The position numbers and the translations under genes were made by a program. Below, piece by piece: positions 1 to 64,000 of a stretch of DNA of 64,000 bases (the stretch's first letter is position 1; every line of letters begins with the position of its first letter). The stretch comes from an uncultured Fusobacteriaceae bacterium (GTDB taxonomy: Bacteria; Fusobacteriota; Fusobacteriia; Fusobacteriales; Fusobacteriaceae): contig CAMQWJ010000003.1 in assembly GCA_947038515.1 (NCBI GenBank), positions 1 to 64,000 on the forward strand, read 5' to 3'. The notes under the pieces were generated by a model, which was not told the origin of the DNA, did not search any database, and was given only the letters and a program-made list of their open reading frames with translations.

Positions 1-449
1 AAGAAAAGGATTCACAAGAGAAAGGACAAGAACAAAAAGAATCGGAGAAAGAAAAGGATTCACAAGAGAAAGGACAAGAACAAAAAGAATCGGAGAAAGA
101 AAAAGGTTCACAAGAGAAAGAGAAAAAAGAATCCGATAAAAATAAAGAGTCTAAAGTTGAAGATCAAACTTCTGAAGAACAAGAAAAAGATTCAAAAACC
201 TCTGAAAAAGAAAATGAAAAACAGAGTCAGGAGACTGAGAAAGATGAAGCTAAAAAAAATAAAGAATTAAACAAAGAGGAAAGTATAAAAAGAAGTGCTT
301 TGAACAGTGAAAAAGTAGATAAGAAAAATGAAAGTAATAGAGAATTACAGTATATTTTACAGAAGTTAGAAGAGAGTGAGAAGCAGTCGTTTAAAAATAA
401 TGAAAGATACATAAATCAAAATAACAAAAAAAATAGTAATAAATGGTAG
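1..449 (+). CDS. BatC-like protein, C-terminal part (5' end outside window)
   Basis: The reading frame is open from the window edge and stops at TAG 447-449. The visible 148 residues are extremely hydrophilic, built of Glu, Lys, Gln and Ser. They begin with a 16-residue repeat (EKDSQEKGQEQKESEK) present twice exactly at DNA level and a third time degenerately. The final part (LQYILQKLEESEKQS, then FKNNERY) resembles the tail of TPR proteins of bat operons, and the next gene is batD, which supports a BatC-type assignment. The TPR domain itself would lie upstream and is not visible. The role in Bat systems is poorly defined (periplasmic, stress or aerotolerance). The family call rests on context and the short tail motif. 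Confidence 0.6.
   Translation, partial: EKDSQEKGQEQKESEKEKDSQEKGQEQKESEKEKGSQEKEKKESDKNKESKVEDQTSEEQEKDSKTSEKENEKQSQETEKDEAKKNKELNKEESIKRSALNSEKVDKKNESNRELQYILQKLEESEKQSFKNNERYINQNNKKNSNKW
3..140 (+). repeat. 48-bp in-frame tandem repeat
   Basis: Two identical 48-base units occupy 3-50 and 51-98. A third unit from 99 diverges after about 25 bases. The unit is 16 codons, so copy-number change keeps the frame. The array may extend upstream of the window. Confidence 0.85.
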
Positions 450-458
450 GTGAATGAA

Positions 459-2078
459 GTGAAAAAAATAATTATAATGTTTTTTCTAGTATGTTTTAAT
501 ATATTTTCTGAAATTATATTAAAAAGTAGTCTTACTGAAATGACTCTAAATGAAAAGGTAAAAATCACTGTTGAATTTAAAGGAAGCTCAAGAGGAAATT
601 ATAAAATTCAAGGAATAGAAAATTTTGAAATAATTTCAAAAAATAGTGTTTCTAAATATGTTTCAACAAATTTTAAAAATACTTCGATAAAAGAGGATAC
701 GTATATACTATACCCAATTAAAGAAGGAATAAGTAGTTTGAAAATAGTTCAAGATGGCATTGAATCTAATATAATTGAAATTGATGTAAATGAAAATAAA
801 AAATTAAATTCTTTAGAATCAAATAAAAATAGTGAAGAAAATTTTTATTTAAAGACTAATGTAAATTCAAAACAGTATTATTTTGGTGAAAAATTTGTAT
901 ATCAAGAAATTTTTTATGCCTTACTTCAACCACAAGAGTTCTCTTATCTATCAGAAAGAGAATTAGGAGATTTTTCATCAATAAAACTATTAGAGGGAGA
1001 TGGAAGAGGTAATTTAAAAGAAGAAATGGTTGAATATAATGGAAAAAAAGCATTGAAAATATCTCTTTATAATGCAATTTTACAAAGTAATTCAAGTGGG
1101 AAAAAAAATATTAGATCATCTAAAATTAGGGTTACAGGGAGAAAAAGAAATATAATAGGTGGCGATAAAATAGAAATAGATATATTGCCATTACCTATAT
1201 ATACAGGGGAAGGTAAATTTTCACAGATTGTCGGTCAACTTTTTTTAAATAAAGTATATAGTGATAGTGTTGCAGACGTAGGAAAGCCAATAACACTTAC
1301 TGTTAAATTGTCAGGAAAAGTAAATTTAGAAAACTTTACTAAATTTAAAATACCAGATACTCCAGATTTTTCAGTTTTTCAAACATTAAAAAGTAGTAAA
1401 GAAGAAGTTAGAAATAATGAAATTTATTCAGAAAAAGTTTTTGAAATAGTTTTTTTACCGAAAAAGAGCGGAAATTTAGAAACTCCTGAAATATCTATTA
1501 ACTATTTTAATACAAAAACAGGTAAATATGATTTTCTTATAATACCAAGAGAAAAAATAGAAGTTAAGGGAAATATTTCATTTGATAAAAATAATGGAAA
1601 AATAGATAATATAATTTCATCAAATCAAGTTAATGAGGCGAAGGAATTAAAAAAAGAAATAAAAATAGAAAAAAGTACAGTTGAAATTATTACAAAAGAT
1701 GAAAAAAATAATAAAAAGATTTTTTATGGTATAGTTATAGGTAGTGCAATAATTTTATTTCAAAGTATATTATTGATATATCTATTTTTTAGAAAATTAA
1801 GTAAAAAAAATAAAGAAAAAGGAAGTAAAATTTCTGTAAATGAAAAAAAACTTTGGAAAGATTTAAAAAAATCAAAAACAGATTTAGAATTTTATAAAAA
1901 TTATTCTCAATATTTAATAGAGAAATATAATTTTAATCCTAAAATTCATTCTGAACTAAAGTTAGAAAATTTAGAATTGAGAGCTTTACATAATAGAATA
2001 GAGAGTTCCATGTATAAGTGTGAAAATTTAGAAAAAGATAAAATTATAGAGAAACTAAAAGAAATAATAAAAAAATAA
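459..2078 (+). CDS. batD: BatD-family membrane protein
   Basis: This is a protein of about 539 residues with an N-terminal signal peptide (hydrophobic run IIIMFFLVCFNIF) and a single late membrane segment (about residues 421-444, GIVIGSAIILFQSILLIYLF). A cytoplasmic Lys-rich tail follows. This is the layout of BatD (oxygen-tolerance) proteins, whose periplasmic part carries Ig-like beta domains. GTG 459 is preferred over GTG 450 because AGGTGA at 448-453 then lies 5 nt upstream. It follows the BatC-like gene with almost no gap and is followed by a terminator, so it is the last gene of the bat operon. In Bacteroides, Bat proteins are linked to aerotolerance; the mechanism is unknown. Confidence 0.8.
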   Translation: MKKIIIMFFLVCFNIFSEIILKSSLTEMTLNEKVKITVEFKGSSRGNYKIQGIENFEIISKNSVSKYVSTNFKNTSIKEDTYILYPIKEGISSLKIVQDGIESNIIEIDVNENKKLNSLESNKNSEENFYLKTNVNSKQYYFGEKFVYQEIFYALLQPQEFSYLSERELGDFSSIKLLEGDGRGNLKEEMVEYNGKKALKISLYNAILQSNSSGKKNIRSSKIRVTGRKRNIIGGDKIEIDILPLPIYTGEGKFSQIVGQLFLNKVYSDSVADVGKPITLTVKLSGKVNLENFTKFKIPDTPDFSVFQTLKSSKEEVRNNEIYSEKVFEIVFLPKKSGNLETPEISINYFNTKTGKYDFLIIPREKIEVKGNISFDKNNGKIDNIISSNQVNEAKELKKEIKIEKSTVEIITKDEKNNKKIFYGIVIGSAIILFQSILLIYLFFRKLSKKNKEKGSKISVNEKKLWKDLKKSKTDLEFYKNYSQYLIEKYNFNPKIHSELKLENLELRALHNRIESSMYKCENLEKDKIIEKLKEIIKK

Positions 2079-2080
2079 TA

Positions 2081-2124
2081 AAAACAAAAAAGGAGTCCTA
2101 TTAAGGATTCCTTTTTTGTTTTTA
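2081..2124 (+). terminator. Rho-independent terminator of the bat operon
   Basis: The arm AAAACAAAAAAGGAGTCCT pairs with AGGATTCCTTTTTTGTTTT across a 2-3 nt loop, with one G-U pair. The 3' side is a U-rich run. It begins 2-3 nt after the batD stop. Confidence 0.85.
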
Positions 2125-2139
2125 TTAAAAATATTATTA

Positions 2140-2165
2140 AAAAAGAGCTAACAAATGTTAGCTCT
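2140..2165 (-). terminator. Terminator of the cold-shock gene
   Basis: On the minus strand GAGCTAACA and TGTTAGCTC pair around 2145-2165 and are followed by TTTTTTAAT. It lies 14 nt beyond the csp stop codon. Confidence 0.8.
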
Positions 2166-2178
2166 CTCTATTTAAAAA

Positions 2179-2379
2179 TTAGTTACCAGAAGTAATGTTA
2201 GTAGCCTGTGGACCTTTAGCACCATCAGTAACATCAAAAGTAACCTCTTCTCCTTCCGTTAACTTTTTGAATCCTTCTTTTTGAATCTCAGAGTAATGAG
2301 CGAAAACGTCTTTCCCGTCCTCAGCAGTTATAAATCCAAATCCTTTCTCTTCGTTAAACCATTTTACTGTACCTTTCAT
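2179..2379 (-). CDS. cspA: Cold-shock protein (CspA family)
   Basis: This 66-residue single cold-shock domain begins [17 protein letters not shown] and contains the RNP1-like KGFGFI and RNP2-like [12 protein letters not shown]-binding motifs, with Lys/Gly/Ala near the end as in Csp proteins. Length is typical (65-70). The ATG at 2377-2379 is chosen because GGAGG lies 6-10 nt upstream; an upstream in-frame ATG would add a non-homologous 19-residue N-terminus. It acts as an RNA chaperone in the cytoplasm. A leader of up to about 220 nt separates it from the next gene, as is usual for csp genes with a thermoregulated 5' UTR. Confidence 0.95.
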
Positions 2380-2532
2380 TGTGAACCTCCGTAAAAAATA
2401 AATTTTAAATGATGAAAATCTAAGATTTAACCTCAATATGAAAGTACAAAATTTGAACCCTCTGATATTAAAATAAAACTTTTAATTAACTCATTTATAT
2501 AATAGTAGTATATACTATTATTATATTTTTGT

Positions 2533-2577
2533 ATACTATTATTTTACATTAACTTAAAAAAAGTTAAATAATAGTAT
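2533..2577. repeat. AT-rich inverted repeat between flavin reductase and csp genes
   Basis: ATACTATTATTT at 2533-2544 is the inverse of AAATAATAGTAT at 2566-2577, and AACTT/AAGTT pair inside. It could terminate the flavin reductase transcript (minus strand) or lie in the csp promoter region. I see no convincing -35/-10 pair for csp in this stretch. Confidence 0.4.
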
Positions 2578-2605
2578 AATAATTAACTTTTTTTTACTTA
2601 AAATC

Positions 2606-3247
2606 TTATTTTTGTTTTATTTTTTTTGAAAGAAGTGGAAATTTTCCATATTTTTCTTTGTATTCTTTTATTATTTTAGGGCTTTTCACAACAGAGTATC
2701 CAAATTTGCCTATAGGTGCTTCGCTAAGAGGGAAATATTCACCATGACAATAGCTTATTAAATTAGCTTTTTCAAAACAGAATTTTCCATTCTCATCAAT
2801 AATTTCATTTTTGATATGTGTCTGTAAAACTTCTGCAAGAAAAATATCATGACTTCCAAGTTTGATGATTTTAGTAACTCTACATTCAATATTGACAGGA
2901 CATTGATTGATGTAATCAACATTTACATGACTACCAGGAATCATATCAAATTTCATTTCTTCAATTTTATTATGGAGACGTCCAGAACGGACTCCACAAT
3001 AATCAGTTTCCCACGTAAGAGAGCGACTAGGGATATTAACAATAAACTCCATAGTTTCACTAATAAAGTCATAGGAAAGTCTTTCAGGTCGGATGGAAAT
3101 AGAAAGCATTGGTGGCTCTGTACAAATAGTTCCTGTCCAAGCAACGGTAAAGACATTTGAGATACCTTTTTTATTTTTTGAACTAACTATGACAACAGGA
3201 ACAGGATTTAGAAGTACGCTTCCTTTAAAACTAGTTTTATTTTTCAT
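2606..3247 (-). CDS. Flavin reductase-like, FMN-binding split-barrel protein
   Basis: This 213-residue cytoplasmic protein starts at ATG 3245-3247 with GGAGG 8 nt upstream. It resembles the flavin reductase-like (DIM6/NTAB) family: PVPVVIVSSKN near the N-terminus, SNVFTVAWTGTICTEPPMLSISIRP for flavin binding, then EFIVNIPS. Members bind FMN and either reduce free flavin with NAD(P)H or serve as oxygen- or stress-linked flavoproteins; the substrate cannot be read from sequence. It is a single gene with no operon partner, divergent from yajC. Confidence 0.8.
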   Translation of the reverse strand: MKNKTSFKGSVLLNPVPVVIVSSKNKKGISNVFTVAWTGTICTEPPMLSISIRPERLSYDFISETMEFIVNIPSRSLTWETDYCGVRSGRLHNKIEEMKFDMIPGSHVNVDYINQCPVNIECRVTKIIKLGSHDIFLAEVLQTHIKNEIIDENGKFCFEKANLISYCHGEYFPLSEAPIGKFGYSVVKSPKIIKEYKEKYGKFPLLSKKIKQK

Positions 3248-3332
3248 AAGTTATTTCCTCCAGTTAATAATATTATATATAAAACATTATACTGTATAAT
3301 TTTTATTAATTGCAATAAAAAAATTATTTTCT

Positions 3333-3361
3333 TTGAAGTATTGACTTTTTTATGGTATAAT
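3333..3361 (+). promoter_or_regulatory. Sigma-70 promoter of yajC
   Basis: TTGAAG at 3333-3338, a 17-nt spacer and TATAAT at 3356-3361. A TG one base upstream of the -10 makes it an extended -10 promoter. Confidence 0.65.
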
Positions 3362-3397
3362 TGAAACAGATTTATTAAAGTTAAAGGAGTATTAAGA

Positions 3398-3679
3398 ATG
3401 GGAAATTTATTAGGAAACATGCCAAAAGCAGTTCAAATCGCTTTACCTTTTGTACTTTGGATAGGAATATTTTATTTTTTATTAATATTACCTAATAAGA
3501 AAAAACAAAAAAAACAGAAAGAAATGTTATCTAATTTACGAGAAGGAACTGAAATATTAACTACTTCTGGAATAAAAGGAACTGTTATTTCTTCTCATAA
3601 TGAATATGTTGATATTAGAGTAGATAAAGGTGTAAAACTAACAGTTATAAAATCTGCAATAGCAACAATTTTAAAATAA
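3398..3679 (+). CDS. yajC: Sec translocon accessory subunit YajC
   Basis: This 93-residue protein has one N-terminal membrane segment (about residues 12-31, IALPFVLWIGIFYFLLI). A basic stretch NKKKQKKQKEML follows, then a small soluble domain with REGTEILTTSGIKGTV, the YajC signature. YajC joins SecD/SecF in the SecDF-YajC complex that assists SecYEG. secD and secF are not next to it here. It is monocistronic, with its own promoter and terminator. SD AAAGGAG precedes the ATG. Confidence 0.95.
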   Translation: MGNLLGNMPKAVQIALPFVLWIGIFYFLLILPNKKKQKKQKEMLSNLREGTEILTTSGIKGTVISSHNEYVDIRVDKGVKLTVIKSAIATILK

Positions 3680-3691
3680 TACTATAATTAA

Positions 3692-3724
3692 AAAAAGAGT
3701 GCTATTTTATAGCACTCTTTTCAT
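3692..3724 (+). terminator. yajC terminator
   Basis: AAAGAGTGCTAT and ATAGCACTCTTT form a perfect 12-bp stem with a 3-nt loop, followed by TTC and AT-rich sequence. Confidence 0.85.
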
Positions 3725-3766
3725 ATATGTGGTAGAATAAAAGATAACTTAAACCTAGGAGTGATT

Positions 3767-4810
3767 ATGAGAAAAAAAATATTGTTATTTATGACTCTTT
3801 TATTGTCCATAACAATTTTTGGAAAATCTGCAATAAGAAATGTTTCCTCGAATAGATCTAAAACAGAAATTATTTTTGAAACAGAAAAAAAAATGACTAA
3901 AAATTCTTATAAAATTAATTATGATACTATGAATCAACTTATATTTATAGAGTTTATAGATCAGAAGTTTAAAGGAAAAATAAATGACAAATCTTTTGTT
4001 GGGAAAAGTATAAAAGATTTTAAATATGTACCAATGGGGAATAATTCAAGCTTTTTTATTCAACATAACCCTGGTGTAACTTATAAAGCTATTTTAAAAT
4101 CTAAGAAACTAATTATTAACTTCTCAAATCAATCATCAGTTGCTACAAAACAATTTACAGTAGTAATTGATCCTGGTCATGGTGGAAAAGACCCAGGAGC
4201 TTCAACCGCTGGAAAAAGAGAAAAAGATATTGCACTAAAAATTTCTCAAGAACTGGCTAAAAATTTAAGAAAAAACTTTAATGTAATTATGACACGAAAT
4301 TCTGATAAATTTGTGAATCTTTCACAAAGACCTAAAATTGCAAATTCTAAAAAAGCTGATATGTTTATTAGTATTCATGTTAACTCTGCAAGATCAAAAA
4401 AAGCAAAAGGGGTAGAGGTTTTCTATTTTTCTAAAAAGTCTTCTCCATATGCAGCAAGAGTTGCAGCATACGAAAATAGTTTTGGAAAAACTTTTGGAGA
4501 AAATATTGGTGGTATTTCACAAATTCTTGGTGAATTAGAATATACTAAATATCAAGAGGCTTCTGCTAAATTAGCTAAAAGTATAAATAATAATTTAGTA
4601 AAAAACTTAAGAATGGTAGATAGAGGAATTCATGGTGCTAATTTTGCTGTTTTAAGGGGATTAGGATTACCTAAAACAGTAATTCCTGGAGTTTTAGTAG
4701 AGGTTGGTTTTGTTTCAAATCCTGAGGATAGAAAAAAAATCACTAATTATTCTAAACAAAAGAAGATTGCAGCTGCTATTTCAGAACAAGTAAAACAATA
4801 TTTTTATTAG
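3767..4810 (+). CDS. N-acetylmuramoyl-L-alanine amidase (Amidase_3) with AMIN-like N-domain
   Basis: A signal peptide (MRKKILLFMTLLLSITIFG) leads into a roughly 90-residue AMIN-like region. The C-terminal zinc amidase domain carries VVIDPGHGGKDPG (first His ligand), KREKDIAL (Glu ligand), FISIHVNSA (second His ligand) and VLVEVGFVSNPED (catalytic Glu). Such enzymes cut the bond between muramic acid and L-alanine in periplasmic peptidoglycan, usually at division. ATG 3767 is chosen because AGGAG at 3757-3761 lies 5 nt upstream; an upstream GTG at 3761 overlaps the SD. It is 347 aa long. The next gene (GerMN protein) is 25 nt downstream and likely cotranscribed. Confidence 0.92.
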   Translation: MRKKILLFMTLLLSITIFGKSAIRNVSSNRSKTEIIFETEKKMTKNSYKINYDTMNQLIFIEFIDQKFKGKINDKSFVGKSIKDFKYVPMGNNSSFFIQHNPGVTYKAILKSKKLIINFSNQSSVATKQFTVVIDPGHGGKDPGASTAGKREKDIALKISQELAKNLRKNFNVIMTRNSDKFVNLSQRPKIANSKKADMFISIHVNSARSKKAKGVEVFYFSKKSSPYAARVAAYENSFGKTFGENIGGISQILGELEYTKYQEASAKLAKSINNNLVKNLRMVDRGIHGANFAVLRGLGLPKTVIPGVLVEVGFVSNPEDRKKITNYSKQKKIAAAISEQVKQYFY

Positions 4811-4835
4811 AGTGCTGTAGTTTAAGGAGGGGAGT

Positions 4836-5378
4836 ATGAAGAAAAAAATATTTATAATTTCATTTTTATTTTGTTTATGCATAGTATTAGGGGTATATTC
4901 AAAAAAGTTGACTGATAATAGTCAAAAAATAGAAAAAATTAATTTTAATAAAACTAATAATATTATGAAAAAAATAATTGAAAAAGTGGAAGAAGTAAAA
5001 GGTGTTTTATATATTCTCAATGACAAAAAAGAAAAATTAATTTCAAAAGAGATATCTTTTTCAAAAGAATTAAGTGTAGAAGAAAAAATAGGAATTATTT
5101 TTAAAGAGTTAAATTTAGAGCTTTTAAAAAGTAAGATTATACTAAAACCTCTATCTTTAAGTAATGTTTTTATCAAAGATAAAAATATATTTCTTAATAT
5201 TTTACCTATTGATTTTGCTAAGAGTAGTAAATCAGAAACTGAACAGTTATTAGTACTATATTCTATAACTAATTCTATAGTTAGTAATACAGAAAAAGAA
5301 AGAGTAAAATTTTTAATAAATGGTGAAGAAAAAAAGGGGATTTATAAAAATTTTTATGAGAAAAATATAAATTTATAA
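4836..5378 (+). CDS. GerMN-domain exported protein
   Basis: This 180-residue protein starts with a membrane anchor or signal (MKKKIFIISFLFCLCIVLGVYS). The rest resembles a GerMN (sporulation/germination) domain: VLYILNDKKEKLISKEISF, then IFLNILPIDFAKSS and QLLVLYSITNSIV with a closing KVRF-like strand and a Gly-rich turn. There is no lipobox cysteine after the hydrophobic run (the cysteines lie inside it). It sits directly after an amidase, a common pairing of GerMN proteins with wall enzymes. GerMN domains are thought to bind peptidoglycan or partners; the function here is inferred only. SD AAGGAGGGG. Confidence 0.65.
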   Translation: MKKKIFIISFLFCLCIVLGVYSKKLTDNSQKIEKINFNKTNNIMKKIIEKVEEVKGVLYILNDKKEKLISKEISFSKELSVEEKIGIIFKELNLELLKSKIILKPLSLSNVFIKDKNIFLNILPIDFAKSSKSETEQLLVLYSITNSIVSNTEKERVKFLINGEEKKGIYKNFYEKNINL

Positions 5379-5443
5379 GAAAAATATAAAATTTTTATGA
5401 TTAGTATCTTTAAAAAAGTATTGTTATGAAGGAGAAAAGAGAT

Positions 5444-6034
5444 ATGTCTAAAGACATGGAGTTATTAGTTGATAAAATTAAAATTGATGTTAAAAACACT
5501 TTAACTCCAAAACGATATGAGCATGTAATAAATGTTATGGAAACAGCCCTATTGTTAAATAAAACTAATATTCCTAAATGGAAAATAGAAATTTCTGCAC
5601 TTCTTCATGATTTTCAAAAAGAACTCTCTGATTCTGAACTTATCAAGATTTGTAAGCGTGAAAACTTTCCAGAATTAAAAAATATAGAAAACTGGCTCCC
5701 TATTTTACACGGATTTGTGGCATATCTTTATGCAAAAAATATTTTAGAAATCAAGGATAATAATATTTTAAATAGTATAAAGTATCATAGTATAGGAAGG
5801 ACCAAGATGTCTGAATTAGAAAAAATTATATATTTATCTGATAATATAGAACCTACTAGAAAATATCTTGGAGTGGAAGCGATTAGAAATATTGCTGAAA
5901 ATGATATTGAGTGTGCCTTACTCTTATTGTTAAAAACAAAAATAGACTATTTATCATCTCAAAAGAAAGCAGGGAATATTCATCCTAATACTTTCTTAAT
6001 GAAAAAATGGTTACTTGAGGAACAAAAGGAGTAA
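5444..6034 (+). CDS. yqeK: HD-domain phosphohydrolase YqeK (Ap4A hydrolase, symmetrical)
   Basis: This protein of about 196 residues has the YqeK pattern: RYEHVINVMETA (first metal His), LLHDFQKE (the HD pair), WLPILHGFVA, then SIKYHSIGRTKMSELEKIIYLSDNIEPTR. YqeK proteins cleave diadenosine tetraphosphate to two ADP in the cytoplasm. ATG 5444 is preferred because AAGGAG at 5429-5434 lies about 9 nt upstream; an ATG at 5426 would precede the SD. The rnr gene begins 3 nt after its stop, with the rnr SD inside the yqeK end, so the two are translationally linked. Confidence 0.9.
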   Translation: MSKDMELLVDKIKIDVKNTLTPKRYEHVINVMETALLLNKTNIPKWKIEISALLHDFQKELSDSELIKICKRENFPELKNIENWLPILHGFVAYLYAKNILEIKDNNILNSIKYHSIGRTKMSELEKIIYLSDNIEPTRKYLGVEAIRNIAENDIECALLLLLKTKIDYLSSQKKAGNIHPNTFLMKKWLLEEQKE

Positions 6035-6037
6035 ATT

Positions 6038-8353
6038 ATGAATAAAGATAAACAAAATACTGAAAAATTTATAGAACAATCAAAAGGGAAAAAATATTTT
6101 GGTAAAAAAAATAAAAAAAATAAAATTAATACAGAAGAAAAAATAAAAAATAAAACTGGTAAAAAACAAGAGAGAAATTCTGAAAGTGATGTGAAAAAGA
6201 GCAAGAATTCTTCCACAATTTCACCAGTATCTATAAAAATATTAAAAGAAATTGAAAAAATAAAAAAAATATTTGAAGAAAATATATCTTTAAAATATGA
6301 TGAAATAGTAAAACTAGCTAATTTGTCTCCTAAATTAAAAGAAGAAAATAAAGAAATTTTAAATATTATGGTTGATCAAGGAGAACTTTTAAAAAATAAT
6401 AGAGGGAAATATACTACCCCTGAGAGAATGGGTTATATAAAAGGGGAACTTAATATTATAAAAGAAAGATTTGCTTTTGTAGATACTGAGAATGAAGGGA
6501 TCTTTATTCCACGAGTACATTTTAACTCTGCACTTGATGGAGATACTGTTCTTATCAAAGTAAAAGAAGGTTATTTTGATAAAAGTAAAAAAGAGGGTGA
6601 AGTAGTAAAAATAATTAAAAGAAATAAAGATGTTATTGTAGGGATATTACATAGAACTCCTAATTTTGGTTTTGTAATTCCAACACATGCTTTTGGAAAA
6701 GATATCTATATTCCTTATAAAAATTTGAATAGAGCAGAAGATGGAGAATTAGTTGTTGTTAAAATTCTTTTTTGGGGAGAAAATGATAAAAAACCTGAAG
6801 GGGAAATAATTGAAATTCTTGGTGAGGCTGCAAATACCGATAATATGTTAGAAGCTCTTATCCGAAGAGAGGGGATGAGTGAAACTTTCCCTATTGAAGT
6901 TATAAATGAGGCAAAAGAAATACCTTTAACTATTCCCGAAGAGGAAATTGCAACAAGAAGAGATTTAAGAGATTTACGTATCATTACTATTGATGGAGAT
7001 GATGCAAAAGATTTAGATGACGCAGTATATGTGGAAAAAACTAAAGATAATGGTTATAAATTAATTGTTGCTATTGCAGATGTTTCATATTATATACCAA
7101 TTGGTTCAAACCTAGATAAAGAAGCTGAGAAGCGTGGAAACTCTGTATATATGGTAGATAGAGTTTTACCTATGTTTCCTAGAGCCATAAGTAATGGTAT
7201 CTGTTCATTAAATCCTAATGAAGATAAATTAACTTTTAGTTGTGAAATAATTTTTGATAGTAAAGGTAAAATTTTAAGTACAGATATATATCGTTCAGTT
7301 ATAAATACAGTTCATAGAATGACGTATAAAAATGTAAATAAAATACTTGATGGGGATACAGAAATGTTAGAAAAATATTCTGACATAGTTGAAGATGTTA
7401 AAATAATGAAAGAGCTATCTGCAATTATCAGAAGTTTGAAACATAATCGAGGAAGCATTGACTTTGATATTCCAGAAGTTAAAGTGATATTAACTGAAGA
7501 AAATCTTGTGAAAGAGCTTAAAAAAATTGATCGTGGAGAATCAGAAAGAATAATTGAAGATTTTATGATTAGTGCCAATGAAGCTATTGCTGAAAAAATA
7601 TTTTGGTTGGAAGTTCCATCTATTTATAGAACTCATGAGAAACCTGATCCAGAAAGAATTAATACATTAAATGAAGTCTTATCTAAGTTTAAATATAGAA
7701 TTCATTCTTTAGAAGATATTCATCCTAAAAAATTCCAAAAAATAATTGAAGATTCTAAAGAGTTAGGAATCAGCCTTATAGTTCATAAAACAATTTTAAT
7801 GGCATTGAAGCAGGCTAGATATACAAAAGAGAATTCAGGACATTTTGGACTTGCATCAGAATATTATACTCATTTTACTTCACCAATTAGAAGATATGCA
7901 GATTTAATGGTTCACCGTGTGTGTGGAATGTTACTCCATGGATATCCAACAGCTAAAGAATTAAAATGGTTAAACAGAGTCCTTGATCCAGTAGCATTAC
8001 ATATTTCTAAAACTGAAAGAGATGCTATGAAAGTTGAGGAAGAAAGTAAGAAGATTAAAATTGTAGAATACATGAAAGATAAAGTTGGTGAAGTCTACTC
8101 TGGTAGAATAATAGGTTTTAATAATAAAAAAATATTTTTGGAAACAGATGAATTTATAGAATGTTTTTGGGATTTGTCTGCTCATGGAAGTGAAGGAAGT
8201 TTTGAATTTTCAGAGAATGATTATTCTATGGTTGAAACTATTAGTGGTCATGAGTTCAAACTTGGGGATAAAATTGAGATTATCATAGTTAAAGCAGATA
8301 TGGTAAACCTAAATATTGAAGCAGTTCCTTATTTAGAAAAAAATGAGAATTAA
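6038..8353 (+). CDS. rnr: Ribonuclease R
   Basis: This 771-residue 3'-5' exoribonuclease of the RNB family has a basic disordered N-terminus (about residues 1-60) and a winged-helix-like segment. Cold-shock OB domains follow (FAFVDTENEGIFIP; FGFVIPTH), then the RNB core with catalytic aspartates in TIDGDDAKDLDDAVY and the ASEYYTHFTSPIRRYADLMVHR motif, and finally a C-terminal S1 domain from about residue 690. It degrades structured RNA and, with tmRNA-SmpB, non-stop mRNA. Unlike E. coli RNase R, the Lys-rich tail is at the N-terminus and the protein ends just after S1. smpB follows 11 nt downstream. Confidence 0.96.
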   Translation: MNKDKQNTEKFIEQSKGKKYFGKKNKKNKINTEEKIKNKTGKKQERNSESDVKKSKNSSTISPVSIKILKEIEKIKKIFEENISLKYDEIVKLANLSPKLKEENKEILNIMVDQGELLKNNRGKYTTPERMGYIKGELNIIKERFAFVDTENEGIFIPRVHFNSALDGDTVLIKVKEGYFDKSKKEGEVVKIIKRNKDVIVGILHRTPNFGFVIPTHAFGKDIYIPYKNLNRAEDGELVVVKILFWGENDKKPEGEIIEILGEAANTDNMLEALIRREGMSETFPIEVINEAKEIPLTIPEEEIATRRDLRDLRIITIDGDDAKDLDDAVYVEKTKDNGYKLIVAIADVSYYIPIGSNLDKEAEKRGNSVYMVDRVLPMFPRAISNGICSLNPNEDKLTFSCEIIFDSKGKILSTDIYRSVINTVHRMTYKNVNKILDGDTEMLEKYSDIVEDVKIMKELSAIIRSLKHNRGSIDFDIPEVKVILTEENLVKELKKIDRGESERIIEDFMISANEAIAEKIFWLEVPSIYRTHEKPDPERINTLNEVLSKFKYRIHSLEDIHPKKFQKIIEDSKELGISLIVHKTILMALKQARYTKENSGHFGLASEYYTHFTSPIRRYADLMVHRVCGMLLHGYPTAKELKWLNRVLDPVALHISKTERDAMKVEEESKKIKIVEYMKDKVGEVYSGRIIGFNNKKIFLETDEFIECFWDLSAHGSEGSFEFSENDYSMVETISGHEFKLGDKIEIIIVKADMVNLNIEAVPYLEKNEN

Positions 8354-8364
8354 TAGGAGTAAAA

Positions 8365-8811
8365 ATGATTTTAGCAAATAATAAAAAAGCTTTTTTTGAT
8401 TTTTTCATTGAAGAGCAATATGAAGCTGGAATAGAACTGATTGGAAGTGAAGTGAAATCTATAAAAGCAGGACATAGTAGTATAAAAGAAGCTTTTATAA
8501 GAATCATAAATAATGAAATTTTTATTATGGGAATGAATGTGGTAGCATGGAAATATGGTAGCACATATAATCCAGAGGAAAAAAGAGTTAGAAAACTATT
8601 GCTTCATAAAAATGAAATAAAGAAAATGCTTGAAAAAGTAAAAGAAAAAGGTTGGACAATAGTTCCTTTAAATGTTCATCTATCTAAAGGATATGTTAAA
8701 GTTGAAATAGCCTTGGCACGTGGGAAAAAAACTTATGATAAGAAAGAAGTCTTAGCTCAAAAAGATCAAAAACGAGATATGGAAAGGACTTTAAGAGAAA
8801 TTAATAGGTAA
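8365..8811 (+). CDS. smpB: SsrA-binding protein SmpB
   Basis: The 148-residue OB-fold protein is complete: FFIEEQYEAGIELIGSEVK near the N-terminus, then SIKAGHSSIKEAFI, KLLLHKNEI, and the conserved C-terminal tail ending DMERTLREINR that enters the ribosome decoding channel. It delivers tmRNA to stalled ribosomes. Length is typical. It lies immediately after rnr in a yqeK-rnr-smpB operon. The tmRNA gene itself is in this window at 44794-45139. Confidence 0.97.
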   Translation: MILANNKKAFFDFFIEEQYEAGIELIGSEVKSIKAGHSSIKEAFIRIINNEIFIMGMNVVAWKYGSTYNPEEKRVRKLLLHKNEIKKMLEKVKEKGWTIVPLNVHLSKGYVKVEIALARGKKTYDKKEVLAQKDQKRDMERTLREINR

Positions 8812-8850
8812 AGATTATTTAGAATTAAAGTAATAAACACTAGGAGAAAA

Positions 8851-10464
8851 ATGAATATTTTAGAATTTGTAAATGTTTCAAAATCTTTTTTTACTCAAAA
8901 ATTATATGACAATATAAATATAACTGTAGATTCTAATGAAAAAATAGCTCTAATAGGAAATAATGGTACTGGAAAAACTACCTTTATTAGACTAATTAAA
9001 GATGATGAAATGCCTGATGAGGGTGAAATTATTTCTAATGAAGAATCGACAATCTCTTATTTTGAACAGTTAGATACAATAAATGTTGATTTAAAAGTAA
9101 GTGAACTTTTAGATATTCCTTTTAAAAAAGTAATATCTGCACAAAAAAAAATGGAAGAAGTTAGTCAGAAATTTACTGATGATTTAAATGAAAATGATAT
9201 ATTACTTGAGGAATATTCTAGATTAACAGATGAGTTTGAAAGTTTAGGTGGTTATTCATATATTCATTTACAAGAAGAATTTATTGATATATTTGGACTG
9301 AATGAAAAATTAAATAGGAAATTTTTTGAATTGAGTGGTGGAGAAAAGCAATATATTAGACTTGCTTCAGTTCTGTTTTTAGACTCTGATTTAATAATTT
9401 TAGATGAACCTCTTTCTTATTTTGATAACAGAAAAACAGCTTGGTTATCTAGTTATATTCAAAAAAGTAGAAAAGCTTTTCTTATAATCTCTCATAATGT
9501 TGATTTTATAAGAAGTTTTGCAACTAAAATTTTAGATATTGATAATTATACTGTTTCTTCGTATCAATGTGGTTATGAAAAATATTTGAAAGAGAAAAAA
9601 GAAAAATTATTAGAAGAAAAGAAAAAAAATCAGGCAACAGACTTAGTTATTGAAAAAACAGTAAAAGCTGTTACCAAAAAAAATATCTTACTTGAAAAAG
9701 TAGAAAATAAACATGCACAAGCAGTTGTTTTAAGAAGAATGGAAAAAGAGTTAGAGAAATTAGATAAAGAAAAAATACCTTTGTCTGCTGAGTATAAATA
9801 TAAGTATGAAGCTACACCGAGAGAGGTATATATTTCAAAAAGAACTGTTGATGAAGAGATTCTAAGTTTTGAGAATATGAGTAAAGAATTTCCAGATAAA
9901 TTACTTTATAAAGATGTAAATTTTAAAATGTATAGAGATAGTAAAATTTGTCTTGTTGGAGAAAATGGATCAGGAAAATCTACTTTATTAAAAATATTGA
10001 CTGATAAAGAAAAAATTACAAGTGGTGAATTTAAAATAGATAAGAAAGTTAAAATTGCTTTTATAGAACAAGAAACAGTCTTTGAAAATGAAAAGCTTTC
10101 AACTATTGATTACTTGATGAAAAAAACAGGTTTGCCTATAGAGTTTGTTGAAAATGCTATAGATAGTCTTTATAATTATGAACCAGAATTTAGAGATAAG
10201 AGAATTTTTATGCTATCTGGTGGAGAGAAAAGACGTTTAGAAATATTTGCCAATATACTTGCTGAAATAGATTTATTAATAATAGATGAACCTTCTACTT
10301 ACATGGACGAATACTCTAGAATTACTGTTGCTAATATGCTAAAAAAATATACAGGTGCTGTTATTTTAGTAACTCATGATAAATCATTATTAAAAAAAGT
10401 AGATTTTGAAATATATGATATTAGAGATAATCGAATTAGAAAAAAAGAATTTGCAGGAAAGTAA
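8851..10464 (+). CDS. ABC-F family ATPase
   Basis: This 537-residue protein has two ABC domains and no membrane segments. Domain 1 has IGNNGTGKTTF (Walker A), LSGGEKQYIRL (signature) and LIILDEPL (Walker B). A Lys/Glu-rich linker at about residues 245-330 follows. Domain 2 has VGENGSGKSTL, LSGGEKRRLEI and LLIIDEPSTYMD. ABC-F proteins act on the ribosomal E site as translation factors, or protect it from antibiotics in a subset. Nothing here singles out resistance. The start ATG has AGGAG 5 nt upstream. It follows smpB by 39 nt and may share its transcript. Confidence 0.88.
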   Translation: MNILEFVNVSKSFFTQKLYDNINITVDSNEKIALIGNNGTGKTTFIRLIKDDEMPDEGEIISNEESTISYFEQLDTINVDLKVSELLDIPFKKVISAQKKMEEVSQKFTDDLNENDILLEEYSRLTDEFESLGGYSYIHLQEEFIDIFGLNEKLNRKFFELSGGEKQYIRLASVLFLDSDLIILDEPLSYFDNRKTAWLSSYIQKSRKAFLIISHNVDFIRSFATKILDIDNYTVSSYQCGYEKYLKEKKEKLLEEKKKNQATDLVIEKTVKAVTKKNILLEKVENKHAQAVVLRRMEKELEKLDKEKIPLSAEYKYKYEATPREVYISKRTVDEEILSFENMSKEFPDKLLYKDVNFKMYRDSKICLVGENGSGKSTLLKILTDKEKITSGEFKIDKKVKIAFIEQETVFENEKLSTIDYLMKKTGLPIEFVENAIDSLYNYEPEFRDKRIFMLSGGEKRRLEIFANILAEIDLLIIDEPSTYMDEYSRITVANMLKKYTGAVILVTHDKSLLKKVDFEIYDIRDNRIRKKEFAGK

Positions 10465-10536
10465 TAAATATTTGTATGTTATAAAAATATTGTGTATTTT
10501 ATATTAAAAGTTAATTAATTATAATAGGGGGAAATA

Positions 10537-11037
10537 ATGAAAAAATTGTTATTATTATTAATGTTAGTATTGGGGTCTACACTATCTTTTTCTATAGATA
10601 GTTATTTAAGAGTGGGAATTAATGGAAATACAAAAGGATATGAGGGTAAAGGGAAGTTAGATGACTATAATCCAAGTATAGGACTAGAGATAAGTCAAAA
10701 TTTTCTTGTTTTTGATATAGGAGCAGGAATTCAATATAATCATAAATCTTCAGGAGTGGGTCTGTCAACAACACCTGCTTATGTATTAGCAAGATGGAAT
10801 ATATTACCTATATTTGTTAAACCATATGTTGTAGCTAAACTTGGTGGAAGTATATATAGCAGAGAAAACTTGGATAATAATGGTGTTAAGGGAGGACTCT
10901 ATTATGGTGCAGGAGTAGGTATGAATATCAGTTTCCTTCAAGCTGAATTACTTTATTCTGTTACTGAATTAAAAAATGATAGTAGAGGACATAAAGACTT
11001 AAATCAACTTTCACTAATTTTTGGTTATAAGTTATAA
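10537..11037 (+). CDS. Small outer-membrane beta-barrel protein
   Basis: This 166-residue protein has a clear signal peptide (MKKLLLLLMLVLGSTLSFS). The mature part of about 147 residues is made of alternating polar/hydrophobic strands: YLRVGINGN, SIGLEISQNFLVFDIGAGIQY, YGAGVGMNISFLQAELLY. It ends LSLIFGYKL, an outer-membrane-like C-terminal strand, though the last residue is Leu rather than Phe. This fits an eight-stranded OmpA/OmpX-like porin fold. No family name is recognised and the function is unknown. SD GGGGG. It shares a bidirectional terminator with the flavodoxin gene. Confidence 0.7.
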   Translation: MKKLLLLLMLVLGSTLSFSIDSYLRVGINGNTKGYEGKGKLDDYNPSIGLEISQNFLVFDIGAGIQYNHKSSGVGLSTTPAYVLARWNILPIFVKPYVVAKLGGSIYSRENLDNNGVKGGLYYGAGVGMNISFLQAELLYSVTELKNDSRGHKDLNQLSLIFGYKL

Positions 11038-11049
11038 TCTTCTTTATAA

Positions 11050-11085
11050 AAAAGACCTTAGATTAATTTCTAAGGTCTTTTTTTT
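11050..11085. terminator. Bidirectional terminator between barrel and flavodoxin genes
   Basis: AAAGACCTTAGA (11051-11062) and TCTAAGGTCTTT (11069-11080) pair across ATTAAT. The plus strand continues TTTTT and the minus strand continues TTTATAAAG. Confidence 0.88.
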
Positions 11086-11587
11086 ATGAAAAATATTTCA
11101 AGATATCATTAATCCAATCTTGTATTCTTTCTGGAGTTTGATCCTCTTGGTTTGTTTCATCAAGAACAAGACCAATAAACTTATTGTTTTCTATTGCTTG
11201 TGTATCTTGATAAGAATAACCAAGAATAGAAGTAGGAGAAACGATGTTACCACCTTTTTCTTGAATAATATCATAAAGAATTCTCATTCCACTTACAAAG
11301 GATTCTCCAAAAGCTCGTTGGTTACCTAGTCCTACAATTCCAATTGTTTTATTAGTAAAGTCAATTTTTTTTAATTCTGATATTTGATTATTCCAATCAT
11401 CTTGTAATTCTCCTACTCCATAAGTAGGAGTAACTAAAATTAAATTTGAAAAATTGGATATTTCTTTAATTCCATCTTTTACATTAATAACTTGATAATC
11501 TTTATTTTTTAGATTAAATTCTATTTCTTCAACTATTGCCATTGTACTTCCACCAGTACTACCGTAAAAAATTCCAATTTTATTCAT
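11084..11587 (-). CDS. Long-chain flavodoxin
   Basis: This 167-residue FMN protein starts MNKIGIFYGSTGGSTMAIVEEI. The phosphate-binding loop (GSTGGST) and the next FMN loop (TPTYGVGELQDDW, with its stacking Tyr/Trp) are both intact, as is VGLGNQRAFGESF. It is a low-potential electron carrier for anaerobic metabolism (pyruvate oxidoreductase, hydrogenase and similar partners). The start is supported by an in-frame stop two codons upstream. The nearest SD (GGGAGG, 11617-11622) is 29 nt from ATG with a hairpin between them, which is unusual. It is monocistronic. Confidence 0.93.
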   Translation of the reverse strand: MNKIGIFYGSTGGSTMAIVEEIEFNLKNKDYQVINVKDGIKEISNFSNLILVTPTYGVGELQDDWNNQISELKKIDFTNKTIGIVGLGNQRAFGESFVSGMRILYDIIQEKGGNIVSPTSILGYSYQDTQAIENNKFIGLVLDETNQEDQTPERIQDWINDILKYFS

Positions 11588-11596
11588 ATTGTTTTA

Positions 11597-11622
11597 TAAG
11601 CTATTGAGCTTAAATTCCTCCC
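11597..11622 (-). promoter_or_regulatory. Hairpin between SD and start codon of flavodoxin
   Basis: On the minus strand GGGAGG (11622-11617) is followed by a six-pair stem, arms 11607-11612 and 11597-11602, with a CAAT loop. Nine nt then lead to ATG at 11587. Folding would cut the SD-AUG gap from 29 to about 13 nt. Confidence 0.55.
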
Positions 11623-11667
11623 TATAAATTTTTAATATATCATAAATTTAAAAATATTTTTTATAAC

Positions 11668-11696
11668 TTGATTTTTTTTCGTAAACCCTCTATAAT
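11668..11696 (+). promoter_or_regulatory. Promoter of the 102-residue orphan
   Basis: TTGATT at 11668-11673, spacer of 17 nt, TATAAT at 11691-11696. The SD AAAGGAG of the next gene starts about 20 nt further on. Confidence 0.7.
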
Positions 11697-11731
11697 TAAT
11701 AGATAAATATAAATAAAAGGAGTAATTAATT

Positions 11732-12040
11732 ATGGAGATTTTCATAGCTTTAGGAAATTATATTGTAAAAAAAACTGGTAAAAATTTTGATTTTAAACAA
11801 ATAAAAGGGGATTCTTATTTTAAAAATAATCTTTTTAGTATTGGAACGACTTTTTATTTGATATCTACTAATCCTGTTGACATGGCTACTATAACTTATA
11901 AGATGTCACATACAAAATTTTCTGAGTATCCTGCTAAGTTTGCAAAAAAATATACACATATGAGATTTGTAAAAGCAGAACTTAAAAATCCAGAAGTTTT
12001 CACTTATAATAATAAAAGATACTATATAATTATTTTATAA
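11732..12040 (+). CDS. Small hypothetical protein
   Basis: This 102-residue protein is predicted soluble and basic, with no signal peptide and no motif I recognise. It has a good SD (AAAGGAG), its own promoter and a shared terminator downstream, so it looks like a genuine single-gene unit. Aromatic residues cluster near both ends (GDSYFKNNLF; NNKRYYIIIL). No function is proposed. Confidence 0.65.
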   Translation: MEIFIALGNYIVKKTGKNFDFKQIKGDSYFKNNLFSIGTTFYLISTNPVDMATITYKMSHTKFSEYPAKFAKKYTHMRFVKAELKNPEVFTYNNKRYYIIIL

Positions 12041-12096
12041 TTAAATAATATATAAAAAATTATTACTACTTTACAATTTAATTTACTTAAATAAAA

Positions 12097-12150
12097 AATC
12101 TATGTTATAAAGATATATAAATTCTAATATCTTATTATAACATAGATTTA
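12097..12150. terminator. Long bidirectional terminator hairpin
   Basis: AAATCTATGTTATAA (from 12097) and TTATAACATAGATTT form a perfect 15-bp stem. A second inner stem AGATAT/ATATCT closes an AT-rich loop. It separates the 102-residue gene from the convergent thiamine operon. Confidence 0.75.
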
Positions 12151-12191
12151 AAAATTTTTTGATATTAAATATAATTTTGAATAGATTACAC

Positions 12192-13679
12192 TTATAAAAA
12201 GGTACCAATTTCTATTTTTGAGTTATTAAAAAGTATTGTTTCATTAAAAAGAGAGATATTATCAAGTATTTGAACTTTTAAACTTCCATTTCCTATATAA
12301 TTATTACTTCCTAACTCCCCACTTATCCCCATAATTAAAATACCACCTAAAACAGATATAAAATTATCGTTAGAAACTCCCAATAAACTTCCTATTATTG
12401 AGGTTGACATACAACCAGTTCCTGTTAATTTAGACATGGATGAATTTCCATTATAAATTTTAACTATTCTATTTTTATCAATAATATAATCAACTTTTCC
12501 AGTTATTGCTATAACTGTATTATATTTTATTGCAAGTTCTCTTCCTATTTCTTCTTCATTTCCAAAATCTATTGAATCAACACCTTTTCCAAAAGATTTA
12601 GAAAAATCAAGTAGTGTTTTAATTTCGGATAAATTCCCTTTGATAGAAGTGAATTTAATATTTTGTAAAAGTGTTTTCACAAGTTCTTTTCTAGAATTAC
12701 TTGCACCTACACCAACTGGATCAAGAATAATAGGCTTTTTATACTTGTTGCATAATTCTCCCATAAAGACCGCGATATCCCTCATGGAAGAATCCATAGT
12801 TCCTATATTTAGAACAACACTTGATGATATAGAAATTAATTCTTCCATTTCTTCTTTACAAAAGCTCATAAGAGGAGATCCTCCAATTGCAAGAGTAACA
12901 TTGGCACAGTCATTAATTGTAACAAGATTTGTTAAATGAAGTACCAATGGATTTGTTGTTCTTACATTCTTAATATTTTCAGATATTTGACTAATATATT
13001 CAGCTTTTGAAATTTCTATTTTCATATTATGTGTGGCTGTTCTTATATTGTCTTTTTCAAGTATTTCAGAAATAACAGCTACTCCATCAACCCCACTTGT
13101 CATAACATCTAAAATATTAGAACTGTTTATTCCCCCTATTGCCATTGTGGGAATATCAGTATTATTTATAATTTTTTTTAATTTTTCAAGACCTAATGGG
13201 AAACTGGCATCTCTTTTACTAGAGGTTGAAAAAATAGGACCAATTCCAATATAGTCAGGTGAGAATGAAATAGCTTTTTCTGCTTCCTCCTCTGTTGTAA
13301 CAGAAAGTCCGATTATTTTATCTTTTCCTAAAATTTTTCTAGCCTGAGTCACACTCATATCACTTTGTCCAAGATGGACTCCTGTAGCATCAATTTCCTG
13401 TGCTACCTGAACATTATCATTAATTATTAAGGGAATAGAATATTTATCTGTAATCTTTTTTATAGATTTACCTAGAGATAAAAATTCATCATAGCAGAGC
13501 TCTTTCTCTCTAAGTTGTATCATAGTGGCACCACCAAGAATAGCTTCTTCAATGACTAAATTAAGATCTCTATTTCCAAGTATTTCTCTATCTGTAACTA
13601 AGCATAACTTTGAAATTTCTTTTATATTTTGAGTATGTATTAAATTATCAATCTCTATTGAATCAATTTTTCTATTCAT
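12192..13679 (-). CDS. thiEM: Bifunctional ThiE-ThiM: thiamine-phosphate synthase / hydroxyethylthiazole kinase
   Basis: This 495-residue protein has two complete enzymes. Residues 20-222 are ThiE: MIQLREKEL, LIINDNVQVAQEIDATGVHL, IGIGPIFSTSSK, MAIGGINSSN. It joins HMP-pyrophosphate and thiazole phosphate to thiamine phosphate. Residues 225-490 are ThiM: VLHLTNLVTINDCANVTLAI, ILDPVGVGASNSR, and LTGTGCMST with the catalytic Cys. It phosphorylates salvaged thiazole, so the fused protein makes one ThiE substrate itself. No frameshift or internal SD is visible at the junction. The ATG overlaps the thiD end by 8 nt, and its SD (GGAG) lies inside thiD. It is the last gene of the operon. Confidence 0.95.
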   Translation of the reverse strand: MNRKIDSIEIDNLIHTQNIKEISKLCLVTDREILGNRDLNLVIEEAILGGATMIQLREKELCYDEFLSLGKSIKKITDKYSIPLIINDNVQVAQEIDATGVHLGQSDMSVTQARKILGKDKIIGLSVTTEEEAEKAISFSPDYIGIGPIFSTSSKRDASFPLGLEKLKKIINNTDIPTMAIGGINSSNILDVMTSGVDGVAVISEILEKDNIRTATHNMKIEISKAEYISQISENIKNVRTTNPLVLHLTNLVTINDCANVTLAIGGSPLMSFCKEEMEELISISSSVVLNIGTMDSSMRDIAVFMGELCNKYKKPIILDPVGVGASNSRKELVKTLLQNIKFTSIKGNLSEIKTLLDFSKSFGKGVDSIDFGNEEEIGRELAIKYNTVIAITGKVDYIIDKNRIVKIYNGNSSMSKLTGTGCMSTSIIGSLLGVSNDNFISVLGGILIMGISGELGSNNYIGNGSLKVQILDNISLFNETILFNNSKIEIGTFL

Positions 13680-14478
13680 ACTCTACTCCTGCTTTTTTAT
13701 ATAACTCTATAAAATGACCTATTGGTCCAACTCCTTCCCCAATTGAAAAAGAATTTTTTATTCCTAGAGTTATAAATTCTTTTCCTTTAGTAATAGATTC
13801 TTCAATGGAATATCCCTTAGAAATAAAAGAGGTTATTGCAGAAGAGAGGCTACATCCTGTTCCATGTGTGTTAATAGTAGAGATTCTTTCACCATAAAAT
13901 TTAATGATAGAAGAATTTTCATTAATTAAAATATCAGTACAATTATCTGTTCTATGTCCTCCTTTAATTAGAACATTTTTTGCTCCCATTTTTTTTATTC
14001 GTAGACCAGCTTCAATCATATCATTTTCATTATTAATTTTCATTTCAGATAAAATTTCAGCTTCTGGAATATTTGGAGTTATTAATTTAGAAATAGAAAT
14101 TAATTTTTTTAGATTACTTATAGCCTCCTCTTTCAAAAGAAAATATCCACTTTTAGAGACCATAACAGGATCAAGAATAATATTATCTATAGTTGTTTCT
14201 TTTAAAAAAGAATAGACAGTTTCACTAATTTCTGAGCTTGAAAGCATTCCAATTTTTATAGCATCAATCCTAATATCTTCATAAAGAACTTCAAATTGCC
14301 TTTTGATTATATCAAGTTCTATTTCTTGAACAGCAAAAACTCCTTTACTATTTTGTGCAGTTATAGCTGTAATAACACTCATTCCATAGACTCCACATGC
14401 ACTCATAGTTTTTAAATCTGCTTGAATTCCAGCTCCACCACAAGAATCAGAACCAGCTATTGTAAGAACATTTTTCAT
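13672..14478 (-). CDS. thiD: Hydroxymethylpyrimidine / phosphomethylpyrimidine kinase
   Basis: This 268-residue ribokinase-fold enzyme begins VLTIAGSDSCGGAGIQADLKT and ends with the catalytic region INTHGTGCSLSSAITSFI. It phosphorylates HMP twice to give HMP-PP for ThiE. Length is typical. It sits between the transporter genes and thiEM in the TPP-controlled operon. The SD GGAGG (14506-14510), just after the thiY stop, is 27 nt from the ATG with a perfect hairpin in the gap, which is unusual for this genome. Confidence 0.96.
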   Translation of the reverse strand: MKNVLTIAGSDSCGGAGIQADLKTMSACGVYGMSVITAITAQNSKGVFAVQEIELDIIKRQFEVLYEDIRIDAIKIGMLSSSEISETVYSFLKETTIDNIILDPVMVSKSGYFLLKEEAISNLKKLISISKLITPNIPEAEILSEMKINNENDMIEAGLRIKKMGAKNVLIKGGHRTDNCTDILINENSSIIKFYGERISTINTHGTGCSLSSAITSFISKGYSIEESITKGKEFITLGIKNSFSIGEGVGPIGHFIELYKKAGVEYE

Positions 14479-14485
14479 TTTTATT

Positions 14486-14510
14486 TGTGATAAAAAATAT
14501 CACATCCTCC
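14486..14510 (-). promoter_or_regulatory. Hairpin between SD and start codon of thiD
   Basis: Reading the minus strand: GGAGG (14510-14506), one base, then TGTGATA-TTTTT-TATCACA (14504-14486), a perfect 7-bp stem. Seven nt later comes ATG 14478. Without the hairpin's 19 nt the SD-AUG gap is 8 nt, an ideal value. Confidence 0.65.
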
Positions 14511-14513
14511 TTA

Positions 14514-15482
14514 TTAAATTAAATTTTTGAAATAAAAATCTGCATCAAATTTCTTTTTTATCATTTTTTCTTTATATAACCATTCTATTCTTTGCTTATA
14601 TAGTTCTTTTTCTTGGGATAAAAATTCTTGATTCTCGCTTTCCATAAGTGGTATAAGTGTATCTAAACTTTTAATTTCTACATTTTTATCAAGAGGAAAG
14701 TTTTCCAGTGACTGATTTGAAAATGTAATATCTATAGCTTCTTTAGGGTGTTTTTTTACATAATTAAATCCTTTTTTAGCTGCTCTTAGAAATTTTTTCA
14801 GAGTTTCAGGCTTATTTTTAATAGTTTCGTCTCCTGAAATAAGAATTGTTTCATATTCTCCAGGCTCCCCATATTGTGCCGCACTAAAATAATTGACTTC
14901 AATTCCTTTTGATTCTAGAACAGGGACTTCATGATGTCGATAACCACCGTGTGTAACATCAACTTTTCCAGTAACCATTGCAGTTATCAAATCAAATCCT
15001 ACGTCAACTAGTTGAACTGTTTTTTCATCTCCACCATTATCTTTAACCAATTTTCTTATTTTCATTTCAGATAGTGGTTCTCCAGAATATCCTATTTTTT
15101 TATTCTCAAAGTCTTTTGGAGACATGATTTTTTTATCTTTAGGAGCTATAAAAACGGATAAAGACTCTTGTGATACAGCCCCAATAGATGAAACAGGGAT
15201 ATTTTGTTCAGTTTTTTGCAAAATAAGTTGGTTCATATAATAAAAACCGATATCAACTTTTCCAGCAGCTGTAAAGATAATAGAGTCATTTGATCCAGAA
15301 GGTAATAAAATTTCAACATCTAATCCCTCTTCTTTAAAGAATCCTTTTTCTTTTGCTACATATATAAAGCTATGAATAGCATTAGGGTACCATTCTAATA
15401 AAACCGTTACAGGTTCTAGTTTTTTTTCAGTTGTACAACTTGTAAATAGTAAAATATAGATAAAAAATAGTAAGTTTTTCAT
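14514..15482 (-). CDS. thiY: Thiamine-precursor ABC transporter substrate-binding lipoprotein ThiY
   Basis: This 322-residue lipoprotein has a lipobox LLFTSC (Cys about residue 16). The NMT1/THI5-like domain carries VLLEWYPNAIHSFIYVAKEKGFF, the ThiY hallmark, and KVDVTHGGYRHHE. ThiY proteins bind formylaminopyrimidine or HMP; in this operon, with TenA and ThiD, the ligand is most likely a pyrimidine breakdown product. ATG 15480-15482 is the true start: it overlaps the thiX stop as ATGA and has GGAGG upstream. Ends with a double-AT tail into the thiD SD. Confidence 0.92.
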   Translation of the reverse strand: MKNLLFFIYILLFTSCTTEKKLEPVTVLLEWYPNAIHSFIYVAKEKGFFKEEGLDVEILLPSGSNDSIIFTAAGKVDIGFYYMNQLILQKTEQNIPVSSIGAVSQESLSVFIAPKDKKIMSPKDFENKKIGYSGEPLSEMKIRKLVKDNGGDEKTVQLVDVGFDLITAMVTGKVDVTHGGYRHHEVPVLESKGIEVNYFSAAQYGEPGEYETILISGDETIKNKPETLKKFLRAAKKGFNYVKKHPKEAIDITFSNQSLENFPLDKNVEIKSLDTLIPLMESENQEFLSQEKELYKQRIEWLYKEKMIKKKFDADFYFKNLI

Positions 15483-16225
15483 AATTCTCTCCTCCAATGA
15501 ATATATTTATTCTCTATAAATGTAATAATTTGAACAGAAATTATTGCAAATAGTGAGAGTATAATAATTGGTGCAAATATTCCAGGTCCATCTAATTGAG
15601 TCATCATTCTTTTACTCAAATATCCTAAACCTTTTTGGGCACCTAACCATTCCCCCACTGTGGCTCCTGTTAAACTAAATGGAATAGCTATTTTTAAAGC
15701 TGAAAAAAAATAGGGTAATACAGCAAATACTTTTAATTTATAAAATTTATCTTTTTCTGTAGCTTTTAAAGAGATGAAAAGCTCAAGATATTCACGTTTA
15801 ATTGACTTAAGACCTTCCAAAACATTGACTGTTATGGGGAAAAAAACCATTAAAACAACTACGATAATTTTACTCCATATACTGTAGCCAAACCATAAAA
15901 TAAAAACTGGTGCTATTGCTATAATAGGTAATGTTTGTGTAATTACAATTATAGGATAAAATAAATTTTCAAGAACAGTATATTTATCCATTAAGAAAGC
16001 TAAGAGTATCCCTAAGACAATTGCTATTGATAATGAAGATAGCATAATTGAAGCTGTTGCAGGAAAATGGATGAAAAAAATAGATTTCCAATTGACAAGG
16101 ATAAACTTTAATATTGAAGTTGGAAGTGGTAAAATATATTCTTTCCCTATATAATAACCAGTAAGTTCCCATAATATTAAAAAAATTGTTAAAGAAATTA
16201 TTAGATGGAAATATTTTTTATTCAT
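15479..16225 (-). CDS. thiX: ABC transporter permease ThiX
   Basis: This 248-residue membrane protein has about six hydrophobic helices and the BPD_transp_1 EAA-type loop at about residues 140-200 (LEGLKSIKREYLELFISLKA, then IPFSLTGATVGEWLGAQKGL). It pairs with ThiZ and ThiY as an importer of a thiamine pyrimidine precursor. Its stop overlaps thiY's start (ATGA) and its start overlaps the thiZ end by 8 nt, both signs of translational coupling. Confidence 0.92.
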   Translation of the reverse strand: MNKKYFHLIISLTIFLILWELTGYYIGKEYILPLPTSILKFILVNWKSIFFIHFPATASIMLSSLSIAIVLGILLAFLMDKYTVLENLFYPIIVITQTLPIIAIAPVFILWFGYSIWSKIIVVVLMVFFPITVNVLEGLKSIKREYLELFISLKATEKDKFYKLKVFAVLPYFFSALKIAIPFSLTGATVGEWLGAQKGLGYLSKRMMTQLDGPGIFAPIIILSLFAIISVQIITFIENKYIHWRREL

Positions 16226-16931
16226 ATTTATATCTCCTTACAAGAGATAAAATCTCTTCTTTCAATTTTTTTTCTTCTAAAGCACCTTGGAAATTTTTAG
16301 TTTCATAAATTTTAAATTTTTTTATAGGGAATTCTGAAACTACAAAAATTCTATCTGATAAAAACATTGCTTCTTCAATATCATGAGTAACTAAAATAAT
16401 AGTTTTATGAAGTGAATTAAATATTTTTTTTACCCATTCTTGCATCTCTAATTTTGTAATAGCATCTAAGGCACTGAAAGGCTCGTCTAAAAGAAAAACA
16501 TCTGAGTTACTAATAAGAGCCCTACCCAGAGATACCCGTTGTCTCATACCTCCTGAGAGCCCTTTTGGATAAAAATTTTTATATTTTAAAAGTGAAAGTT
16601 TTTCCAATGTTTTTTCACTTTGACTTTTTTGCTCTTCTTTACTGAACCCTAAAATTTCCAAAGGTAGCATCAAATTTTCAATAACTTTTCTCCAAGGTAA
16701 AAGAGCATCTTTTTGTGGCATATAGCTTGTTGAAAAATTATTACTCTGAAGTAGAGAGCTATTTTCTAAGCCTGCTAAAATTCTTAGAATTGTAGTTTTA
16801 CCACATCCACTACTACCTATTATTGAAATAAATTCTCCAGATTTAATTTCTAAATTTAAATTTTCTAAAATATTTACAGAACTATCTGGATATTTAAAGG
16901 TAAAATCTTTAATTGAAATAATATTACTCAT
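16218..16931 (-). CDS. thiZ: ABC transporter ATP-binding protein ThiZ
   Basis: This 237-residue ABC ATPase carries SIIGSSGCGKTTILR (Walker A), SYMPQKDALLPW (Q-loop), LSGGMRQRVSLGRAL (signature), VFLLDEPFSALD (Walker B) and ILVTHDIEEA (H-loop). All elements are intact. It is of the nitrate/taurine-type importer class. SD AAGGAG. The ATGA overlap with tenA (16931) and the 8-nt overlap with thiX place it firmly in the operon. Confidence 0.93.
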   Translation of the reverse strand: MSNIISIKDFTFKYPDSSVNILENLNLEIKSGEFISIIGSSGCGKTTILRILAGLENSSLLQSNNFSTSYMPQKDALLPWRKVIENLMLPLEILGFSKEEQKSQSEKTLEKLSLLKYKNFYPKGLSGGMRQRVSLGRALISNSDVFLLDEPFSALDAITKLEMQEWVKKIFNSLHKTIILVTHDIEEAMFLSDRIFVVSEFPIKKFKIYETKNFQGALEEKKLKEEILSLVRRYKYE

Positions 16932-17590
16932 TATAACTCCTTTTTATAAGACATAGTCCAAAAGTCATATTCATAACGACTTGTATTTATAAAAATATCT
17001 ATTAATCTTAATTTATGTTCCTCAGATAGATCATTACAAAATTTATCTGTTTCTTCAATAAGCCAATTATTAAATTTTTGATACTCTTCAGATACATAAG
17101 TATCAATCCATGGAGTATAAAAAGGATTTTCATCTCTTTTATTAGTTTTTTCAAGTTCTTTTCCAATTAAATAGTAACTCCAAGAACATGCAAGAAGTGC
17201 CACAGTAATTTCAGCCATTTGCCCATTTTGCGAAACAGCCATCATATAATGAGTATATGATAAATTACTTAGGGAAGGTTTTGTTTTTTTGATATCAGTT
17301 TCAGTTATATTTAATTTTTTTAAATAATAACGGTGTATTTGCATTTCAGAATTTAATGTTCCATCAAGAAGTTTAGCAAAATTTTGCATAGTTTTTTCAT
17401 CTGTTGCTTTAGTTACTCCTAAAGCAAATAATTTTGAGTAATCCAGAAGATATAAATAGTCTTGAATTAAATAAAAAATAAATTTATCTTTCGATAAAGT
17501 ACCATCTCCAATGCCAAGAATAAAAGGATGAACATAATAACTATCCCATATTTCTTTTGTTTCTTTTAATAAACGTTTTGAAAATTGCAT
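16931..17590 (-). CDS. tenA: Aminopyrimidine aminohydrolase / thiaminase II TenA
   Basis: This 219-residue helical protein keeps the B. subtilis TenA active-site set at nearly the same numbers: Asp44, Tyr47, Tyr112, Cys135 (LLACSWSYYLIG), Tyr139 and a late Glu (RYEYDFW, Glu207). TenA hydrolyses amino-HMP, a thiamine degradation product, to HMP, which ThiD then phosphorylates. It is the first gene after the TPP riboswitch, and its ribosome-binding G-run is part of the riboswitch terminator stem. Confidence 0.95.
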   Translation of the reverse strand: MQFSKRLLKETKEIWDSYYVHPFILGIGDGTLSKDKFIFYLIQDYLYLLDYSKLFALGVTKATDEKTMQNFAKLLDGTLNSEMQIHRYYLKKLNITETDIKKTKPSLSNLSYTHYMMAVSQNGQMAEITVALLACSWSYYLIGKELEKTNKRDENPFYTPWIDTYVSEEYQKFNNWLIEETDKFCNDLSEEHKLRLIDIFINTSRYEYDFWTMSYKKEL

Positions 17591-17622
17591 AAAAAAATCC
17601 CCCTTCAGTTGGAAAGGAGATT
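17591..17622 (-). terminator. TPP-riboswitch terminator overlapping the tenA SD
   Basis: On the minus strand AATCTCCTTTC (17622-17612) pairs fully with GAAGGGGGATT (17606-17596), using two or three G-U pairs, around a CAACT loop. A T7 run leads straight into the tenA ATG (17590). The GGGGG that serves as SD is inside the 3' arm, so the hairpin can block transcription and translation together. Confidence 0.85.
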
Positions 17623-17662
17623 AAAATATCAAAAATAGATTTCTCTTATTTTATAAAATTTT

Positions 17663-17741
17663 ATTACTCCTTCCGTCGGTTCTAACCGATTCAAGTTCCA
17701 TGGGTCGAGTTTCCTCTCTCAGCATTAAGCACCCCAGTAAT
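17663..17741 (-). ncRNA. TPP (THI-box) riboswitch aptamer
   Basis: The minus strand carries the THI-box landmarks in order: ATTACT (P1), GGGGTGC, GCTGAGA, ACCC, GAACTTGAATCGG with a local AACCGA stem, GGAAGGAG and closing AGTAAT (P1 partner). Consensus positions around the pyrimidine-binding GCTGAGA loop are intact. It controls tenA-thiZXY-thiD-thiEM. The segment GGAAGGAG (17668-17675) is also complementary to CTCCTTTCC in the terminator, which supplies the antiterminator. Confidence 0.95.
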
Positions 17742-17751
17742 CATTATCTAA

Positions 17752-17780
17752 ATACTATATGATTTTCAATTGAATGTCAA
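17752..17780 (-). promoter_or_regulatory. Promoter of the thiamine operon
   Basis: Minus strand TTGACA (17780-17775), 17-nt spacer, TAGTAT (17757-17752). It lies just upstream of the aptamer. Confidence 0.75.
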
Positions 17781-17986
17781 TATATTTATTTTTTATATTT
17801 AATTAGTTATAATTTATTTTATTGATTTTGTATTTGAAAAATATAAAATCAATAGAATATATGAAGAAATTAATAGTAGTTTAAAGTTGCTTATGGTATT
17901 ATTATTTTAATAAAATAAAGATTTCAAATATCAAAAATTATTATTTTTGATAACTTAAATTATAAAATTTGAAAGGAGCAACATCT

Positions 17987-18727
17987 ATGAAGATTATATT
18001 TTCACCAAGTAAAGGAATGAGAAGTTCTTTTTCAGATATTAAAAATTATAACTTTATGAACTCATTAAAAAAAGAACCTTTCTTCTTTGAAGAAGCAATG
18101 CTCATTATGGATACTATTAAAATATTTTCAAAATCAGAAATGATGAAAATATTTAAATTAAAAGGTGATTTATTAGAAAAAACTTATTTTAACTATGAAA
18201 ATTTTAATACTTTGGAAGCAAGAGTAAGTATTTTACAATATCAAGGAGTAAGTTTCAAAACTCTAGATTTTTGCTCATATTCTATAACAAATTTAGAATA
18301 TTTAGAGAATCATTTAAGAATTTTCTCTGCACTTTACGGAGTATTAACCCCTTTTACATTAATAAAAGAGTATAGGTTAGATATGACAATAAAAATTTTA
18401 AAAGAATCTCCATATAGTTATTGGAGCAAAAAAATTAATAGTTATTTTTCTCAAGAGGAACTTATAGTTAATTTGGCCTCAAATGAATTTTCAAAAATAA
18501 TTGATAGAAAAACTCATAATGTTATTGATATAGAATTCCGACAAAAACAGGGGGGTATCTTAAAAAATATTAGTACAGAAGGGAAAAAAATGAGAGGAAA
18601 ATTTTTAGATTACATGGCTAAGAACAATATATTAGATATAGAAAAATTAAAACTATTTGAAGATGTGGAATATAAGTTTTCCCATGAAATGTCTGAGGGA
18701 AGAAAATTTATATTTGTTAAAGAATAA
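17987..18727 (+). CDS. yaaA: YaaA-family peroxide-stress protein
   Basis: This 246-residue protein starts MKIIFSPSKGM, the YaaA signature, and later has ILQYQGVSFKTLDF, FSALYGVLTPF, LIKEYRLDM, NLASNEFSK and the late KMRGKFLDYMAKN. E. coli YaaA lowers free iron during peroxide stress and has a DNA-binding fold; the biochemical activity is unsettled. ATG 17987 is chosen because AAGGAG (17973-17978) lies 8 nt upstream; a TTG at 17969 would precede the SD. It is monocistronic. Confidence 0.9.
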   Translation: MKIIFSPSKGMRSSFSDIKNYNFMNSLKKEPFFFEEAMLIMDTIKIFSKSEMMKIFKLKGDLLEKTYFNYENFNTLEARVSILQYQGVSFKTLDFCSYSITNLEYLENHLRIFSALYGVLTPFTLIKEYRLDMTIKILKESPYSYWSKKINSYFSQEELIVNLASNEFSKIIDRKTHNVIDIEFRQKQGGILKNISTEGKKMRGKFLDYMAKNNILDIEKLKLFEDVEYKFSHEMSEGRKFIFVKE

Positions 18728-18884
18728 AAAACAAGGTTGCATTAGGAATTTTAAGTTTGCAAATAAATCCCTCCTTATAATTTGGTTTAGTCACTTTAAT
18801 TATATATGAGATTTATTTGTCTTTTTTTTTAGAGGAAAAAAGTAGTAATATGAGAATATATATTAATTGATAGAGTGAATATAT

Positions 18885-18913
18885 TTGTAAAAAATTGGAT
18901 TTTAAGGTATAAT
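18885..18913 (+). promoter_or_regulatory. Promoter of the autotransporter gene
   Basis: TTGTAA (18885-18890), 17-nt spacer, TATAAT (18908-18913). The predicted leader to the TTG start is about 38 nt. Confidence 0.7.
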
Positions 18914-18957
18914 ATTAGAACAAATTAAAAAAAATAAGGGTTATTAAGGAGATAAAA

Positions 18958-21900
18958 TTGAAAATACAAGAAATAGAAAAGTCATTAAAAAGATTTTTAA
19001 AAAAGAAAGGAAGTTTCTCAGCAGCATTATTGGTAATGTTTCTAATATCAGGAACAATATCTTTAGGTGGTGTAGAATCTGTAACAGAAATTAATGGAAT
19101 TAAAGGAGATATTTTAGTAAAGATTAAACAAGAAAGAGAAAAAATAAAAGTAAAAATAAAAGAAAATAAAAGTAAAATATCAGAAGAAACAGCGATGTTT
19201 GATACCTTGGTTAAAGAATGGGATTTTTATGGAAAGCCACTTGGGCAAAATACTCAGGTATTTTTTACATATGATAAAATAAATAATGGTTCAGGAAAAG
19301 ATAGAACAAAAGAGGAATGGAGTCCAACAATAGATGCTGTAGTATCATCAGGACTAAGTAGTGATGTAGCTTTAGATAAAGTTATGGCAGGGGCTGGAAC
19401 AGTGATAGATAGTACTACATTTAGAGAAACAATAAAAATATCTGCTAATATTGTGCCTTTAGTTCCAGAAATACCAGTAATTAATAAAGATATTAATGTG
19501 AATATAAATAAACCTCAAATAGGAGAAATAGGGACACCAAATATCCCAGTATTTATTACCCCAGAAACATTAGAGATTAAGACTGTAACTGTTGATTCAG
19601 TTGATGTTCCAAGATTTAATGTACCAACAATTACAGCTCCAGGAGCAGTAGCGTCTATTAATGTAACAGCTCCAGTAATACCTAATGTAAATGTGCCTGG
19701 GGATAGAGAAATAAGTATGGTAGCCCCAGATGCTCCCGGAGGGTTTATACCTAGTCAAATAACTCCTCCAAAAGCACCAGGGATTCCAGTAATAGTACCA
19801 CCAACATTACCTGATTTTACTACTTCAATTACATTTGATGGAAATCATGCTATGAGTACAGTATTTTATTCTGATATAAAAAATGATGACTTTTTTTATA
19901 AAAATGGACTAATTGAAATGGTAACAATTACAGGTGGAGAATTTAAGATTCAGAGACCTGGGGATGATAAATGGCATTATGAATTTAATGATTATACAGG
20001 AGTAAATTCTTTTGCTCAAGGATCTAATGCAAAAATTTTGATTCCAGGTGAAACACTTTCAACTGTGGGAGTAAATGGAACTTGGAATTTGTCAACTACG
20101 GAACCTAAAAGTTCAATAGAAAAATTAGGATTCCAAAAATTAGTAGGAAGTAGTACAAACTCTACAATGGTTAGTAATGCTAATTTTTTATATACCAACA
20201 CAAAGGATAGTAACACTTTAAATGAATTTGCTCATTTGGACATACATGAGGCTGCCCCAGTAGCAGGAGAACGTATTAAATTACTTTTTGGAACTACTGG
20301 ACTTTCTAATCAAGCTGAAATAATGGCTGCATTTGATGATGGAGTAAAAATAAATCCATCAGGATACGCAACCACACCCAACTCTAAAGTTTTCACATGG
20401 ATTAATAGTGGAAAAATTGTAATTGAAGGAGCTAATGGAATAGTAACTAATCATTATGATCATGGACCTTTTGCTGGTTCATCATATAAAGCGATGGCAA
20501 TAAATACAGGTGAAATATTTTTAGTTCCGTATAAAAATGGTACAGAAAATAAGGATACTAACAATGGTGTTTTTGGAATGTCACAGGATGGATTCAGGAT
20601 ACACCATGTAATGTATAATAGTGGTATAATTGATTCTTATTCTCTAAAATCTTTTATTTTTTTAGGTTCAGGGGGAGCAACTAGACCTCTAAGTGTTGTA
20701 AATAGAGGTGAAATAAAGCTGAAGGGTGAAAATTCAGCTGGAGTATATATAAAAACAAATTCTAAAAATCAGTTTGAATTTACTACAGAAGACTTTGTAC
20801 TAGGTACAACAGGTAGCTATAATCCTATTGAGATGTATGGAGACAAAAATATAGGGTTATATATAACTGCAACTAATGCTACAAATAATAAGGGGAATTT
20901 TGCAGTAGATATAGGAAGTACCAATGTAGGAAACCAAGTATTTAATACGTTGTTACATAATGGTTTGGACTATACAACAGGAGATAAGCTTACAAATGTT
21001 AATGTAAATCCTACTGGAGGAGCTAATACAAATATAGAAGGAAGTTTTGGAATATTATCAAGTTCAACTCTTGCTTTAGATTCACATCAAATAAGAATAT
21101 ATGATAAGACAGAATCCAGTGTAGGAGTAACACCTATGGATAATGCTATTCTATCATTAGGGGCTGGAAATATAGAACTTAATGGTGGGACCCAAAATAT
21201 AGGTTTATATATATCAGGAACAGGTATTAATACAGGAAAAATAGATACAATTGGTACAGTGAAATTAGCGGGTGGATTTTCGAATATGGGAGCATATACA
21301 TCTGGAGTGGGCAATGATATCCAGGTTAAAAAAATAGAGGGAACAGATTTGACTGATTCAATATTCCTTTTTGCAGGGGAAGGAAGTAAGATAGTGAGTA
21401 CTGAAGGAATATCTATGATAGGGAAAGTATCTGTAGATGCAAATTCAACTAATAAAAAAGATTCTGGAGCAGCATTTGCAATGGGAACTAATTCTTTAAT
21501 TACAATAAATAAGGTAAGTTTTGATACGAATGTCAATATTTCTGTGACAGGAGCAGTTCAAACTGATACAGGAGATGTGTTAGGATTCGCCTTAATGGCA
21601 GGGTCAGGTGGAAAGATAGAAGCTCAAAATAATAATATAGAAGTCTTAAATGGCTCAACAGGAATAGCTTCAATAGGTTTAGATTCAAATGTAGATTTCA
21701 CAGGTGGAAGATTAAAATATGATGGAAATGGTTATGCAGTTTATTCTGATGGAGCAGGAAAAATAGATTTATCAGGAGCAACAGTTGAATTATATGGAAA
21801 ATCTACTGCTTTTGATTTAAACTTAGATCCATTAGCAATAAGTACAATCAAATTAGATGCTGACACAAAGATAAAAGTAGAATCTAATGATGTAATAGTT

Positions 21901-24900
21901 TTTAATTTGAAAGAGGCTAATAATCTAAATACTACAGGCTTAGAAGCAAGTATTATAAATGCAATAGAAACTGCAACAGGTGAAAATTTGTCTGATTTAA
22001 TAGAAGCAGGAGCAGGAATAGATAAATATAAGACAGCAGCAGTAGATGGAGGGAGTATTACTGTAGGAAGCTTAGATAGAACAGGAACAGGTGCAGTTGG
22101 AGAAAGTACAGCACAAGCTGATGGAAACTTTTACTACAATAGATTCTTGGGTCAAAGACTTGTTGCGACAACTACTGCTGGTAGTACAATATCAGCAGTA
22201 TTAAGTAATGGACAAGGAGAGAAATATAATAACCAAGTAGTAGGATTTGAGATGAACTCTAGTAGTTCAGCAGTGGCTAATACTGAAGCAGCTATTCACT
22301 TAATCGGAAGTACAGTAATAGCAGATAGAACAGAACTTGCTAGAACAGGAGAAAATGGTGGAATTGGTCTATTTATAAATTACGGAACAGTAACAGTAGA
22401 TGGAACAAGTAAAATAGAAGTAGAGATGGACAATAGAAATCATATAAATGAAGGTGGAGTAGGAGTATACTCTGTAAATGGAAGTAATATTAAGACTGAT
22501 GGAATAATAGAAGTAGCAGGAGATAAATCCACTGGAATTATAGGAATGGCGTATAGAGAAGACGCTAATGGGATTCCGATTCCTAATGAATTTGGAACAG
22601 CAGCAGTAGGACAAGGAGAAGTTAATATTTCAAATACAGGAACTATAACTTTAATTGGGATAGGAAGTATTGGGATATATGTAGATAATAATAATGGTGC
22701 TGGAACAGTATCAACTTCAAAAGTAGAGAATAGTGGGATTATAAAAGTAGGTTCGACTAACAGTGTAGGAACTTCAGTAGGAATATATGGAGAGAAATCG
22801 ACTATTTCAAATTTGGGAACAATAGAAGTAGGGAATGGTGGAGTAGGAATATATGGAGAAAAGGGGTCTATAATAGATGCCTTGGGTAACATCAATTTAG
22901 GTTCAGATGGAATAGGAGTAATATTAGATGAAACTTCAAATATAACAGCGACTAATATGATTTTAGGAACATCAGCAGTAGGTGTACCAGATGTAAATGG
23001 AAAAATTGGTATCATGTATCAACTATCAAAAGACGAACAAACTCCATTAACTCCAAAAGTTATACCATTAAGTATAGACAGTAGCTCATTAGATAAAGCA
23101 ATAGCAATTTATGTAGAAGGAGCAAATATAAAATCTACTGGTAATTTAAAAGTAGGTGATAATGGAGTAGGACTATATTCAAAAAATGGTATAGTAGAAA
23201 ATACAGGAACAATTGAATTAGGAACAAAAACAAGTGCAACTGGAATGTATTTGCAGACTACTGCAGGAACTGCAGGAAGTATATCTAACACTGGAACAGG
23301 AAAGATAACAGTAGGTAATAATACTCAATTTGGTATGATTGGAGCCGGAGCCGGTTCAACTATAATAAATAGTGGAACTATTGAATTAAAAGTTGCAGGA
23401 AGTGTAGGTATTTATGCACAAGATGGAGCAACAGTAGAATTATCAGGATCTAATATAATTTTTGAAGCAGGAAAAGTAGGTTCAATAGGAGTATATACAA
23501 ATAATGCTACTATTAATATTGCTGGTGTAGTTGGACATAGTACAACAAATGCAGATAAAAATATTTTGATATATGGAAAAAATGGAAGTACTATCAATAA
23601 TATTGGTGGATTAAGTGTAGATGGAATAAGTTCATCAGGTACTGATAAGACAATCGGAATATATTTGGATGGTACTGATGGTACTACTAATACATATAAT
23701 TCACGAAATTCTCTAACAGTAACCAATGAAGCTATAGGGATATATTCGAAAGGAAATATTACATTGAACTTTAATGGTACTAGTGGAACGACGAATGAAT
23801 TAATTGCAACAGGAATCAATACAACAGGAGCCTTTATAGATGGAACAGCAACATTAAATGGAAATATTATGTCTGATAGTGGGGCGATAGGAGTTTATGG
23901 AAAAGGTGGACTAATAACACTTGATTCTTTAACGACAATAACTCTTGGAGCAACAGCTAATTCAACAGGAATATATTTAGAAAATGGAGCTTCTCTATTA
24001 GGAGATTTGACTGTAAATGGAAGTAATAATAGTATAGGAGTATATTATTCAGGAGCAACTCCAGTAACTAGTGATGGAAATATGACATTAATAAATACAG
24101 GAGTCTCTGGTAATGTTGTAGGAATATTTGCTGGTGGTGCAAATACAGTAGTAACAAATAATGGAAATGTAACAGGAATAGGTTCAAATAATGTTGTAGC
24201 AACAATGGCAGCAACAGGAGGAACATTAAATATAGGTGGAACAATCACAGTTGATGGAAAAGATAGTGTAGGAGCTTTTGCTTCTGAGAAAGGAAAAATA
24301 ATAAATAAAGGCACTATTAATGCAAGTAATGCAAGTAACCCATTGGCTGATACAACAATTGGAATGATGGCTTCAAGTATAACTGCTGGTAAAACAGCTA
24401 GTATAGAAAATGAATCAACAATTACAGGAACTGGAAGTAAAGATGTAGGAATGTATCTAGGAACCTCTATGGGAATTAATGCAGGAAAAAATAGTGGAAC
24501 AGTTAGTGTAGTAGATGGTATTGCTGTTTATCTTGAAGGTGGATTAAATACATTTGATAATACAGGAGCATTAAATGTAACAGGTAATGGAATAGGAATG
24601 TATTTAAAAGAAAGTGGAGCAGGACAAATAAAAAATACAGGAACTATTGATTTAACTGGAACACAAGGAAAAGGAGTTTATGCAGAAAATGCTGTTATAG
24701 ATTTTGATGTAACAACAACTGGTGTAGCTGGAGGTATAGGAATCTATGCGACAGGAGAACTAAGCCCAGGAATACAAGGACGAGGAACAACTATAAATAG
24801 TACAGTAACTGTAGGAGACGGGCAGATAGGAATTTATAGTGCTGATGCTAATGTTAATTTAGATGGAGCAACAGTAGTAGCAGGAAACAAAGTGGGATCT

Positions 24901-27900
24901 CAAAGTTCAATAGGTATTTATTTGAAAAATATGGTTAGTACTCCTCAATATACAATGGCAGGAACAAATGTAACAGTAGGAGATGGGATAGGAATATATT
25001 TAGGAAATAATGAAATGCTAGGAACTCCAGCAACCCAAGGAGTAAACTTAACATTAAATGGAGTAGTAACAACCACAAGTGGAATAGGTATTTATGTTCC
25101 TAAAAAAAGTAAGTTAACTACAGGTACAGTTACATTGAATGTTGGTGGAATAAATGGAATAGGGGTATATTTAGCAGGTGGAGAAGTAAATTTAGGAACA
25201 GGTTCTGAAACACTTACATTAGGTCTAAATGGAATCAATTCTACAGGAGTCTATGTAAATGGAGGAACGCTAAATTTAGGAAATAATATAGTCGTGACAG
25301 GTGAAGGAAGAGTAGCAACAGCAACAAATGGTAGTTTAAATGCAGAGACAATTCTAAATGTAGGTAAAAACTCACAAGGACTATTAGGAAGTTATATTAA
25401 ATCTAATGCAGGAACACCATATACAATAACTAATAAACTTTCAGGAGTTATAACCATAAGAGAAGGTGGAGCAGGGTTAGTAGCAACTCTTGGTACTCCT
25501 CCCTCAGGTATTACTATTCCCCATATTAAATTAGCAACAGTAATAAATTTAGGAACTTTAAATGTTGATGGACATACTATTAATAATGGAATAAAAGTAG
25601 ATTCAATAGGTATCTATTCAGAAGTTGGTGACATAAATAATATAGGTGTGATAAACTTAACAGGTGATGGTGGAGTAGGAATATCATATCACGGAAAGAC
25701 TATTTCAAGTGATATAGCAAATAATGGGATTATTAATTTAAACGGAACAAATGAAATAGGAATGTATTTAACAGGAAATATAGGAAATGTTACAAATGGT
25801 ACAATGATTTCAACAACAGCTAATAATACAGGAATCGTATTGGCGGGAGCAGTTGCAGGAACACAGACAACTATACCAAATTTAGATCTTGGAACTATTT
25901 CGCTAGGAACAGAAAGTATAGGTTTAATGCTAAATGATATAGATATAACTGCATCAACAGGGACTATATCAGTAAATGAAGGAAGCTTAACGAAGTCTTC
26001 TATAGGTGTTTATGGAGAAAATTCTACTATAAATGGAATTATAGATGTTGAAGTTAAAGCAAACGGAATAGCATACTATCTGAAGGAATCAACGACAAGT
26101 ATAGATTTCACTATGACTAGAGTAGGTTCTGGAGGAACATATTTATATGCAAAGGATAGTATTATAACTGTTACAGGCGACTTATTGGTAGGGGCTGGAC
26201 AGACTGGAATAATTTCAGAAGATTCAAGTATAAACTTTGCTACTTCAGGAAGTAGATTTAATGTTTCAGATGGTGGAATAGGATTAATATTAAAAGGAGG
26301 TTCTCTAGGAGGAACACTTCCAGTAATAGATGTAACCGCAGGAACAGCTAATCAATATTCTATAGGAGCTTATTATGAAGATTTAGGAGTTATAACAGGT
26401 TCTTTAAGTTCTGTAACTCAAACTGGAGATTATACAATAGCCCATATATTTGATGGTACTAGCGGTGCGATTGCTCCTATAAACTTGGGAACAAATGGAA
26501 ACAATCAAATAGGAATAATGGGGAAAAATAATTCAGATATAACTGTAAATGGAATTATTGATGTTTCAGGAGATGAAAATATAGGTGTTTATGCAGATGT
26601 AACTTCGTCAAACAGTGTGATAACAGGAGCTGTTAAAGTTGGAGCTTCAAGTATAAGAGATAAATCTTCAATAGGAGTATATGTAAAGAAAGGTTCATAT
26701 ACAGGTGGAGCATTAAGTGTAGGAAATAATTCAATAGGAATATACGGAGAAGAAATAGGTGGTAGCTTCACCCAAGCAGGTGGAATAGATGTAGCTGATT
26801 CAGCCTTAGGAATTTTTGTCCAAAGCAATACAGCAGGAATAACAGTAACTCAAACAGGTGGACTACAAGTAGGAAATACAGGTTCAATAGGAATATATGG
26901 TTCGGAAGCTAATATATCTGTAAATTCAACAGGAGTGCCTACAATAGATAAAGTAGGAACAGGAACTTCAATAGGAATATTAAGTCAAGGATTAGGAGAT
27001 GTTAGCTATACAGGAAGTATGGATATAGCCAATAGTCCAGCCAAAGGTTCAATAGGAATTTATAAAAATGGAATAGGAACAATAACAACAGGAGCAGGAA
27101 ATATTACTGTTGGAGATGCAGGATATGGAATCTATTCAATAAATGATACTCTAACAAGAGGGTCATCAGATATATCAAATAGTGCAAATATGACTCTAGG
27201 AGCATCGACAATTGGAATTTATTCAAAAGGAACAGGAGTAATAACAAATTCAGGACTACTTGATGTAGGAAAGACTACATATAGCAATGCAAGTGGTGAC
27301 AATCCAACTTTAAGCTATACAACTAATTCAAAAAATCATGTAAATTCTATAGGAATTTATTCAGATGGAGGAAAAGTAGTAAATACAGGAACAATAAAAG
27401 TTGATGAGGAACATTCAATAGGAGTTTATGTAAGTAACGGAAGTATGGAGAATAGAGGAACTATAAATGTAACAAATGGTGGTTTAGGAGTATATATATT
27501 AAATAATACAACAGCTTCAAACTATGGAACAATAACAGTTGATGGAATGGGAACAAGTGAAAACTGGAGATCAATAGGAATATCAATATCGAATAATTCA
27601 ATATTTACAAATGAAGTTGGAGGAACAATTGATATAAGTGGTGGAATAGGAATAAATATAAGTGCCTTAGGTGGGGTTTTTAAAAATGAAGGAACAGTTA
27701 ATTTAAGCGGTGGAACAGGAATTTATGGTGGAACGCTTAATGGAGGAACAATTAATATAACTGGTGGAACAGGAAGTGAATCAGAGACGAAACCATCAGG
27801 AGTAGGAAGTGTTAATATAACTGGTGATGGGCAAGTAATAATAGGTGGAGACTACGCATCAGTGGGAGGATCTCTAAATGCAGCAGGAGCAGATATAACA

Positions 27901-29298
27901 CTGAATGGAGCTTGGATAGAAGGGACAATAAATTCAAATGGACCACTGTTCTCAGGAAACACTGTAACAGGAGAAATTAATCTATTACCAGGATTTATAT
28001 CAGGGGAACCAAATACAATACTAGAAGGTTTCTTCAACAACTTTACGGGAGTGACAAGTCTTCCTAATGGTATAACGGTAATAACATCACCATTGTATGT
28101 AGCTAAACAAGTAGGAGAAGATTTAGTGGTAGTAAAACGACCATATGCAGATTTAAGTGTGGGAAGTCAATTTGATGAATTAGAAAAAGGTTTAGATAAT
28201 TTACGAGATATTGCTAATGGAAACAAAAATGATAGTGATATATTGGTTAATTTAGATAAATATCTAAATGGACTTCGTGGAGATGAGTTTGCAGAAGAAA
28301 CAGGAAAAGCCATAGCTGAGACAAGAGGAGATATTTATGGAACAATTCAAGGAAGAATGCAAGATGTAAATAGAGCATTTGATAATTCTTTTGATGAATT
28401 GCTAAATTCATATAACCCTTCGCGACAAAGTGATAAGTTTAGTGTTCTTTATACAGAAGGAGACTTTAAAGATCCAACAGTAGGAATATCAGATTATGAC
28501 TATGATGTAAAAGGTTTATTGTATATGCATGAAAAAGAGGGACTAAAATATGGAACTAAATATGGATATACATTAGGATTTACAGGGTCAACATTTAAAT
28601 TTGATGATGATACAGCCGGTTCATCAGGTTCAGAAGAAGATATTTATAGCTTGAGAGTAGGAGCCCATAGAGAGCAAAAACTAGGAACAAGTAAATTTAC
28701 TTGGTTAACAAGAGGAGAATTAGCATATAACTATCATGATACAGAGAGAAATATGCAAATAGGCCCAGAAAAATATGATAATGAAGCAGGTTATAGCTCG
28801 TATGGAGCAAGCTTTAAGAATGAACTGTCATATAAAGCCTACTCAACTCTATCAACAGATTTAAAAGTTTATGGAGGAGCAAATTTAGAATATGGAGCAA
28901 TGGAAGGATTTACTGAGAAAACAGGTTCAAAAGGTGGACTTGAATTGGAAGTAAAAGGAAATGACTACTTCATAGGAGAATTAGAGGCAGGATTGAAAGG
29001 AAGTAAGAAAATTTATCTAGGAAAGAATATCAATCTAAAAGTAAGTGCAGATGCAGGTTATGCATATGATTTAGGAGATAACTATCCAGGAAATAAAGCA
29101 AAATTAAAGAATGGTGGAGAAGGTTACTATGATTTAATAACAACAGAAAAAGCAGAAGGTTCGCTAAGAGGAAAAGTAGGGTTAGGATTAGAAAAAGCGA
29201 ATCATTATGGAGTAACATTTGAAGTTGAATGGAACAAGAGAGACAACAGAAGTGATGAAGATATTAAATATAGTGCAAGACTTAATTACAAGTTTTAA
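18958..29298 (+). CDS. Giant type V autotransporter adhesin
   Basis: This 3,446-residue surface protein starts at TTG with AGGAGA 6-7 nt upstream. An extended fusobacterial-type signal (KSLKRFLKKKGSFSAALLVM and a following hydrophobic run) leads to a short Lys-rich helical stretch (about 46-70). A Pro/Val-rich segment follows at about 165-275. A very long passenger (about 440-3000) is made of 22-23-residue rungs marked VGIYG or IGIYS, consistent with a beta-solenoid. A helical linker precedes a C-terminal beta-barrel of about 290 residues ending LNYKF with the terminal Phe expected for BAM assembly. No protease domain was seen. It probably adheres to host cells or other bacteria, as other fusobacterial autotransporters do; the ligand is unknown. 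Confidence 0.93.
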   Translation: MKIQEIEKSLKRFLKKKGSFSAALLVMFLISGTISLGGVESVTEINGIKGDILVKIKQEREKIKVKIKENKSKISEETAMFDTLVKEWDFYGKPLGQNTQVFFTYDKINNGSGKDRTKEEWSPTIDAVVSSGLSSDVALDKVMAGAGTVIDSTTFRETIKISANIVPLVPEIPVINKDINVNINKPQIGEIGTPNIPVFITPETLEIKTVTVDSVDVPRFNVPTITAPGAVASINVTAPVIPNVNVPGDREISMVAPDAPGGFIPSQITPPKAPGIPVIVPPTLPDFTTSITFDGNHAMSTVFYSDIKNDDFFYKNGLIEMVTITGGEFKIQRPGDDKWHYEFNDYTGVNSFAQGSNAKILIPGETLSTVGVNGTWNLSTTEPKSSIEKLGFQKLVGSSTNSTMVSNANFLYTNTKDSNTLNEFAHLDIHEAAPVAGERIKLLFGTTGLSNQAEIMAAFDDGVKINPSGYATTPNSKVFTWINSGKIVIEGANGIVTNHYDHGPFAGSSYKAMAINTGEIFLVPYKNGTENKDTNNGVFGMSQDGFRIHHVMYNSGIIDSYSLKSFIFLGSGGATRPLSVVNRGEIKLKGENSAGVYIKTNSKNQFEFTTEDFVLGTTGSYNPIEMYGDKNIGLYITATNATNNKGNFAVDIGSTNVGNQVFNTLLHNGLDYTTGDKLTNVNVNPTGGANTNIEGSFGILSSSTLALDSHQIRIYDKTESSVGVTPMDNAILSLGAGNIELNGGTQNIGLYISGTGINTGKIDTIGTVKLAGGFSNMGAYTSGVGNDIQVKKIEGTDLTDSIFLFAGEGSKIVSTEGISMIGKVSVDANSTNKKDSGAAFAMGTNSLITINKVSFDTNVNISVTGAVQTDTGDVLGFALMAGSGGKIEAQNNNIEVLNGSTGIASIGLDSNVDFTGGRLKYDGNGYAVYSDGAGKIDLSGATVELYGKSTAFDLNLDPLAISTIKLDADTKIKVESNDVIVFNLKEANNLNTTGLEASIINAIETATGENLSDLIEAGAGIDKYKTAAVDGGSITVGSLDRTGTGAVGESTAQADGNFYYNRFLGQRLVATTTAGSTISAVLSNGQGEKYNNQVVGFEMNSSSSAVANTEAAIHLIGSTVIADRTELARTGENGGIGLFINYGTVTVDGTSKIEVEMDNRNHINEGGVGVYSVNGSNIKTDGIIEVAGDKSTGIIGMAYREDANGIPIPNEFGTAAVGQGEVNISNTGTITLIGIGSIGIYVDNNNGAGTVSTSKVENSGIIKVGSTNSVGTSVGIYGEKSTISNLGTIEVGNGGVGIYGEKGSIIDALGNINLGSDGIGVILDETSNITATNMILGTSAVGVPDVNGKIGIMYQLSKDEQTPLTPKVIPLSIDSSSLDKAIAIYVEGANIKSTGNLKVGDNGVGLYSKNGIVENTGTIELGTKTSATGMYLQTTAGTAGSISNTGTGKITVGNNTQFGMIGAGAGSTIINSGTIELKVAGSVGIYAQDGATVELSGSNIIFEAGKVGSIGVYTNNATINIAGVVGHSTTNADKNILIYGKNGSTINNIGGLSVDGISSSGTDKTIGIYLDGTDGTTNTYNSRNSLTVTNEAIGIYSKGNITLNFNGTSGTTNELIATGINTTGAFIDGTATLNGNIMSDSGAIGVYGKGGLITLDSLTTITLGATANSTGIYLENGASLLGDLTVNGSNNSIGVYYSGATPVTSDGNMTLINTGVSGNVVGIFAGGANTVVTNNGNVTGIGSNNVVATMAATGGTLNIGGTITVDGKDSVGAFASEKGKIINKGTINASNASNPLADTTIGMMASSITAGKTASIENESTITGTGSKDVGMYLGTSMGINAGKNSGTVSVVDGIAVYLEGGLNTFDNTGALNVTGNGIGMYLKESGAGQIKNTGTIDLTGTQGKGVYAENAVIDFDVTTTGVAGGIGIYATGELSPGIQGRGTTINSTVTVGDGQIGIYSADANVNLDGATVVAGNKVGSQSSIGIYLKNMVSTPQYTMAGTNVTVGDGIGIYLGNNEMLGTPATQGVNLTLNGVVTTTSGIGIYVPKKSKLTTGTVTLNVGGINGIGVYLAGGEVNLGTGSETLTLGLNGINSTGVYVNGGTLNLGNNIVVTGEGRVATATNGSLNAETILNVGKNSQGLLGSYIKSNAGTPYTITNKLSGVITIREGGAGLVATLGTPPSGITIPHIKLATVINLGTLNVDGHTINNGIKVDSIGIYSEVGDINNIGVINLTGDGGVGISYHGKTISSDIANNGIINLNGTNEIGMYLTGNIGNVTNGTMISTTANNTGIVLAGAVAGTQTTIPNLDLGTISLGTESIGLMLNDIDITASTGTISVNEGSLTKSSIGVYGENSTINGIIDVEVKANGIAYYLKESTTSIDFTMTRVGSGGTYLYAKDSIITVTGDLLVGAGQTGIISEDSSINFATSGSRFNVSDGGIGLILKGGSLGGTLPVIDVTAGTANQYSIGAYYEDLGVITGSLSSVTQTGDYTIAHIFDGTSGAIAPINLGTNGNNQIGIMGKNNSDITVNGIIDVSGDENIGVYADVTSSNSVITGAVKVGASSIRDKSSIGVYVKKGSYTGGALSVGNNSIGIYGEEIGGSFTQAGGIDVADSALGIFVQSNTAGITVTQTGGLQVGNTGSIGIYGSEANISVNSTGVPTIDKVGTGTSIGILSQGLGDVSYTGSMDIANSPAKGSIGIYKNGIGTITTGAGNITVGDAGYGIYSINDTLTRGSSDISNSANMTLGASTIGIYSKGTGVITNSGLLDVGKTTYSNASGDNPTLSYTTNSKNHVNSIGIYSDGGKVVNTGTIKVDEEHSIGVYVSNGSMENRGTINVTNGGLGVYILNNTTASNYGTITVDGMGTSENWRSIGISISNNSIFTNEVGGTIDISGGIGINISALGGVFKNEGTVNLSGGTGIYGGTLNGGTINITGGTGSESETKPSGVGSVNITGDGQVIIGGDYASVGGSLNAAGADITLNGAWIEGTINSNGPLFSGNTVTGEINLLPGFISGEPNTILEGFFNNFTGVTSLPNGITVITSPLYVAKQVGEDLVVVKRPYADLSVGSQFDELEKGLDNLRDIANGNKNDSDILVNLDKYLNGLRGDEFAEETGKAIAETRGDIYGTIQGRMQDVNRAFDNSFDELLNSYNPSRQSDKFSVLYTEGDFKDPTVGISDYDYDVKGLLYMHEKEGLKYGTKYGYTLGFTGSTFKFDDDTAGSSGSEEDIYSLRVGAHREQKLGTSKFTWLTRGELAYNYHDTERNMQIGPEKYDNEAGYSSYGASFKNELSYKAYSTLSTDLKVYGGANLEYGAMEGFTEKTGSKGGLELEVKGNDYFIGELEAGLKGSKKIYLGKNINLKVSADAGYAYDLGDNYPGNKAKLKNGGEGYYDLITTEKAEGSLRGKVGLGLEKANHYGVTFEVEWNKRDNRSDEDIKYSARLNYKF

Positions 29299-29320
29299 AC
29301 AATAATTAATAAAAAAAATA

Positions 29321-29352
29321 GCTGCTATAACTTCAAAAGAGGTTATAGCAGC
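29321..29352 (-). terminator. Hairpin after the autotransporter gene
   Basis: A 14-bp stem GCTGCTATAACTTC / GAGGTTATAGCAGC has an AAAA loop. On the plus strand it is followed by A-rich sequence, but on the minus strand by TATTTTTTTT. As an intrinsic terminator it therefore points leftward, yet it sits 23 nt after the plus-strand stop. Confidence 0.55.
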
Positions 29353-29562
29353 AAAAAAAGTAAAATTATAAGGAATAAAATAGTTATTATGTTAAGGTTA
29401 AGTAAAAAGAAAGTTAATTCTTTGAAAATTAAATCTTCCATAATCTAGAGATTAATTTTATTTTTATAAAAATAAAAAAAAGGAAATTAGAAAACTATGT
29501 AGTAAATATATTCATAAGCATTTTAGTGATTTAAAATGCACTCATAATTCTCTTCTGTTTTA

Positions 29563-29605
29563 AAAGAAAGAACTGTCCCCCGGTTCTTTCTTTTTTTATT
29601 TTTTT
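29563..29605 (+). terminator. Plus-strand terminator with C-rich loop
   Basis: AAAGAAAGAAC (29563-29573) and GTTCTTTCTTT (29583-29593) enclose TGTCCCCCG and are followed by a long U-rich run. It is the best plus-strand stop signal after the autotransporter, although 265 nt downstream. Confidence 0.7.
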
Positions 29606-29615
29606 ATAAAAATAA

Positions 29616-29657
29616 GGTGTTGGTTATATCAAAAGTACTTTTGATATAACCAACACC
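29616..29657 (-). terminator. 42-bp perfect palindrome, likely hflX terminator
   Basis: A perfect 21+21 inverted repeat with no unpaired loop, centred on AAAAGTACTTTT and bounded by GGTGTTGG / CCAACACC. On the minus strand it is followed by TTATTTTTATAAAA, so it can end the hflX transcript about 80 nt after its stop. Confidence 0.6.
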
Positions 29658-29734
29658 AAATATTATAGAACCATTTGATTCTAATTGATAAATTTATTAA
29701 TTTTTATCCTTTTATTTTATTTATTTCTAAGTCA

Positions 29735-31534
29735 TTAATTTGAAATTTCATTAAGAAAGAATTTTTTACACTTGGCCAGTACTTCTTCGTTAACAGTAGC
29801 AACAATTTTATTACCTTCAGGTTGAAATTCTTCTGAAATGATATTAGAATTTCTATGAAGGAATGCTGCAAATGAAGTTTCAGAATATGGAATTAAAAAT
29901 TCACAAGTTTTCATAGTTTTAGGTAAGTGTTTTGTCATACTTTCTAAAAGTAGGTCTAAATTAAGATTATTTTGTGCACTTATTTCAACTATTTCATAAT
30001 GAGAATAGTCAGTTCGAAGTGAAATAAGAGTTTCCTCACTTGTAAGGTCAATTTTATTAAGAGCTAGAATAATTGTTTTATCAGCCATGCCAAGTTCAAA
30101 AAAAACATGTTCAACTGCTTTTATTTGCTCATGTACAGTGTCACTAGAGCTATCTACAACATGTATAATTAAATCTGAAAAAATAACTTCTTCTAATGTA
30201 GATTTAAAGGCTTCAATAAGATCATGTGGAAGTTTTCTAACAAAACCAACAGTATCAGCAAGAGAAGCAATTCTTTTATCAGGTAGAGAAATTGTTCTAG
30301 TTGTTGTTTCCAGTGTAGCAAAAAGAAGATCTTCAGCAAAGACTTCCTCTTTTTTTATATTGTTTTCAGCAGGATATAAATCGACTAGTTTGTTTCGTAA
30401 AGAAGATTTTCCTGCATTAGTATATCCAGCTAGAGAAATTTTTGGTATTCCAGATTCAACTCTTCTTTCTCTTTGAATACTTCTATTCTTTCTAATCTTT
30501 TCTAATTCTTGTTTTAAATCAAAAATAGCTTCTTTTATTCGTCGTCTATCAATTTCTAATTTTTTCTCTCCAGGACCTTTAGTTCCAATTCCACCACCGA
30601 TTCGAGACATTAAACTTCCAAGTCCTATTAAACGATGACTACGATATTTTAATTGTGCAAGTTCAACTTGAATTTTAGATTCTCTAGTTTTAGCACGACG
30701 AGCAAATATTTCTAAAATAAGAGTAGTACGGTCTATGACCTTACATCCTGTTACAAGTTCTAAATTCTTGATTTGTACTCCTGAAAGTTCTTCATCAAAA
30801 ATTAGGAGGTTGGCTCCTTTAACTTGTTGTAAAAGGGATAAAGAACGTGCTTTTCCACTTCCTATAAAAAAGATATTATCAGGTCTTGATTTTTTTTGAA
30901 ATAAAACATCAGCAACTCTTATGTTACAAGCACGTGCAAGTTCACCAAGTTCAACTAGACTTTCTTGTGTATCTATACCAACAAGAATAGCAACTTCATC
31001 ATCATTTTCCAATATGATTCTTTTTCTAAGCTCAGTTTCAACTAATTCTATTCTTGATAAAAAATTTAAATTTTCTGTCTGTTCAATATTTAGAGGTCCT
31101 ATTTGTTCATGGCTTAATGTTCCATCTTCTATGGTACAAAAACCTACATGAAGACCATTAATTCCATTTTCAGTAATACCAATAGCTAAAATAGCATCAA
31201 GTTTTAATTTAATAAGTGCTGAAATATCAACACTTGATAAATTTGAAAAGCCACTGGGGTGAGTATGGACTATTCGGATACCAGCAAGTTTTTTATCACT
31301 TGTATTTAAGATTGGAAGCTGAACAGTACTACTATCTCCAATAGAGACTTCAATAACATTTCCCTTTCGATCTATTGCAACATTTATTTCACGATTTATT
31401 TGATAACTTACATTACATATTCCATCAATTATCTCTTGATTTAAAAGTTGACTTTTTTCTACTTTTATATTATAAAGAGATTCTAAATCCTTAAGGATAT
31501 GCTCTCTAACTCCTTCAATATTTCCTTTTATCAT
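29735..31534 (-). CDS. hflX: HflX-family ribosome-associated GTPase with N-terminal JAMM-like domain
   Basis: This 599-residue protein is about 180 longer than E. coli HflX. Residues 200 to 370 form the HflX domain (DVLFQKKSRPDNIFFIGSGKA, RTKL-like helices, GIGTKGPGEKKLEIDRRRI). Residues about 375-545 are the GTPase: LAGYTNAGKSS (G1), ADTVGFVRKLPH (G3), ALNKIDL (G4). HflX splits stalled or hibernating ribosomes. The N-terminal extension carries HTHPSGFSNLSSVD, matching the JAMM metalloprotease motif HxHP-x6-S-x2-D, with a candidate Glu49. ATG 31532-31534 is chosen because GGAG lies 9 nt upstream. cvfB precedes it by 15 nt. Confidence 0.93.
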   Translation of the reverse strand: MIKGNIEGVREHILKDLESLYNIKVEKSQLLNQEIIDGICNVSYQINREINVAIDRKGNVIEVSIGDSSTVQLPILNTSDKKLAGIRIVHTHPSGFSNLSSVDISALIKLKLDAILAIGITENGINGLHVGFCTIEDGTLSHEQIGPLNIEQTENLNFLSRIELVETELRKRIILENDDEVAILVGIDTQESLVELGELARACNIRVADVLFQKKSRPDNIFFIGSGKARSLSLLQQVKGANLLIFDEELSGVQIKNLELVTGCKVIDRTTLILEIFARRAKTRESKIQVELAQLKYRSHRLIGLGSLMSRIGGGIGTKGPGEKKLEIDRRRIKEAIFDLKQELEKIRKNRSIQRERRVESGIPKISLAGYTNAGKSSLRNKLVDLYPAENNIKKEEVFAEDLLFATLETTTRTISLPDKRIASLADTVGFVRKLPHDLIEAFKSTLEEVIFSDLIIHVVDSSSDTVHEQIKAVEHVFFELGMADKTIILALNKIDLTSEETLISLRTDYSHYEIVEISAQNNLNLDLLLESMTKHLPKTMKTCEFLIPYSETSFAAFLHRNSNIISEEFQPEGNKIVATVNEEVLAKCKKFFLNEISN

Positions 31535-31549
31535 AATTATCAACTCCGT

Positions 31550-32404
31550 TTATAAAGAAATAGTTTTAACTTGAAAACCTTTTTCAGTTTTTTCAATTAA
31601 TCCATTCTTAAGAAGATTACCAATGGCTCTTTTAAAAGCTTTTTTACTCATATCAAAGAAATGTTTAATGTCATCAGGTGAAGAATCATCTGAGAATCTA
31701 AAGTTTTCTTTAAGTAAATTCATTTTCTCTAAAATAAATAATGCATCTTTATCCATTTGTTGACGAAGTAATTCTCTTGTTGCAAGATCTAATTTTCCAT
31801 CTTCTCTAACTCTTATAACTCTACACTCTAATTGTTCACCAATTTTAAAAGTTCTAAAAACTTCACTTATAGGAATTAATCCAAAGTACCGATTATCTAC
31901 TGCAACAAAAACACCAACTTCTTCATTAATGTTATAAACTGTTCCTGAAACCATATCATTTTTTTCATAATCTTTACAAGGAAGAAGAAAGCTATATAAT
32001 TTCATAGTAGCTGAAATTCGTCCTTTTCTATCTTCATAAATACCAACAAGAGGCTTATCCCCAATACTAACTTTACAATTTTGCTGGTCATTAGGCAGTA
32101 AAATATCTTTATTTAATCCCCAATATAAAAATGCTCCTAATGAAGGATTGACATCAACAACTTCTAAAGAGGAAATAGTTCCTACAAGGACCTCAGTAAC
32201 TCTAAAAGTTGCAATAGTTCTATCTTCAGAATCTTTATATATAAGTACATCAACTTCATCATTCTCTTTTAAATCTTTACCTTCCAATTCATTTGCAGGT
32301 AATAAAATATTATCTAAATAATCTTCAGTTTGTCCATCTAAGTAAGCACCGATTTTTGTAAAATTAATAATTTTAAGCGTTTGTCTTTTTCCCATCTTAA
32401 TCAT
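31550..32404 (-). CDS. CvfB/YitL-like S1-domain RNA-binding protein
   Basis: This 284-residue protein has tandem S1-like OB domains and a winged-helix end: KIINFTKIGAYLDG, then NPSLGAFLYWGLNKDILLPN, then VYNINEEVGVFVAVDNRYFG with LIPISE and CRVIRVREDGKLDLA. The tail MSKKAFKRAIGNLLKNGLIE resembles a winged helix. CvfB of Staphylococcus is an RNA-binding regulator of virulence genes. It shares a short gap with hflX downstream, so the two are likely cotranscribed. SD AGGAGA. Confidence 0.85.
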   Translation of the reverse strand: MIKMGKRQTLKIINFTKIGAYLDGQTEDYLDNILLPANELEGKDLKENDEVDVLIYKDSEDRTIATFRVTEVLVGTISSLEVVDVNPSLGAFLYWGLNKDILLPNDQQNCKVSIGDKPLVGIYEDRKGRISATMKLYSFLLPCKDYEKNDMVSGTVYNINEEVGVFVAVDNRYFGLIPISEVFRTFKIGEQLECRVIRVREDGKLDLATRELLRQQMDKDALFILEKMNLLKENFRFSDDSSPDDIKHFFDMSKKAFKRAIGNLLKNGLIEKTEKGFQVKTISL

Positions 32405-32482
32405 TTTTGATCTCCTATGATAATTTCATTTGTTATTATATGTAATGTTTTAAACATAAATATTTTTATTATTATACCTATA

Positions 32483-33190
32483 TTATACTCCAAAAAGTGT
32501 AGATAAGATAGTGTTTTTTAGTTGCTCTTCCTCAAAACTACTATTCTCATGATCATTTTTAATAAAGTCAATTTTTTTTAATGTCGCTTTTAATTGAGTG
32601 GGTTTATCTGTTAGAAGAAAGAAAATATCCCCTAGTGCAATAGCTAAATCTATATTATGTGTTACTAAAATTATAGTTTTAGAGGTAGCAGATTGAACTT
32701 TTACTAAGTCAGAAACAATTTTTTGAGTCGTATTTGAATCAAGAGAAGAGAAGGGCTCATCCATAATAAGAAGATCAGGATTATAGGCTAATGCTCTTCC
32801 TAAATCAACTCTTTTATTCATTCCACCGCTTAATTCTTTAGGATAAAAATGTTTATATTCCTCTAAATTAATTATTTTTAAAGCATAGTCAAGTTGCTTT
32901 TTTCTCTCTTGTACAGATAAATGTTTTAAAACAAATTCAATATTTTGTTGAACTGTTTTCCAAGGGATAAGATTATCGCTTTGGAAGACATAACTTGTTT
33001 TAGTAAATTCATTTTTTATGGTTCCAGAAGTGGGTAAAATATTTTTAGAAAGTAATTTTAATAAAGTTGTTTTACCACAACCAGATTTACCAAGAATAAC
33101 ATTGATTTTATTTGGAATAAAGCCAATAGATAGGTTTGCCAGAACATCAAGATCATTATAATTTTTAAAAATATTTTTAATTGCTAGCAT
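32483..33190 (-). CDS. ABC transporter ATPase, nitrate/taurine type
   Basis: This 235-residue ABC ATPase contains VILGKSGCGKTTLLK (Walker A), SYVFQSDNLIPW (Q-loop), LSGGMNKRVDLGRAL (signature, with Asn-Lys instead of Arg-Gln) and LLIMDEPFSSLD (Walker B). It is the last gene of a permease/binding-protein operon and overlaps the permease by 14 nt. The substrate is not evident. Confidence 0.88.
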   Translation of the reverse strand: MLAIKNIFKNYNDLDVLANLSIGFIPNKINVILGKSGCGKTTLLKLLSKNILPTSGTIKNEFTKTSYVFQSDNLIPWKTVQQNIEFVLKHLSVQERKKQLDYALKIINLEEYKHFYPKELSGGMNKRVDLGRALAYNPDLLIMDEPFSSLDSNTTQKIVSDLVKVQSATSKTIILVTHNIDLAIALGDIFFLLTDKPTQLKATLKKIDFIKNDHENSSFEEEQLKNTILSTLFGV

Positions 33191-33938
33191 TTTTATCCCA
33201 CCTTCTGTACTTTGAACTGAAATATTTAATTAGAGTTTCAAATATTATTGAAAGAATAGCAACTATAAGTAACCAACTGAAAAAAATGTCAGTATTAAAA
33301 TAATTTTTTTGAATAATAAGTTCACCACCAATGGTTTTATTCACATTAGCAAGAACTTCTCCAGCAATAATTACTTTAAGAATTAAAGAGAGAATTGAAT
33401 GTAAAGAAGTATTTAATTTCCAAAAAATACTAGGGATATAAATTTCTTTTATTATATATATTTTTTTTACCTTATAAAGTTTTGCCATTTCTAAAAGTGA
33501 AGAGTCTACAGAATTTATTCCTGATAAAATAAGGTCGTAAAAAATACCTACTGAAATGACTATACCAATAAAAAGAGGTGCTAAATCAAGCTTTAAATAT
33601 ATAAGAGCAATTAAAATCAGTCCAATAGTAGGGATAGACTTTAATAAAGAAAAAATAGGTTGAATTAAAAAAGAGAGCATTGGAATAATTTTGGTAATAA
33701 TTGCAAAAAAAATTGCTATTCCAATTGAACTTATAGTAGAAAAAAATAGAGTTTTTAGGGTGTTACAAATAATAATAAAACCCTCAAGTGAAAAAATATT
33801 TATAAAAATATTTTTTCCAATGGAAAAGAGAGTAGGGAGTAATAAAGGATTATCAGTTTTAAAAGCTAAAAGTGAGTATAAAATAGCTAATGTTAACCAT
33901 CCTAAACAGGTAAAAAAGTTATTTGAAATGTTTTTCAT
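33177..33938 (-). CDS. ABC transporter permease, nitrate/taurine type
   Basis: This 253-residue integral membrane protein has about six helices and a BPD_transp_1-like loop (SVDSSLLEMAKLYKVKKIYI, then IPSIFWKLNTSLHSIL). It overlaps the binding-protein gene by 20 nt and the ATPase by 14 nt, as in tightly coupled importers. No substrate marker was found. Confidence 0.87.
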   Translation of the reverse strand: MKNISNNFFTCLGWLTLAILYSLLAFKTDNPLLLPTLFSIGKNIFINIFSLEGFIIICNTLKTLFFSTISSIGIAIFFAIITKIIPMLSFLIQPIFSLLKSIPTIGLILIALIYLKLDLAPLFIGIVISVGIFYDLILSGINSVDSSLLEMAKLYKVKKIYIIKEIYIPSIFWKLNTSLHSILSLILKVIIAGEVLANVNKTIGGELIIQKNYFNTDIFFSWLLIVAILSIIFETLIKYFSSKYRRWDKNASN

Positions 33939-34803
33939 TTATTTCTTCACGTCCTATTGTTTTAAAAAATAGATTATATTCTTTTAGATTATTTTCTTTA
34001 CTTGGAAAATTAGGTAATACATTAAATCTTTGAATACTATTTTTAGATAAATTATATTCATTATAAATTGAAGAATTTGGATTTTTAAGTAAAAAAATCA
34101 AACTATTTTGATATTGTTTCAAAAATTTCTTTACAAAATTAGGTTGAGTTTTTAAAAGCTCTGTTTTTATAATTAATGTAGATTGAGGATATCCAAAATT
34201 AGTTTTTTCCATATTTTTCCACTCTTTATTTAAATCCATAAGAATTTTTATATCTGAATTTTTGGCTAGAACTAGAGAAACTAGAGGTTCTGGAATAATA
34301 GCATAGTGAATTTTTTTATTAAGAAGCATAAATGCAGTATCAGTAGCACTAGGATAATATTGTAAATTGGCTGTAGTTACTCCTTTATTTTTTAAAATAT
34401 GTTGTGCAAGAATATCAGGAGTCATTCCTTTTCCATTAATTCCCAGAGGAGTGTTCTTTAAATCGGAATATTCAGTAATATTATCATATCCAAGTAAATA
34501 AAAAGAACCTTCTCCCACAGTACCAATAATAGTATAGGGAAGATTTTTATCTATTATATTTTTAATGACATTTGAAGGAACAATGGCAATATCAGCTTTT
34601 TTTTTCATAATACTAGTTATTAAGTTAGTAGGGTTTTCCTCTATAGTATAAGAAATAGTATTATTAGAGAAAGTTGAAGTTTCAGAAAGTTTTTTCACTA
34701 CAATACTAGGTATTCCCTTGGGAGTCATGAAAAGTAGATTATTTTTTTGAGAAAATATCAATTGAAAAACAAAAAAAGATAAGAAAAAAATTTTTTTAAA
34801 CAT
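33919..34803 (-). CDS. ABC transporter substrate-binding protein, nitrate/taurine type
   Basis: This 294-residue protein has a signal peptide (MFKKIFFLSFFVFQLIFS) without a lipobox cysteine. An SBP fold of the SsuA/NMT1 type follows: LLFMTPKGIPSIV, ADIAIVPSNV, LGINGKGMTPDILAQHIL and HYAIIPEPLVSLVL. It is not close to ThiY: the WYPNA motif is missing. Candidate ligands in this class include sulfonates, nitrate, bicarbonate, pyrimidines and others; none can be chosen. SD AAAGGAG. Confidence 0.82.
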   Translation of the reverse strand: MFKKIFFLSFFVFQLIFSQKNNLLFMTPKGIPSIVVKKLSETSTFSNNTISYTIEENPTNLITSIMKKKADIAIVPSNVIKNIIDKNLPYTIIGTVGEGSFYLLGYDNITEYSDLKNTPLGINGKGMTPDILAQHILKNKGVTTANLQYYPSATDTAFMLLNKKIHYAIIPEPLVSLVLAKNSDIKILMDLNKEWKNMEKTNFGYPQSTLIIKTELLKTQPNFVKKFLKQYQNSLIFLLKNPNSSIYNEYNLSKNSIQRFNVLPNFPSKENNLKEYNLFFKTIGREEINEKHFK

Positions 34804-34831
34804 GAAATTACTCCTTTATTTTTTATATGGA

Positions 34832-34860
34832 TTGGTGTATTATAAAGTATGGTATATTAT
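34832..34860 (+). promoter_or_regulatory. Promoter of the ArsC/Spx-like gene
   Basis: TTGGTG (34832-34837), 17-nt spacer, TATTAT (34855-34860). Confidence 0.5.
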
Positions 34861-34912
34861 ATATATAATTATAACATGATTTCAAACAAAAAACAGTGAA
34901 AAGGAGAGACTG

Positions 34913-35278
34913 ATGAATATATTTTTAAATTATAAAAAATGCTCTACTTGTGTGAATGCAAAAAAATGGTTAGAAAAAGAAAATATAGAATTTCTAGATA
35001 GACAGATTGTTGAAAATAGACCAAGTGTTGAGGAATTAAAAACTTATATAAAAAAAAGTGGTTTACCACTGAAAAAATTTTTTAATACAAGTGGAATTCT
35101 ATATAGAGAATTAAATATGAAAGAAAAGTTTTTAACACTTAGTGAAGATGAACTTTTAGAGATATTAGCAAGCAATGGAATGTTAGTAAAAAGACCATTA
35201 CTAATACTAGAAAATGATGTTCTTATAGGATTTAAAGAAGTTGAATGGGAAAAAAAGTTAAAAAATAAATCAGAGTAA
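34913..35278 (+). CDS. ArsC/Spx-family thioredoxin-fold protein
   Basis: This 121-residue protein starts with LNYKKCSTCVNAKKWL, giving a CxxC at residues 10-13, and later VKRPLLI near residue 99 with the conserved Arg. These match the ArsC/Spx/YffB family. Full arsenate reductases usually have a single catalytic Cys and HX2CX3R; the CxxC here is more Spx-like. Its role (redox regulator or reductase) is undecided. It is monocistronic, with a shared terminator. Confidence 0.8.
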   Translation: MNIFLNYKKCSTCVNAKKWLEKENIEFLDRQIVENRPSVEELKTYIKKSGLPLKKFFNTSGILYRELNMKEKFLTLSEDELLEILASNGMLVKRPLLILENDVLIGFKEVEWEKKLKNKSE

Positions 35279-35320
35279 TCTTATAAGTATAAAAATGGAG
35301 TATAAAATTTATAAAAGTAA

Positions 35321-35368
35321 AAAAACAGGTTAATTAAAAAGTAAAAAACTTTTTATTAACCTGTTTTC
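35321..35368. terminator. Bidirectional terminator between ArsC-like and citrate transporter genes
   Basis: AAAACAGGTTAATTAAAAAGT pairs with ACTTTTTATTAACCTGTTTT apart from one bulged T, with an AAAAA loop. Both strands have T-rich 3' ends. Confidence 0.75.
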
Positions 35369-35400
35369 AATTTTCTATATTGAGCCTAATAATGAAAAGA

Positions 35401-36762
35401 TTAAGCAAATAGACCAAAGACGACAGAACCAAGTATTAACATCATTGCTCCACCAATTCTAGAAGAGATTTGAGCAAAAGAAATTAAAGACATTCTATCA
35501 GCAGCTCCAAGAACAGCTATATCTCCAGAACCGCCTCGATTTGCCATACATAATCCAGCAGTAATGGCCGCTTCAATTGGATGAAACTTCAAAGCTCTAG
35601 CTGCGGACATTATTGCAATTACAGCACCTAAAACAATGGCAATAGCTATAATTAAATTTGAAAGAGTAAAGGCATTAATAATTTCTTGCACATTAGTTCC
35701 AAATCCTACAGCTGCCATTAAAATCCAAATTGTAAATTTAGAGAAAAAAGTTTGCATTTTTTTTGCTCCAGCTTTTATTCTATCTGGTACAACATTTGAA
35801 ATATTTAATAAAATTACAACAATAACTAAAAATGCTAATCTATGAATTTCAAAAGGAAGATTAAGGCTGCTCCAAAATACAGAACAAATATTTGCTATAA
35901 TTGCAACTATTCCAGTAAAAAATAGAGCTGCTGCAAATTCTTGTTGTCCAACTTTTTCAGTTTCAGTTTCAGTTTCAGTTTTTTTAACTTCCTCTACTTT
36001 AGCAACTTTTGTAATCATTAATTCTCCATTTCCAGTAAGGTGAGGCTTCTTTTTTCCTAATTCTTTTAATAAAGCTCCAGTTAAAATTGCAATAACATTT
36101 GCAATGGTAAGAATTGAGATAGCAAAAGCAAACCAAGTTTTAGGATCTCCACCAGTTTTTTGTGCCCACATTTCAGCCATAGGAATTGCTCCAGCTCCTG
36201 TTCCACCACCCATTATAGGTAATACATAATTTATTATTATATCTAACGGTGTCTTATTAAATACTAAACCAGCAGTTACTCCACCAATTATAGCACCAAA
36301 AACACCAATTATAATTAAAGGAATATATCCAACAATTGATTTTAACAATGTTTTTCTATCTACAGTAAGGATAGAACCAACAATCAATGCTGGAATAAAA
36401 ATTTCTAAAAAATTAACAGGGTTTTTACTATAAAAAATTTTAACAGAATCTAAAATATTTTTAGGGACTAAGTTATAACTTCCCATAACTGCAGACATAA
36501 AAAATACTAAAACAGTTCCGCCACCAATATATTCGTTCCAAATTGGTATTCTGTCCCCAATTTCACCAAAAAATATTCCAAAAACAGATAAAATAGCTAA
36601 AACTGTTAAGAAGTTAGCTCTAAAAAATCCACTTTCTTTTCCACCAAAAGGCAAATAGACTACAAATAATGTAACAAATAACATACCTAAAAATAGTGGT
36701 AATGTCAATCCACCCCATTTAAAATCCGTTGTATTAAATAGTTCTTTAAATCCCTGTTTCAT
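35401..36762 (-). CDS. 2-hydroxycarboxylate (citrate/malate) transporter, CitS-like
   Basis: This 453-residue membrane protein of the 2HCT family has about 11-12 hydrophobic helices. Two Gly-rich re-entrant motifs typical of this family are GGGTGAGAIPMAE (first) and CMANRGGSGDIAVLGAADRM (second), with SRIGGAM near the end. It imports citrate or a similar hydroxyacid with Na+ or H+. ATG 36760-36762 with GGGAGG upstream is chosen; a five-residue upstream extension has no SD. It diverges from the oad-cit operon and carries the same operator at its promoter, so it is the probable citrate importer for that pathway. Confidence 0.9.
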   Translation of the reverse strand: MKQGFKELFNTTDFKWGGLTLPLFLGMLFVTLFVVYLPFGGKESGFFRANFLTVLAILSVFGIFFGEIGDRIPIWNEYIGGGTVLVFFMSAVMGSYNLVPKNILDSVKIFYSKNPVNFLEIFIPALIVGSILTVDRKTLLKSIVGYIPLIIIGVFGAIIGGVTAGLVFNKTPLDIIINYVLPIMGGGTGAGAIPMAEMWAQKTGGDPKTWFAFAISILTIANVIAILTGALLKELGKKKPHLTGNGELMITKVAKVEEVKKTETETETEKVGQQEFAAALFFTGIVAIIANICSVFWSSLNLPFEIHRLAFLVIVVILLNISNVVPDRIKAGAKKMQTFFSKFTIWILMAAVGFGTNVQEIINAFTLSNLIIAIAIVLGAVIAIMSAARALKFHPIEAAITAGLCMANRGGSGDIAVLGAADRMSLISFAQISSRIGGAMMLILGSVVFGLFA

Positions 36763-36779
36763 AATAGACCTCCCCAAAT

Positions 36780-36797
36780 TTGTATACTGTATACAGT
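36780..36797. promoter_or_regulatory. Operator site 1, citrate transporter promoter
   Basis: TTGTATACTGTATACAGT matches site 2 (37667-37684) at 17 of 18 positions, differing only in the central base. It includes a 16-bp perfect palindrome at 36784-36799. It lies a few bases downstream of the predicted start of transcription for the transporter. Confidence 0.8.
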
Positions 36798-36809
36798 ATT
36801 ATATATTTA

Positions 36810-36838
36810 GTTATAGACTATTTTCTTTGTTTTGTCAA
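36810..36838 (-). promoter_or_regulatory. Promoter of the citrate transporter
   Basis: Minus strand TTGACA (36838-36833), 17-nt spacer, TATAAC (36815-36810). Confidence 0.7.
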
Positions 36839-36896
36839 ATTAATAATTTAAATAAAAAAAAAACCATTAAAATATAAGTTTTTTTTAGTAATAAAG

Positions 36897-37550
36897 TTAT
36901 GATTTTTTTTTAGTTTTTAAAATAAAATTCATTGAGTCGTTTAAATGTTTTTTGTTTAGCTTTAATGCATTTTCTAAATCCTTTTTTTTAATTAATGAAA
37001 TTAATTCAAGGTGTTCATTAAGAGCGATTTTTCTTCTTTCTGCATCAACTATACTAAGCGATCTAAAGTTTATAATGAATGTGTTAAGATTTTGGATTAA
37101 TTCAGATATTTTAGTTAATTTTGATAGATTATAAAATTCTTCATTAAACTCACCAAATAAAGAAATAATTTCTTTAGATTTATTATTTTCATTGATAATT
37201 TTTTTTGTTTTATCTAAAATTTTATCTATTTTAGATAGAATAATTGGATTTTTATCTATAATTTCTTCAATTAAAATACCTTCTAGTGCTATTCTAATTT
37301 TATATATCTCCTTAACTTCCTCTTCCAGAACCTCTTTTACATTAACACCACCTTTTCCATTGGGAGTGACAAAGCCTTCTAATTCAAGCATTCGAATAGC
37401 TTCTCTAATGGGAGTGCGACTAACATTAAATTTTTTAGCATAATCAAGTTCAACTATTTTTTCACCATTCTTTATAATTCCTGTTACTATTAAGTTTTTT
37501 AATTGTTCATAGACTTCACTACGAATCGATTTTTTCTTTTCAATAAACAT
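36897..37550 (-). CDS. GntR-family regulator with FCD effector domain
   Basis: This 217-residue protein has an N-terminal GntR winged helix: VYEQLKNLIVTGIIKNGEKI, DYAKKFNVSRTPIREAIRML, then GGVNVKEV. A helical FCD-type C-domain follows (YKIRIALEGILIEE, LFGEFNEEFYN, ALNEHLELISLIKK). FCD regulators bind small acids through metal. It sits between citS and oad, whose promoters both carry the TTGTATAC-type operator, so repression relieved by citrate or a metabolite is the simplest reading. SD AAGGAG. It has no operator site of its own that I can see. Confidence 0.9.
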   Translation of the reverse strand: MFIEKKKSIRSEVYEQLKNLIVTGIIKNGEKIVELDYAKKFNVSRTPIREAIRMLELEGFVTPNGKGGVNVKEVLEEEVKEIYKIRIALEGILIEEIIDKNPIILSKIDKILDKTKKIINENNKSKEIISLFGEFNEEFYNLSKLTKISELIQNLNTFIINFRSLSIVDAERRKIALNEHLELISLIKKKDLENALKLNKKHLNDSMNFILKTKKKS

Positions 37551-37633
37551 CTATAATCTCCTTAAATCGGTGTCTTTATAATATTATACCCTTAAAAAGA
37601 GTTTAATACAATAAAAATAAACAAACTTTTCCA

Positions 37634-37662
37634 TTGACAAATATAAAAAAAAAGAATATTAT
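37634..37662 (+). promoter_or_regulatory. Promoter of the oad-cit operon
   Basis: TTGACA (37634-37639), 17-nt spacer, TATTAT (37657-37662). Predicted start near 37669. Confidence 0.8.
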
Positions 37663-37666
37663 TAGA

Positions 37667-37684
37667 TTGTATACAGTATACAGT
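37667..37684. promoter_or_regulatory. Operator site 2, oad-cit promoter
   Basis: TTGTATACAGTATACAGT covers the predicted transcription start. The same sequence, differing only at its centre, sits at the transporter promoter. Both flank the GntR gene. Confidence 0.8.
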
Positions 37685-37731
37685 TTTCTTTTTTAGATAA
37701 ACTTTAACTAAATATTCAGTATAAGGAGAGT

Positions 37732-39126
37732 ATGTCGTTGAACAAATTAAAAATAACAGAAACTTCACTTCGAGATGGACATCAATCTCTTATAGCTACA
37801 AGACTAAAAACTTCGGAGATTCTTCCAATACTGGAAACTATGGATAATGCCGGTTTTTATTCTTTAGAAGTTTGGGGTGGTGCAACTTTTGATGCTTGTA
37901 TTAGATTTTTAAACGAGGATCCTTGGGAGCGATTACGTGAAATAAGAAAAAGAGTAAAAAAAACTAAACTTCAAATGTTATTAAGGGGACAAAATCTTCT
38001 AGGTTATCGACATTATAGTGACGATATTGTTGAAAAATTTGTTGAGAAATCTATAGCAAACGGTATAGATATAGTAAGAATTTTTGATGCCTTAAATGAT
38101 ATGAGAAATGTAAGAGTTGCAGCAAAAGCTGTTAAAAAATTTGGTGGACATTGTCAAATTGCCATTTCCTATACTATTAGTCCTTTTCATACTTTAGAAT
38201 ATTATAAGAAACTTGTAGAGGAAATTGTTGCTCTGGGAGCAGATTCAATTGTAATAAAAGACATGGCAGGGATTCTTCTACCAGAAGAAGGGTATAAACT
38301 TATAAAAGCAATAAAATCTGTAACAAGTCTTCCCTTGGAACTTCACACCCACTGTACAAGTGGTATAGCGAGCATGCTTTATTTACGCGCTATTGATGCT
38401 GGAATAGATATTTTGGATACTGCTATTTCAACATTTGCAGGTGGAACTTCTCAACCAGCAACAGAGTCTCTTGCAAGGACTCTTGCAGGAACTGAGATAG
38501 ATCCAGGATTAAATATGACATTGCTAAAAGAATGTGCAGAATATTTTAAACCTATAAGAGAAAAATATATAAAAAATGGAATTTTGAATCCGCAAGCTTT
38601 TTTTGTAGAGCCAAGCATTTTGGAGTATCAATTACCTGGAGGAATGTTATCTAATCTTGTATCACAATTGACAGCTCAAAATTCAGTTGATAGATATGAG
38701 GAAGTTTTGAGAGAAATTCCAAGAGTCAGAGCAGATTTAGGTTATCCACCTCTAGTAACTCCATTGAGCCAAATGGTAGGAACACAATCTGTATTTAATG
38801 TTCTAGTGGGAGAACGATATAAAGTTGTTATTAAAGAAATAAAAGACTATACAAAAGGATTATATGGACTTTCTCCAGCTCCTATTTCAAACGAAATAAG
38901 AAAAAAAATAATAGAAGATGAAGAAGTATTTTCAGGGAGACCTGCAGACTTACTAGAACCTGAATTTTTAAATTTGAAAAAAGAAATTGGAAAATTAGCT
39001 CTTTCAGATGAAGATGTGCTTACTTATGCAATGTTTCCACAAATAGCTAAAGAGTATTTAGAAAAAAAATCTGTAGGTGGTAATGAAGAAAAGAATACGG
39101 TAAAGACTATAAATATAGTTTTTTAG
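37732..39126 (+). CDS. oadA: Oxaloacetate decarboxylase alpha subunit (carboxyltransferase, no biotin domain)
   Basis: This 464-residue protein shares the pyruvate carboxylase/OadA carboxyltransferase: ETSLRDGHQSLIATRL, LLRGQNLLGYRHY, VIKDMAGIL with catalytic Lys, LELHTHCTSGIA with metal His, then PGGMLSNL. OadA normally ends in a biotinyl domain; here the chain stops before it and the biotin carrier is the separate gene at 39495. It transfers the carboxyl group of oxaloacetate to biotin, releasing pyruvate. ATG 37732 has SD AAGGAG only 3 nt away; TTG 37738 (spacing 9) is an alternative start. Confidence 0.92.
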   Translation: MSLNKLKITETSLRDGHQSLIATRLKTSEILPILETMDNAGFYSLEVWGGATFDACIRFLNEDPWERLREIRKRVKKTKLQMLLRGQNLLGYRHYSDDIVEKFVEKSIANGIDIVRIFDALNDMRNVRVAAKAVKKFGGHCQIAISYTISPFHTLEYYKKLVEEIVALGADSIVIKDMAGILLPEEGYKLIKAIKSVTSLPLELHTHCTSGIASMLYLRAIDAGIDILDTAISTFAGGTSQPATESLARTLAGTEIDPGLNMTLLKECAEYFKPIREKYIKNGILNPQAFFVEPSILEYQLPGGMLSNLVSQLTAQNSVDRYEEVLREIPRVRADLGYPPLVTPLSQMVGTQSVFNVLVGERYKVVIKEIKDYTKGLYGLSPAPISNEIRKKIIEDEEVFSGRPADLLEPEFLNLKKEIGKLALSDEDVLTYAMFPQIAKEYLEKKSVGGNEEKNTVKTINIVF

Positions 39127-39146
39127 TAGTAGAAGGAGAGTTGTAG

Positions 39147-39485
39147 ATGAATAATATTATGTTTGATGGAACCCAAAGTATAACAATAGGTAATTCTATT
39201 TTTATAACAATTATTAGTATGAGTATTGTTTTTTTTGTATTATCTTTGATTTCTTTTACACTTTCATTTTTTAAATATATGCCTTTAGATGCTGTTGAAA
39301 GTAAAGTGAAAAAAGACAAAAAGACAAGTACTACCAGTGCTTATAAGGAAGAAAAAATTTTTGATTCAAGTAATATTAAAGATGATCGGATGCGAGCAGC
39401 TATAATTGTAGCAACTATTGAAGCTTCTAGTGAGACTGAAGAGGAAGTTTATATAAAAATAAAATCTGTTAAAGAACTAAATTAG
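39147..39485 (+). CDS. oadG: Na+-pumping decarboxylase gamma-type subunit (OadG-like)
   Basis: This 112-residue protein has one membrane helix at about residues 17-42 (FITIISMSIVFFVLSLISFT) and a hydrophilic C-domain with DDRMRAAIIVATIEAS, the typical alternating helix of OadG/MmdD subunits. It probably anchors the alpha subunit to the membrane. Its position between oadA and the biotin carrier agrees. Sequence identity in this family is low, so the name rests on topology and context. Confidence 0.82.
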   Translation: MNNIMFDGTQSITIGNSIFITIISMSIVFFVLSLISFTLSFFKYMPLDAVESKVKKDKKTSTTSAYKEEKIFDSSNIKDDRMRAAIIVATIEASSETEEEVYIKIKSVKELN

Positions 39486-39494
39486 GAGGAAAAA

Positions 39495-39845
39495 ATGATT
39501 AAAACTTACAAAATAAAAATAGAAAATAAAATTTATGAGGTTGAAGTTGAAGCAATTACAGAGAAAGAGGGGAATATTTTATCCACTCCTGAAGTGTTAG
39601 CTCCTTCAAAAGAAGTGGGAGAAAATTTAAATGAAACAGTTGTGGAAGCTCCTATGCAAGGAGTAATTATAGATATTCTTGTGAAAATAGGAGATACAGT
39701 TGAAGCTGGAGAAACTCTTCTTACATTGGAAGCTATGAAAATGGAAAGTGCAATTGTTTCACCTATAAATGGAATTATATCTTCTATATCTGCAAATAAA
39801 GGTGAGACTGTTAATAGTGGAACAGTATTAATGTCAATAAAGTAA
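39495..39845 (+). CDS. Biotin carboxyl carrier subunit of decarboxylase
   Basis: This 116-residue protein has an N-terminal linker and a C-terminal biotinyl domain. Its LEAMKMES motif carries the biotinylated Lys82, 34 residues from the end as usual. The preceding VEAPMQGVIIDILVKIGDTV fold strand is intact. It supplies the mobile biotin that OadA loads and OadB unloads. SD AGGAGG. Confidence 0.93.
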   Translation: MIKTYKIKIENKIYEVEVEAITEKEGNILSTPEVLAPSKEVGENLNETVVEAPMQGVIIDILVKIGDTVEAGETLLTLEAMKMESAIVSPINGIISSISANKGETVNSGTVLMSIK

Positions 39846-39885
39846 TAGAAGGTATAAACTAATAAAAATAAAAAGGAGTTATTAC

Positions 39886-41004
39886 ATGGAACTTTTAACA
39901 ACTCTTTACCAGACAACTGGTATTGCAATGCTTCAATATAATCAATTAATTATGATAGGGGTTGCACTTTTTTTGATTTTTTTGGCAATAAAAAAACAAT
40001 ATGAACCCTATCTTCTTTTGCCCATAGCATTTGGAATGTTACTTGTGAATCTTCCTTCACCATTGAATGAGGGAATAATGGAAAAAAATGGTTTGCTTCA
40101 TTATTTATATCAAGGAGTAAAATTAGGAATATATCCGCCACTTATATTTTTAGCGATTGGTGCAAGTACAGATTTTGGCCCTTTAATTGCTAATCCCAAA
40201 AGTCTTTTACTAGGGGCAGCAGCTCAATTTGGAATTTTTGCAGCATTTATAGGGTCTGTTTTATTAGGCTTTAACGGAAATGAAGCGGCCTCTGTTGGTA
40301 TTATTGGAGGAGCTGACGGACCCACTGCAATCTATTTGACTTCTAAACTTGCTCCACATATGTTGGGGCCCATAGCCGTTGCAGCATATTCTTATATGGC
40401 ACTTGTACCTGTGATTCAACCACCAATTATAAAATTATTAACAACAAAAGAGGAACGTCAAATAAAAATGACACAACTTAGAAATGTTAGTAAAAAAGAA
40501 AAAATTATTTTTCCGTTGGTTGTAACAATAATTGTTGTTCTTTTGATTCCATCAGCTTCTCCTCTAATCGGGATGTTAATGTTAGGAAATTTAGCAAAAG
40601 AATGTGAACTTGTTCCGAAATTAGTGGAACATGTGAAAGGAGCAATGCTTTATACTATAACTATAATTTTAGGTGTTACAGTGGGAGCCACAGCCAATGC
40701 AGCAGATTTTTTAAATGTATCCACAATAAAAATTATTGTTCTTGGACTTTTAGCTTTCTCTTTAGGTACCTCAAGTGGAGTATTATTTGGAAAACTTATG
40801 TGCAAATTGAGTGGTGGAAAAATAAATCCAATGATTGGAGCAGCAGGAGTGAGTGCAGTTCCAATGTCAGCTAGAATTGTTCAAAAAATTGGACAACAAG
40901 AGAATCCAAGTAATTTTCTTTTAATGCATGCAATGGGACCAAATGTTGCTGGAGTCATAGGTTCGGCAATAGCTGCAGGAGTACTATTAGCAATTTTTAA
41001 ATAA
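39886..41004 (+). CDS. oadB: Na+-translocating decarboxylase beta subunit OadB
   Basis: This 372-residue integral membrane protein has about nine helices and the highly conserved IIGGADGPTAIYLTSKLAP segment that lines the Na+ path in OadB/MmdB/GcdB. Further motifs are GASTDFGPLIANP and AAGVSAVPMSARIVQ. It decarboxylates carboxybiotin and exports Na+. Together with oadA, oadG and the biotin carrier it forms a complete pump. SD AAAGGAG. Confidence 0.96.
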   Translation: MELLTTLYQTTGIAMLQYNQLIMIGVALFLIFLAIKKQYEPYLLLPIAFGMLLVNLPSPLNEGIMEKNGLLHYLYQGVKLGIYPPLIFLAIGASTDFGPLIANPKSLLLGAAAQFGIFAAFIGSVLLGFNGNEAASVGIIGGADGPTAIYLTSKLAPHMLGPIAVAAYSYMALVPVIQPPIIKLLTTKEERQIKMTQLRNVSKKEKIIFPLVVTIIVVLLIPSASPLIGMLMLGNLAKECELVPKLVEHVKGAMLYTITIILGVTVGATANAADFLNVSTIKIIVLGLLAFSLGTSSGVLFGKLMCKLSGGKINPMIGAAGVSAVPMSARIVQKIGQQENPSNFLLMHAMGPNVAGVIGSAIAAGVLLAIFK

Positions 41005-41032
41005 AAAATTATATTTAAGAAGGAGATGTAAA

Positions 41033-41323
41033 ATGAATATCAAAATAAAAGCAGTAGCAGGGACACTAGAATCAAGTGATATCCTTATTATAGTAGAACC
41101 TAATTCTTCTGAAATTGAAATTGAATTAGAAAGTGAAGTAATGTCTCAGTTTGGAAAAAGTATAAAAAAAGTTATTTTAGACACTTGTGAAGAGCTAGGA
41201 GTTAAACAAGCTAAAATAACTGTAACAGATAAAGGGGCAATTGATGCAGTTATAAAAAGTAGAGTTCAAACTGCTATATTTAGAGCGGCAGAAATTAAAA
41301 ATTTTAATGATTTTAATAACTAA
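41033..41323 (+). CDS. citD: Citrate lyase acyl carrier protein (gamma subunit)
   Basis: This 96-residue protein starts with AVAGTLESSDI. Ser14, in the same position as in enterobacterial CitD, is where the phosphoribosyl-dephospho-CoA prosthetic group attaches. The C-terminal part (VLDTCEELGVKQAKITVTDKGA and ALDA-type motif IDAVIKSRVQTA) is as expected. It opens the citDEF part of the operon. Confidence 0.96.
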   Translation: MNIKIKAVAGTLESSDILIIVEPNSSEIEIELESEVMSQFGKSIKKVILDTCEELGVKQAKITVTDKGAIDAVIKSRVQTAIFRAAEIKNFNDFNN

Positions 41324-41340
41324 TTTAAAAGGAGACTAAA

Positions 41341-42240
41341 ATGAAATTAAGAAGATCAATGCTTTTTGTTCCTGGAAATAATCCAGCAATAATAAAAGAT
41401 GCACATATCTATAAACCAGATTCTATTATGTTTGATTTGGAAGATGCCATTGCAATTACGGAGAAAGATTCAGCACGTTTTTTGCTATTTAATATGATAA
41501 AAAAGTTTTCACCTTTATATAAAAAAGAGGGAATAGAAACTGTCGTTAGAATTAATTCGTTAGATTCTGAATTTGGAGTCCAAGATCTTGAATTTATGGT
41601 TAGAGCAGGGGTAGAGGTTATAAGAATACCGAAAACAGATACAGCAAAAGATGTTTTTGATGTTGAAGCTCACATTGAAAGAATAGAAAAAGAAGCTAAT
41701 ATAGAAGTAGGAACTACAAAAATAATCGTTGCAATAGAGAGTCCATTAGGTGCATTAAACGCACTTGAAATAGCAAGGTCATCATCACGTCTTATTGGAA
41801 TGGCTATTGGTGGAGAAGATTATGTGACTAATTTAAAGACAACTCGTTCTCCAAGTGGAGTAGAACTACTAATGGGACGAAGTATGATAGTCATGGCGGC
41901 AAGAGCATGTGGAATTAGTGCAATAGACTCTGTTTATTCTGATATAAATAACGATGAAGGATTCATCACTGAAGCAACTATGATTAAGCAAATGGGATTT
42001 GATGGAAAATCTTTAATTCATCCTAAACAAATAGAACTTATTCATAATGTATATAGACCAGAAGAAAAAAATATAAAAAAATCTTTAAAGATAATAGAAG
42101 CAACAGAATTAGCATTGGCAGAAGGAAAAGGAGTCTTTACAGTAGATGGTAAAATGGTTGATAAACCAATAATAGAAAGAGCTTATCATGTCATAAATCT
42201 TGCTAAGGCTGCTGGAATAAATTTGAAGGAGCTGAATTAA
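41341..42240 (+). CDS. citE: Citrate lyase beta subunit (citryl-ACP lyase)
   Basis: This 299-residue TIM-barrel protein begins LRRSMLFVPGNNPAIIKDA and has FDLEDAI, ETVVRIN, IRIPKTD, VAIESPLGALN, IGMAIGGEDYV and KSLIHPKQI, the CitE/HpcH signature. It cleaves citryl-ACP to oxaloacetate and acetyl-ACP. The citF start lies 1 nt after its stop. Confidence 0.96.
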   Translation: MKLRRSMLFVPGNNPAIIKDAHIYKPDSIMFDLEDAIAITEKDSARFLLFNMIKKFSPLYKKEGIETVVRINSLDSEFGVQDLEFMVRAGVEVIRIPKTDTAKDVFDVEAHIERIEKEANIEVGTTKIIVAIESPLGALNALEIARSSSRLIGMAIGGEDYVTNLKTTRSPSGVELLMGRSMIVMAARACGISAIDSVYSDINNDEGFITEATMIKQMGFDGKSLIHPKQIELIHNVYRPEEKNIKKSLKIIEATELALAEGKGVFTVDGKMVDKPIIERAYHVINLAKAAGINLKELN

Positions 42241-42241
42241 T

Positions 42242-43762
42242 ATGAAAAACCATAGAATTACTGATGAAATGTTAAAAGAAATTAAAGGATATGAAAATAG
42301 AGTTTCTTACAAAGGAATTTTTGAAAATCTTAAAAACAATGTTAAGAGAACAAAAGTTATATCTTCTATTGAAGAAGCAATTAAAGCTTCTGGGTTAAAA
42401 GATGGAATGACTATATCTTTTCATCACCATTTTAGAAATGGGGATAAAGTATTACCAATGGTAATGGATATAATTAGTAAAATGGGATTTAAAAATCTTA
42501 GGGTTGCTGCTAGTTCTTTTACTCAAGCACATGAATGTATGGTTGAACATATAAAAAATGGTGTTGTTAATAGAATTGAATCAAGTGGACTTAGAGGAAA
42601 GCTTGCAACAAATATTTCTGAAGGAATTTTAGAGTATCCTGCAGTTATTAGATCACACGGTGGTAGAGCACGGGCCATTTGTGAAGGAGATTTAAAAATT
42701 GATGTAGCTTTTTTAGGTGCACCTTCGTCAGATTGTTTAGGAAATTCAAATGGTGTTAGAGGAAAATCTATTTGCGGATCGTTAGGTTATGCAAAAGTAG
42801 ATGCAGCTCATAGTGAAAAGGTTATAATAATAACAGATACATTAGTTTCTTATCCAAACTATCCTATAAGTATTCCTCAAACACAAGTAGATTATGTTGT
42901 AGTAGTAGATGAGATAGGAGATTCAGCTGGAATAATGTCTGGAGCAACAAGATTTACTTCTAATCCAAAAGAATTACTTATTGCTAAAAAAGTTTGTGAG
43001 GCTATGGTTGCATCGGGATTATTTGTTGATGGATTTTCTATGCAAACAGGATCAGGAGGAGCTTCTCTTGCAGTAACTAGGTTTATTAGAGATGAACTTA
43101 TTAAAAAAAATATTAAATGTAGTTATGCTTTAGGAGGAATTACTAAGGCCTTTGTAGATCTTTTAGAAGAAGGATTGGTTGGAAAACTTTTTGATACTCA
43201 AAGTTTTGATCTTGCAGCAGCAGTTTCTGTTGGAGAAAATAAATATCATGAAGAAGTAAGTGCAGATTTTTATGCAAATCCTTCTAATAAGTCAGCTGCA
43301 GTAAATAAGTTAGATTTCGTTGTTTTAAGTGCTTTAGAAATTGATAAAGAATTTAATGTAAATGTTATCTCTGGTTCTAATGGGGTGATAAGAGAAGCAT
43401 CTGGAGGACATTCAGATACAGCAGCATGTGCAAAGATGTCTATTGTGGTTGCACCACTAGTTAGGGGAAGACTAGCTACAATTATTGATAAAGTTACAAC
43501 TGTAGTAACTCCAGGAAGTACTGTAGATGTTGTAGTTACTGAGAAAGGAATAACAGTTAATCCATTAAGAAATGATTTAAAAGAAAAATTTATTTCTGCT
43601 GGACTTGAATTAATAGAAATGGAAGACTTAGTAAATGAGGCTAAATTTATTACTGGTGAACCAGAGGCAATCAAGTTTTCTGATAAGGTTGTAGCTATTG
43701 TAGAATATAGAGATGGTTCTATAATTGATGTTATTAAAAAGTTAGCAGATAGTTCAAATTAA
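42242..43762 (+). CDS. citF: Citrate lyase alpha subunit (citrate:acetyl-ACP transferase)
   Basis: This 506-residue CoA-transferase-fold protein contains GMTISFHHHFRNGDKVLP near residue 58, RSHGGRARAICEGDL, DVAFLGAPSSD, MQTGSGGASLAV and SGSNGVIREASGGHSDTAAC. These are CitF hallmarks. It exchanges acetyl and citryl groups on CitD. Length is typical (about 505-510). No citC, citX or citG follows; a terminator comes 30 nt downstream. Confidence 0.96.
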   Translation: MKNHRITDEMLKEIKGYENRVSYKGIFENLKNNVKRTKVISSIEEAIKASGLKDGMTISFHHHFRNGDKVLPMVMDIISKMGFKNLRVAASSFTQAHECMVEHIKNGVVNRIESSGLRGKLATNISEGILEYPAVIRSHGGRARAICEGDLKIDVAFLGAPSSDCLGNSNGVRGKSICGSLGYAKVDAAHSEKVIIITDTLVSYPNYPISIPQTQVDYVVVVDEIGDSAGIMSGATRFTSNPKELLIAKKVCEAMVASGLFVDGFSMQTGSGGASLAVTRFIRDELIKKNIKCSYALGGITKAFVDLLEEGLVGKLFDTQSFDLAAAVSVGENKYHEEVSADFYANPSNKSAAVNKLDFVVLSALEIDKEFNVNVISGSNGVIREASGGHSDTAACAKMSIVVAPLVRGRLATIIDKVTTVVTPGSTVDVVVTEKGITVNPLRNDLKEKFISAGLELIEMEDLVNEAKFITGEPEAIKFSDKVVAIVEYRDGSIIDVIKKLADSSN

Positions 43763-43793
43763 TTTTATAGTGAGAGAACTTTATAATAAAATA

Positions 43794-43831
43794 AAAAAAT
43801 TCTGTAAGTATTTTCTTACAGAATTTTTTTA
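43794..43831. terminator. Bidirectional terminator between citF and proC
   Basis: AAAAAATTCTGTAAG and CTTACAGAATTTTTT (43794-43808, 43815-43829) pair across TATTTT, with T-runs on both strands. Confidence 0.85.
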
Positions 43832-43883
43832 ATATAATAGCTATATCGTATTTATTATTCTTATTAAAAATGTAAGAATATTT

Positions 43884-44681
43884 TTATTTTAATTTTTTTG
43901 CTTTAGCGATACAGCCTGTAACAGCTTCAATAATACTGCTTCTCATGCCTTTAGATTCAAGGATTCTTACAGCTTCAATTGTTGTTCCACCAGGAGAGCA
44001 AACCATATCTTTTAATAATCCAGGGTGTAATCCTGTTTCTAAGACCATTTTTGCACTACCTAGGACAGCTTGTGCTGCAAATTGATATGCTAAAGCTCTA
44101 GGCATCCCTTCTATAACTGCCCCATCAGCAAGAGCTTCTATAAACATATAAACATATGCAGGAGAACTTCCACTAACCCCAACAACAGCATCCATTAGAT
44201 ATTCAGGAATTATTTCTACTTTTCCAAATGAATTTAAAAGAGAACATACATATTTTAGTTCGTTATCAGTAACTAGAGAATTAGAGCAAACAGCAGTCAT
44301 CCCCTCACATACCATTGCAGGAGTGTTAGGCATGGTTCTAATTATTTTGACTTTTTTTGAAAAGTTTTTTTCTAAAGATTCCAAAGTGTGTCCTGGTGCA
44401 ATAGTAACAATAACAGTTTCATTATTGATAAAATTTGATATATCTTTAATTACACTTACATAAAATTGTGGCTTAACTGCTAAAAAGAGAATATTACAAA
44501 TTTTAGCAACATTATTGTTATTAGTATCGACATTAATACCATATTCTTTCTCTAATTTATTTAATACTGGTTCAGAGCGATTAGAAGCATATATATTTTC
44601 AGCTGTGGTAATTTTTGAGGATAATATCCCCTTTATAATGGCTTGAGTCATATTTCCAGCACCTATAAAACCTATTTTCAT
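43884..44681 (-). CDS. proC: Pyrroline-5-carboxylate reductase
   Basis: This 265-residue protein starts MKIGFIGAGNMTQAIIKG (NAD(P)-binding loop GxGxxx), followed by ILFLAVKPQFY, TIAPGHTLESL, RTMPNTPAMVCEGM and the C-terminal GVSGSSPAYVYMFIEALADG with VLETGLHPGLLKDMVCSPGGTTI. It makes L-proline from P5C. ATG 44679-44681 is preferred (AAAGGAG 8 nt upstream); the longer frame starts without an SD. The tmRNA terminator lies upstream. Confidence 0.95.
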   Translation of the reverse strand: MKIGFIGAGNMTQAIIKGILSSKITTAENIYASNRSEPVLNKLEKEYGINVDTNNNNVAKICNILFLAVKPQFYVSVIKDISNFINNETVIVTIAPGHTLESLEKNFSKKVKIIRTMPNTPAMVCEGMTAVCSNSLVTDNELKYVCSLLNSFGKVEIIPEYLMDAVVGVSGSSPAYVYMFIEALADGAVIEGMPRALAYQFAAQAVLGSAKMVLETGLHPGLLKDMVCSPGGTTIEAVRILESKGMRSSIIEAVTGCIAKAKKLK

Positions 44682-44707
44682 ATTTGCATCTCCTTTAATA
44701 TTTTTAT

Positions 44708-44771
44708 AAAAAAAACTTTTAAGTAACACTGTTGAAACTAAATTCCAAAGGTTTGTGTGTTTACTTAAAAG
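44708..44771 (-). terminator. tmRNA terminator
   Basis: Minus strand CTTTTAAGTAAACAC pairs with GTGTTACTTAAAAG (one bulged A) around a loop of about 28 nt and ends in TTTTTTTAT. Confidence 0.7.
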
Positions 44772-44793
44772 ATATTTTATAAAATAATATAAT

Positions 44794-45139
44794 TGGTGGA
44801 TGTGACGAGAATCGAACTCGTGTCCGAAGCTATTACTACCTTAAACTTCTACAAGTTTAGTTTGCTATTAAGTTTCGCTAATATTTTTCCCGCAAACAGG
44901 GCAAATAAGAGCTATCCTTTAAAGTGTCCCTCTTGTCGCAAAGGAGTTGAAAGAGGTAATCTGTAATTAGGTTATACTTCGGTTAGTTACTTCTACAGAG
45001 GGAAATAACTGGAAGCAAGCAGAACTATGCTGCTAATGCGTAATTATTGTTTTCATCTAAAGATGAGTTAACCTTTCACAGCGGTCAACCTGACCTGCTA
45101 TCTAAAGCAAAATAACCCCGTCGAAACCTTTGCACACCC
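44794..45139 (-). ncRNA. ssrA: tmRNA (transfer-messenger RNA)
   Basis: The 5' end GGGTGTG pairs with CACATCC before the discriminator A and encoded CCA (44794-44796). The 5' side continues CAAAGGTTTCGACGGGG as in tmRNA, and the 3' side has the T-arm ACGAGTTCGATTCTCGT. The tag frame ends DENNNYALAA followed by TAG (45025-45027); an in-frame TGA lies further upstream, so the resume codon falls in between and is not certain. Length is 346 nt. It rescues ribosomes with SmpB. Confidence 0.96.
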
Positions 45140-45149
45140 ATTCATAGTA

Positions 45150-45178
45150 ATTATATCATAAGAAAAATAGTATTTCAA
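45150..45178 (-). promoter_or_regulatory. tmRNA promoter
   Basis: Minus strand TTGAAA (45178-45173), 17-nt spacer, TATAAT (45155-45150), 10 nt before the mature 5' end. Confidence 0.8.
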
Positions 45179-45199
45179 TAAATATTTATTATATTGCTA

Positions 45200-45228
45200 T
45201 TGACTAAAAAAAAATAATATCTTATAAT
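45200..45228 (+). promoter_or_regulatory. glpP promoter, upstream copy
   Basis: TTGACT (45200-45205), 17-nt spacer, TATAAT (45223-45228). Confidence 0.75.
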
Positions 45229-45353
45229 TAGCTTAATAGAGAAAAGGATGGATAAAAATTAGTCTTTTTGAATGGGAAATTAAGCAGAGTAGAAGAGATA
45301 AAAATAAGGTTATAAAAAAAAGATTAATTCAATAAGTATTTATTCTATTACTA

Positions 45354-45382
45354 TTGACTTTTTTTTAAAAAAATCCTATAAT
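45354..45382 (+). promoter_or_regulatory. glpP promoter, downstream copy
   Basis: TTGACT (45354-45359), 17-nt spacer, TATAAT (45377-45382). Confidence 0.8.
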
Positions 45383-45463
45383 TAGTTTGATTAGAGATAA
45401 GAATGGGTAAAAATTAGTCTTTTTAAATGAAAAATTAAGCGAAGTTGAAAATATAAAAAGAAG

Positions 45464-46060
45464 GTGGCGAGTTTCATAAAAAATAATTTTAAAAATATTA
45501 TAAATGAAAACAAAATTATAGTTGCAGTAAATAACCTTCAAGAGTTGGAAGTCGCTCTAAAAACAGACTCTAAAATAATATTTGTTCTTATAGGGGATAT
45601 ATGTAATATTGAAGAAACTACTAGAAAAATTAGATCAAGTGGGAAATTATCAATTGTTCATATTGATATGATTGCTGGATTAAATAGTCGAGATACAATT
45701 TCACTTGATTTTATAAAAGAAAACACATATGCTGATGGAATCATTACTACAAAAATGGTTATGGCAAAATATGCTAAAAAAATAGGACTTATTGCTATAC
45801 AGAGATGTTTTGTCATAGATTCATTATCTCTTGTAAATGTAAAAAAAATATTAAAAGATAGTGAAATAGATGCCATAGAAATCTTGCCAGGTGTAATGCC
45901 TAAAATATTAAAGGAGATATCTTTGAATATATCAATTCCCTTGATAGCAGGAGGTTTAATATCAAGTATTGAAGATGTTGAAAATGCAATCTTAGCTGGA
46001 GCCGATGCAGTTTCCACCACAAAACTAAATTTGAAATATAGTAAAATAATATCAAAATAA
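45464..46060 (+). CDS. glpP: Glycerol-3-phosphate-responsive antiterminator GlpP
   Basis: This 198-residue TIM-barrel-like protein matches B. subtilis GlpP over its length: LSIVHIDMIAGLN, DGIITTKMVMAKYAKKIGLIAIQRCFVIDS, EIDAIEILPGVMPKILKEI, PLIAGGLISS and AGADAVSTT. With bound glycerol-3-phosphate it antiterminates glp leader RNAs. The only usable start is GTG 45464, whose best SD (AGAAGG) abuts it directly, so translation may be weak. It heads glpP-glpF-glpK. Confidence 0.92.
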   Translation: MASFIKNNFKNIINENKIIVAVNNLQELEVALKTDSKIIFVLIGDICNIEETTRKIRSSGKLSIVHIDMIAGLNSRDTISLDFIKENTYADGIITTKMVMAKYAKKIGLIAIQRCFVIDSLSLVNVKKILKDSEIDAIEILPGVMPKILKEISLNISIPLIAGGLISSIEDVENAILAGADAVSTTKLNLKYSKIISK

Positions 46061-46109
46061 TATTTAGAGAAAAATTTTACTATTAAAATAAATTTTAGAG
46101 GAGAAGGAT

Positions 46110-46820
46110 ATGAATATTTATGTTGCTGAATTAATAGGGACTGCTATAATGATTTTTATAGGTAGTTCAGTAGTTGCAAATGTTGTTCTTGAAAAATCTA
46201 AAGGACAAAACTCAGGATGGATAGTAATAACTGCAGCTTGGGGATTTGGAGTTATGGCAGGAGTGTATGCGGTAGGACGGATTAGTGGGGGACATCTAAA
46301 TTCTGCTTTTACAATTTCTTTAGCTGTCATAGGACAATTTCCTTGGAAAGATGTACCAGGCTATATTATTGCTCAAATTATGGGAGCGATGATTGGTGCA
46401 GGAGCTACTTATTTGACTTATAAGAAGCACTTTGATGCAACTGAAAATAAAGAAGGAATCTTGGCTATTTTTGCAACTGGTCCTGCAATCAGAGACTATA
46501 AGTGGAATATAATGTCAGAAATCATGGGGACATTTCTATTAGTATTTGGACTATTGATCATTGGTGTGGAAGAAAATAAACTAGGTTCTTTAGGTCCATT
46601 AATAGTAGGGTTGTTTATTTGGGCATTGGGATTGGCTATTGGTGGACCAACAGGTTATGCTATAAATCCTGCAAGAGACTTAGGTCCTAGAATAATGCAT
46701 TCATTACTACCTATAAAAAATAAAGGAGGTTCAGATTGGGCATATGCAATTGTTCCAATAGTAGGTCCAATTATAGGTGGAGTAATAGGGGCATTATTAT
46801 TTAAGTGTGTTTATTTGTAA
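46110..46820 (+). CDS. glpF: Glycerol uptake facilitator
   Basis: This 236-residue MIP channel has six helices. The second pore motif, AINPARDLGPR, is standard and includes the Asp typical of glycerol channels. The first pore motif, GGHLNSAFT, has NSA (residues 64-66) in place of NPA. It carries glycerol across the inner membrane. It sits between glpP and glpK. SD GGAGAAGG. Confidence 0.92.
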   Translation: MNIYVAELIGTAIMIFIGSSVVANVVLEKSKGQNSGWIVITAAWGFGVMAGVYAVGRISGGHLNSAFTISLAVIGQFPWKDVPGYIIAQIMGAMIGAGATYLTYKKHFDATENKEGILAIFATGPAIRDYKWNIMSEIMGTFLLVFGLLIIGVEENKLGSLGPLIVGLFIWALGLAIGGPTGYAINPARDLGPRIMHSLLPIKNKGGSDWAYAIVPIVGPIIGGVIGALLFKCVYL

Positions 46821-46915
46821 AAAAAATCAAGAAAAATTAAATTTATTATAAAAACAAAGTAAAAATAGAAAAATTGAGTTATTAATCTTTTAAGAATTAT
46901 TTGAAATCTAAGTGA

Positions 46916-48424
<1,509 letters not shown>

Positions 48425-48497
48425 AAAAAAGAGTATACTTATGAAGTAGAATGTTAAAAAATTATATTTAAAATATAGTTTTAATTAAATATTAGCA

Positions 48498-48564
48498 CTA
48501 GAGATAAAGAGAGCTAAAATTGACTAGGGAAGCCTAGTTAATTTTAGTTTGTTTTTATTTCTAG
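48498..48564 (+). promoter_or_regulatory. Structured leader with intrinsic terminator, candidate GlpP target
   Basis: An inner 15-bp stem (48514-48528 with 48533-48547, loop GAAG, one G-U) is followed by TTTGTTTTTATTT, a good intrinsic terminator. An outer 11-bp stem (48498-48508 with 48554-48564, one G-U) pairs across it and takes up part of the U-run. It lies 30 nt before the start of the dehydrogenase operon. Confidence 0.7.
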
Positions 48565-48594
48565 AAACCTAATTTTAAAAAATGGAGGAGAAAT

Positions 48595-50019
48595 ATGTAT
48601 GATGTATTAATTATTGGAGCGGGAATTTCTGGTGCTACAGTAGCGAGAGAACTTTCTAAATATGAGCTTAATATTGCTGTATTGGAAAAAAATAATGATG
48701 TTGCAGATGAGACAACTAAAGCCAATAGTGGAATTGTTCATGGGGGATATGATTGTAAACCAAATAGTTTAATGGCTAAATATAATGTTTTGGGAAATCA
48801 AATGTATGAAGAGCTTTGTAAAGAATTACATGTAGCATTTAAGAAAAATGGATCTCTTGTTATTGCTTTTAATGAAACTGAATTGAATCATTTAAAAGAA
48901 TTGTATAAAAGAGGAAAAGAAAATGGTGTAAAGAAGTTAGAGTTATTAAATAAAGAAGAAATAAAAAAAATAGAAAAAAATATATCTGATGATGTTATTG
49001 CAGCATTATATTGTGAAGATGCTGGAATAGTAGGACCTTGGGAATTTACAGAGGCCTTGATAGATAACTCTATTGAAAATGGAGTGAAAGTACATCTTGA
49101 AACTATGGTAACAGGGATAAAGAAAGAAGAAGATATGTTTATAATAAATACAAATAATGGAGAATTTAAAAGTAAATTAGTTATAAATTGTGCTGGTGTA
49201 AATGCAGATTTAATTCATAATTTAATCGCCCCTAAGTCATATACAATATTGCCTAGAAGTGGAGAGTATTATGTGCTAGATAAGAAAGAGGGAGAAAGAG
49301 TAAAGCATACAGTTTTTCAATGCCCTTCTGAACATGGAAAAGGTGTTTTAGTAGCACCAACAGTACATGGAAATCTTCTTGTTGGACCTGATTCAGTTGA
49401 AATGGAAAACAGAGATGATTTATCAACTTCAACTAAAAGATTAGAAAGTATAAGAACACAGGGAAGTCGTTCTATAAAAAATATTGATTTTAGAGAAAAT
49501 ATACGTAATTTTTCTGGAATGAGATCTGAAAATGATAGAGGAGATTTTATAGTTGAAGAATCTTCAGTAGCAGGATTTTATGATATAGGTGGAATAAAAT
49601 CACCTGGATTATCTTCAGCTCCAGCAATTGCTCTAGACATGGTTAAAATGATAGGTGAAAAAATAAAATTAATCAATAAAGAAAAATTTGTTACTCCAAA
49701 AGAACATATTCTTTTTATGAAACTTTCATCAGAAGAAAAAGCAGAGTTAATAAAGAAAAATTCATCTTACGGAAGAGTAATTTGTAGATGTGAAATGATA
49801 ACTGAAGGTGAAATAATTGAAGCTATTCATAGACCATTAGTTGCAAAAACTGTAGATGGAATAAAAAGAAGAGTTAGACCAGGAACAGGAAAATGTCAAG
49901 GTGGATTTTGTGGGCCAAGAGTTCAGGAAATTATTTCTAAAGAACTGAAAATACCTTTAGAAAAAATATTGTTGAACAAAAATGGTTCTTATATTTTAAC
50001 AGAAGAAACAAAAAAATAA
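48595..50019 (+). CDS. glpA: GlpA-like FAD-dependent dehydrogenase with [2Fe-2S] domain
   Basis: This 474-residue flavoprotein starts DVLIIGAGISGATVARELS (FAD dinucleotide fold) with ANSGIVHGGYDCKPN, a DAO/GlpA-type substrate loop. The C-terminal BFD-like domain has four Cys (VICRCEM and GKCQGGFCGPR). GlpA oxidises glycerol-3-phosphate to dihydroxyacetone phosphate in the absence of oxygen. The glp neighbours support that substrate, but related LhgO-type enzymes oxidise hydroxyglutarate. SD GGAGGAG. Confidence 0.88.
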   Translation: MYDVLIIGAGISGATVARELSKYELNIAVLEKNNDVADETTKANSGIVHGGYDCKPNSLMAKYNVLGNQMYEELCKELHVAFKKNGSLVIAFNETELNHLKELYKRGKENGVKKLELLNKEEIKKIEKNISDDVIAALYCEDAGIVGPWEFTEALIDNSIENGVKVHLETMVTGIKKEEDMFIINTNNGEFKSKLVINCAGVNADLIHNLIAPKSYTILPRSGEYYVLDKKEGERVKHTVFQCPSEHGKGVLVAPTVHGNLLVGPDSVEMENRDDLSTSTKRLESIRTQGSRSIKNIDFRENIRNFSGMRSENDRGDFIVEESSVAGFYDIGGIKSPGLSSAPAIALDMVKMIGEKIKLINKEKFVTPKEHILFMKLSSEEKAELIKKNSSYGRVICRCEMITEGEIIEAIHRPLVAKTVDGIKRRVRPGTGKCQGGFCGPRVQEIISKELKIPLEKILLNKNGSYILTEETKK

Positions 50020-50031
50020 TGGAGGATCAAA

Positions 50032-51288
50032 ATGAAATATGATGTAGTTATAATTGGTGGAGGTCCAGGTGGATTGGCAGCAGCAAAATCTGCATATGAT
50101 AATGGGGCAAAAAAAATATTGATAATTGAACGAGATAGAGAATTAGGTGGAATATTACAGCAGTGTATTCATAATGGTTTTGGACTTCATAGATTTAAAG
50201 AGGAATTAACAGGACCTGAATATGCAGAAAAATATATTGATATGATTAAAGAAGCAAATATTGAGTGTGCTTTGGAAACAATGGTTTTATCAATAACAGA
50301 GGATAAAAAAATTGCAATTATTAATCCTGTTGAAGGATATAGGGAGATAGAGGCAAAAGCTATTATTCTAGCTATGGGTTGTAGAGAGAGAACAAGAGGG
50401 GCAATCTCTATACCAGGGGAGAGACCAGCTGGTATATTTACAGCAGGTGCTGCTCAAAGATTTGTTAATATGGAAGGCTATATGGTAGGAAAGAAAGTTC
50501 TAATTCTTGGAAGTGGAGACATCGGACTTATTATGGCGAGACGTATAACTCTTGAAGGTGGAAAAGTGGAAGCAGTACTTGAGTTACAACCGTTTTCTGG
50601 AGGATTAAATAGAAATATTGTTCAATGTTTAAATGATTTTAACATACCACTTTTACTTTCAACTACGATAACTAATATTAAGGGGAAAAATCGACTAGAA
50701 GGAGTAACTGTTTCAAAAGTGGATGAAAATAAGCGTCCTATAAAAGGAACAGAAGTAGAATATGAGTGTGATACTTTACTTTTATCGGTAGGGTTAATAC
50801 CAGAGAATGAATTATCACGTGAGCTAGGATTGGAATTAGACCCTAGAACAAATGGACCTAAAGTAAATGAAAAGATGGAAAGTTCTATTTCTGGTATATT
50901 TGCTTGTGGAAATGTTGTGCATGTTCATGACTTAGTAGATTTTGTAAGTGGAGAGGGGAGTAGAGCTGGTGAAAGTGCAGCTAAATATATTTTGAAAAAT
51001 CAAGAAAAAGTAGAAAAAACTATTATATTAAAAAATGGTACAGGAATTACCTATACAGTACCTCAAAAAATAGATATAAATAAAGAAACTAAAAGTGTGG
51101 AAGTTTGTATGAGAGTTTCAAACGTATTTAAAGATAAAAAAATAGCAGTAAAAAAAGATGGAGTAACAATTGCAAGTTTTCCAAGAAAACATCTTGCACC
51201 TGGTGAAATGGAGAAAATTGTTTTACCTATGAAATTAATTGAAAATATCGAAGGAGACGTAATTGTTGAATTGGAGGGGATGATATAA
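50032..51288 (+). CDS. FAD/NAD(P)-binding oxidoreductase, GlpB-like partner
   Basis: This 418-residue pyridine nucleotide-disulfide-type flavoprotein has VVIIGGGPGGLAAAKSAYD (FAD), GGILQQCIHNGFGLHRF, RERTRGAISIPGERPAG, LILGSGDIGLIMARR (second Rossmann, NAD(P)) and FACGNVVHVHDLVD (FAD). It is thought to receive electrons from the GlpA-like protein and pass them on. It is encoded 12 nt after glpA and 1 nt before the DUF1667 gene. Confidence 0.85.
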   Translation: MKYDVVIIGGGPGGLAAAKSAYDNGAKKILIIERDRELGGILQQCIHNGFGLHRFKEELTGPEYAEKYIDMIKEANIECALETMVLSITEDKKIAIINPVEGYREIEAKAIILAMGCRERTRGAISIPGERPAGIFTAGAAQRFVNMEGYMVGKKVLILGSGDIGLIMARRITLEGGKVEAVLELQPFSGGLNRNIVQCLNDFNIPLLLSTTITNIKGKNRLEGVTVSKVDENKRPIKGTEVEYECDTLLLSVGLIPENELSRELGLELDPRTNGPKVNEKMESSISGIFACGNVVHVHDLVDFVSGEGSRAGESAAKYILKNQEKVEKTIILKNGTGITYTVPQKIDINKETKSVEVCMRVSNVFKDKKIAVKKDGVTIASFPRKHLAPGEMEKIVLPMKLIENIEGDVIVELEGMI

Positions 51289-51289
51289 A

Positions 51290-51634
51290 ATGGTAGAGAT
51301 GATATGTATTGTATGCCCAATAGGGTGCCATCTTCAAGTGGATGAAAAAAATAATTATACTGTTACTGGTAATACTTGTCCAAGAGGGATTACTTATGGA
51401 AAAGATGAACTTGTTGCACCAAAAAGAGTGGTAACTTCCACAGTTAAAATAAAAAATGGACTTTATAATAGAATACCTGTTAAAACAAATGGTAGTATTC
51501 CTAAAGAACTTGTAGAGAAAACAATGGAAATTATTTCTAAAGTAGAGCTATCTAGTCCAATAAAAGTTGGTGAAGTAGTTTTAAAAAATATTTTTGATAC
51601 AGGTGTGGATATTGTAACTACTAGAAGTATGTAA
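51290..51634 (+). CDS. DUF1667 cysteine-rich protein
   Basis: This 114-residue protein begins with CIVCPIGCHLQV and later GNTCPRGITYG, four Cys in a pattern suited to an Fe-S cluster. DUF1667 proteins occur next to these two flavoproteins in anaerobes and are taken as the third, electron-transfer subunit of an anaerobic G3P dehydrogenase. No membrane segment is seen, unlike GlpC of E. coli. Cotranscribed; followed by a terminator. Confidence 0.85.
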   Translation: MVEMICIVCPIGCHLQVDEKNNYTVTGNTCPRGITYGKDELVAPKRVVTSTVKIKNGLYNRIPVKTNGSIPKELVEKTMEIISKVELSSPIKVGEVVLKNIFDTGVDIVTTRSM

Positions 51635-51710
51635 AGAAGCATAGTGAGAGTTACTATAGTAATTTAAAAATCAAGAGTTTTTTAAGTAAAAAAATAAAAT
51701 TAGAGTACTT

Positions 51711-51765
51711 AAAATAGTTTTAACCTAAATAAAGAAGGTTAAGGCTATTTTATTTTAGTTTTATT
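51711..51765 (+). terminator. Terminator of the glp dehydrogenase operon
   Basis: AAAATAGTTTTAACCT and AGGTTAAGGCTATTTT (51711-51726, 51736-51751) pair with a small internal mismatch, followed by ATTTTAGTTTTATTTTTTT. Confidence 0.8.
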
Positions 51766-51802
51766 TTTTTAATTAGAGTACTTTTATTTTAGAAAAATAT
51801 GG

Positions 51803-51808
51803 TATAAT
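51803..51808 (+). promoter_or_regulatory. Extended -10 element upstream of PBP gene
   Basis: TGGTATAAT at 51800-51808 is an extended -10 motif; no good -35 is seen at the right distance. It lies 30 nt before the PBP start. Confidence 0.5.
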
Positions 51809-51837
51809 AAAAAGAGCTATTATTTAGGGGGGAAGTT

Positions 51838-53997
51838 ATGCCAATGTTCTTAAAAGTAATATTATTGTTGATTAATTTATTCATAACAATATATTTATTT
51901 CTCATACAAAGTTTTTCATTAGCCGTATTATCAAGTTTGATATGCTGCTATCAAATATATATATATATTTGTTTGAAAGAGTTTGAAAATTATAATTGTT
52001 TTAATAAGCGTTCAAAAGTGTTGTCTATGATTTGTAATCTAATTATTTTATTAATAATAGCAAGATTTATAGATGTTCAAATGATAAAATCATCTTCTTA
52101 TAAAAAAGAAATAAATAGACAAATTAATGGTGTTATAAAAAAACAAGGAAAAAGAGGAAATATTCTAGATGTTGAGGGGAAACAGTTAGCTTACAATAAA
52201 AATACTTATAATATTATTGTAGATCCAACAAGAATATTTAATACAGAAAATGGAGAACTTTTTCTAGAAGAAATGAAAAAACAGAGATTTTTGAATGGTG
52301 ATATAAAAAAAATAAAAAAATCTATAAAATATTATAAAGATAAAGGAAGTAAGTATAGAGTTATTGAAAAAAAAATATCAGAAACCAACAAAATTGCAGT
52401 TGAAGATTTATTGAAAAAATATAAGTTAAGAAAAAATGAGGTTTTTTTTGAAACTATTAATGAGAGAGAATATTATAGAAGGTCAATATATCAATATATT
52501 GTCGGTAATATTGGATATCCTCCTAATACGAAAGGAACCACGAAAGTAGGAGTCTTTGGAATCGAGAAAGAGTATGAAAAATATTTAAAAGGAAAAAGAA
52601 TAGAATTTCATGATACTTTTACAAAAAAAAGAGATATTAAATTACCAACTTCAAAAGATAAAATTTTAAAAGAATTAAATGGTAAAGATGTATATTTAAC
52701 AATAAATGATGAAATAAATTATATTTTAGATGATGAGATGGAGAAAGCTTTTAAAAAAACAAGGGCTGAAGAGGCTTATGCTATAATTATGAATCCTAAA
52801 AATGGAAAAATATTAGGGAGTTCTTATTTTTCTAAAAATAAAAAAATACTTAGAAATCCACTTTTTCAAGATCAATTTGAATTAGGTTCTATAGTGAAGC
52901 CTATAATTGTTGCAGCAGGATTAGAAGAGAGAGTAATTACAGAGAATAGTAAATTTGATGTTGGTGATGGAAGAATTGTAAAATATAGACATACAATCAA
53001 AGAAGCTAGCCGCTCTGTAAGAGGAATTTTAACAGTTAGTGATATTTTAAAAAGATCAAGTAATGTTGGAATGGTATTGATTGGAGATTTATTTACAAAT
53101 GAAAAATTTGAATATTATTTGAGAAGATTTGGACTCCTTGATAAGACAAAAATAGATTTTCCTAATGAGTTGAAACCATATTCTATTCCATATAAAAAGT
53201 GGGATGGATTAAAAAGAAGTACAATGTCTTTTGGACAAGGAATAGCTAATACTCCAATTCAATTTATGGCAGCTTTTTCTTCAATAATAAATGGTGGTAT
53301 ACTGTACAAACCATATTTGGTTGAAAAAATTGTAGATAAAAATGGTGTAATAATAAGAAGAAATTTACCTTTAGAAGTTAGAAGAACAGTTAGTACTGAA
53401 GTTTCAGAAAAAATCAAGAAAATTTTAGAAAATACTGTTAACGAAGGAACAGGAAAAAGAGCAATTTTAAATGGTTATAGGATAGGTGGAAAGACAGGGA
53501 CTGGACAACTTCCATCACCTAGTGGTGGTTATTATAAAAATGAATACTTATCTACATTTGCTGGTTTTTTTCCAGTGCAAAATCCTGAATACGCAATATT
53601 AGTAATGTTTTTAAAAGCAGAAGGAGCAAATATTAATTACAAATATGGAGGTTCTATTGCTGCACCAGTATTTGGAGAAGTAGTAAGTAGAATAACCCAA
53701 AATAAAAAAATGCTTCCTAATGAAGTGAAAAAATTTCAAAATAAAAGATCAAATAAAAAAGAGGCGTTGGAAGAGGATACAGAAGTTATACTGAAAGTAA
53801 ATCCAAATGAAAATCAATTTGAAATAATGCCAAATTTAATAGGAAAAAATACAAAAGAAGTTTTTAATGTATTTAAGAATTCTAAATATAAAATAGAAAT
53901 TGAGGGACGTGGAGTTGTAAAGGAACATTTTCCAAAAGCAGGCTCGAATTTAAAATATTTAGAAACAATAAAAATAATATTAGAGGAGGATAGGTAA
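51838..53997 (+). CDS. Class B penicillin-binding protein with PASTA domain
   Basis: This 719-residue protein has three hydrophobic stretches near the N-terminus (about 5-25, 26-44, 59-77). A dimerisation region follows (GKRGNILDVEGKQLAYNK), then the transpeptidase with SxxK (LGSIVKPII), SxN (SSNVG), KTG (GGKTGTGQ) and a C-terminal PASTA-like domain (IMPNLIGKNTKEVFN). It crosslinks peptidoglycan in the periplasm and belongs to the FtsI/SpoVD group. Class B PBPs normally have one membrane helix. Double TAA stop; priA starts 4 nt later. SD GGGGGGAAG. Confidence 0.88.
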   Translation: MPMFLKVILLLINLFITIYLFLIQSFSLAVLSSLICCYQIYIYICLKEFENYNCFNKRSKVLSMICNLIILLIIARFIDVQMIKSSSYKKEINRQINGVIKKQGKRGNILDVEGKQLAYNKNTYNIIVDPTRIFNTENGELFLEEMKKQRFLNGDIKKIKKSIKYYKDKGSKYRVIEKKISETNKIAVEDLLKKYKLRKNEVFFETINEREYYRRSIYQYIVGNIGYPPNTKGTTKVGVFGIEKEYEKYLKGKRIEFHDTFTKKRDIKLPTSKDKILKELNGKDVYLTINDEINYILDDEMEKAFKKTRAEEAYAIIMNPKNGKILGSSYFSKNKKILRNPLFQDQFELGSIVKPIIVAAGLEERVITENSKFDVGDGRIVKYRHTIKEASRSVRGILTVSDILKRSSNVGMVLIGDLFTNEKFEYYLRRFGLLDKTKIDFPNELKPYSIPYKKWDGLKRSTMSFGQGIANTPIQFMAAFSSIINGGILYKPYLVEKIVDKNGVIIRRNLPLEVRRTVSTEVSEKIKKILENTVNEGTGKRAILNGYRIGGKTGTGQLPSPSGGYYKNEYLSTFAGFFPVQNPEYAILVMFLKAEGANINYKYGGSIAAPVFGEVVSRITQNKKMLPNEVKKFQNKRSNKKEALEEDTEVILKVNPNENQFEIMPNLIGKNTKEVFNVFKNSKYKIEIEGRGVVKEHFPKAGSNLKYLETIKIILEEDR

Positions 53998-54000
53998 TAA

Positions 54001-56133
54001 ATGAATTATTACAATCTTTATGTAGAGGGAACAAATGATCTTTTTACTTATTCAGACTCTGAAAAAATTTTTTCTATAGGTGATGTTGTCATCGTAAGTT
54101 TTAGAAATAAAGAAAAACTAGCTTTTATTATATCGAAACCTCGAGAGACAAATTTTAGTTTTAAAATATTAAATATAAAAAGAAAAATGGAGAACAGCTT
54201 TAGCTATGATGAAACCTATATGAAATTGATATTATGGGTAAAAGAATATTATATGGCTAGTTTTTCTTCTGTATTTTCGATATTAAGAGGAAAAAAAGGA
54301 AAAATAAAAGAAATAGAACAATATGTTATTAATTTAAAAATAAATGATGACTCTTTAGAATATAAGGAGTTGAAAAAATATTTTAAAAAAAAGGAAGAGA
54401 TAAAGTCAATATTTTTTGAAAAAAAATTTTCAAAAAAAGAAATAGAGAATTTGTTAGAAAAAAAATATGTGAAAATTGAAAAATTTACTCTTGAAAAAGA
54501 AAGTAATTACTTAAAAGTAAATTTTTTAGATGAACTTAATGAAGAAAATACAGTTTTAAATGTAGAACAAGAAAAAATATTTAAAAGCATCGAAAATGAC
54601 ACTAAAAAAAATTATTTAATAAAAGGTATTACAGGTTCTGGAAAAACAGAAGTATATATTGCTCTTATGAAGAGTGCCTTATTAAAAGGGAAGAGTTCAA
54701 TATTTTTAGTTCCTGAAATTTCATTAACCCCACAAATGATCAATAGATTTCAAAAAGAGTTTGGAAATGGTGTAGCAATATTGCATAGTAAAATGCTAGA
54801 AAAAGAAAGGGATAGAGAGTGGACAGAGATTTCTTCTGGAAACAAAAAAATAGTATTGGGCGCCCGTTCAGCAATATTTGCACCTGTAAAAAATCTGGCT
54901 TATATTATTATAGATGAAGAACATGAGACAACTTATAAACAAGATAATAATTTAAGATATCATGCAAAATATGTTGCTTTAAAACGAGCTGAATTGGAAA
55001 GTGCAAAAGTAATTTTAGGTTCTGCAACTCCTTCAGTTGAAAGCTATTATTATGCTAAAAAAGATGTCTTTAAATTACTAGAAATGAATAATAGATATAA
55101 TGGTGCAGAATTACCAGTAGTTGAAATTATAGATATGAAGAAAGAAGAAAATCAATATTTTAGTAGTAAGCTTTTGGAAAAAATTCAAGAGGCTTTAATA
55201 AAGGATGAACAGGTACTGTTGATGTTAAATAGAAAAGGGTATTCAACATATCTTCAATGTAAAGACTGTGGACATGTTGAGGAATGTTCTCATTGTTCAA
55301 TAAAATATAGTTATTATCAAAAAGAAGGGAAATTACGATGTAATTATTGTGGGATTGTAAAAAAATATACAGGTAAGTGCAGTAAATGTAATAGTAATAA
55401 TTTAATTCATAGTGGTACTGGAGTTGAAAAAATTGAAGAAGAATTAAAGAAAATTTTTCCAGTTGAAATGATTAGAGTGGATTCAGAGGCCTCTAAAGAA
55501 AAAGATTTTCATCATAATATGTATCATGATTTTATGGATAAAAAATATAAAATTATGATTGGAACACAAATGATAACAAAAGGATTACATTTTCCTAATG
55601 TTACCTTGGTAGGAGTAATTAATGGAGATACAAGTCTATCGTTTCCTGATTTCAGAGCTGGTGAAAAAACATTTCAATTAATGACCCAAGTTTCTGGTAG
55701 AGCTGGACGGGGAGAAAAAAAAGGAAATGTTATTATACAAACTTATCAAGAAGAGAATAAAATTTTTAAAGATGTAATAACAGCAAACTATAATGATTTT
55801 TATTCAAAAGAAATAGAAGAGAGGCAATTACTCAATTATCCACCATTTTCTAGAATAATAAATATAGGAATTTCAAGTTCCAATGAAGTATTGCTTGAAC
55901 AATTTGCAAAAAATGTTTATACTAATATAAGAGAAGATTCTGTCGAAATTTATGGACCAATGCCAAGCTTGGTATATAAAGTAAAAGATAGATATAGATA
56001 TAATATATTAATAAAAGGTAGCCGTGAAAATATAATTCAATATAAAAAAATATTAAAAGAAAAATTAAGTAAATATACTAATGAAAAACAAATAAAAATA
56101 GTAGTGGATGTTGATCCAGTAACTCTCATTTAA
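54001..56133 (+). CDS. priA: Primosomal helicase PriA
   Basis: This 710-residue replication-restart helicase has KGITGSGKTEVYI (Walker A), LVPEISLTPQM, VLGARSAIFAPV, IIIDEEHETTYKQ (DEEH box) and ILGSATPSVES. Zinc-binding cysteines follow in CKDCGHVEECSHCSIKY and CNYCGIV / CSKCNS. Motif VI is SGRAGRGEKKG. It reloads the replisome at collapsed forks. It follows the PBP gene closely and may be coexpressed. SD GAGGAGG. Confidence 0.97.
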   Translation: MNYYNLYVEGTNDLFTYSDSEKIFSIGDVVIVSFRNKEKLAFIISKPRETNFSFKILNIKRKMENSFSYDETYMKLILWVKEYYMASFSSVFSILRGKKGKIKEIEQYVINLKINDDSLEYKELKKYFKKKEEIKSIFFEKKFSKKEIENLLEKKYVKIEKFTLEKESNYLKVNFLDELNEENTVLNVEQEKIFKSIENDTKKNYLIKGITGSGKTEVYIALMKSALLKGKSSIFLVPEISLTPQMINRFQKEFGNGVAILHSKMLEKERDREWTEISSGNKKIVLGARSAIFAPVKNLAYIIIDEEHETTYKQDNNLRYHAKYVALKRAELESAKVILGSATPSVESYYYAKKDVFKLLEMNNRYNGAELPVVEIIDMKKEENQYFSSKLLEKIQEALIKDEQVLLMLNRKGYSTYLQCKDCGHVEECSHCSIKYSYYQKEGKLRCNYCGIVKKYTGKCSKCNSNNLIHSGTGVEKIEEELKKIFPVEMIRVDSEASKEKDFHHNMYHDFMDKKYKIMIGTQMITKGLHFPNVTLVGVINGDTSLSFPDFRAGEKTFQLMTQVSGRAGRGEKKGNVIIQTYQEENKIFKDVITANYNDFYSKEIEERQLLNYPPFSRIINIGISSSNEVLLEQFAKNVYTNIREDSVEIYGPMPSLVYKVKDRYRYNILIKGSRENIIQYKKILKEKLSKYTNEKQIKIVVDVDPVTLI

Positions 56134-56147
56134 GAAGGAGGAGTAGG

Positions 56148-56645
56148 TTGGTTTTAGAGATAGAAATTTATGGTTCGAAAAAATTAAGAGAAAAAGCTAT
56201 TGAGGTAGAGAAAGTAGATGATTCTATACTTGAATTACTTGATAATATGGTAGCAACAATGAAAAAAATTAAAGGAATAGGATTAGCAGCTCCACAGGTA
56301 GGAATAAATAAAAGAATATTTGTCATAGATATTGATGATGGAATAACTAGAAAAATAATTAATCCAAAATTAGAATATTTAAAAAAATTAGTTTCAAATG
56401 AAGAAGGGTGTCTAAGTGTACCGGGAGTCTTTAAAAATGTTGATCGATTTGAAAGAGTGAAAGCAACTTATTTGAATGAAAAATCTGAAATGATAACTGA
56501 AGAAGTTGAAGGTGTCCTGGCGAGAGCTTTTCAACATGAATATGATCATTTAGAAGGGATTCTATTTGTGGACAAAATATCTCCAGTAGCTAAAAGATTA
56601 GTAAATAAAAAATTACAGCTACTTGCTAAAGAAGGTCAAAAATGA
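56148..56645 (+). CDS. def: Peptide deformylase
   Basis: This 165-residue metalloenzyme has all three motifs: GIGLAAPQVG, EGCLSVPG (Cys ligand) and QHEYDHLEG (HExxH-type His ligands). It removes N-formyl from nascent proteins. The start is TTG 56148, with AAGGAGGAG 5 nt upstream; no ATG or GTG is in frame near it. Its stop overlaps the next start (ATGA). Confidence 0.96.
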   Translation: MVLEIEIYGSKKLREKAIEVEKVDDSILELLDNMVATMKKIKGIGLAAPQVGINKRIFVIDIDDGITRKIINPKLEYLKKLVSNEEGCLSVPGVFKNVDRFERVKATYLNEKSEMITEEVEGVLARAFQHEYDHLEGILFVDKISPVAKRLVNKKLQLLAKEGQK

Positions 56646-56926
56646 AAAAATATATAAAAAATATAATAATATTAATATTTTTATCTATTAATATCTTTAT
56701 ATTTATACCACAAATTAAGCGAAGTTTATCTAAAATAAATCGTTTAGATGAAAGTATTAATGAAATTGATTCTCAAATAGAGGGAATTAGTGAAAAAATC
56801 CTTGAATTTGATGAAAGAATATTGGATTCAAAGATAGAATTTTATCGAGAAAAAATAGGTCGTGAAAAGCTTCAAATGGTACGGGAAGGAGAAAAAATAT
56901 ATAAAGAAATAAACGAACAAGAATAA
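56642..56926 (+). CDS. FtsB/DivIC-like division protein
   Basis: This 94-residue protein has one N-terminal membrane helix (IKNIIILIFLSINIFIFIP), then a heptad-patterned coiled coil (about 28-70), and ends FYREKIGREKLQMVREGEKI. The tail matches the septum formation initiator family (DivIC/FtsB), whose members bind FtsL/DivIB and FtsQ at mid-cell. The ATGA overlap with def makes it translationally coupled. Identity to known members is low, so the name is from the tail motif and topology. Confidence 0.75.
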   Translation: MKKYIKNIIILIFLSINIFIFIPQIKRSLSKINRLDESINEIDSQIEGISEKILEFDERILDSKIEFYREKIGREKLQMVREGEKIYKEINEQE

Positions 56927-56948
56927 AAAAATCTGAAGGAGAAAAAAA

Positions 56949-57971
56949 TTGAAAAGAGAATTAGCTTTAGAATTTGCAAGAGTAACAGAAGCAGCAGCAT
57001 TAGCAGCAGAAAAATGGGTAGGACGTGGAGATAAAATTGCAGCAGATCAAGCAGCAGTAGACGCAATGAGAACAGTTTTAAATCAACTGAATATTGCAGG
57101 AGAAATAGTTATAGGAGAAGGGGAAATAGATGAAGCTCCCATGCTATATATAGGTGAAAAAGTTGGTAAAAAAATAGAAAATGGTAGTTCTGAAATTTTG
57201 ACAAATGTGGATATTGCAGTTGATCCAGTGGAAGGAACTCGAATGACAGCCTTGGGTCAAGGAAATGCTATAGCAGTACTGGCGGTAGCAAATAAAGGCA
57301 GTTTTTTAAAAGCACCAGATATGTATATGGAAAAACTGGTTGTATGTCCAGAAGCTAGAGGAAAAGTAAGCTTAAAAAATACATTGATTGAAAATATTAC
57401 TATAGTAGCCAAAGAATTGAATAAAAAAATAACAGATATAACAATAGTAATTTTAGATAAACCAAGACATAAAGAACTGATAAAAGAATTACAAGAAAAA
57501 AAGATTAAAGTTTATGCTTTACCTGATGGAGATGTTGCAGGTTCTATTTTGAGCTGTGTAATTGATTCAGAGGTAGATATGCTATATGGAATAGGTGGAG
57601 CTCCAGAGGGAGTTATTTCGGCAGCTGTAATCAAGGCCTTGGGTGGAGATATGGAAGGACGACTAATCCTTAGAAATGAAGTTAAAGGTCATAGCCAAGA
57701 AAATGATAGAATAGCTCTAAGTGAGAAGGAAAGATGTGAAGAACTTGGACTAAAAGTTGGAGAGATATTAGAAATGAAAGATTTAGTTAAGGATGATGAA
57801 GTTATATTTTCAGCTACTGGAATAACAAGTGGAGATTTACTGCAAGGAGTAAAAAGAAAAGGAAATATAGCAACAACTCAAACATTACTTGTAAGAGGAA
57901 AAACAAGAACAATTAGATATATAAATGCTGTTCATAACCTTGACTATAAAAAGGAAATAGGAGCTAAATAA
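56949..57971 (+). CDS. glpX: Class II fructose-1,6-bisphosphatase
   Basis: This 340-residue GlpX-family protein has LAAEKWVGRGDKIAADQAAV, IVIGEGEIDEAPML, AVDPVEGTRMTALGQGNAI, VLDKPRH, and PDGDVAGSI with GIGGAPEGVISAAV. It dephosphorylates fructose-1,6-bisphosphate in gluconeogenesis with Mn2+. Start is TTG 56949, SD GAAGGAG. In E. coli glpX sits with glpFK; here it is 8.5 kb away. Confidence 0.94.
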   Translation: MKRELALEFARVTEAAALAAEKWVGRGDKIAADQAAVDAMRTVLNQLNIAGEIVIGEGEIDEAPMLYIGEKVGKKIENGSSEILTNVDIAVDPVEGTRMTALGQGNAIAVLAVANKGSFLKAPDMYMEKLVVCPEARGKVSLKNTLIENITIVAKELNKKITDITIVILDKPRHKELIKELQEKKIKVYALPDGDVAGSILSCVIDSEVDMLYGIGGAPEGVISAAVIKALGGDMEGRLILRNEVKGHSQENDRIALSEKERCEELGLKVGEILEMKDLVKDDEVIFSATGITSGDLLQGVKRKGNIATTQTLLVRGKTRTIRYINAVHNLDYKKEIGAK

Positions 57972-58009
57972 GAGAATATAAAGAAAATATTATTTTAGAG
58001 GGGGGGAAG

Positions 58010-58504
58010 ATGATTTTTTTTGATGAATTTATAAAAAAAATAATGCAAGATTCGAAAATTAAATATAAAAAAAGAGAGAGTTTTGGTCTAGAGATACCAA
58101 AAAAAATAATGTTTTTAGGAACAGGGATACCACTTTTAATGATAGCAGTATATCAAGCATATATTGCGTATAGTACAAACTACAAAATCGGAAATATTAT
58201 ATTTTTTATAATAATTTTCTATATGGGAATTAGACATATAAAAAAAAGTTTATTTTATAAAATAGAGATAGACAGAGTGGAAAATATTCTTAAATATGAA
58301 AAAACAAAAATAGAGTTAGAAAAAGTTATTTCTTGTACCTTGATGGAAGGAAATATAGGAAATAAAAAAAACTTCCAAATATTTTTAGATATAATTAATG
58401 AAAATAATGAGCAATACCTAATACCGCTTTCAATGGAAAAAAAATTAAAATTTATTCAAATAATAAAAGAAATATTAGGAGATAAATTTAAAATAAAAAA
58501 ATAA
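58010..58504 (+). CDS. Hypothetical two-helix membrane protein
   Basis: This 164-residue protein has two membrane helices at about residues 33-52 and 60-80 (KIMFLGTGIPLLMIAVYQAY; IIFFIIIFYMGIRHI). A cytoplasmic domain of about 80 residues follows, alternating beta and charged segments (KIEIDRVENILKYEKTKIEL). That layout is like YcxB or PH-type membrane proteins, but no family is recognised. SD GGGGGGG. It lies between glpX and mutL in the same direction with short gaps. Confidence 0.65.
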   Translation: MIFFDEFIKKIMQDSKIKYKKRESFGLEIPKKIMFLGTGIPLLMIAVYQAYIAYSTNYKIGNIIFFIIIFYMGIRHIKKSLFYKIEIDRVENILKYEKTKIELEKVISCTLMEGNIGNKKNFQIFLDIINENNEQYLIPLSMEKKLKFIQIIKEILGDKFKIKK

Positions 58505-58527
58505 CTTAGAGACAGGGAGTTGAGGAA

Positions 58528-60414
58528 ATGGTAATGGGGAAAATTAAAATTTTAGATGAATCTATTTCCAATATAATCGCAGCTGGAGAAGTTGTTGAAA
58601 ATCCTACTTCTTTGATAAAAGAACTATTAGAAAATTCATTGGATGGAGGAAGTACTGAGATTATCTTATCAGTTAAAGATGGTGGAAGAAATATTGAAAT
58701 AACTGATAATGGAATTGGGATGAGTAAAGAAGATTTACTGCTTTGTATTGAAAGACATGCTACAAGTAAAATATCAAAAAAAGAAGATTTATATTCTCTA
58801 AATTCATATGGATTTAGAGGAGAGGCTCTCTCTTCTATTTGCGCAGTTTCAAAAGTTAAAATTACTTCTAAAACTAAAGATTCGAAAATAGGAAATAGTA
58901 TGACAGTTCTTGCTGGGAAAGTAACTTCTATTAAAGAAACTGAAAGAAATATAGGGACAACTATTGAAATAAAAGAACTATTTTTTAATACACCAGCTAG
59001 ATTAAAATTTTTAAGAAAACCTACAACTGAATATAATAATATCAAGGAAATAGTTATTAGTGAAGCTTTAGGAAATCCCAATGTAGCAATAACTCTTACA
59101 ATCGAGGGAAAAGAAGCTATTAAGACTTCAGGAATAGGACTTGATAATACAATTGTTCAAATTTTTAATGGGAATATATTTAAAAATTTAAGAAAATTTA
59201 AATATGGATTTTTAGGAAATAGTACTATTGCAAGAGCAAGTAAAGATTCTTTGTTTGTTTTTGTGAATAAAAGAATAGTAAAATCTCTGGTGGTAGAGAA
59301 AGCTATTTTGGATGGATACTATACTCAACTTGTAAAAGGAAAATACCCTTTTGCAATAATATTTTTAGATGTTCCACCAGGGGAAATAGATGTTAATGTA
59401 CATCCTTCAAAAAAAATTATAAAGTTTTCTAAAGAATTAGATATTTATAATTTACTTTTGAATGAAATAAAAGAGTTGACATTAGGAAATGATATTTTAA
59501 CAGAAAAAAATGTAGAGGTAACTGTAGTTGAAAGAATAAATGAAGAGACAGGAGAATTGGAAAAAGAGCTTATTAGTCCCAAAAATAATTTTCTATCCAC
59601 AAAAGATTTTATACCAATAATGGAAAATAAAGTTTTAGATATACAAACTAAAACAAATAAGGATATAAGTTTAGACCTACGGGGCATAGGAAGAAAAAAT
59701 GAAAAAACAGGTATCGACTTAGGAAGAGAAATTGCAAATAAAATCCAGATAGTACAAGAACGTATAGGTGAATTTTCTGAAAAAGAATCATTACCAGCTT
59801 TTAAAAATATTAATTCTAATATCAAAATTGAAGAGAATAAAAATAAAATTATGACTTCTTATAAGGTAATAGGGCAATTGTTAAATTCATATATTTTAGT
59901 TGAAGCTGATAAAAAATTAGAAATTTATGATCAACATATAGTTCATGAAAGAATACTGTATGAAGAGTTGAAAAAACAGTTTTTAAATAAAAATATTAAT
60001 AAACAAGGATTATTAATTCCTATGAGAGTTGAAGTTGATCCAAGAGATAAAGAAATAATATTTGAAAATATTTCTATATTTGAAGAATTTGGATTTTCAA
60101 TAGATGAGTTTCAAGATAAAGAGATTCTAATAAGAAATATTCCAGTTTTTGATTTCAGAGAAAACATTGAATCAGTATTTCAAAAACTAGTGTTGGAATT
60201 AAAAAATAGTAATGGACTAGATTTAAGGGAAAAAATTTTAATATCAATGTCTTGTAAAGGTGCTATAAAGGCGGGTGAAAGACTTACTTTAGAAGAAATG
60301 GAGATTATGATTGAAAAGCTACATAATATTGGAAAATACACTTGCCCACATGGTCGTCCAATAATATTAAAACTCACAGAAGATGAAATAGAAAAAAAAT
60401 TCAAAAGAAAATAA
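58528..60414 (+). CDS. mutL: DNA mismatch repair protein MutL
   Basis: This 628-residue GHKL ATPase has KELLENSLDGG (motif I), DNGIGM, RHATSKI, FRGEALSSI, NIGTTIEIKELFFNTPARLKF and HPSKKIIKF. The C-domain has the latent endonuclease motif DQHIVHERILYE (DQHAxxERxxYE), SCKGAIKAGE and CPHGRPI, so it is a nicking-type MutL as in bacteria lacking MutH. ATG 58528 and ATG 58534 are both possible; each has a purine SD 8 nt upstream. Confidence 0.96.
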   Translation: MVMGKIKILDESISNIIAAGEVVENPTSLIKELLENSLDGGSTEIILSVKDGGRNIEITDNGIGMSKEDLLLCIERHATSKISKKEDLYSLNSYGFRGEALSSICAVSKVKITSKTKDSKIGNSMTVLAGKVTSIKETERNIGTTIEIKELFFNTPARLKFLRKPTTEYNNIKEIVISEALGNPNVAITLTIEGKEAIKTSGIGLDNTIVQIFNGNIFKNLRKFKYGFLGNSTIARASKDSLFVFVNKRIVKSLVVEKAILDGYYTQLVKGKYPFAIIFLDVPPGEIDVNVHPSKKIIKFSKELDIYNLLLNEIKELTLGNDILTEKNVEVTVVERINEETGELEKELISPKNNFLSTKDFIPIMENKVLDIQTKTNKDISLDLRGIGRKNEKTGIDLGREIANKIQIVQERIGEFSEKESLPAFKNINSNIKIEENKNKIMTSYKVIGQLLNSYILVEADKKLEIYDQHIVHERILYEELKKQFLNKNINKQGLLIPMRVEVDPRDKEIIFENISIFEEFGFSIDEFQDKEILIRNIPVFDFRENIESVFQKLVLELKNSNGLDLREKILISMSCKGAIKAGERLTLEEMEIMIEKLHNIGKYTCPHGRPIILKLTEDEIEKKFKRK

Positions 60415-60444
60415 TATTTCAAAAATTGTAGGGGAGAACTAAAT

Positions 60445-60912
60445 ATGAATGTGAATATTATCTGTGTGGGGAAAATCAAAGAAAAATATATCCAAGATGG
60501 AATAAATGAATTTTTAAAAAGAATGCAAGCTTTTGCTAAAGTGAATATTTGTGAGTTAAAAGAAGATGGAAATGATAAGGATAGAAATATTTCTATAAAA
60601 AAAGAATCTTCTGAAATAATAAAAATACTTGAAAAAAATCGTGGATATAGTATACTCTTAGATATAAGTGGTAATTTTTATAGTTCTGAAGAAATGTCAA
60701 AAACAATAGAAAATATTGGAATTGCTGGAACAAACACCATTAATTTCATTATTGGAGGCTCATATGGAGTATCTGATGAAATTAGGAAAATTTCAAATTT
60801 AAGGTTAAGTTTTTCAAAAATGACTTTTCCACATCAACTAATGAGATTAATATTACTTGAACAAGTATATCGCTGGTATGGAATTATTAATAATAATAAA
60901 TATCATAAATAA
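60445..60912 (+). CDS. rlmH: 23S rRNA pseudouridine-1915 N3-methyltransferase RlmH
   Basis: This 155-residue SPOUT-fold enzyme begins MNVNIICVGKIKEKYIQDGI and has FIIGGSYGVSDEIR (SAM site) and SKMTFPHQLMRLILLEQVYRW, with the usual RAF-like tail YHK at the end. It methylates the pseudouridine at 1915 on 70S ribosomes. Length is typical. It follows mutL by 30 nt. Confidence 0.96.
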   Translation: MNVNIICVGKIKEKYIQDGINEFLKRMQAFAKVNICELKEDGNDKDRNISIKKESSEIIKILEKNRGYSILLDISGNFYSSEEMSKTIENIGIAGTNTINFIIGGSYGVSDEIRKISNLRLSFSKMTFPHQLMRLILLEQVYRWYGIINNNKYHK

Positions 60913-60943
60913 AATGTAAGGTGATAAAGAAAAGGGGGATAAA

Positions 60944-61270
60944 ATGTACAGCCAAGGAGAATCTTTTTATTTTGAAATCGCAGAGGAAGAAACAGAAATT
61001 CAAGTTCTTGAGAATGTGATTTTGGGTGAAAAAGAATACCTTATTACAGATGATTTAGAGGGGAAAATCAGAGTGTTTCTATACGATGATTTAGAAGAAA
61101 CAATAGAATTAGTAGAGGACAAGAATGAAGTATTTGACATTATTGAATATTGGAAAGAGGAATATTTAAATAGTGGGAATATAAATTATGATGAAGACTA
61201 TTATGAGTTTGATGACAAAGACATAGATAATATAAATTATGATGAGGAATATGGAGAAGATGGATATTAA
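60944..61270 (+). CDS. DUF1292-like acidic protein
   Basis: This 108-residue protein is very acidic: Glu/Asp-rich, ending in a Tyr-Asp-Glu tail. The first half (ETEIQVLENVILGEKEYLIT, then GKIRVFLYDD) fits the DUF1292 (YrzB) fold. The function is unknown. The next gene starts before this one ends (32 nt overlap from the first ATG). SD AAGGGGG. Confidence 0.75.
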   Translation: MYSQGESFYFEIAEEETEIQVLENVILGEKEYLITDDLEGKIRVFLYDDLEETIELVEDKNEVFDIIEYWKEEYLNSGNINYDEDYYEFDDKDIDNINYDEEYGEDGY

Positions 61271-61628
61271 TTTAATAGTAGAAAGTTTTGATAAGTATGA
61301 TACTTCCTTTAAAGAAAATGTTAAAGGAACATTTCAAAATGAAAATGGTATTAGAAAATGTTCATACAATAGTGAACTTGGGTTTTGTGAGATTATATGG
61401 GAAAAAGAAAAACTTTTCATGATAAGAAAAGGAAGTAATAGTATTAATCTTTATTTTGATAATTTAGGAAACGGAGAATGCCAAATAAAAAATGAATATT
61501 TTGAAAAAAATTTTTTTATAAAAAATGGAAAAATAGAATTGGATAAAAATTTTTTAGAGATATCATATGAATTATATGATTCTAAAGAGGAATTTAATAG
61601 TTTAAGAATAAGAGTTACAAAGTTTTGA
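61239..61628 (+). CDS. DUF1934-like (YwiB-type) protein
   Basis: This protein of up to 129 residues resembles DUF1934 calycin-like barrels: VKGTFQNENGIRKCSYNSEL, GFCEIIWEKEKLFMIRKGS, LSISY-type strand LEISYELYDSKEE, ending RIRVTKF. Several in-frame ATGs (61239, 61242, 61251, 61260) make the start uncertain; 61251 or 61260 would give less overlap with the previous gene. No function known. Confidence 0.7.
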   Translation: MMRNMEKMDINLIVESFDKYDTSFKENVKGTFQNENGIRKCSYNSELGFCEIIWEKEKLFMIRKGSNSINLYFDNLGNGECQIKNEYFEKNFFIKNGKIELDKNFLEISYELYDSKEEFNSLRIRVTKF

Positions 61629-61647
61629 TTAAAGTGGAGGGTATTGT

Positions 61648-62943
61648 ATGAAAATGGAAAAAAAATATTTACTTATATTATTATTTACATTAGGTGGTTG
61701 TCAAAATATTACAACTCTTTTACCAAATATAGATATGATTAATTTAGAGGACCGAACAACAGAAAAATTATTGGTAGAAAAACTTCCAGGGCAGTTAGAT
61801 AGCATTACACGTTCTTTAGGAGAAATAAAGAATAACTGGAAAAATAATGTTGTAAGAGAATATAAAATTATTTCTGGAAAATTAGCTTATGAAGTATATG
61901 CTGGTGAAAAATTGAAGTTAGTAGGGGAAGATATTTTAAAAGTTGAGATAACTTCTTTGAAAAATAATGATTATGAATTGATTTTATTAAAAGATAAAAA
62001 AGATGTAGTGACTTTTAGAAGTGTCTATGCAGGTGTTTATATTTTGAAAATAACAAAAGAAAATTATAAAGTTGAAACAGTTCAAATTAATAATAAATTA
62101 AAATATTTTCTTGAAAAAGATGAAATATATGATACTATAAAAAAATTATATTTTGAAAAAAATTATAGGGGAGCATTAAAAGGAAACGATTTTTATAAAC
62201 TTGCTTTTCCTGAGGTGACAAAAAACAATGAAGAGCTTAATTTTATAGAATTGTCTCTTCTTATAAAAACTGGATATATAGCTGATGCTAAAAAACTTCA
62301 AAGAACACTTAAAAGTAAAGAGAATCTAACAGAAGATAGAATTATAGCATTATTTAAAAATGAAATAATAATAAATGGAGCAGGATACTCTCCAGAAGGA
62401 GTATATTATAAGTATTCTGAACACTATGATGAATTGAAAAAAAATATAAAAAATCACATTCTTTCTAAAAACTCAAAAACTGCAATAGAAACTAAATTTT
62501 TAGAAAATCCATTTTTTAAAATTTCATCCACAGATGCTCTAGTGAATGAAGAGGATATGTCTGAAAAAACTCCTTTAGAAGGAATGGATAAAAATTTGAT
62601 TTTAGCCAAAGAATCTTATGAAAAAGAGAGATATTCTGAAACTATACTATATCTCGAAAAAATATCAGGAAAACAAAAAACTTCTGAAGCATGGTTCCTA
62701 TTAGGGAGTTCATACTGGTATTTAGAGAATCATGAAAAGGCGATAAGCAATTATAATAATTATATTAAATTTAATGAAAAAAATATTAGAATGGCAGAAG
62801 CACTTTATTGTACTGCTATCTCACAAGAAAAATTAGGTTTGAAAAAAATGGCAGAAAATAATTTTAAAAAAGTCAAATCTAATTTTCCAGGGACTTCATG
62901 GAGTAGAAAAAGTAATATTTCTTTAGTTAAATTAAGAAAATAA
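61648..62943 (+). CDS. TPR-containing lipoprotein
   Basis: This 431-residue lipoprotein has signal MKMEKKYLLILLFTLGG and lipobox GGC (Cys18). The C-terminal 110 residues hold TPR-like helices (KNLILAKESYEKERYSETI, AWFLLGSSYWYLENHEKAIS, AEALYCTAISQEKLGLKKMA) as in YbgF/BamD-type proteins. The middle region is not recognised. Its likely site is the periplasm, on the outer or inner membrane. Sits before lysS with a 17-nt gap. SD GGAGG. Confidence 0.75.
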   Translation: MKMEKKYLLILLFTLGGCQNITTLLPNIDMINLEDRTTEKLLVEKLPGQLDSITRSLGEIKNNWKNNVVREYKIISGKLAYEVYAGEKLKLVGEDILKVEITSLKNNDYELILLKDKKDVVTFRSVYAGVYILKITKENYKVETVQINNKLKYFLEKDEIYDTIKKLYFEKNYRGALKGNDFYKLAFPEVTKNNEELNFIELSLLIKTGYIADAKKLQRTLKSKENLTEDRIIALFKNEIIINGAGYSPEGVYYKYSEHYDELKKNIKNHILSKNSKTAIETKFLENPFFKISSTDALVNEEDMSEKTPLEGMDKNLILAKESYEKERYSETILYLEKISGKQKTSEAWFLLGSSYWYLENHEKAISNYNNYIKFNEKNIRMAEALYCTAISQEKLGLKKMAENNFKKVKSNFPGTSWSRKSNISLVKLRK

Positions 62944-62960
62944 AAAATGAGGAGTTAGGA

Positions 62961-64000
62961 ATGGAAAGATATTTTGATAGAATAAAGAATGACCATATTA
63001 TGATGGATAAATGGAAAAGGGTAAGAGATATTAGAGATTTAAATATAGATCCTTTTGGAAAAAGATATGATAAAGTTAATATGATTGGTGAAATATTGGT
63101 GGGAACTCCAGAAGAAGAAAAAATTTATAGGACTGCTGGTAGAATTATGTCAATGCGTGAACAAGGAAAAGCTATCTTTTTTCATCTTGAAGATGAAACA
63201 GGAAAAATCCAAATTTATATAAGAAAAGATGAGATTGGAGAGGAAGTATTTAATCTGCTAACAATGGTAGCAGTGGGAGATATTGTTGGAATAGAAGGAA
63301 AGCTTTTTCTTACTCAAAAAGGAGAGCTTACAGTAAGAGGAAGTGAATTTACTCTTCTTTCTAAAAACATTCGTCCATTACCAGAGAAACATCATGGATT
63401 AACTGACATAGAAGCAAGATATAGAAAAAGATATCTTGACCTTATAGTTAATAAGGATGTAAAAGAAACTTTTATAAAACGTAATAGAATTTTAAATGGA
63501 GTTAGAAATTTTTTAAATGAAAGAGGGTTTATGGAAGTTGAAACTCCAATGATGCACCCAGTTCTTGGAGGAGCTGCAGCAAAACCGTTCATTACTCATC
63601 ATAATGCTCTAGATATGGAACTTTATCTTAGAATAGCTCCAGAACTATATCTTAAAAGATTAATAGTTGGAGGGTTTGATAAGGTCTATGAAATAAATAG
63701 AAGTTTTAGAAATGAAGGAATCTCTACAAGACATAATCCAGAATTTACAATGATGGAACTGTATCAAGCTTATGCTGATTTTAATGATATGATGGACATA
63801 ACAGAAGATATTATTTCATATTTAGCAAAAGATGTTTTAGGTACAACGACTATTATTTATAATGAAAAAGAATTATTATTAGAGAAATTTAAAAGAGTCC
63901 ATATGGTTGATTTAATTAAAGAAATAACAGGAGTAGATTTCTGGAATGTTACTGATTTTGAAACAGCAAAAGCTTTGGCAAAAGAAAATAAAGTAACAAT
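62961..64000 (+). CDS. lysS: Lysyl-tRNA synthetase, class II (3' end outside window)
   Basis: Open from ATG 62961 (SD GAGGAG 8 nt upstream) to the window end, giving 346 codons. The OB-fold anticodon domain has GRIMSMREQGKAIFFHLEDE and GKIQIYIRKDEI. Class II motif 1 contains FLNERGFMEVETPMM, and motif 2 contains SFRNEGISTRHNPEFTMMEL. These define LysRS. Motif 3 lies beyond the edge. The gene charges tRNA-Lys. Confidence 0.97.
   Translation, partial: MERYFDRIKNDHIMMDKWKRVRDIRDLNIDPFGKRYDKVNMIGEILVGTPEEEKIYRTAGRIMSMREQGKAIFFHLEDETGKIQIYIRKDEIGEEVFNLLTMVAVGDIVGIEGKLFLTQKGELTVRGSEFTLLSKNIRPLPEKHHGLTDIEARYRKRYLDLIVNKDVKETFIKRNRILNGVRNFLNERGFMEVETPMMHPVLGGAAAKPFITHHNALDMELYLRIAPELYLKRLIVGGFDKVYEINRSFRNEGISTRHNPEFTMMELYQAYADFNDMMDITEDIISYLAKDVLGTTTIIYNEKELLLEKFKRVHMVDLIKEITGVDFWNVTDFETAKALAKENKVT

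Follow-up and report, generated by a model that had tools for sequence, protein, structure and literature searches.

We find that thiD, a gene of the thiamin operon in the 64,000-nucleotide stretch of Fusobacteriaceae DNA analysed here (the window), carries its Shine-Dalgarno sequence (SD) far from its start codon with a perfect hairpin between the two, and that the genome it belongs to (G000) has comparable arrangements at numerous other, unrelated genes. The hairpin is probably a structural spacer of a split ribosome-binding site, one that brings SD and AUG together. We propose more tentatively, as something possible rather than probable, that this is a species-wide habit in which some 35-40 genes, dnaB, purB and signal peptidase among them, rely on a stem-loop for joining SD and AUG; the stem-loops would have been acquired gene by gene in the organism's own lineage, and their 5' arm would often bury a decoy AUG beside the SD.

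Structure of the thiD start region

Read along the minus strand, the region consists of the stop codon of thiY (TAA, 14516-14514), a further TAA, the SD GGAGG (14506-14510, within UAAGGAGG), a single A (14505), a hairpin with a 7-bp stem TGTGATA/TATCACA and a U5 loop (TTTTT; 14486-14504), the single-stranded heptamer AATAAAA (14479-14485) and the thiD start codon ATG (14476-14478). GGAGG is the sole strong SD, with none nearer upstream of the AUG, and its distance to the AUG is 27 nt as it stands and 8 nt with the 19-nt hairpin excised. The original prediction had described GGAGG, TGTGATA-TTTTT-TATCACA, seven nucleotides and ATG, with a perfect 7-bp stem just past the thiY stop and an 8-nt spacing after removal of the hairpin, and the minus-strand sequence agrees with it exactly, the SD following three nucleotides after the stop.

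The 33-nt stretch from SD to AUG folds with -7.0 kcal/mol, a value reached by none of 200 dinucleotide shuffles (z -4.3), and for the 27-nt segment 1 in 500 shuffles was as good, with at most 3 in 300 in two further runs. Total folding energy in the 91-nt context is ordinary (z +0.5); this wider piece is not unusually structured, and the signal is thus that of the local hairpin. In a 120-nt context the hairpin is predicted with a probability of 0.87, and the SD and AUG are predicted to be only partly free (0.47 and 0.63). The hairpin was also considered as a copy of a repeat family, which was ruled out since the genome has a single exact copy of the palindrome and matches to it in the window with up to 3 mismatches are as frequent as expected by chance, and as an intrinsic terminator, which was rejected on the grounds of only two G-C pairs, the tail AATAAAA and no terminator match at the site. 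An Rfam search of the window returned only tmRNA and a TPP riboswitch above the gathering score, the hairpin matching no Rfam family.

The gene itself (13672-14478, minus strand) encodes a hydroxymethylpyrimidine/phosphomethylpyrimidine kinase of 268 amino acids (Pfam PF08543, E 3e-91). All 31 relatives aligned open with MKK/MKN/MKH-(V/I)LTIA at the same residue, and the frame 5' of the ATG holds no ATG, GTG or TTG and closes at a TGA within the hairpin; since the N-termini of the relatives coincide and the upstream frame lacks a start codon before that TGA, the ATG is the true start. Immediately upstream is the gene for a thiY-like substrate-binding protein (14514-15497, minus; Pfam NMT1, PF09084). 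Because its stop codon lies three nucleotides before the SD of thiD, terminating ribosomes would cover that SD, and translational coupling of thiY and thiD is just as possible as independent translation of thiD. The operon is headed by the TPP riboswitch (17651-17746, minus; RF00059, 63.9 bits), followed by tenA, an ABC ATPase, a permease, thiY, thiD and a 495-aa ORF (12192-13679, minus), names that were read from translations; judged solely by its translation, the last ORF looks like a thiE-thiM fusion. Elsewhere in the window, a 3446-aa ORF (18958-29298, plus strand) appears from its translation to be repetitive with an autotransporter-like C-terminus.

In the mechanism we propose, the 30S subunit would pair with GGAGG while the 19-nt stem-loop folds on itself and leaves a path length of about 8 nt, and over this shortened path the AUG would reach the P site; a spacing of 27 nt should be too long if no hairpin shortened it. 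We infer that the hairpin is formed in vivo, that initiation takes place across it and that its disruption would lower ThiD synthesis, and other genes of the genome would use the same solution with mostly different stems. The 3' end of the 16S rRNA, which would show the anti-SD, was sought in the assembly with a pair of exact motifs, neither of which gave a match.

Recurrence in the same genome

The bridging role that had been claimed for the hairpin appears well supported, chiefly by such recurrence. The first sample comprised the window together with twenty 20-kb stretches from its genome (464 kb, 378 ORFs of at least 100 aa), with the thiD start entered by hand as the automatic choice was wrong. 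An SD-like 4-mer stood at normal distance in 327 of these ORFs, and in 8 of the other 51 a strong SD (GGAGG or AGGAG) lay at a distance of 16-45 nt. Under a narrow hairpin rule 4 of the 8 were positive against 0.64 expected, and full folding gave a hairpin for every one of the 8, with energies of -4.5 to -10.8 kcal/mol in seven and a weak -0.8 kcal/mol in the other. Twenty more stretches treated by the same rules gave three far-SD ORFs among 326, two with hairpins; the TTG start of the third is a misplaced flavodoxin start, and the likely real start has a 14-bp hairpin.

The whole sample of the window's own genome amounts to 864 kb, or 49% of it, and across these 864 kb a strict, start-independent scan found a bridging hairpin in 17 of 29 ORFs with only a far SD (16-45 nt) and none in the remaining 12. 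One match counted among the 17 (L156-10784) looks internal and was left out of the gene list. An earlier start-free scan had given 19 matches, of which one (L170+54) was dropped as lying near a stretch edge and looking internal to a longer gene; the strict scan was designed after its weak contrast had been seen, and removed second ATGs of ordinary genes. At least five genes besides thiD were missed by the automatic start picker.

The class as listed holds 19 genes, 18 of them convincing: thiD, two flavodoxins, signal peptidase, purB, hydF, an M50 and an M20 peptidase, a KdsC-like phosphatase, an acyl-CoA dehydrogenase, cbiN, a corrin methylase, a MotA/ExbB protein, dnaB, pyrD, an arginase-family enzyme, two genes with no Pfam match, and a choloylglycine-hydrolase-like (CBAH) gene that is the weak one at -0.8 kcal/mol (names beyond the Pfam family are our own reading). 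Two of the listed genes do not pass the in-frame-start filter of the strict scan and are taken from the earlier one: the second flavodoxin, and pyrD, whose start is less sure since the Pfam domain of its product does not begin until residue 20. Perhaps 35-40 genes genome-wide may belong to the class, as 18 in 49% extrapolates to about 37. Raw spacing between SD and AUG in the 19 genes ranges over 26-44 nt, though the effective spacing is narrow (6-14 nt, mean 9.4, sd 2.0), which speaks for the bridging reading; ordinary strong SDs of this genome stand mostly 4-9 nt from the start. The stems mostly differ in sequence, and in a 120-nt context the hairpin has a probability of at least 0.5 in 17 of the 19 genes and is not favoured in 2. 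One palindrome, GTATAATAA..TTATTATAC, has three copies in the genome, each directly after GGAGG.

The window contains a second member of the class, a flavodoxin gene (11084-11587, minus; Pfam PF00258, residues 6-158) with its SD GGAGG at 11617-11621 and the hairpin TAAGCT-CAAT-AGCTTA at 11597-11612 (both minus; -4.5 kcal/mol, shuffle p 0.02).

A further feature, found in 8 of the 19 genes against 2.9 expected, is an AUG that follows the SD at a spacing of 0 or 2 nt and is located at the 5' arm of the stem or within it. That of thiD (14503-14505, minus) has spacing 0 and reads AUG-UGA, one of three such two-codon mini-ORFs among these genes. The stem may bury this near AUG as a decoy, or the AUG may belong to a mini-ORF coupling like that of axe-txe; the spacer model leaves its excess unexplained.

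Controls

With the strict scan, seven control motif sets gave bridging hairpins in 10 of 156 cases in the window's genome, as opposed to 17 of 29 for the SD (p=5e-10). The same scan of 1333 kb from other Fusobacteriaceae, covering 68 of 80 stretches (three genomes with no match earlier, G039, G044 and G049, being left out), gave 6 of 26 for the SD and 7 of 184 for control motifs; two of these 6 matches (L204, L222) are convincing by eye and several are doubtful. The difference between 17/29 and 6/26 marks an enrichment of the slot in the window's genome (p 0.008). A test of rates between the window's genome and these stretches gave 17 versus 3 (p 7e-6) with matches judged by eye and 18 versus 7 (p 2e-4) with all matches of the earlier start-free scan. 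That earlier scan had shown weak contrast within the window's genome (19/142 for the SD versus 9/120 for pooled control motifs) because many of the pairs tested were second ATGs of ordinary genes.

A further comparison took ATG starts only, which dropped three non-ATG far-SD ORFs in all from the window's genome and G027. In the 864 kb of the window's genome together with 1173 kb from six other Fusobacteriaceae, 11 of 14 far-SD genes, thiD included, carry a hairpin of -4 kcal/mol or lower that leaves 4-14 nt; SD-like..ATG pairs of the same geometry inside ORFs pass in 236 of 1843 cases (12.8%; p 5e-8). There was no SD-specific signal in a diverse, mostly Clostridia set (L010-L088, 713.6 kb), where 14 SD matches compare with 4-14 per control motif, and a search of viral contigs for the SD and hairpin pattern gave no match.

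Orthologues and lineage of origin

Among 122 homologous thiD loci outside the window, which include a few duplicates of the same place (L002/L130, L009/L091), the hairpin arrangement is found in none. An SD-like 4-mer stands at 3-13 nt in 108 and is lacking in 12, one locus has a far SD without a hairpin, and one is too short for the rule. Within the Fusobacteriaceae, 43 of 44 loci have a close SD, and the too-short one (L089) shows one too; the window's own genus is represented in the comparison set by three genomes. For the two class members whose orthologues were checked, the flavodoxin and the KdsC-like gene, a near SD is present in 28 of 28 readable loci (one more being too short to judge) and in 29 of 29 other loci, respectively.

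One other genome (G036) has a gene with a bridging hairpin, which we take to be RpiR-like. Its 52-nt start region is identical in G033 (protein 93% identical), so that this pair is uninformative on compensation, and two orthologues at 62-63% are without the hairpin. Split sites thus appear to arise lineage by lineage, given the near SDs of the orthologues and the absence of the G036 hairpin at 62-63%. In another genome (G017), a cytidylyltransferase-like gene has GGAGG, a 7-8 bp hairpin and an AUG at about 2310-2357 (plus strand) of L245, with a second in-frame AUG inside the hairpin.

Alternative explanations

Palindromes in AT-rich spacers between SD and AUG might arise by chance or neutral insertion and survive because they fold away. 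Hairpins are indeed common everywhere upstream of genes, a distance-only census showing no peak at the slot between SD and AUG, and the ordinary near SDs of the orthologues mean that the arrangement arose in this lineage. Pure chance is made unlikely by the motif-set and internal-ORF controls, and the slot is enriched even though overall hairpin density upstream of genes does not exceed that of the relatives, an observation that also led us to reject a genome-wide excess of palindromes as the cause. We regard this explanation as unlikely, while noting that a neutral origin is compatible with the hairpin now being required. Reinitiation, in which ribosomes that end thiY or the AUG-UGA mini-ORF restart at the thiD AUG with the hairpin incidental, draws on the thiY stop 35 nt upstream of the thiD start, on the near AUGs and their three two-codon mini-ORFs, and on known minigenes that share an SD with a downstream gene, as described in PMC8708949. 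A near AUG with a short ORF is not common to the class, however: 11 of the 19 genes have the hairpin without one, several have no ORF of at least 60 aa ending within 300 nt upstream, and spacings of 0-2 nt are rare among real starts of the genome (8/369), all of which makes reinitiation quite unlikely.

Hairpins close to start codons are often inhibitory (PMC4631060), and the predicted fold leaves the thiD SD only partly free; one might suppose that the stem stands in the way of the 30S subunit and that a protein, a small RNA or temperature acts on it, by opening or binding, to regulate thiD. But the SD and AUG lie outside the stem, and opening it would leave the SD 27 nt away; moreover, the genes of the class have no obvious common regulon and their stems mostly differ, so we hold a repressive or switching hairpin to be very unlikely. 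An element acting at the level of DNA, a dyad operator or a promoter inside the operon unrelated to translation, would fit the perfect dyad symmetry, but the exact sequence is unique in the genome, no sigma-70-like match lies at the hairpin, and the 18 other listed genes have different dyads in the same position with respect to SD and AUG; we consider it extremely improbable.

Comparison with known systems

Split ribosome-binding sites are best known from two phage genes. If the reading of the hairpin as a structural spacer is true, the genome would offer a natural collection for studying the way in which the 30S subunit copes with a structured spacer between SD and AUG; many such sites in a cellular genome would correct start-codon prediction and suggest that initiation can turn hairpin-dependent without loss of the gene. 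Were it true genome-wide, initiation would be tied to the stability of the stems, and the genes concerned would depend jointly on temperature, ions or helicases. The principle is known; we have not found a report of one cellular genome that applies it at perhaps 35-40 genes in the literature searched, which consisted largely of papers outside subscription and yielded the T4 cases and no cellular genome with many split sites, though isolated bacterial cases may well exist.

Thiamin operons under TPP riboswitches resemble this one in the RF00059 element upstream, and differ in that the thiD hairpin is a separate element within the operon. The minigene coupling described for axe-txe and ycbK in PMC8708949 is similar in the short ORF near the SD, found here in a minority of the class and at thiD as AUG-UGA; it is unlike the present case in that 11 of 19 genes have no mini-ORF and the hairpin is the common denominator. 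The closest likeness is with bacteriophage T4 genes 38 and 25, where, according to PMC3014915, the SD lies 22 and 27 nt from the AUG, structure shortens these distances to 5 and 11 nt, and initiation drops when mutations weaken the structure, gene 25 having also been probed with DMS. As in these split ('accommodated') sites, the SD of thiD is far, none is nearer, the hairpin lies wholly between SD and AUG, and its excision leaves a functional spacing. The split site of gene 25 is reported there to be confined to close T-even phages, a lineage-by-lineage occurrence which the sites of the window's genome seem to share. T4 provides two phage genes studied by mutation and probing, and here there are 18-19 genes in half of a cellular genome, seen in sequence and predicted folding; that thiD works like T4 genes 38 and 25 would be the simplest account of its start region.

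Follow-up and report, generated by a model that had tools for sequence, protein, structure and literature searches.

The window analysed here, a 64,000-nucleotide stretch of DNA from an uncultured Fusobacteriaceae bacterium, encodes on its reverse strand a 599-residue HflX protein with an extra domain ahead of the HflX core. Translation starts at an ATG at position 31534, which is preceded by AACGGAGTTGATAATT, with GGAG before the ATG. The features of the gene are as follows, with A1 and A2 denoting two alignments defined below.

29738..31534, reverse strand: long HflX, 599 amino acids (stop codon 29735-29737; ORF 29735-31543)
31001..31534, reverse strand: N-terminal JAMM-like domain, residues 1 to ~178 (AlphaFold2 model, Foldseek, profile against PDB)
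31388..31390, reverse strand: Glu49, putative catalytic base and first residue of β-strand 49-55 (invariant in A1 and A2)
31265..31267, reverse strand: His90, putative metal ligand (invariant in A1 and A2)
31259..31261, reverse strand: His92, putative metal ligand (invariant in A1 and A2)
31235..31237, reverse strand: Ser100, serine of the JAMM motif (invariant in A1 and A2)
31226..31228, reverse strand: Asp103, putative metal ligand in the N-terminal part of helix 101-109 (invariant in A1 and A2; model)
30701..30964, reverse strand: HflX ND1 (Pfam GTP-bdg_N), residues 191-278 (Pfam)
30461..30697, reverse strand: HflX helical domain (Pfam GTP-bdg_M), residues 280-358 (Pfam)
30053..30442, reverse strand: HflX GTPase domain (MMR_HSR1), residues 365-494 (Pfam)

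The HflX core matches TIGR03156 over residues 188-536 (E 1.5e-126), scoring 422 bits against a cut-off of 216.75 for the GTP_HflX equivalog, and a Pfam scan places GTP-bdg_N, GTP-bdg_M, and MMR_HSR1 in that order, all C-terminal to the extra domain. Judged by these model matches, the gene product is an HflX, from the family of ribosome-splitting GTPases. It is the sole HflX of the source genome, with the remaining matches to HflX models falling far under the cut-off. A gene for a CvfB-like S1/winged-helix RNA-binding protein (31550-32404, reverse strand) ends ~15 bases before the hflX start, a neighbor that comparison of gene contexts found next to hflX only inside the genus. A very large, repeat-rich, autotransporter-like ORF of 3446 amino acids (18958-29298, forward strand) is convergent with hflX.

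HflX has been studied as a factor in ribosome rescue, hibernation, and antibiotic tolerance, with the short forms from E. coli, Listeria, and Mycobacterium as models. The protein in the window has the ND1, helical, and GTPase domains in common with known HflX proteins (TIGR03156; E. coli HflX, Listeria HflX/HflXr), but carries ~185 additional residues before ND1, compared with a total length of about 420-450 amino acids for short HflX. In the available excerpts of a 2025 HflX review (PMC12493154), HflX binds 70S and 50S particles with ND1 displacing helix 69, and N-terminal extensions are mentioned in several Clostridium and Paenibacilli with no domain named. The review also describes an extension before ND1 in mycobacterial HflX, as in the protein studied here. 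In mycobacteria, however, it is 39-58 residues long and contacts rRNA, touching uL16, H38, and H69-71 (PMC12493154), whereas the extension in the window is a predicted folded domain with a metalloprotease signature.

Residues 90-103 of the protein (HTHPSGFSNLSSVD) fit H-x-H-P-x6-S-x2-D exactly, and Glu49 lies 41 residues before His90, in agreement with an earlier sequence-only reading of this DNA that had described an ungapped motif with this spacing. The N-domain therefore carries the JAMM/MPN+ pattern E-xn-H-x-H-x7-S-x2-D. When residues 1-180 were shuffled 400,000 times, H-x-H-x7-S-x2-D arose by chance in 0.046% of the shuffles, in 0.032% when the upstream Glu was also required, and in 0.00025% for the version of the motif with Pro. 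Conservation is a stronger argument for the motif than this rarity. In an alignment of 24 close sequences (A1), the invariant columns include E49, H90, T91, H92, P93, S100, and D103. In an alignment of 96 intact sequences with 23-70% identity to the query (A2), the sole invariant columns are E49, G66, H90, T91, H92, S100, and D103. Because motif-less copies were set aside from A2, the unbiased conservation figure comes from Fusobacteriaceae and Clostridia copies that were not selected by motif, 121 distinct ones in all, each fused to HflX: 113 of them keep all five residues (E49, H90, H92, S100, D103), always with a spacing of 13 between H90 and D103. The metal residues, on whose conservation in long HflX relatives the sequence-only reading had staked its proposal, are thus conserved. 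The signature is lost in the other eight natural copies, with several of the residues gone together. One genome (G125) has two long HflX paralogues (L121 and L122), one intact and the second with ERNTD for EHHSD.

These counts bear on whether the N-domain might instead be a non-catalytic MPN-type docking module, with a JAMM fold and perhaps a structural zinc, that binds the ribosome or a partner and tunes splitting. Ligand-less copies do persist in long HflX proteins, and PMC12493154 describes the mycobacterial extension as acting by contact (H68-H71) and not by catalysis. However, retention of Glu49, Ser100, and the three ligands in 113 of 121 copies despite identity down to 23% is unexpected for a docking fold, and the motif-less sequences lost several signature residues together. 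We consider a docking-only role of the domain rather unlikely, with the natural motif-less copies as its main support. The sequence-only reading had allowed for either a hydrolase or a dead docking fold, and since the signature is complete in most copies and lost in eight, both alternatives occur.

Scans of single N-domain sequences against Pfam, NCBIfam, and PDB gave nothing above threshold, and therefore profiles were used. Against Pfam RadC (PF04002) the single sequence scored 12.7 bits (E 0.12), short of the gathering score of 22.1, and by this measure it is a relative of the family and not a member. It likewise falls short of the 25-bit gathering score of Pfam Prok-JAB (PF14464), to which a relative at G308:C7 scores 24.2 bits. 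Prok-JAB and RadC are nevertheless the families met by most members, with sub-threshold matches in 14 of 24 (weak, best E 0.018) and 12 of 24, respectively. When a deep profile was searched against all PDB sequences, the top 12 matches were AMSH, Sst2, and STAMBP JAMM peptidases (E from 0.0025), with alignments in register through HTHP...SxxD. Alignment of the domain profile with hhalign gave E-values of 1.2e-4 for RadC and 8e-4 for Prok-JAB. Because the positive control, RadC against Prok-JAB, itself reached only 1.6e-5, the distance of the domain is near the usual remoteness within the superfamily. The profile was also used to rank 3,753 ORFs from the gathered loci, with 59 RadC/JAB proteins among them. 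Non-HflX ranks 5-34 hold 28 RadC/JAB proteins, one frame-shifted HflX-domain piece, and one unrelated protein, and three column-shuffled profiles gave no RadC/JAB enrichment on these ORFs. The frame-shifted piece is L103_-_2_16, a candidate 'other' protein in the ranking that was rejected as an N-terminal fragment of an HflX domain. The expected match to JAB and RadC models therefore stayed below threshold for single sequences and was present for the profile, and the proposed likeness of the motif to that of RadC holds in the register of the hhalign alignment.

RadC-like JAB (PF04002) and Prok-JAB (PF14464) are the nearest bacterial relatives by profile and share the motif register, but RadC has HNHPSG and other flanking elements, whereas the HflX N-domain has HTHP and lies below the Pfam cut-offs. 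The AMSH/Sst2 (STAMBP) de-ubiquitinases, which provide the best PDB profile matches, share the HTHP-x6-S-x2-D register. In contrast to the HflX N-domain, they are eukaryotic, act on ubiquitin substrates, and have no GTPase fusion, and their E-value to the N-domain is just 0.0025.

An AlphaFold2 model of the N-domain calculated with 96 sequences has a pLDDT of 90 and a pTM of 0.85. Its first half consists of helix 11-22, helix 33-46, strand 49-55 with Glu49 as the first residue, and strand 59-66, followed in the second half by strand 86-92 with the HTH at its end, helix 101-109 with Asp103 near its start, strands 114-121, 124-136, and 139-148, and helix 158-171. We take this order of strands and helices to be the JAMM order, and in the model the strand and helix positions are compatible with an arrangement of E, H, H, and D around one metal. 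The top Foldseek matches in the PDB are mainly CSN5, RadC, SRU_2040, BubCD, and Mov34, with probabilities up to 0.97 (RadC) and 0.96 (CSN5). Because the E-values are weak (best 1.6e-3, never 1e-3) and the TM-scores mostly 0.2-0.5, the fold is divergent. A library of viral models gave a match with an E-value of 1.5e-6 and a probability of 1.00, and the named matches there include RadC-like JAB, MPN family, 26S proteasome subunit, and metalloprotease. From a model with this pLDDT and Foldseek results dominated by JAMM, RadC, and MPN structures, we conclude that the N-domain is a predicted divergent JAMM domain. The sequence-only reading of a JAMM-like N-domain in this HflX, including its JAB-like fold, is supported by a separate domain, its conserved signature, and the profile and fold matches. 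The sub-threshold single-sequence scans would suit an unrelated extension in which the motif arose by accident, but that explanation is refuted by invariance across two phyla and by independent profile and fold matches, and is extremely improbable.

The domain occurs in Clostridia and in one branch of Fusobacteriaceae. Of 61 Fusobacteriota genomes sampled, 24 carry it, every one of them from the source's own family. In the order to which Clostridium mobile belongs (Clostridiales), 112 of 117 genomes have it. Among 299 genomes of the phylum of Clostridium mobile, 55 gave a domain match, one of which (G258) is a RadC. Genomes lacking the domain either encode a short HflX (about 420-450 amino acids) or have none. 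No free-standing copy of the domain was found among the 479 genomes searched, and every domain match examined shares a frame with an HflX core except L113, L114, L115, and L026. In L114 and L115 the domain is frame-broken. L113 was rejected as a free-standing copy, being a true RadC (PF04002 E 3.2e-39), and L026 (G014, 173 amino acids) was rejected as an unrelated protein with a chance match. In G095 (L115), a stop and a frame change break the N-domain directly before an intact 434-residue HflX core, an apparent loss of the domain in progress or an assembly error. Because eight copies are motif-less and this genome has a decayed domain with an intact HflX, the domain is separable from HflX. 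These same cases, along with the short HflX of some genomes, indicate that catalysis is not always needed.

A quick, unrooted tree of 97 HflX cores supplied the phylogeny of the fusion that the sequence-only reading had proposed. Fusobacterial long HflX proteins fall into a single clade (SH-aLRT 99) that lies within the clostridial long forms, fusobacterial short forms cluster elsewhere with clostridial short forms, and the tree requires at least 8 changes between long and short. These groupings are most simply explained if the fused gene passed once from Clostridiales to the ancestor of the fusobacterial group and was lost repeatedly elsewhere; because the tree is quick and unrooted, we infer the direction of transfer. 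In Fusobacterium animalis pSB029A (L230, NZ_CP077186.1), a long HflX gene annotated merely as 'GTPase HflX' is carried by a replicon of 219 kb that is recorded as a plasmid.

The nearest published parallel to the HflX fusion is RadC-like DinG (PMC11981726), which also has a RadC/JAMM-like domain N-terminal to a P-loop nucleic-acid motor, but with a DNA helicase and not a ribosome GTPase as the partner. The source genome encodes a protein of this description (L189:1986-4430, forward strand, G000 contig C15), with an 814-residue product comprising a RadC-like N-domain (HNHPSGYLYPSDAD) and a DinG/YoaA-type helicase, and PF04002 matches in ORFs of about 810-860 amino acids recur across most Fusobacteriota genomes searched. 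In the RadC of the source genome (L190:760-1542, reverse strand, G000 contig C2), an insertion splits the PF04002 match in two, and the same split is seen in both other genomes of the genus (G001 and G002).

The HflX fusion could also be read as a JAMM hydrolase with a translation-unrelated substrate, for which HflX is a partner of convenience. RadC, among the nearest relatives, is without settled function and is also free-standing, and RadC-like domains are fused to DinG helicases too. Yet the 479 genomes hold no free-standing copy of the HflX N-domain, and the intact domain is always in the HflX frame. This constancy argues for a coupled function, and we regard a substrate outside translation as improbable.

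The N-domain is most likely a catalytically active zinc hydrolase that is recruited to stalled ribosomes; we infer its activity and substrate and take the ribosome link from the fusion. His90, His92, and Asp103 would hold the zinc, with Glu49 as the general base, and the predicted site would hydrolyze a peptide or isopeptide bond. Stalled or vacant 70S/50S particles would receive this site through the HflX core: its ND1 docks at the subunit interface, at helix 69, and a domain ahead of ND1 would sit there. A ribosome-associated protein, such as a bound factor, a ribosomal-protein tail, or a peptide remnant, could then be cut in step with splitting; the neighbor genes of hflX were searched for a clue to the substrate and gave none. 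Overall, it is probable that the protein is an HflX with a genuine divergent N-terminal JAMM/MPN+ metalloprotease that is likely catalytically active and cuts a ribosome-associated protein during splitting. More tentatively, the HflX proteins of Clostridia and Fusobacteria could constitute a previously undescribed ribosome-coupled metalloprotease, with an active JAMM domain whose target would be a specific protein on ribosomes that have stalled or been split. Such an enzyme would be a bacterial counterpart of Rpn11 on the proteasome, a JAMM protease beside a P-loop motor. In a search limited to the openly readable literature, no paper connected HflX with JAMM/JAB, and papers naming both HflX and JAMM look unrelated by title and abstract. 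The JAMM-HflX fusion is seemingly undescribed, with priority not proven.

To our knowledge, the roles of bacterial JAMM/RadC-like domains are mostly unknown, and the HflX fusion gives them a functional context. A long HflX with the signature of a zinc protease of the de-ubiquitinase type suggests that ribosome splitting may be coupled to protein cutting. Among the fusobacteria concerned is a strain of Fusobacterium animalis that came from a colorectal tumour. If most Clostridiales and these fusobacteria use an HflX with a built-in metalloprotease, ribosome splitting in them may include a proteolytic step.
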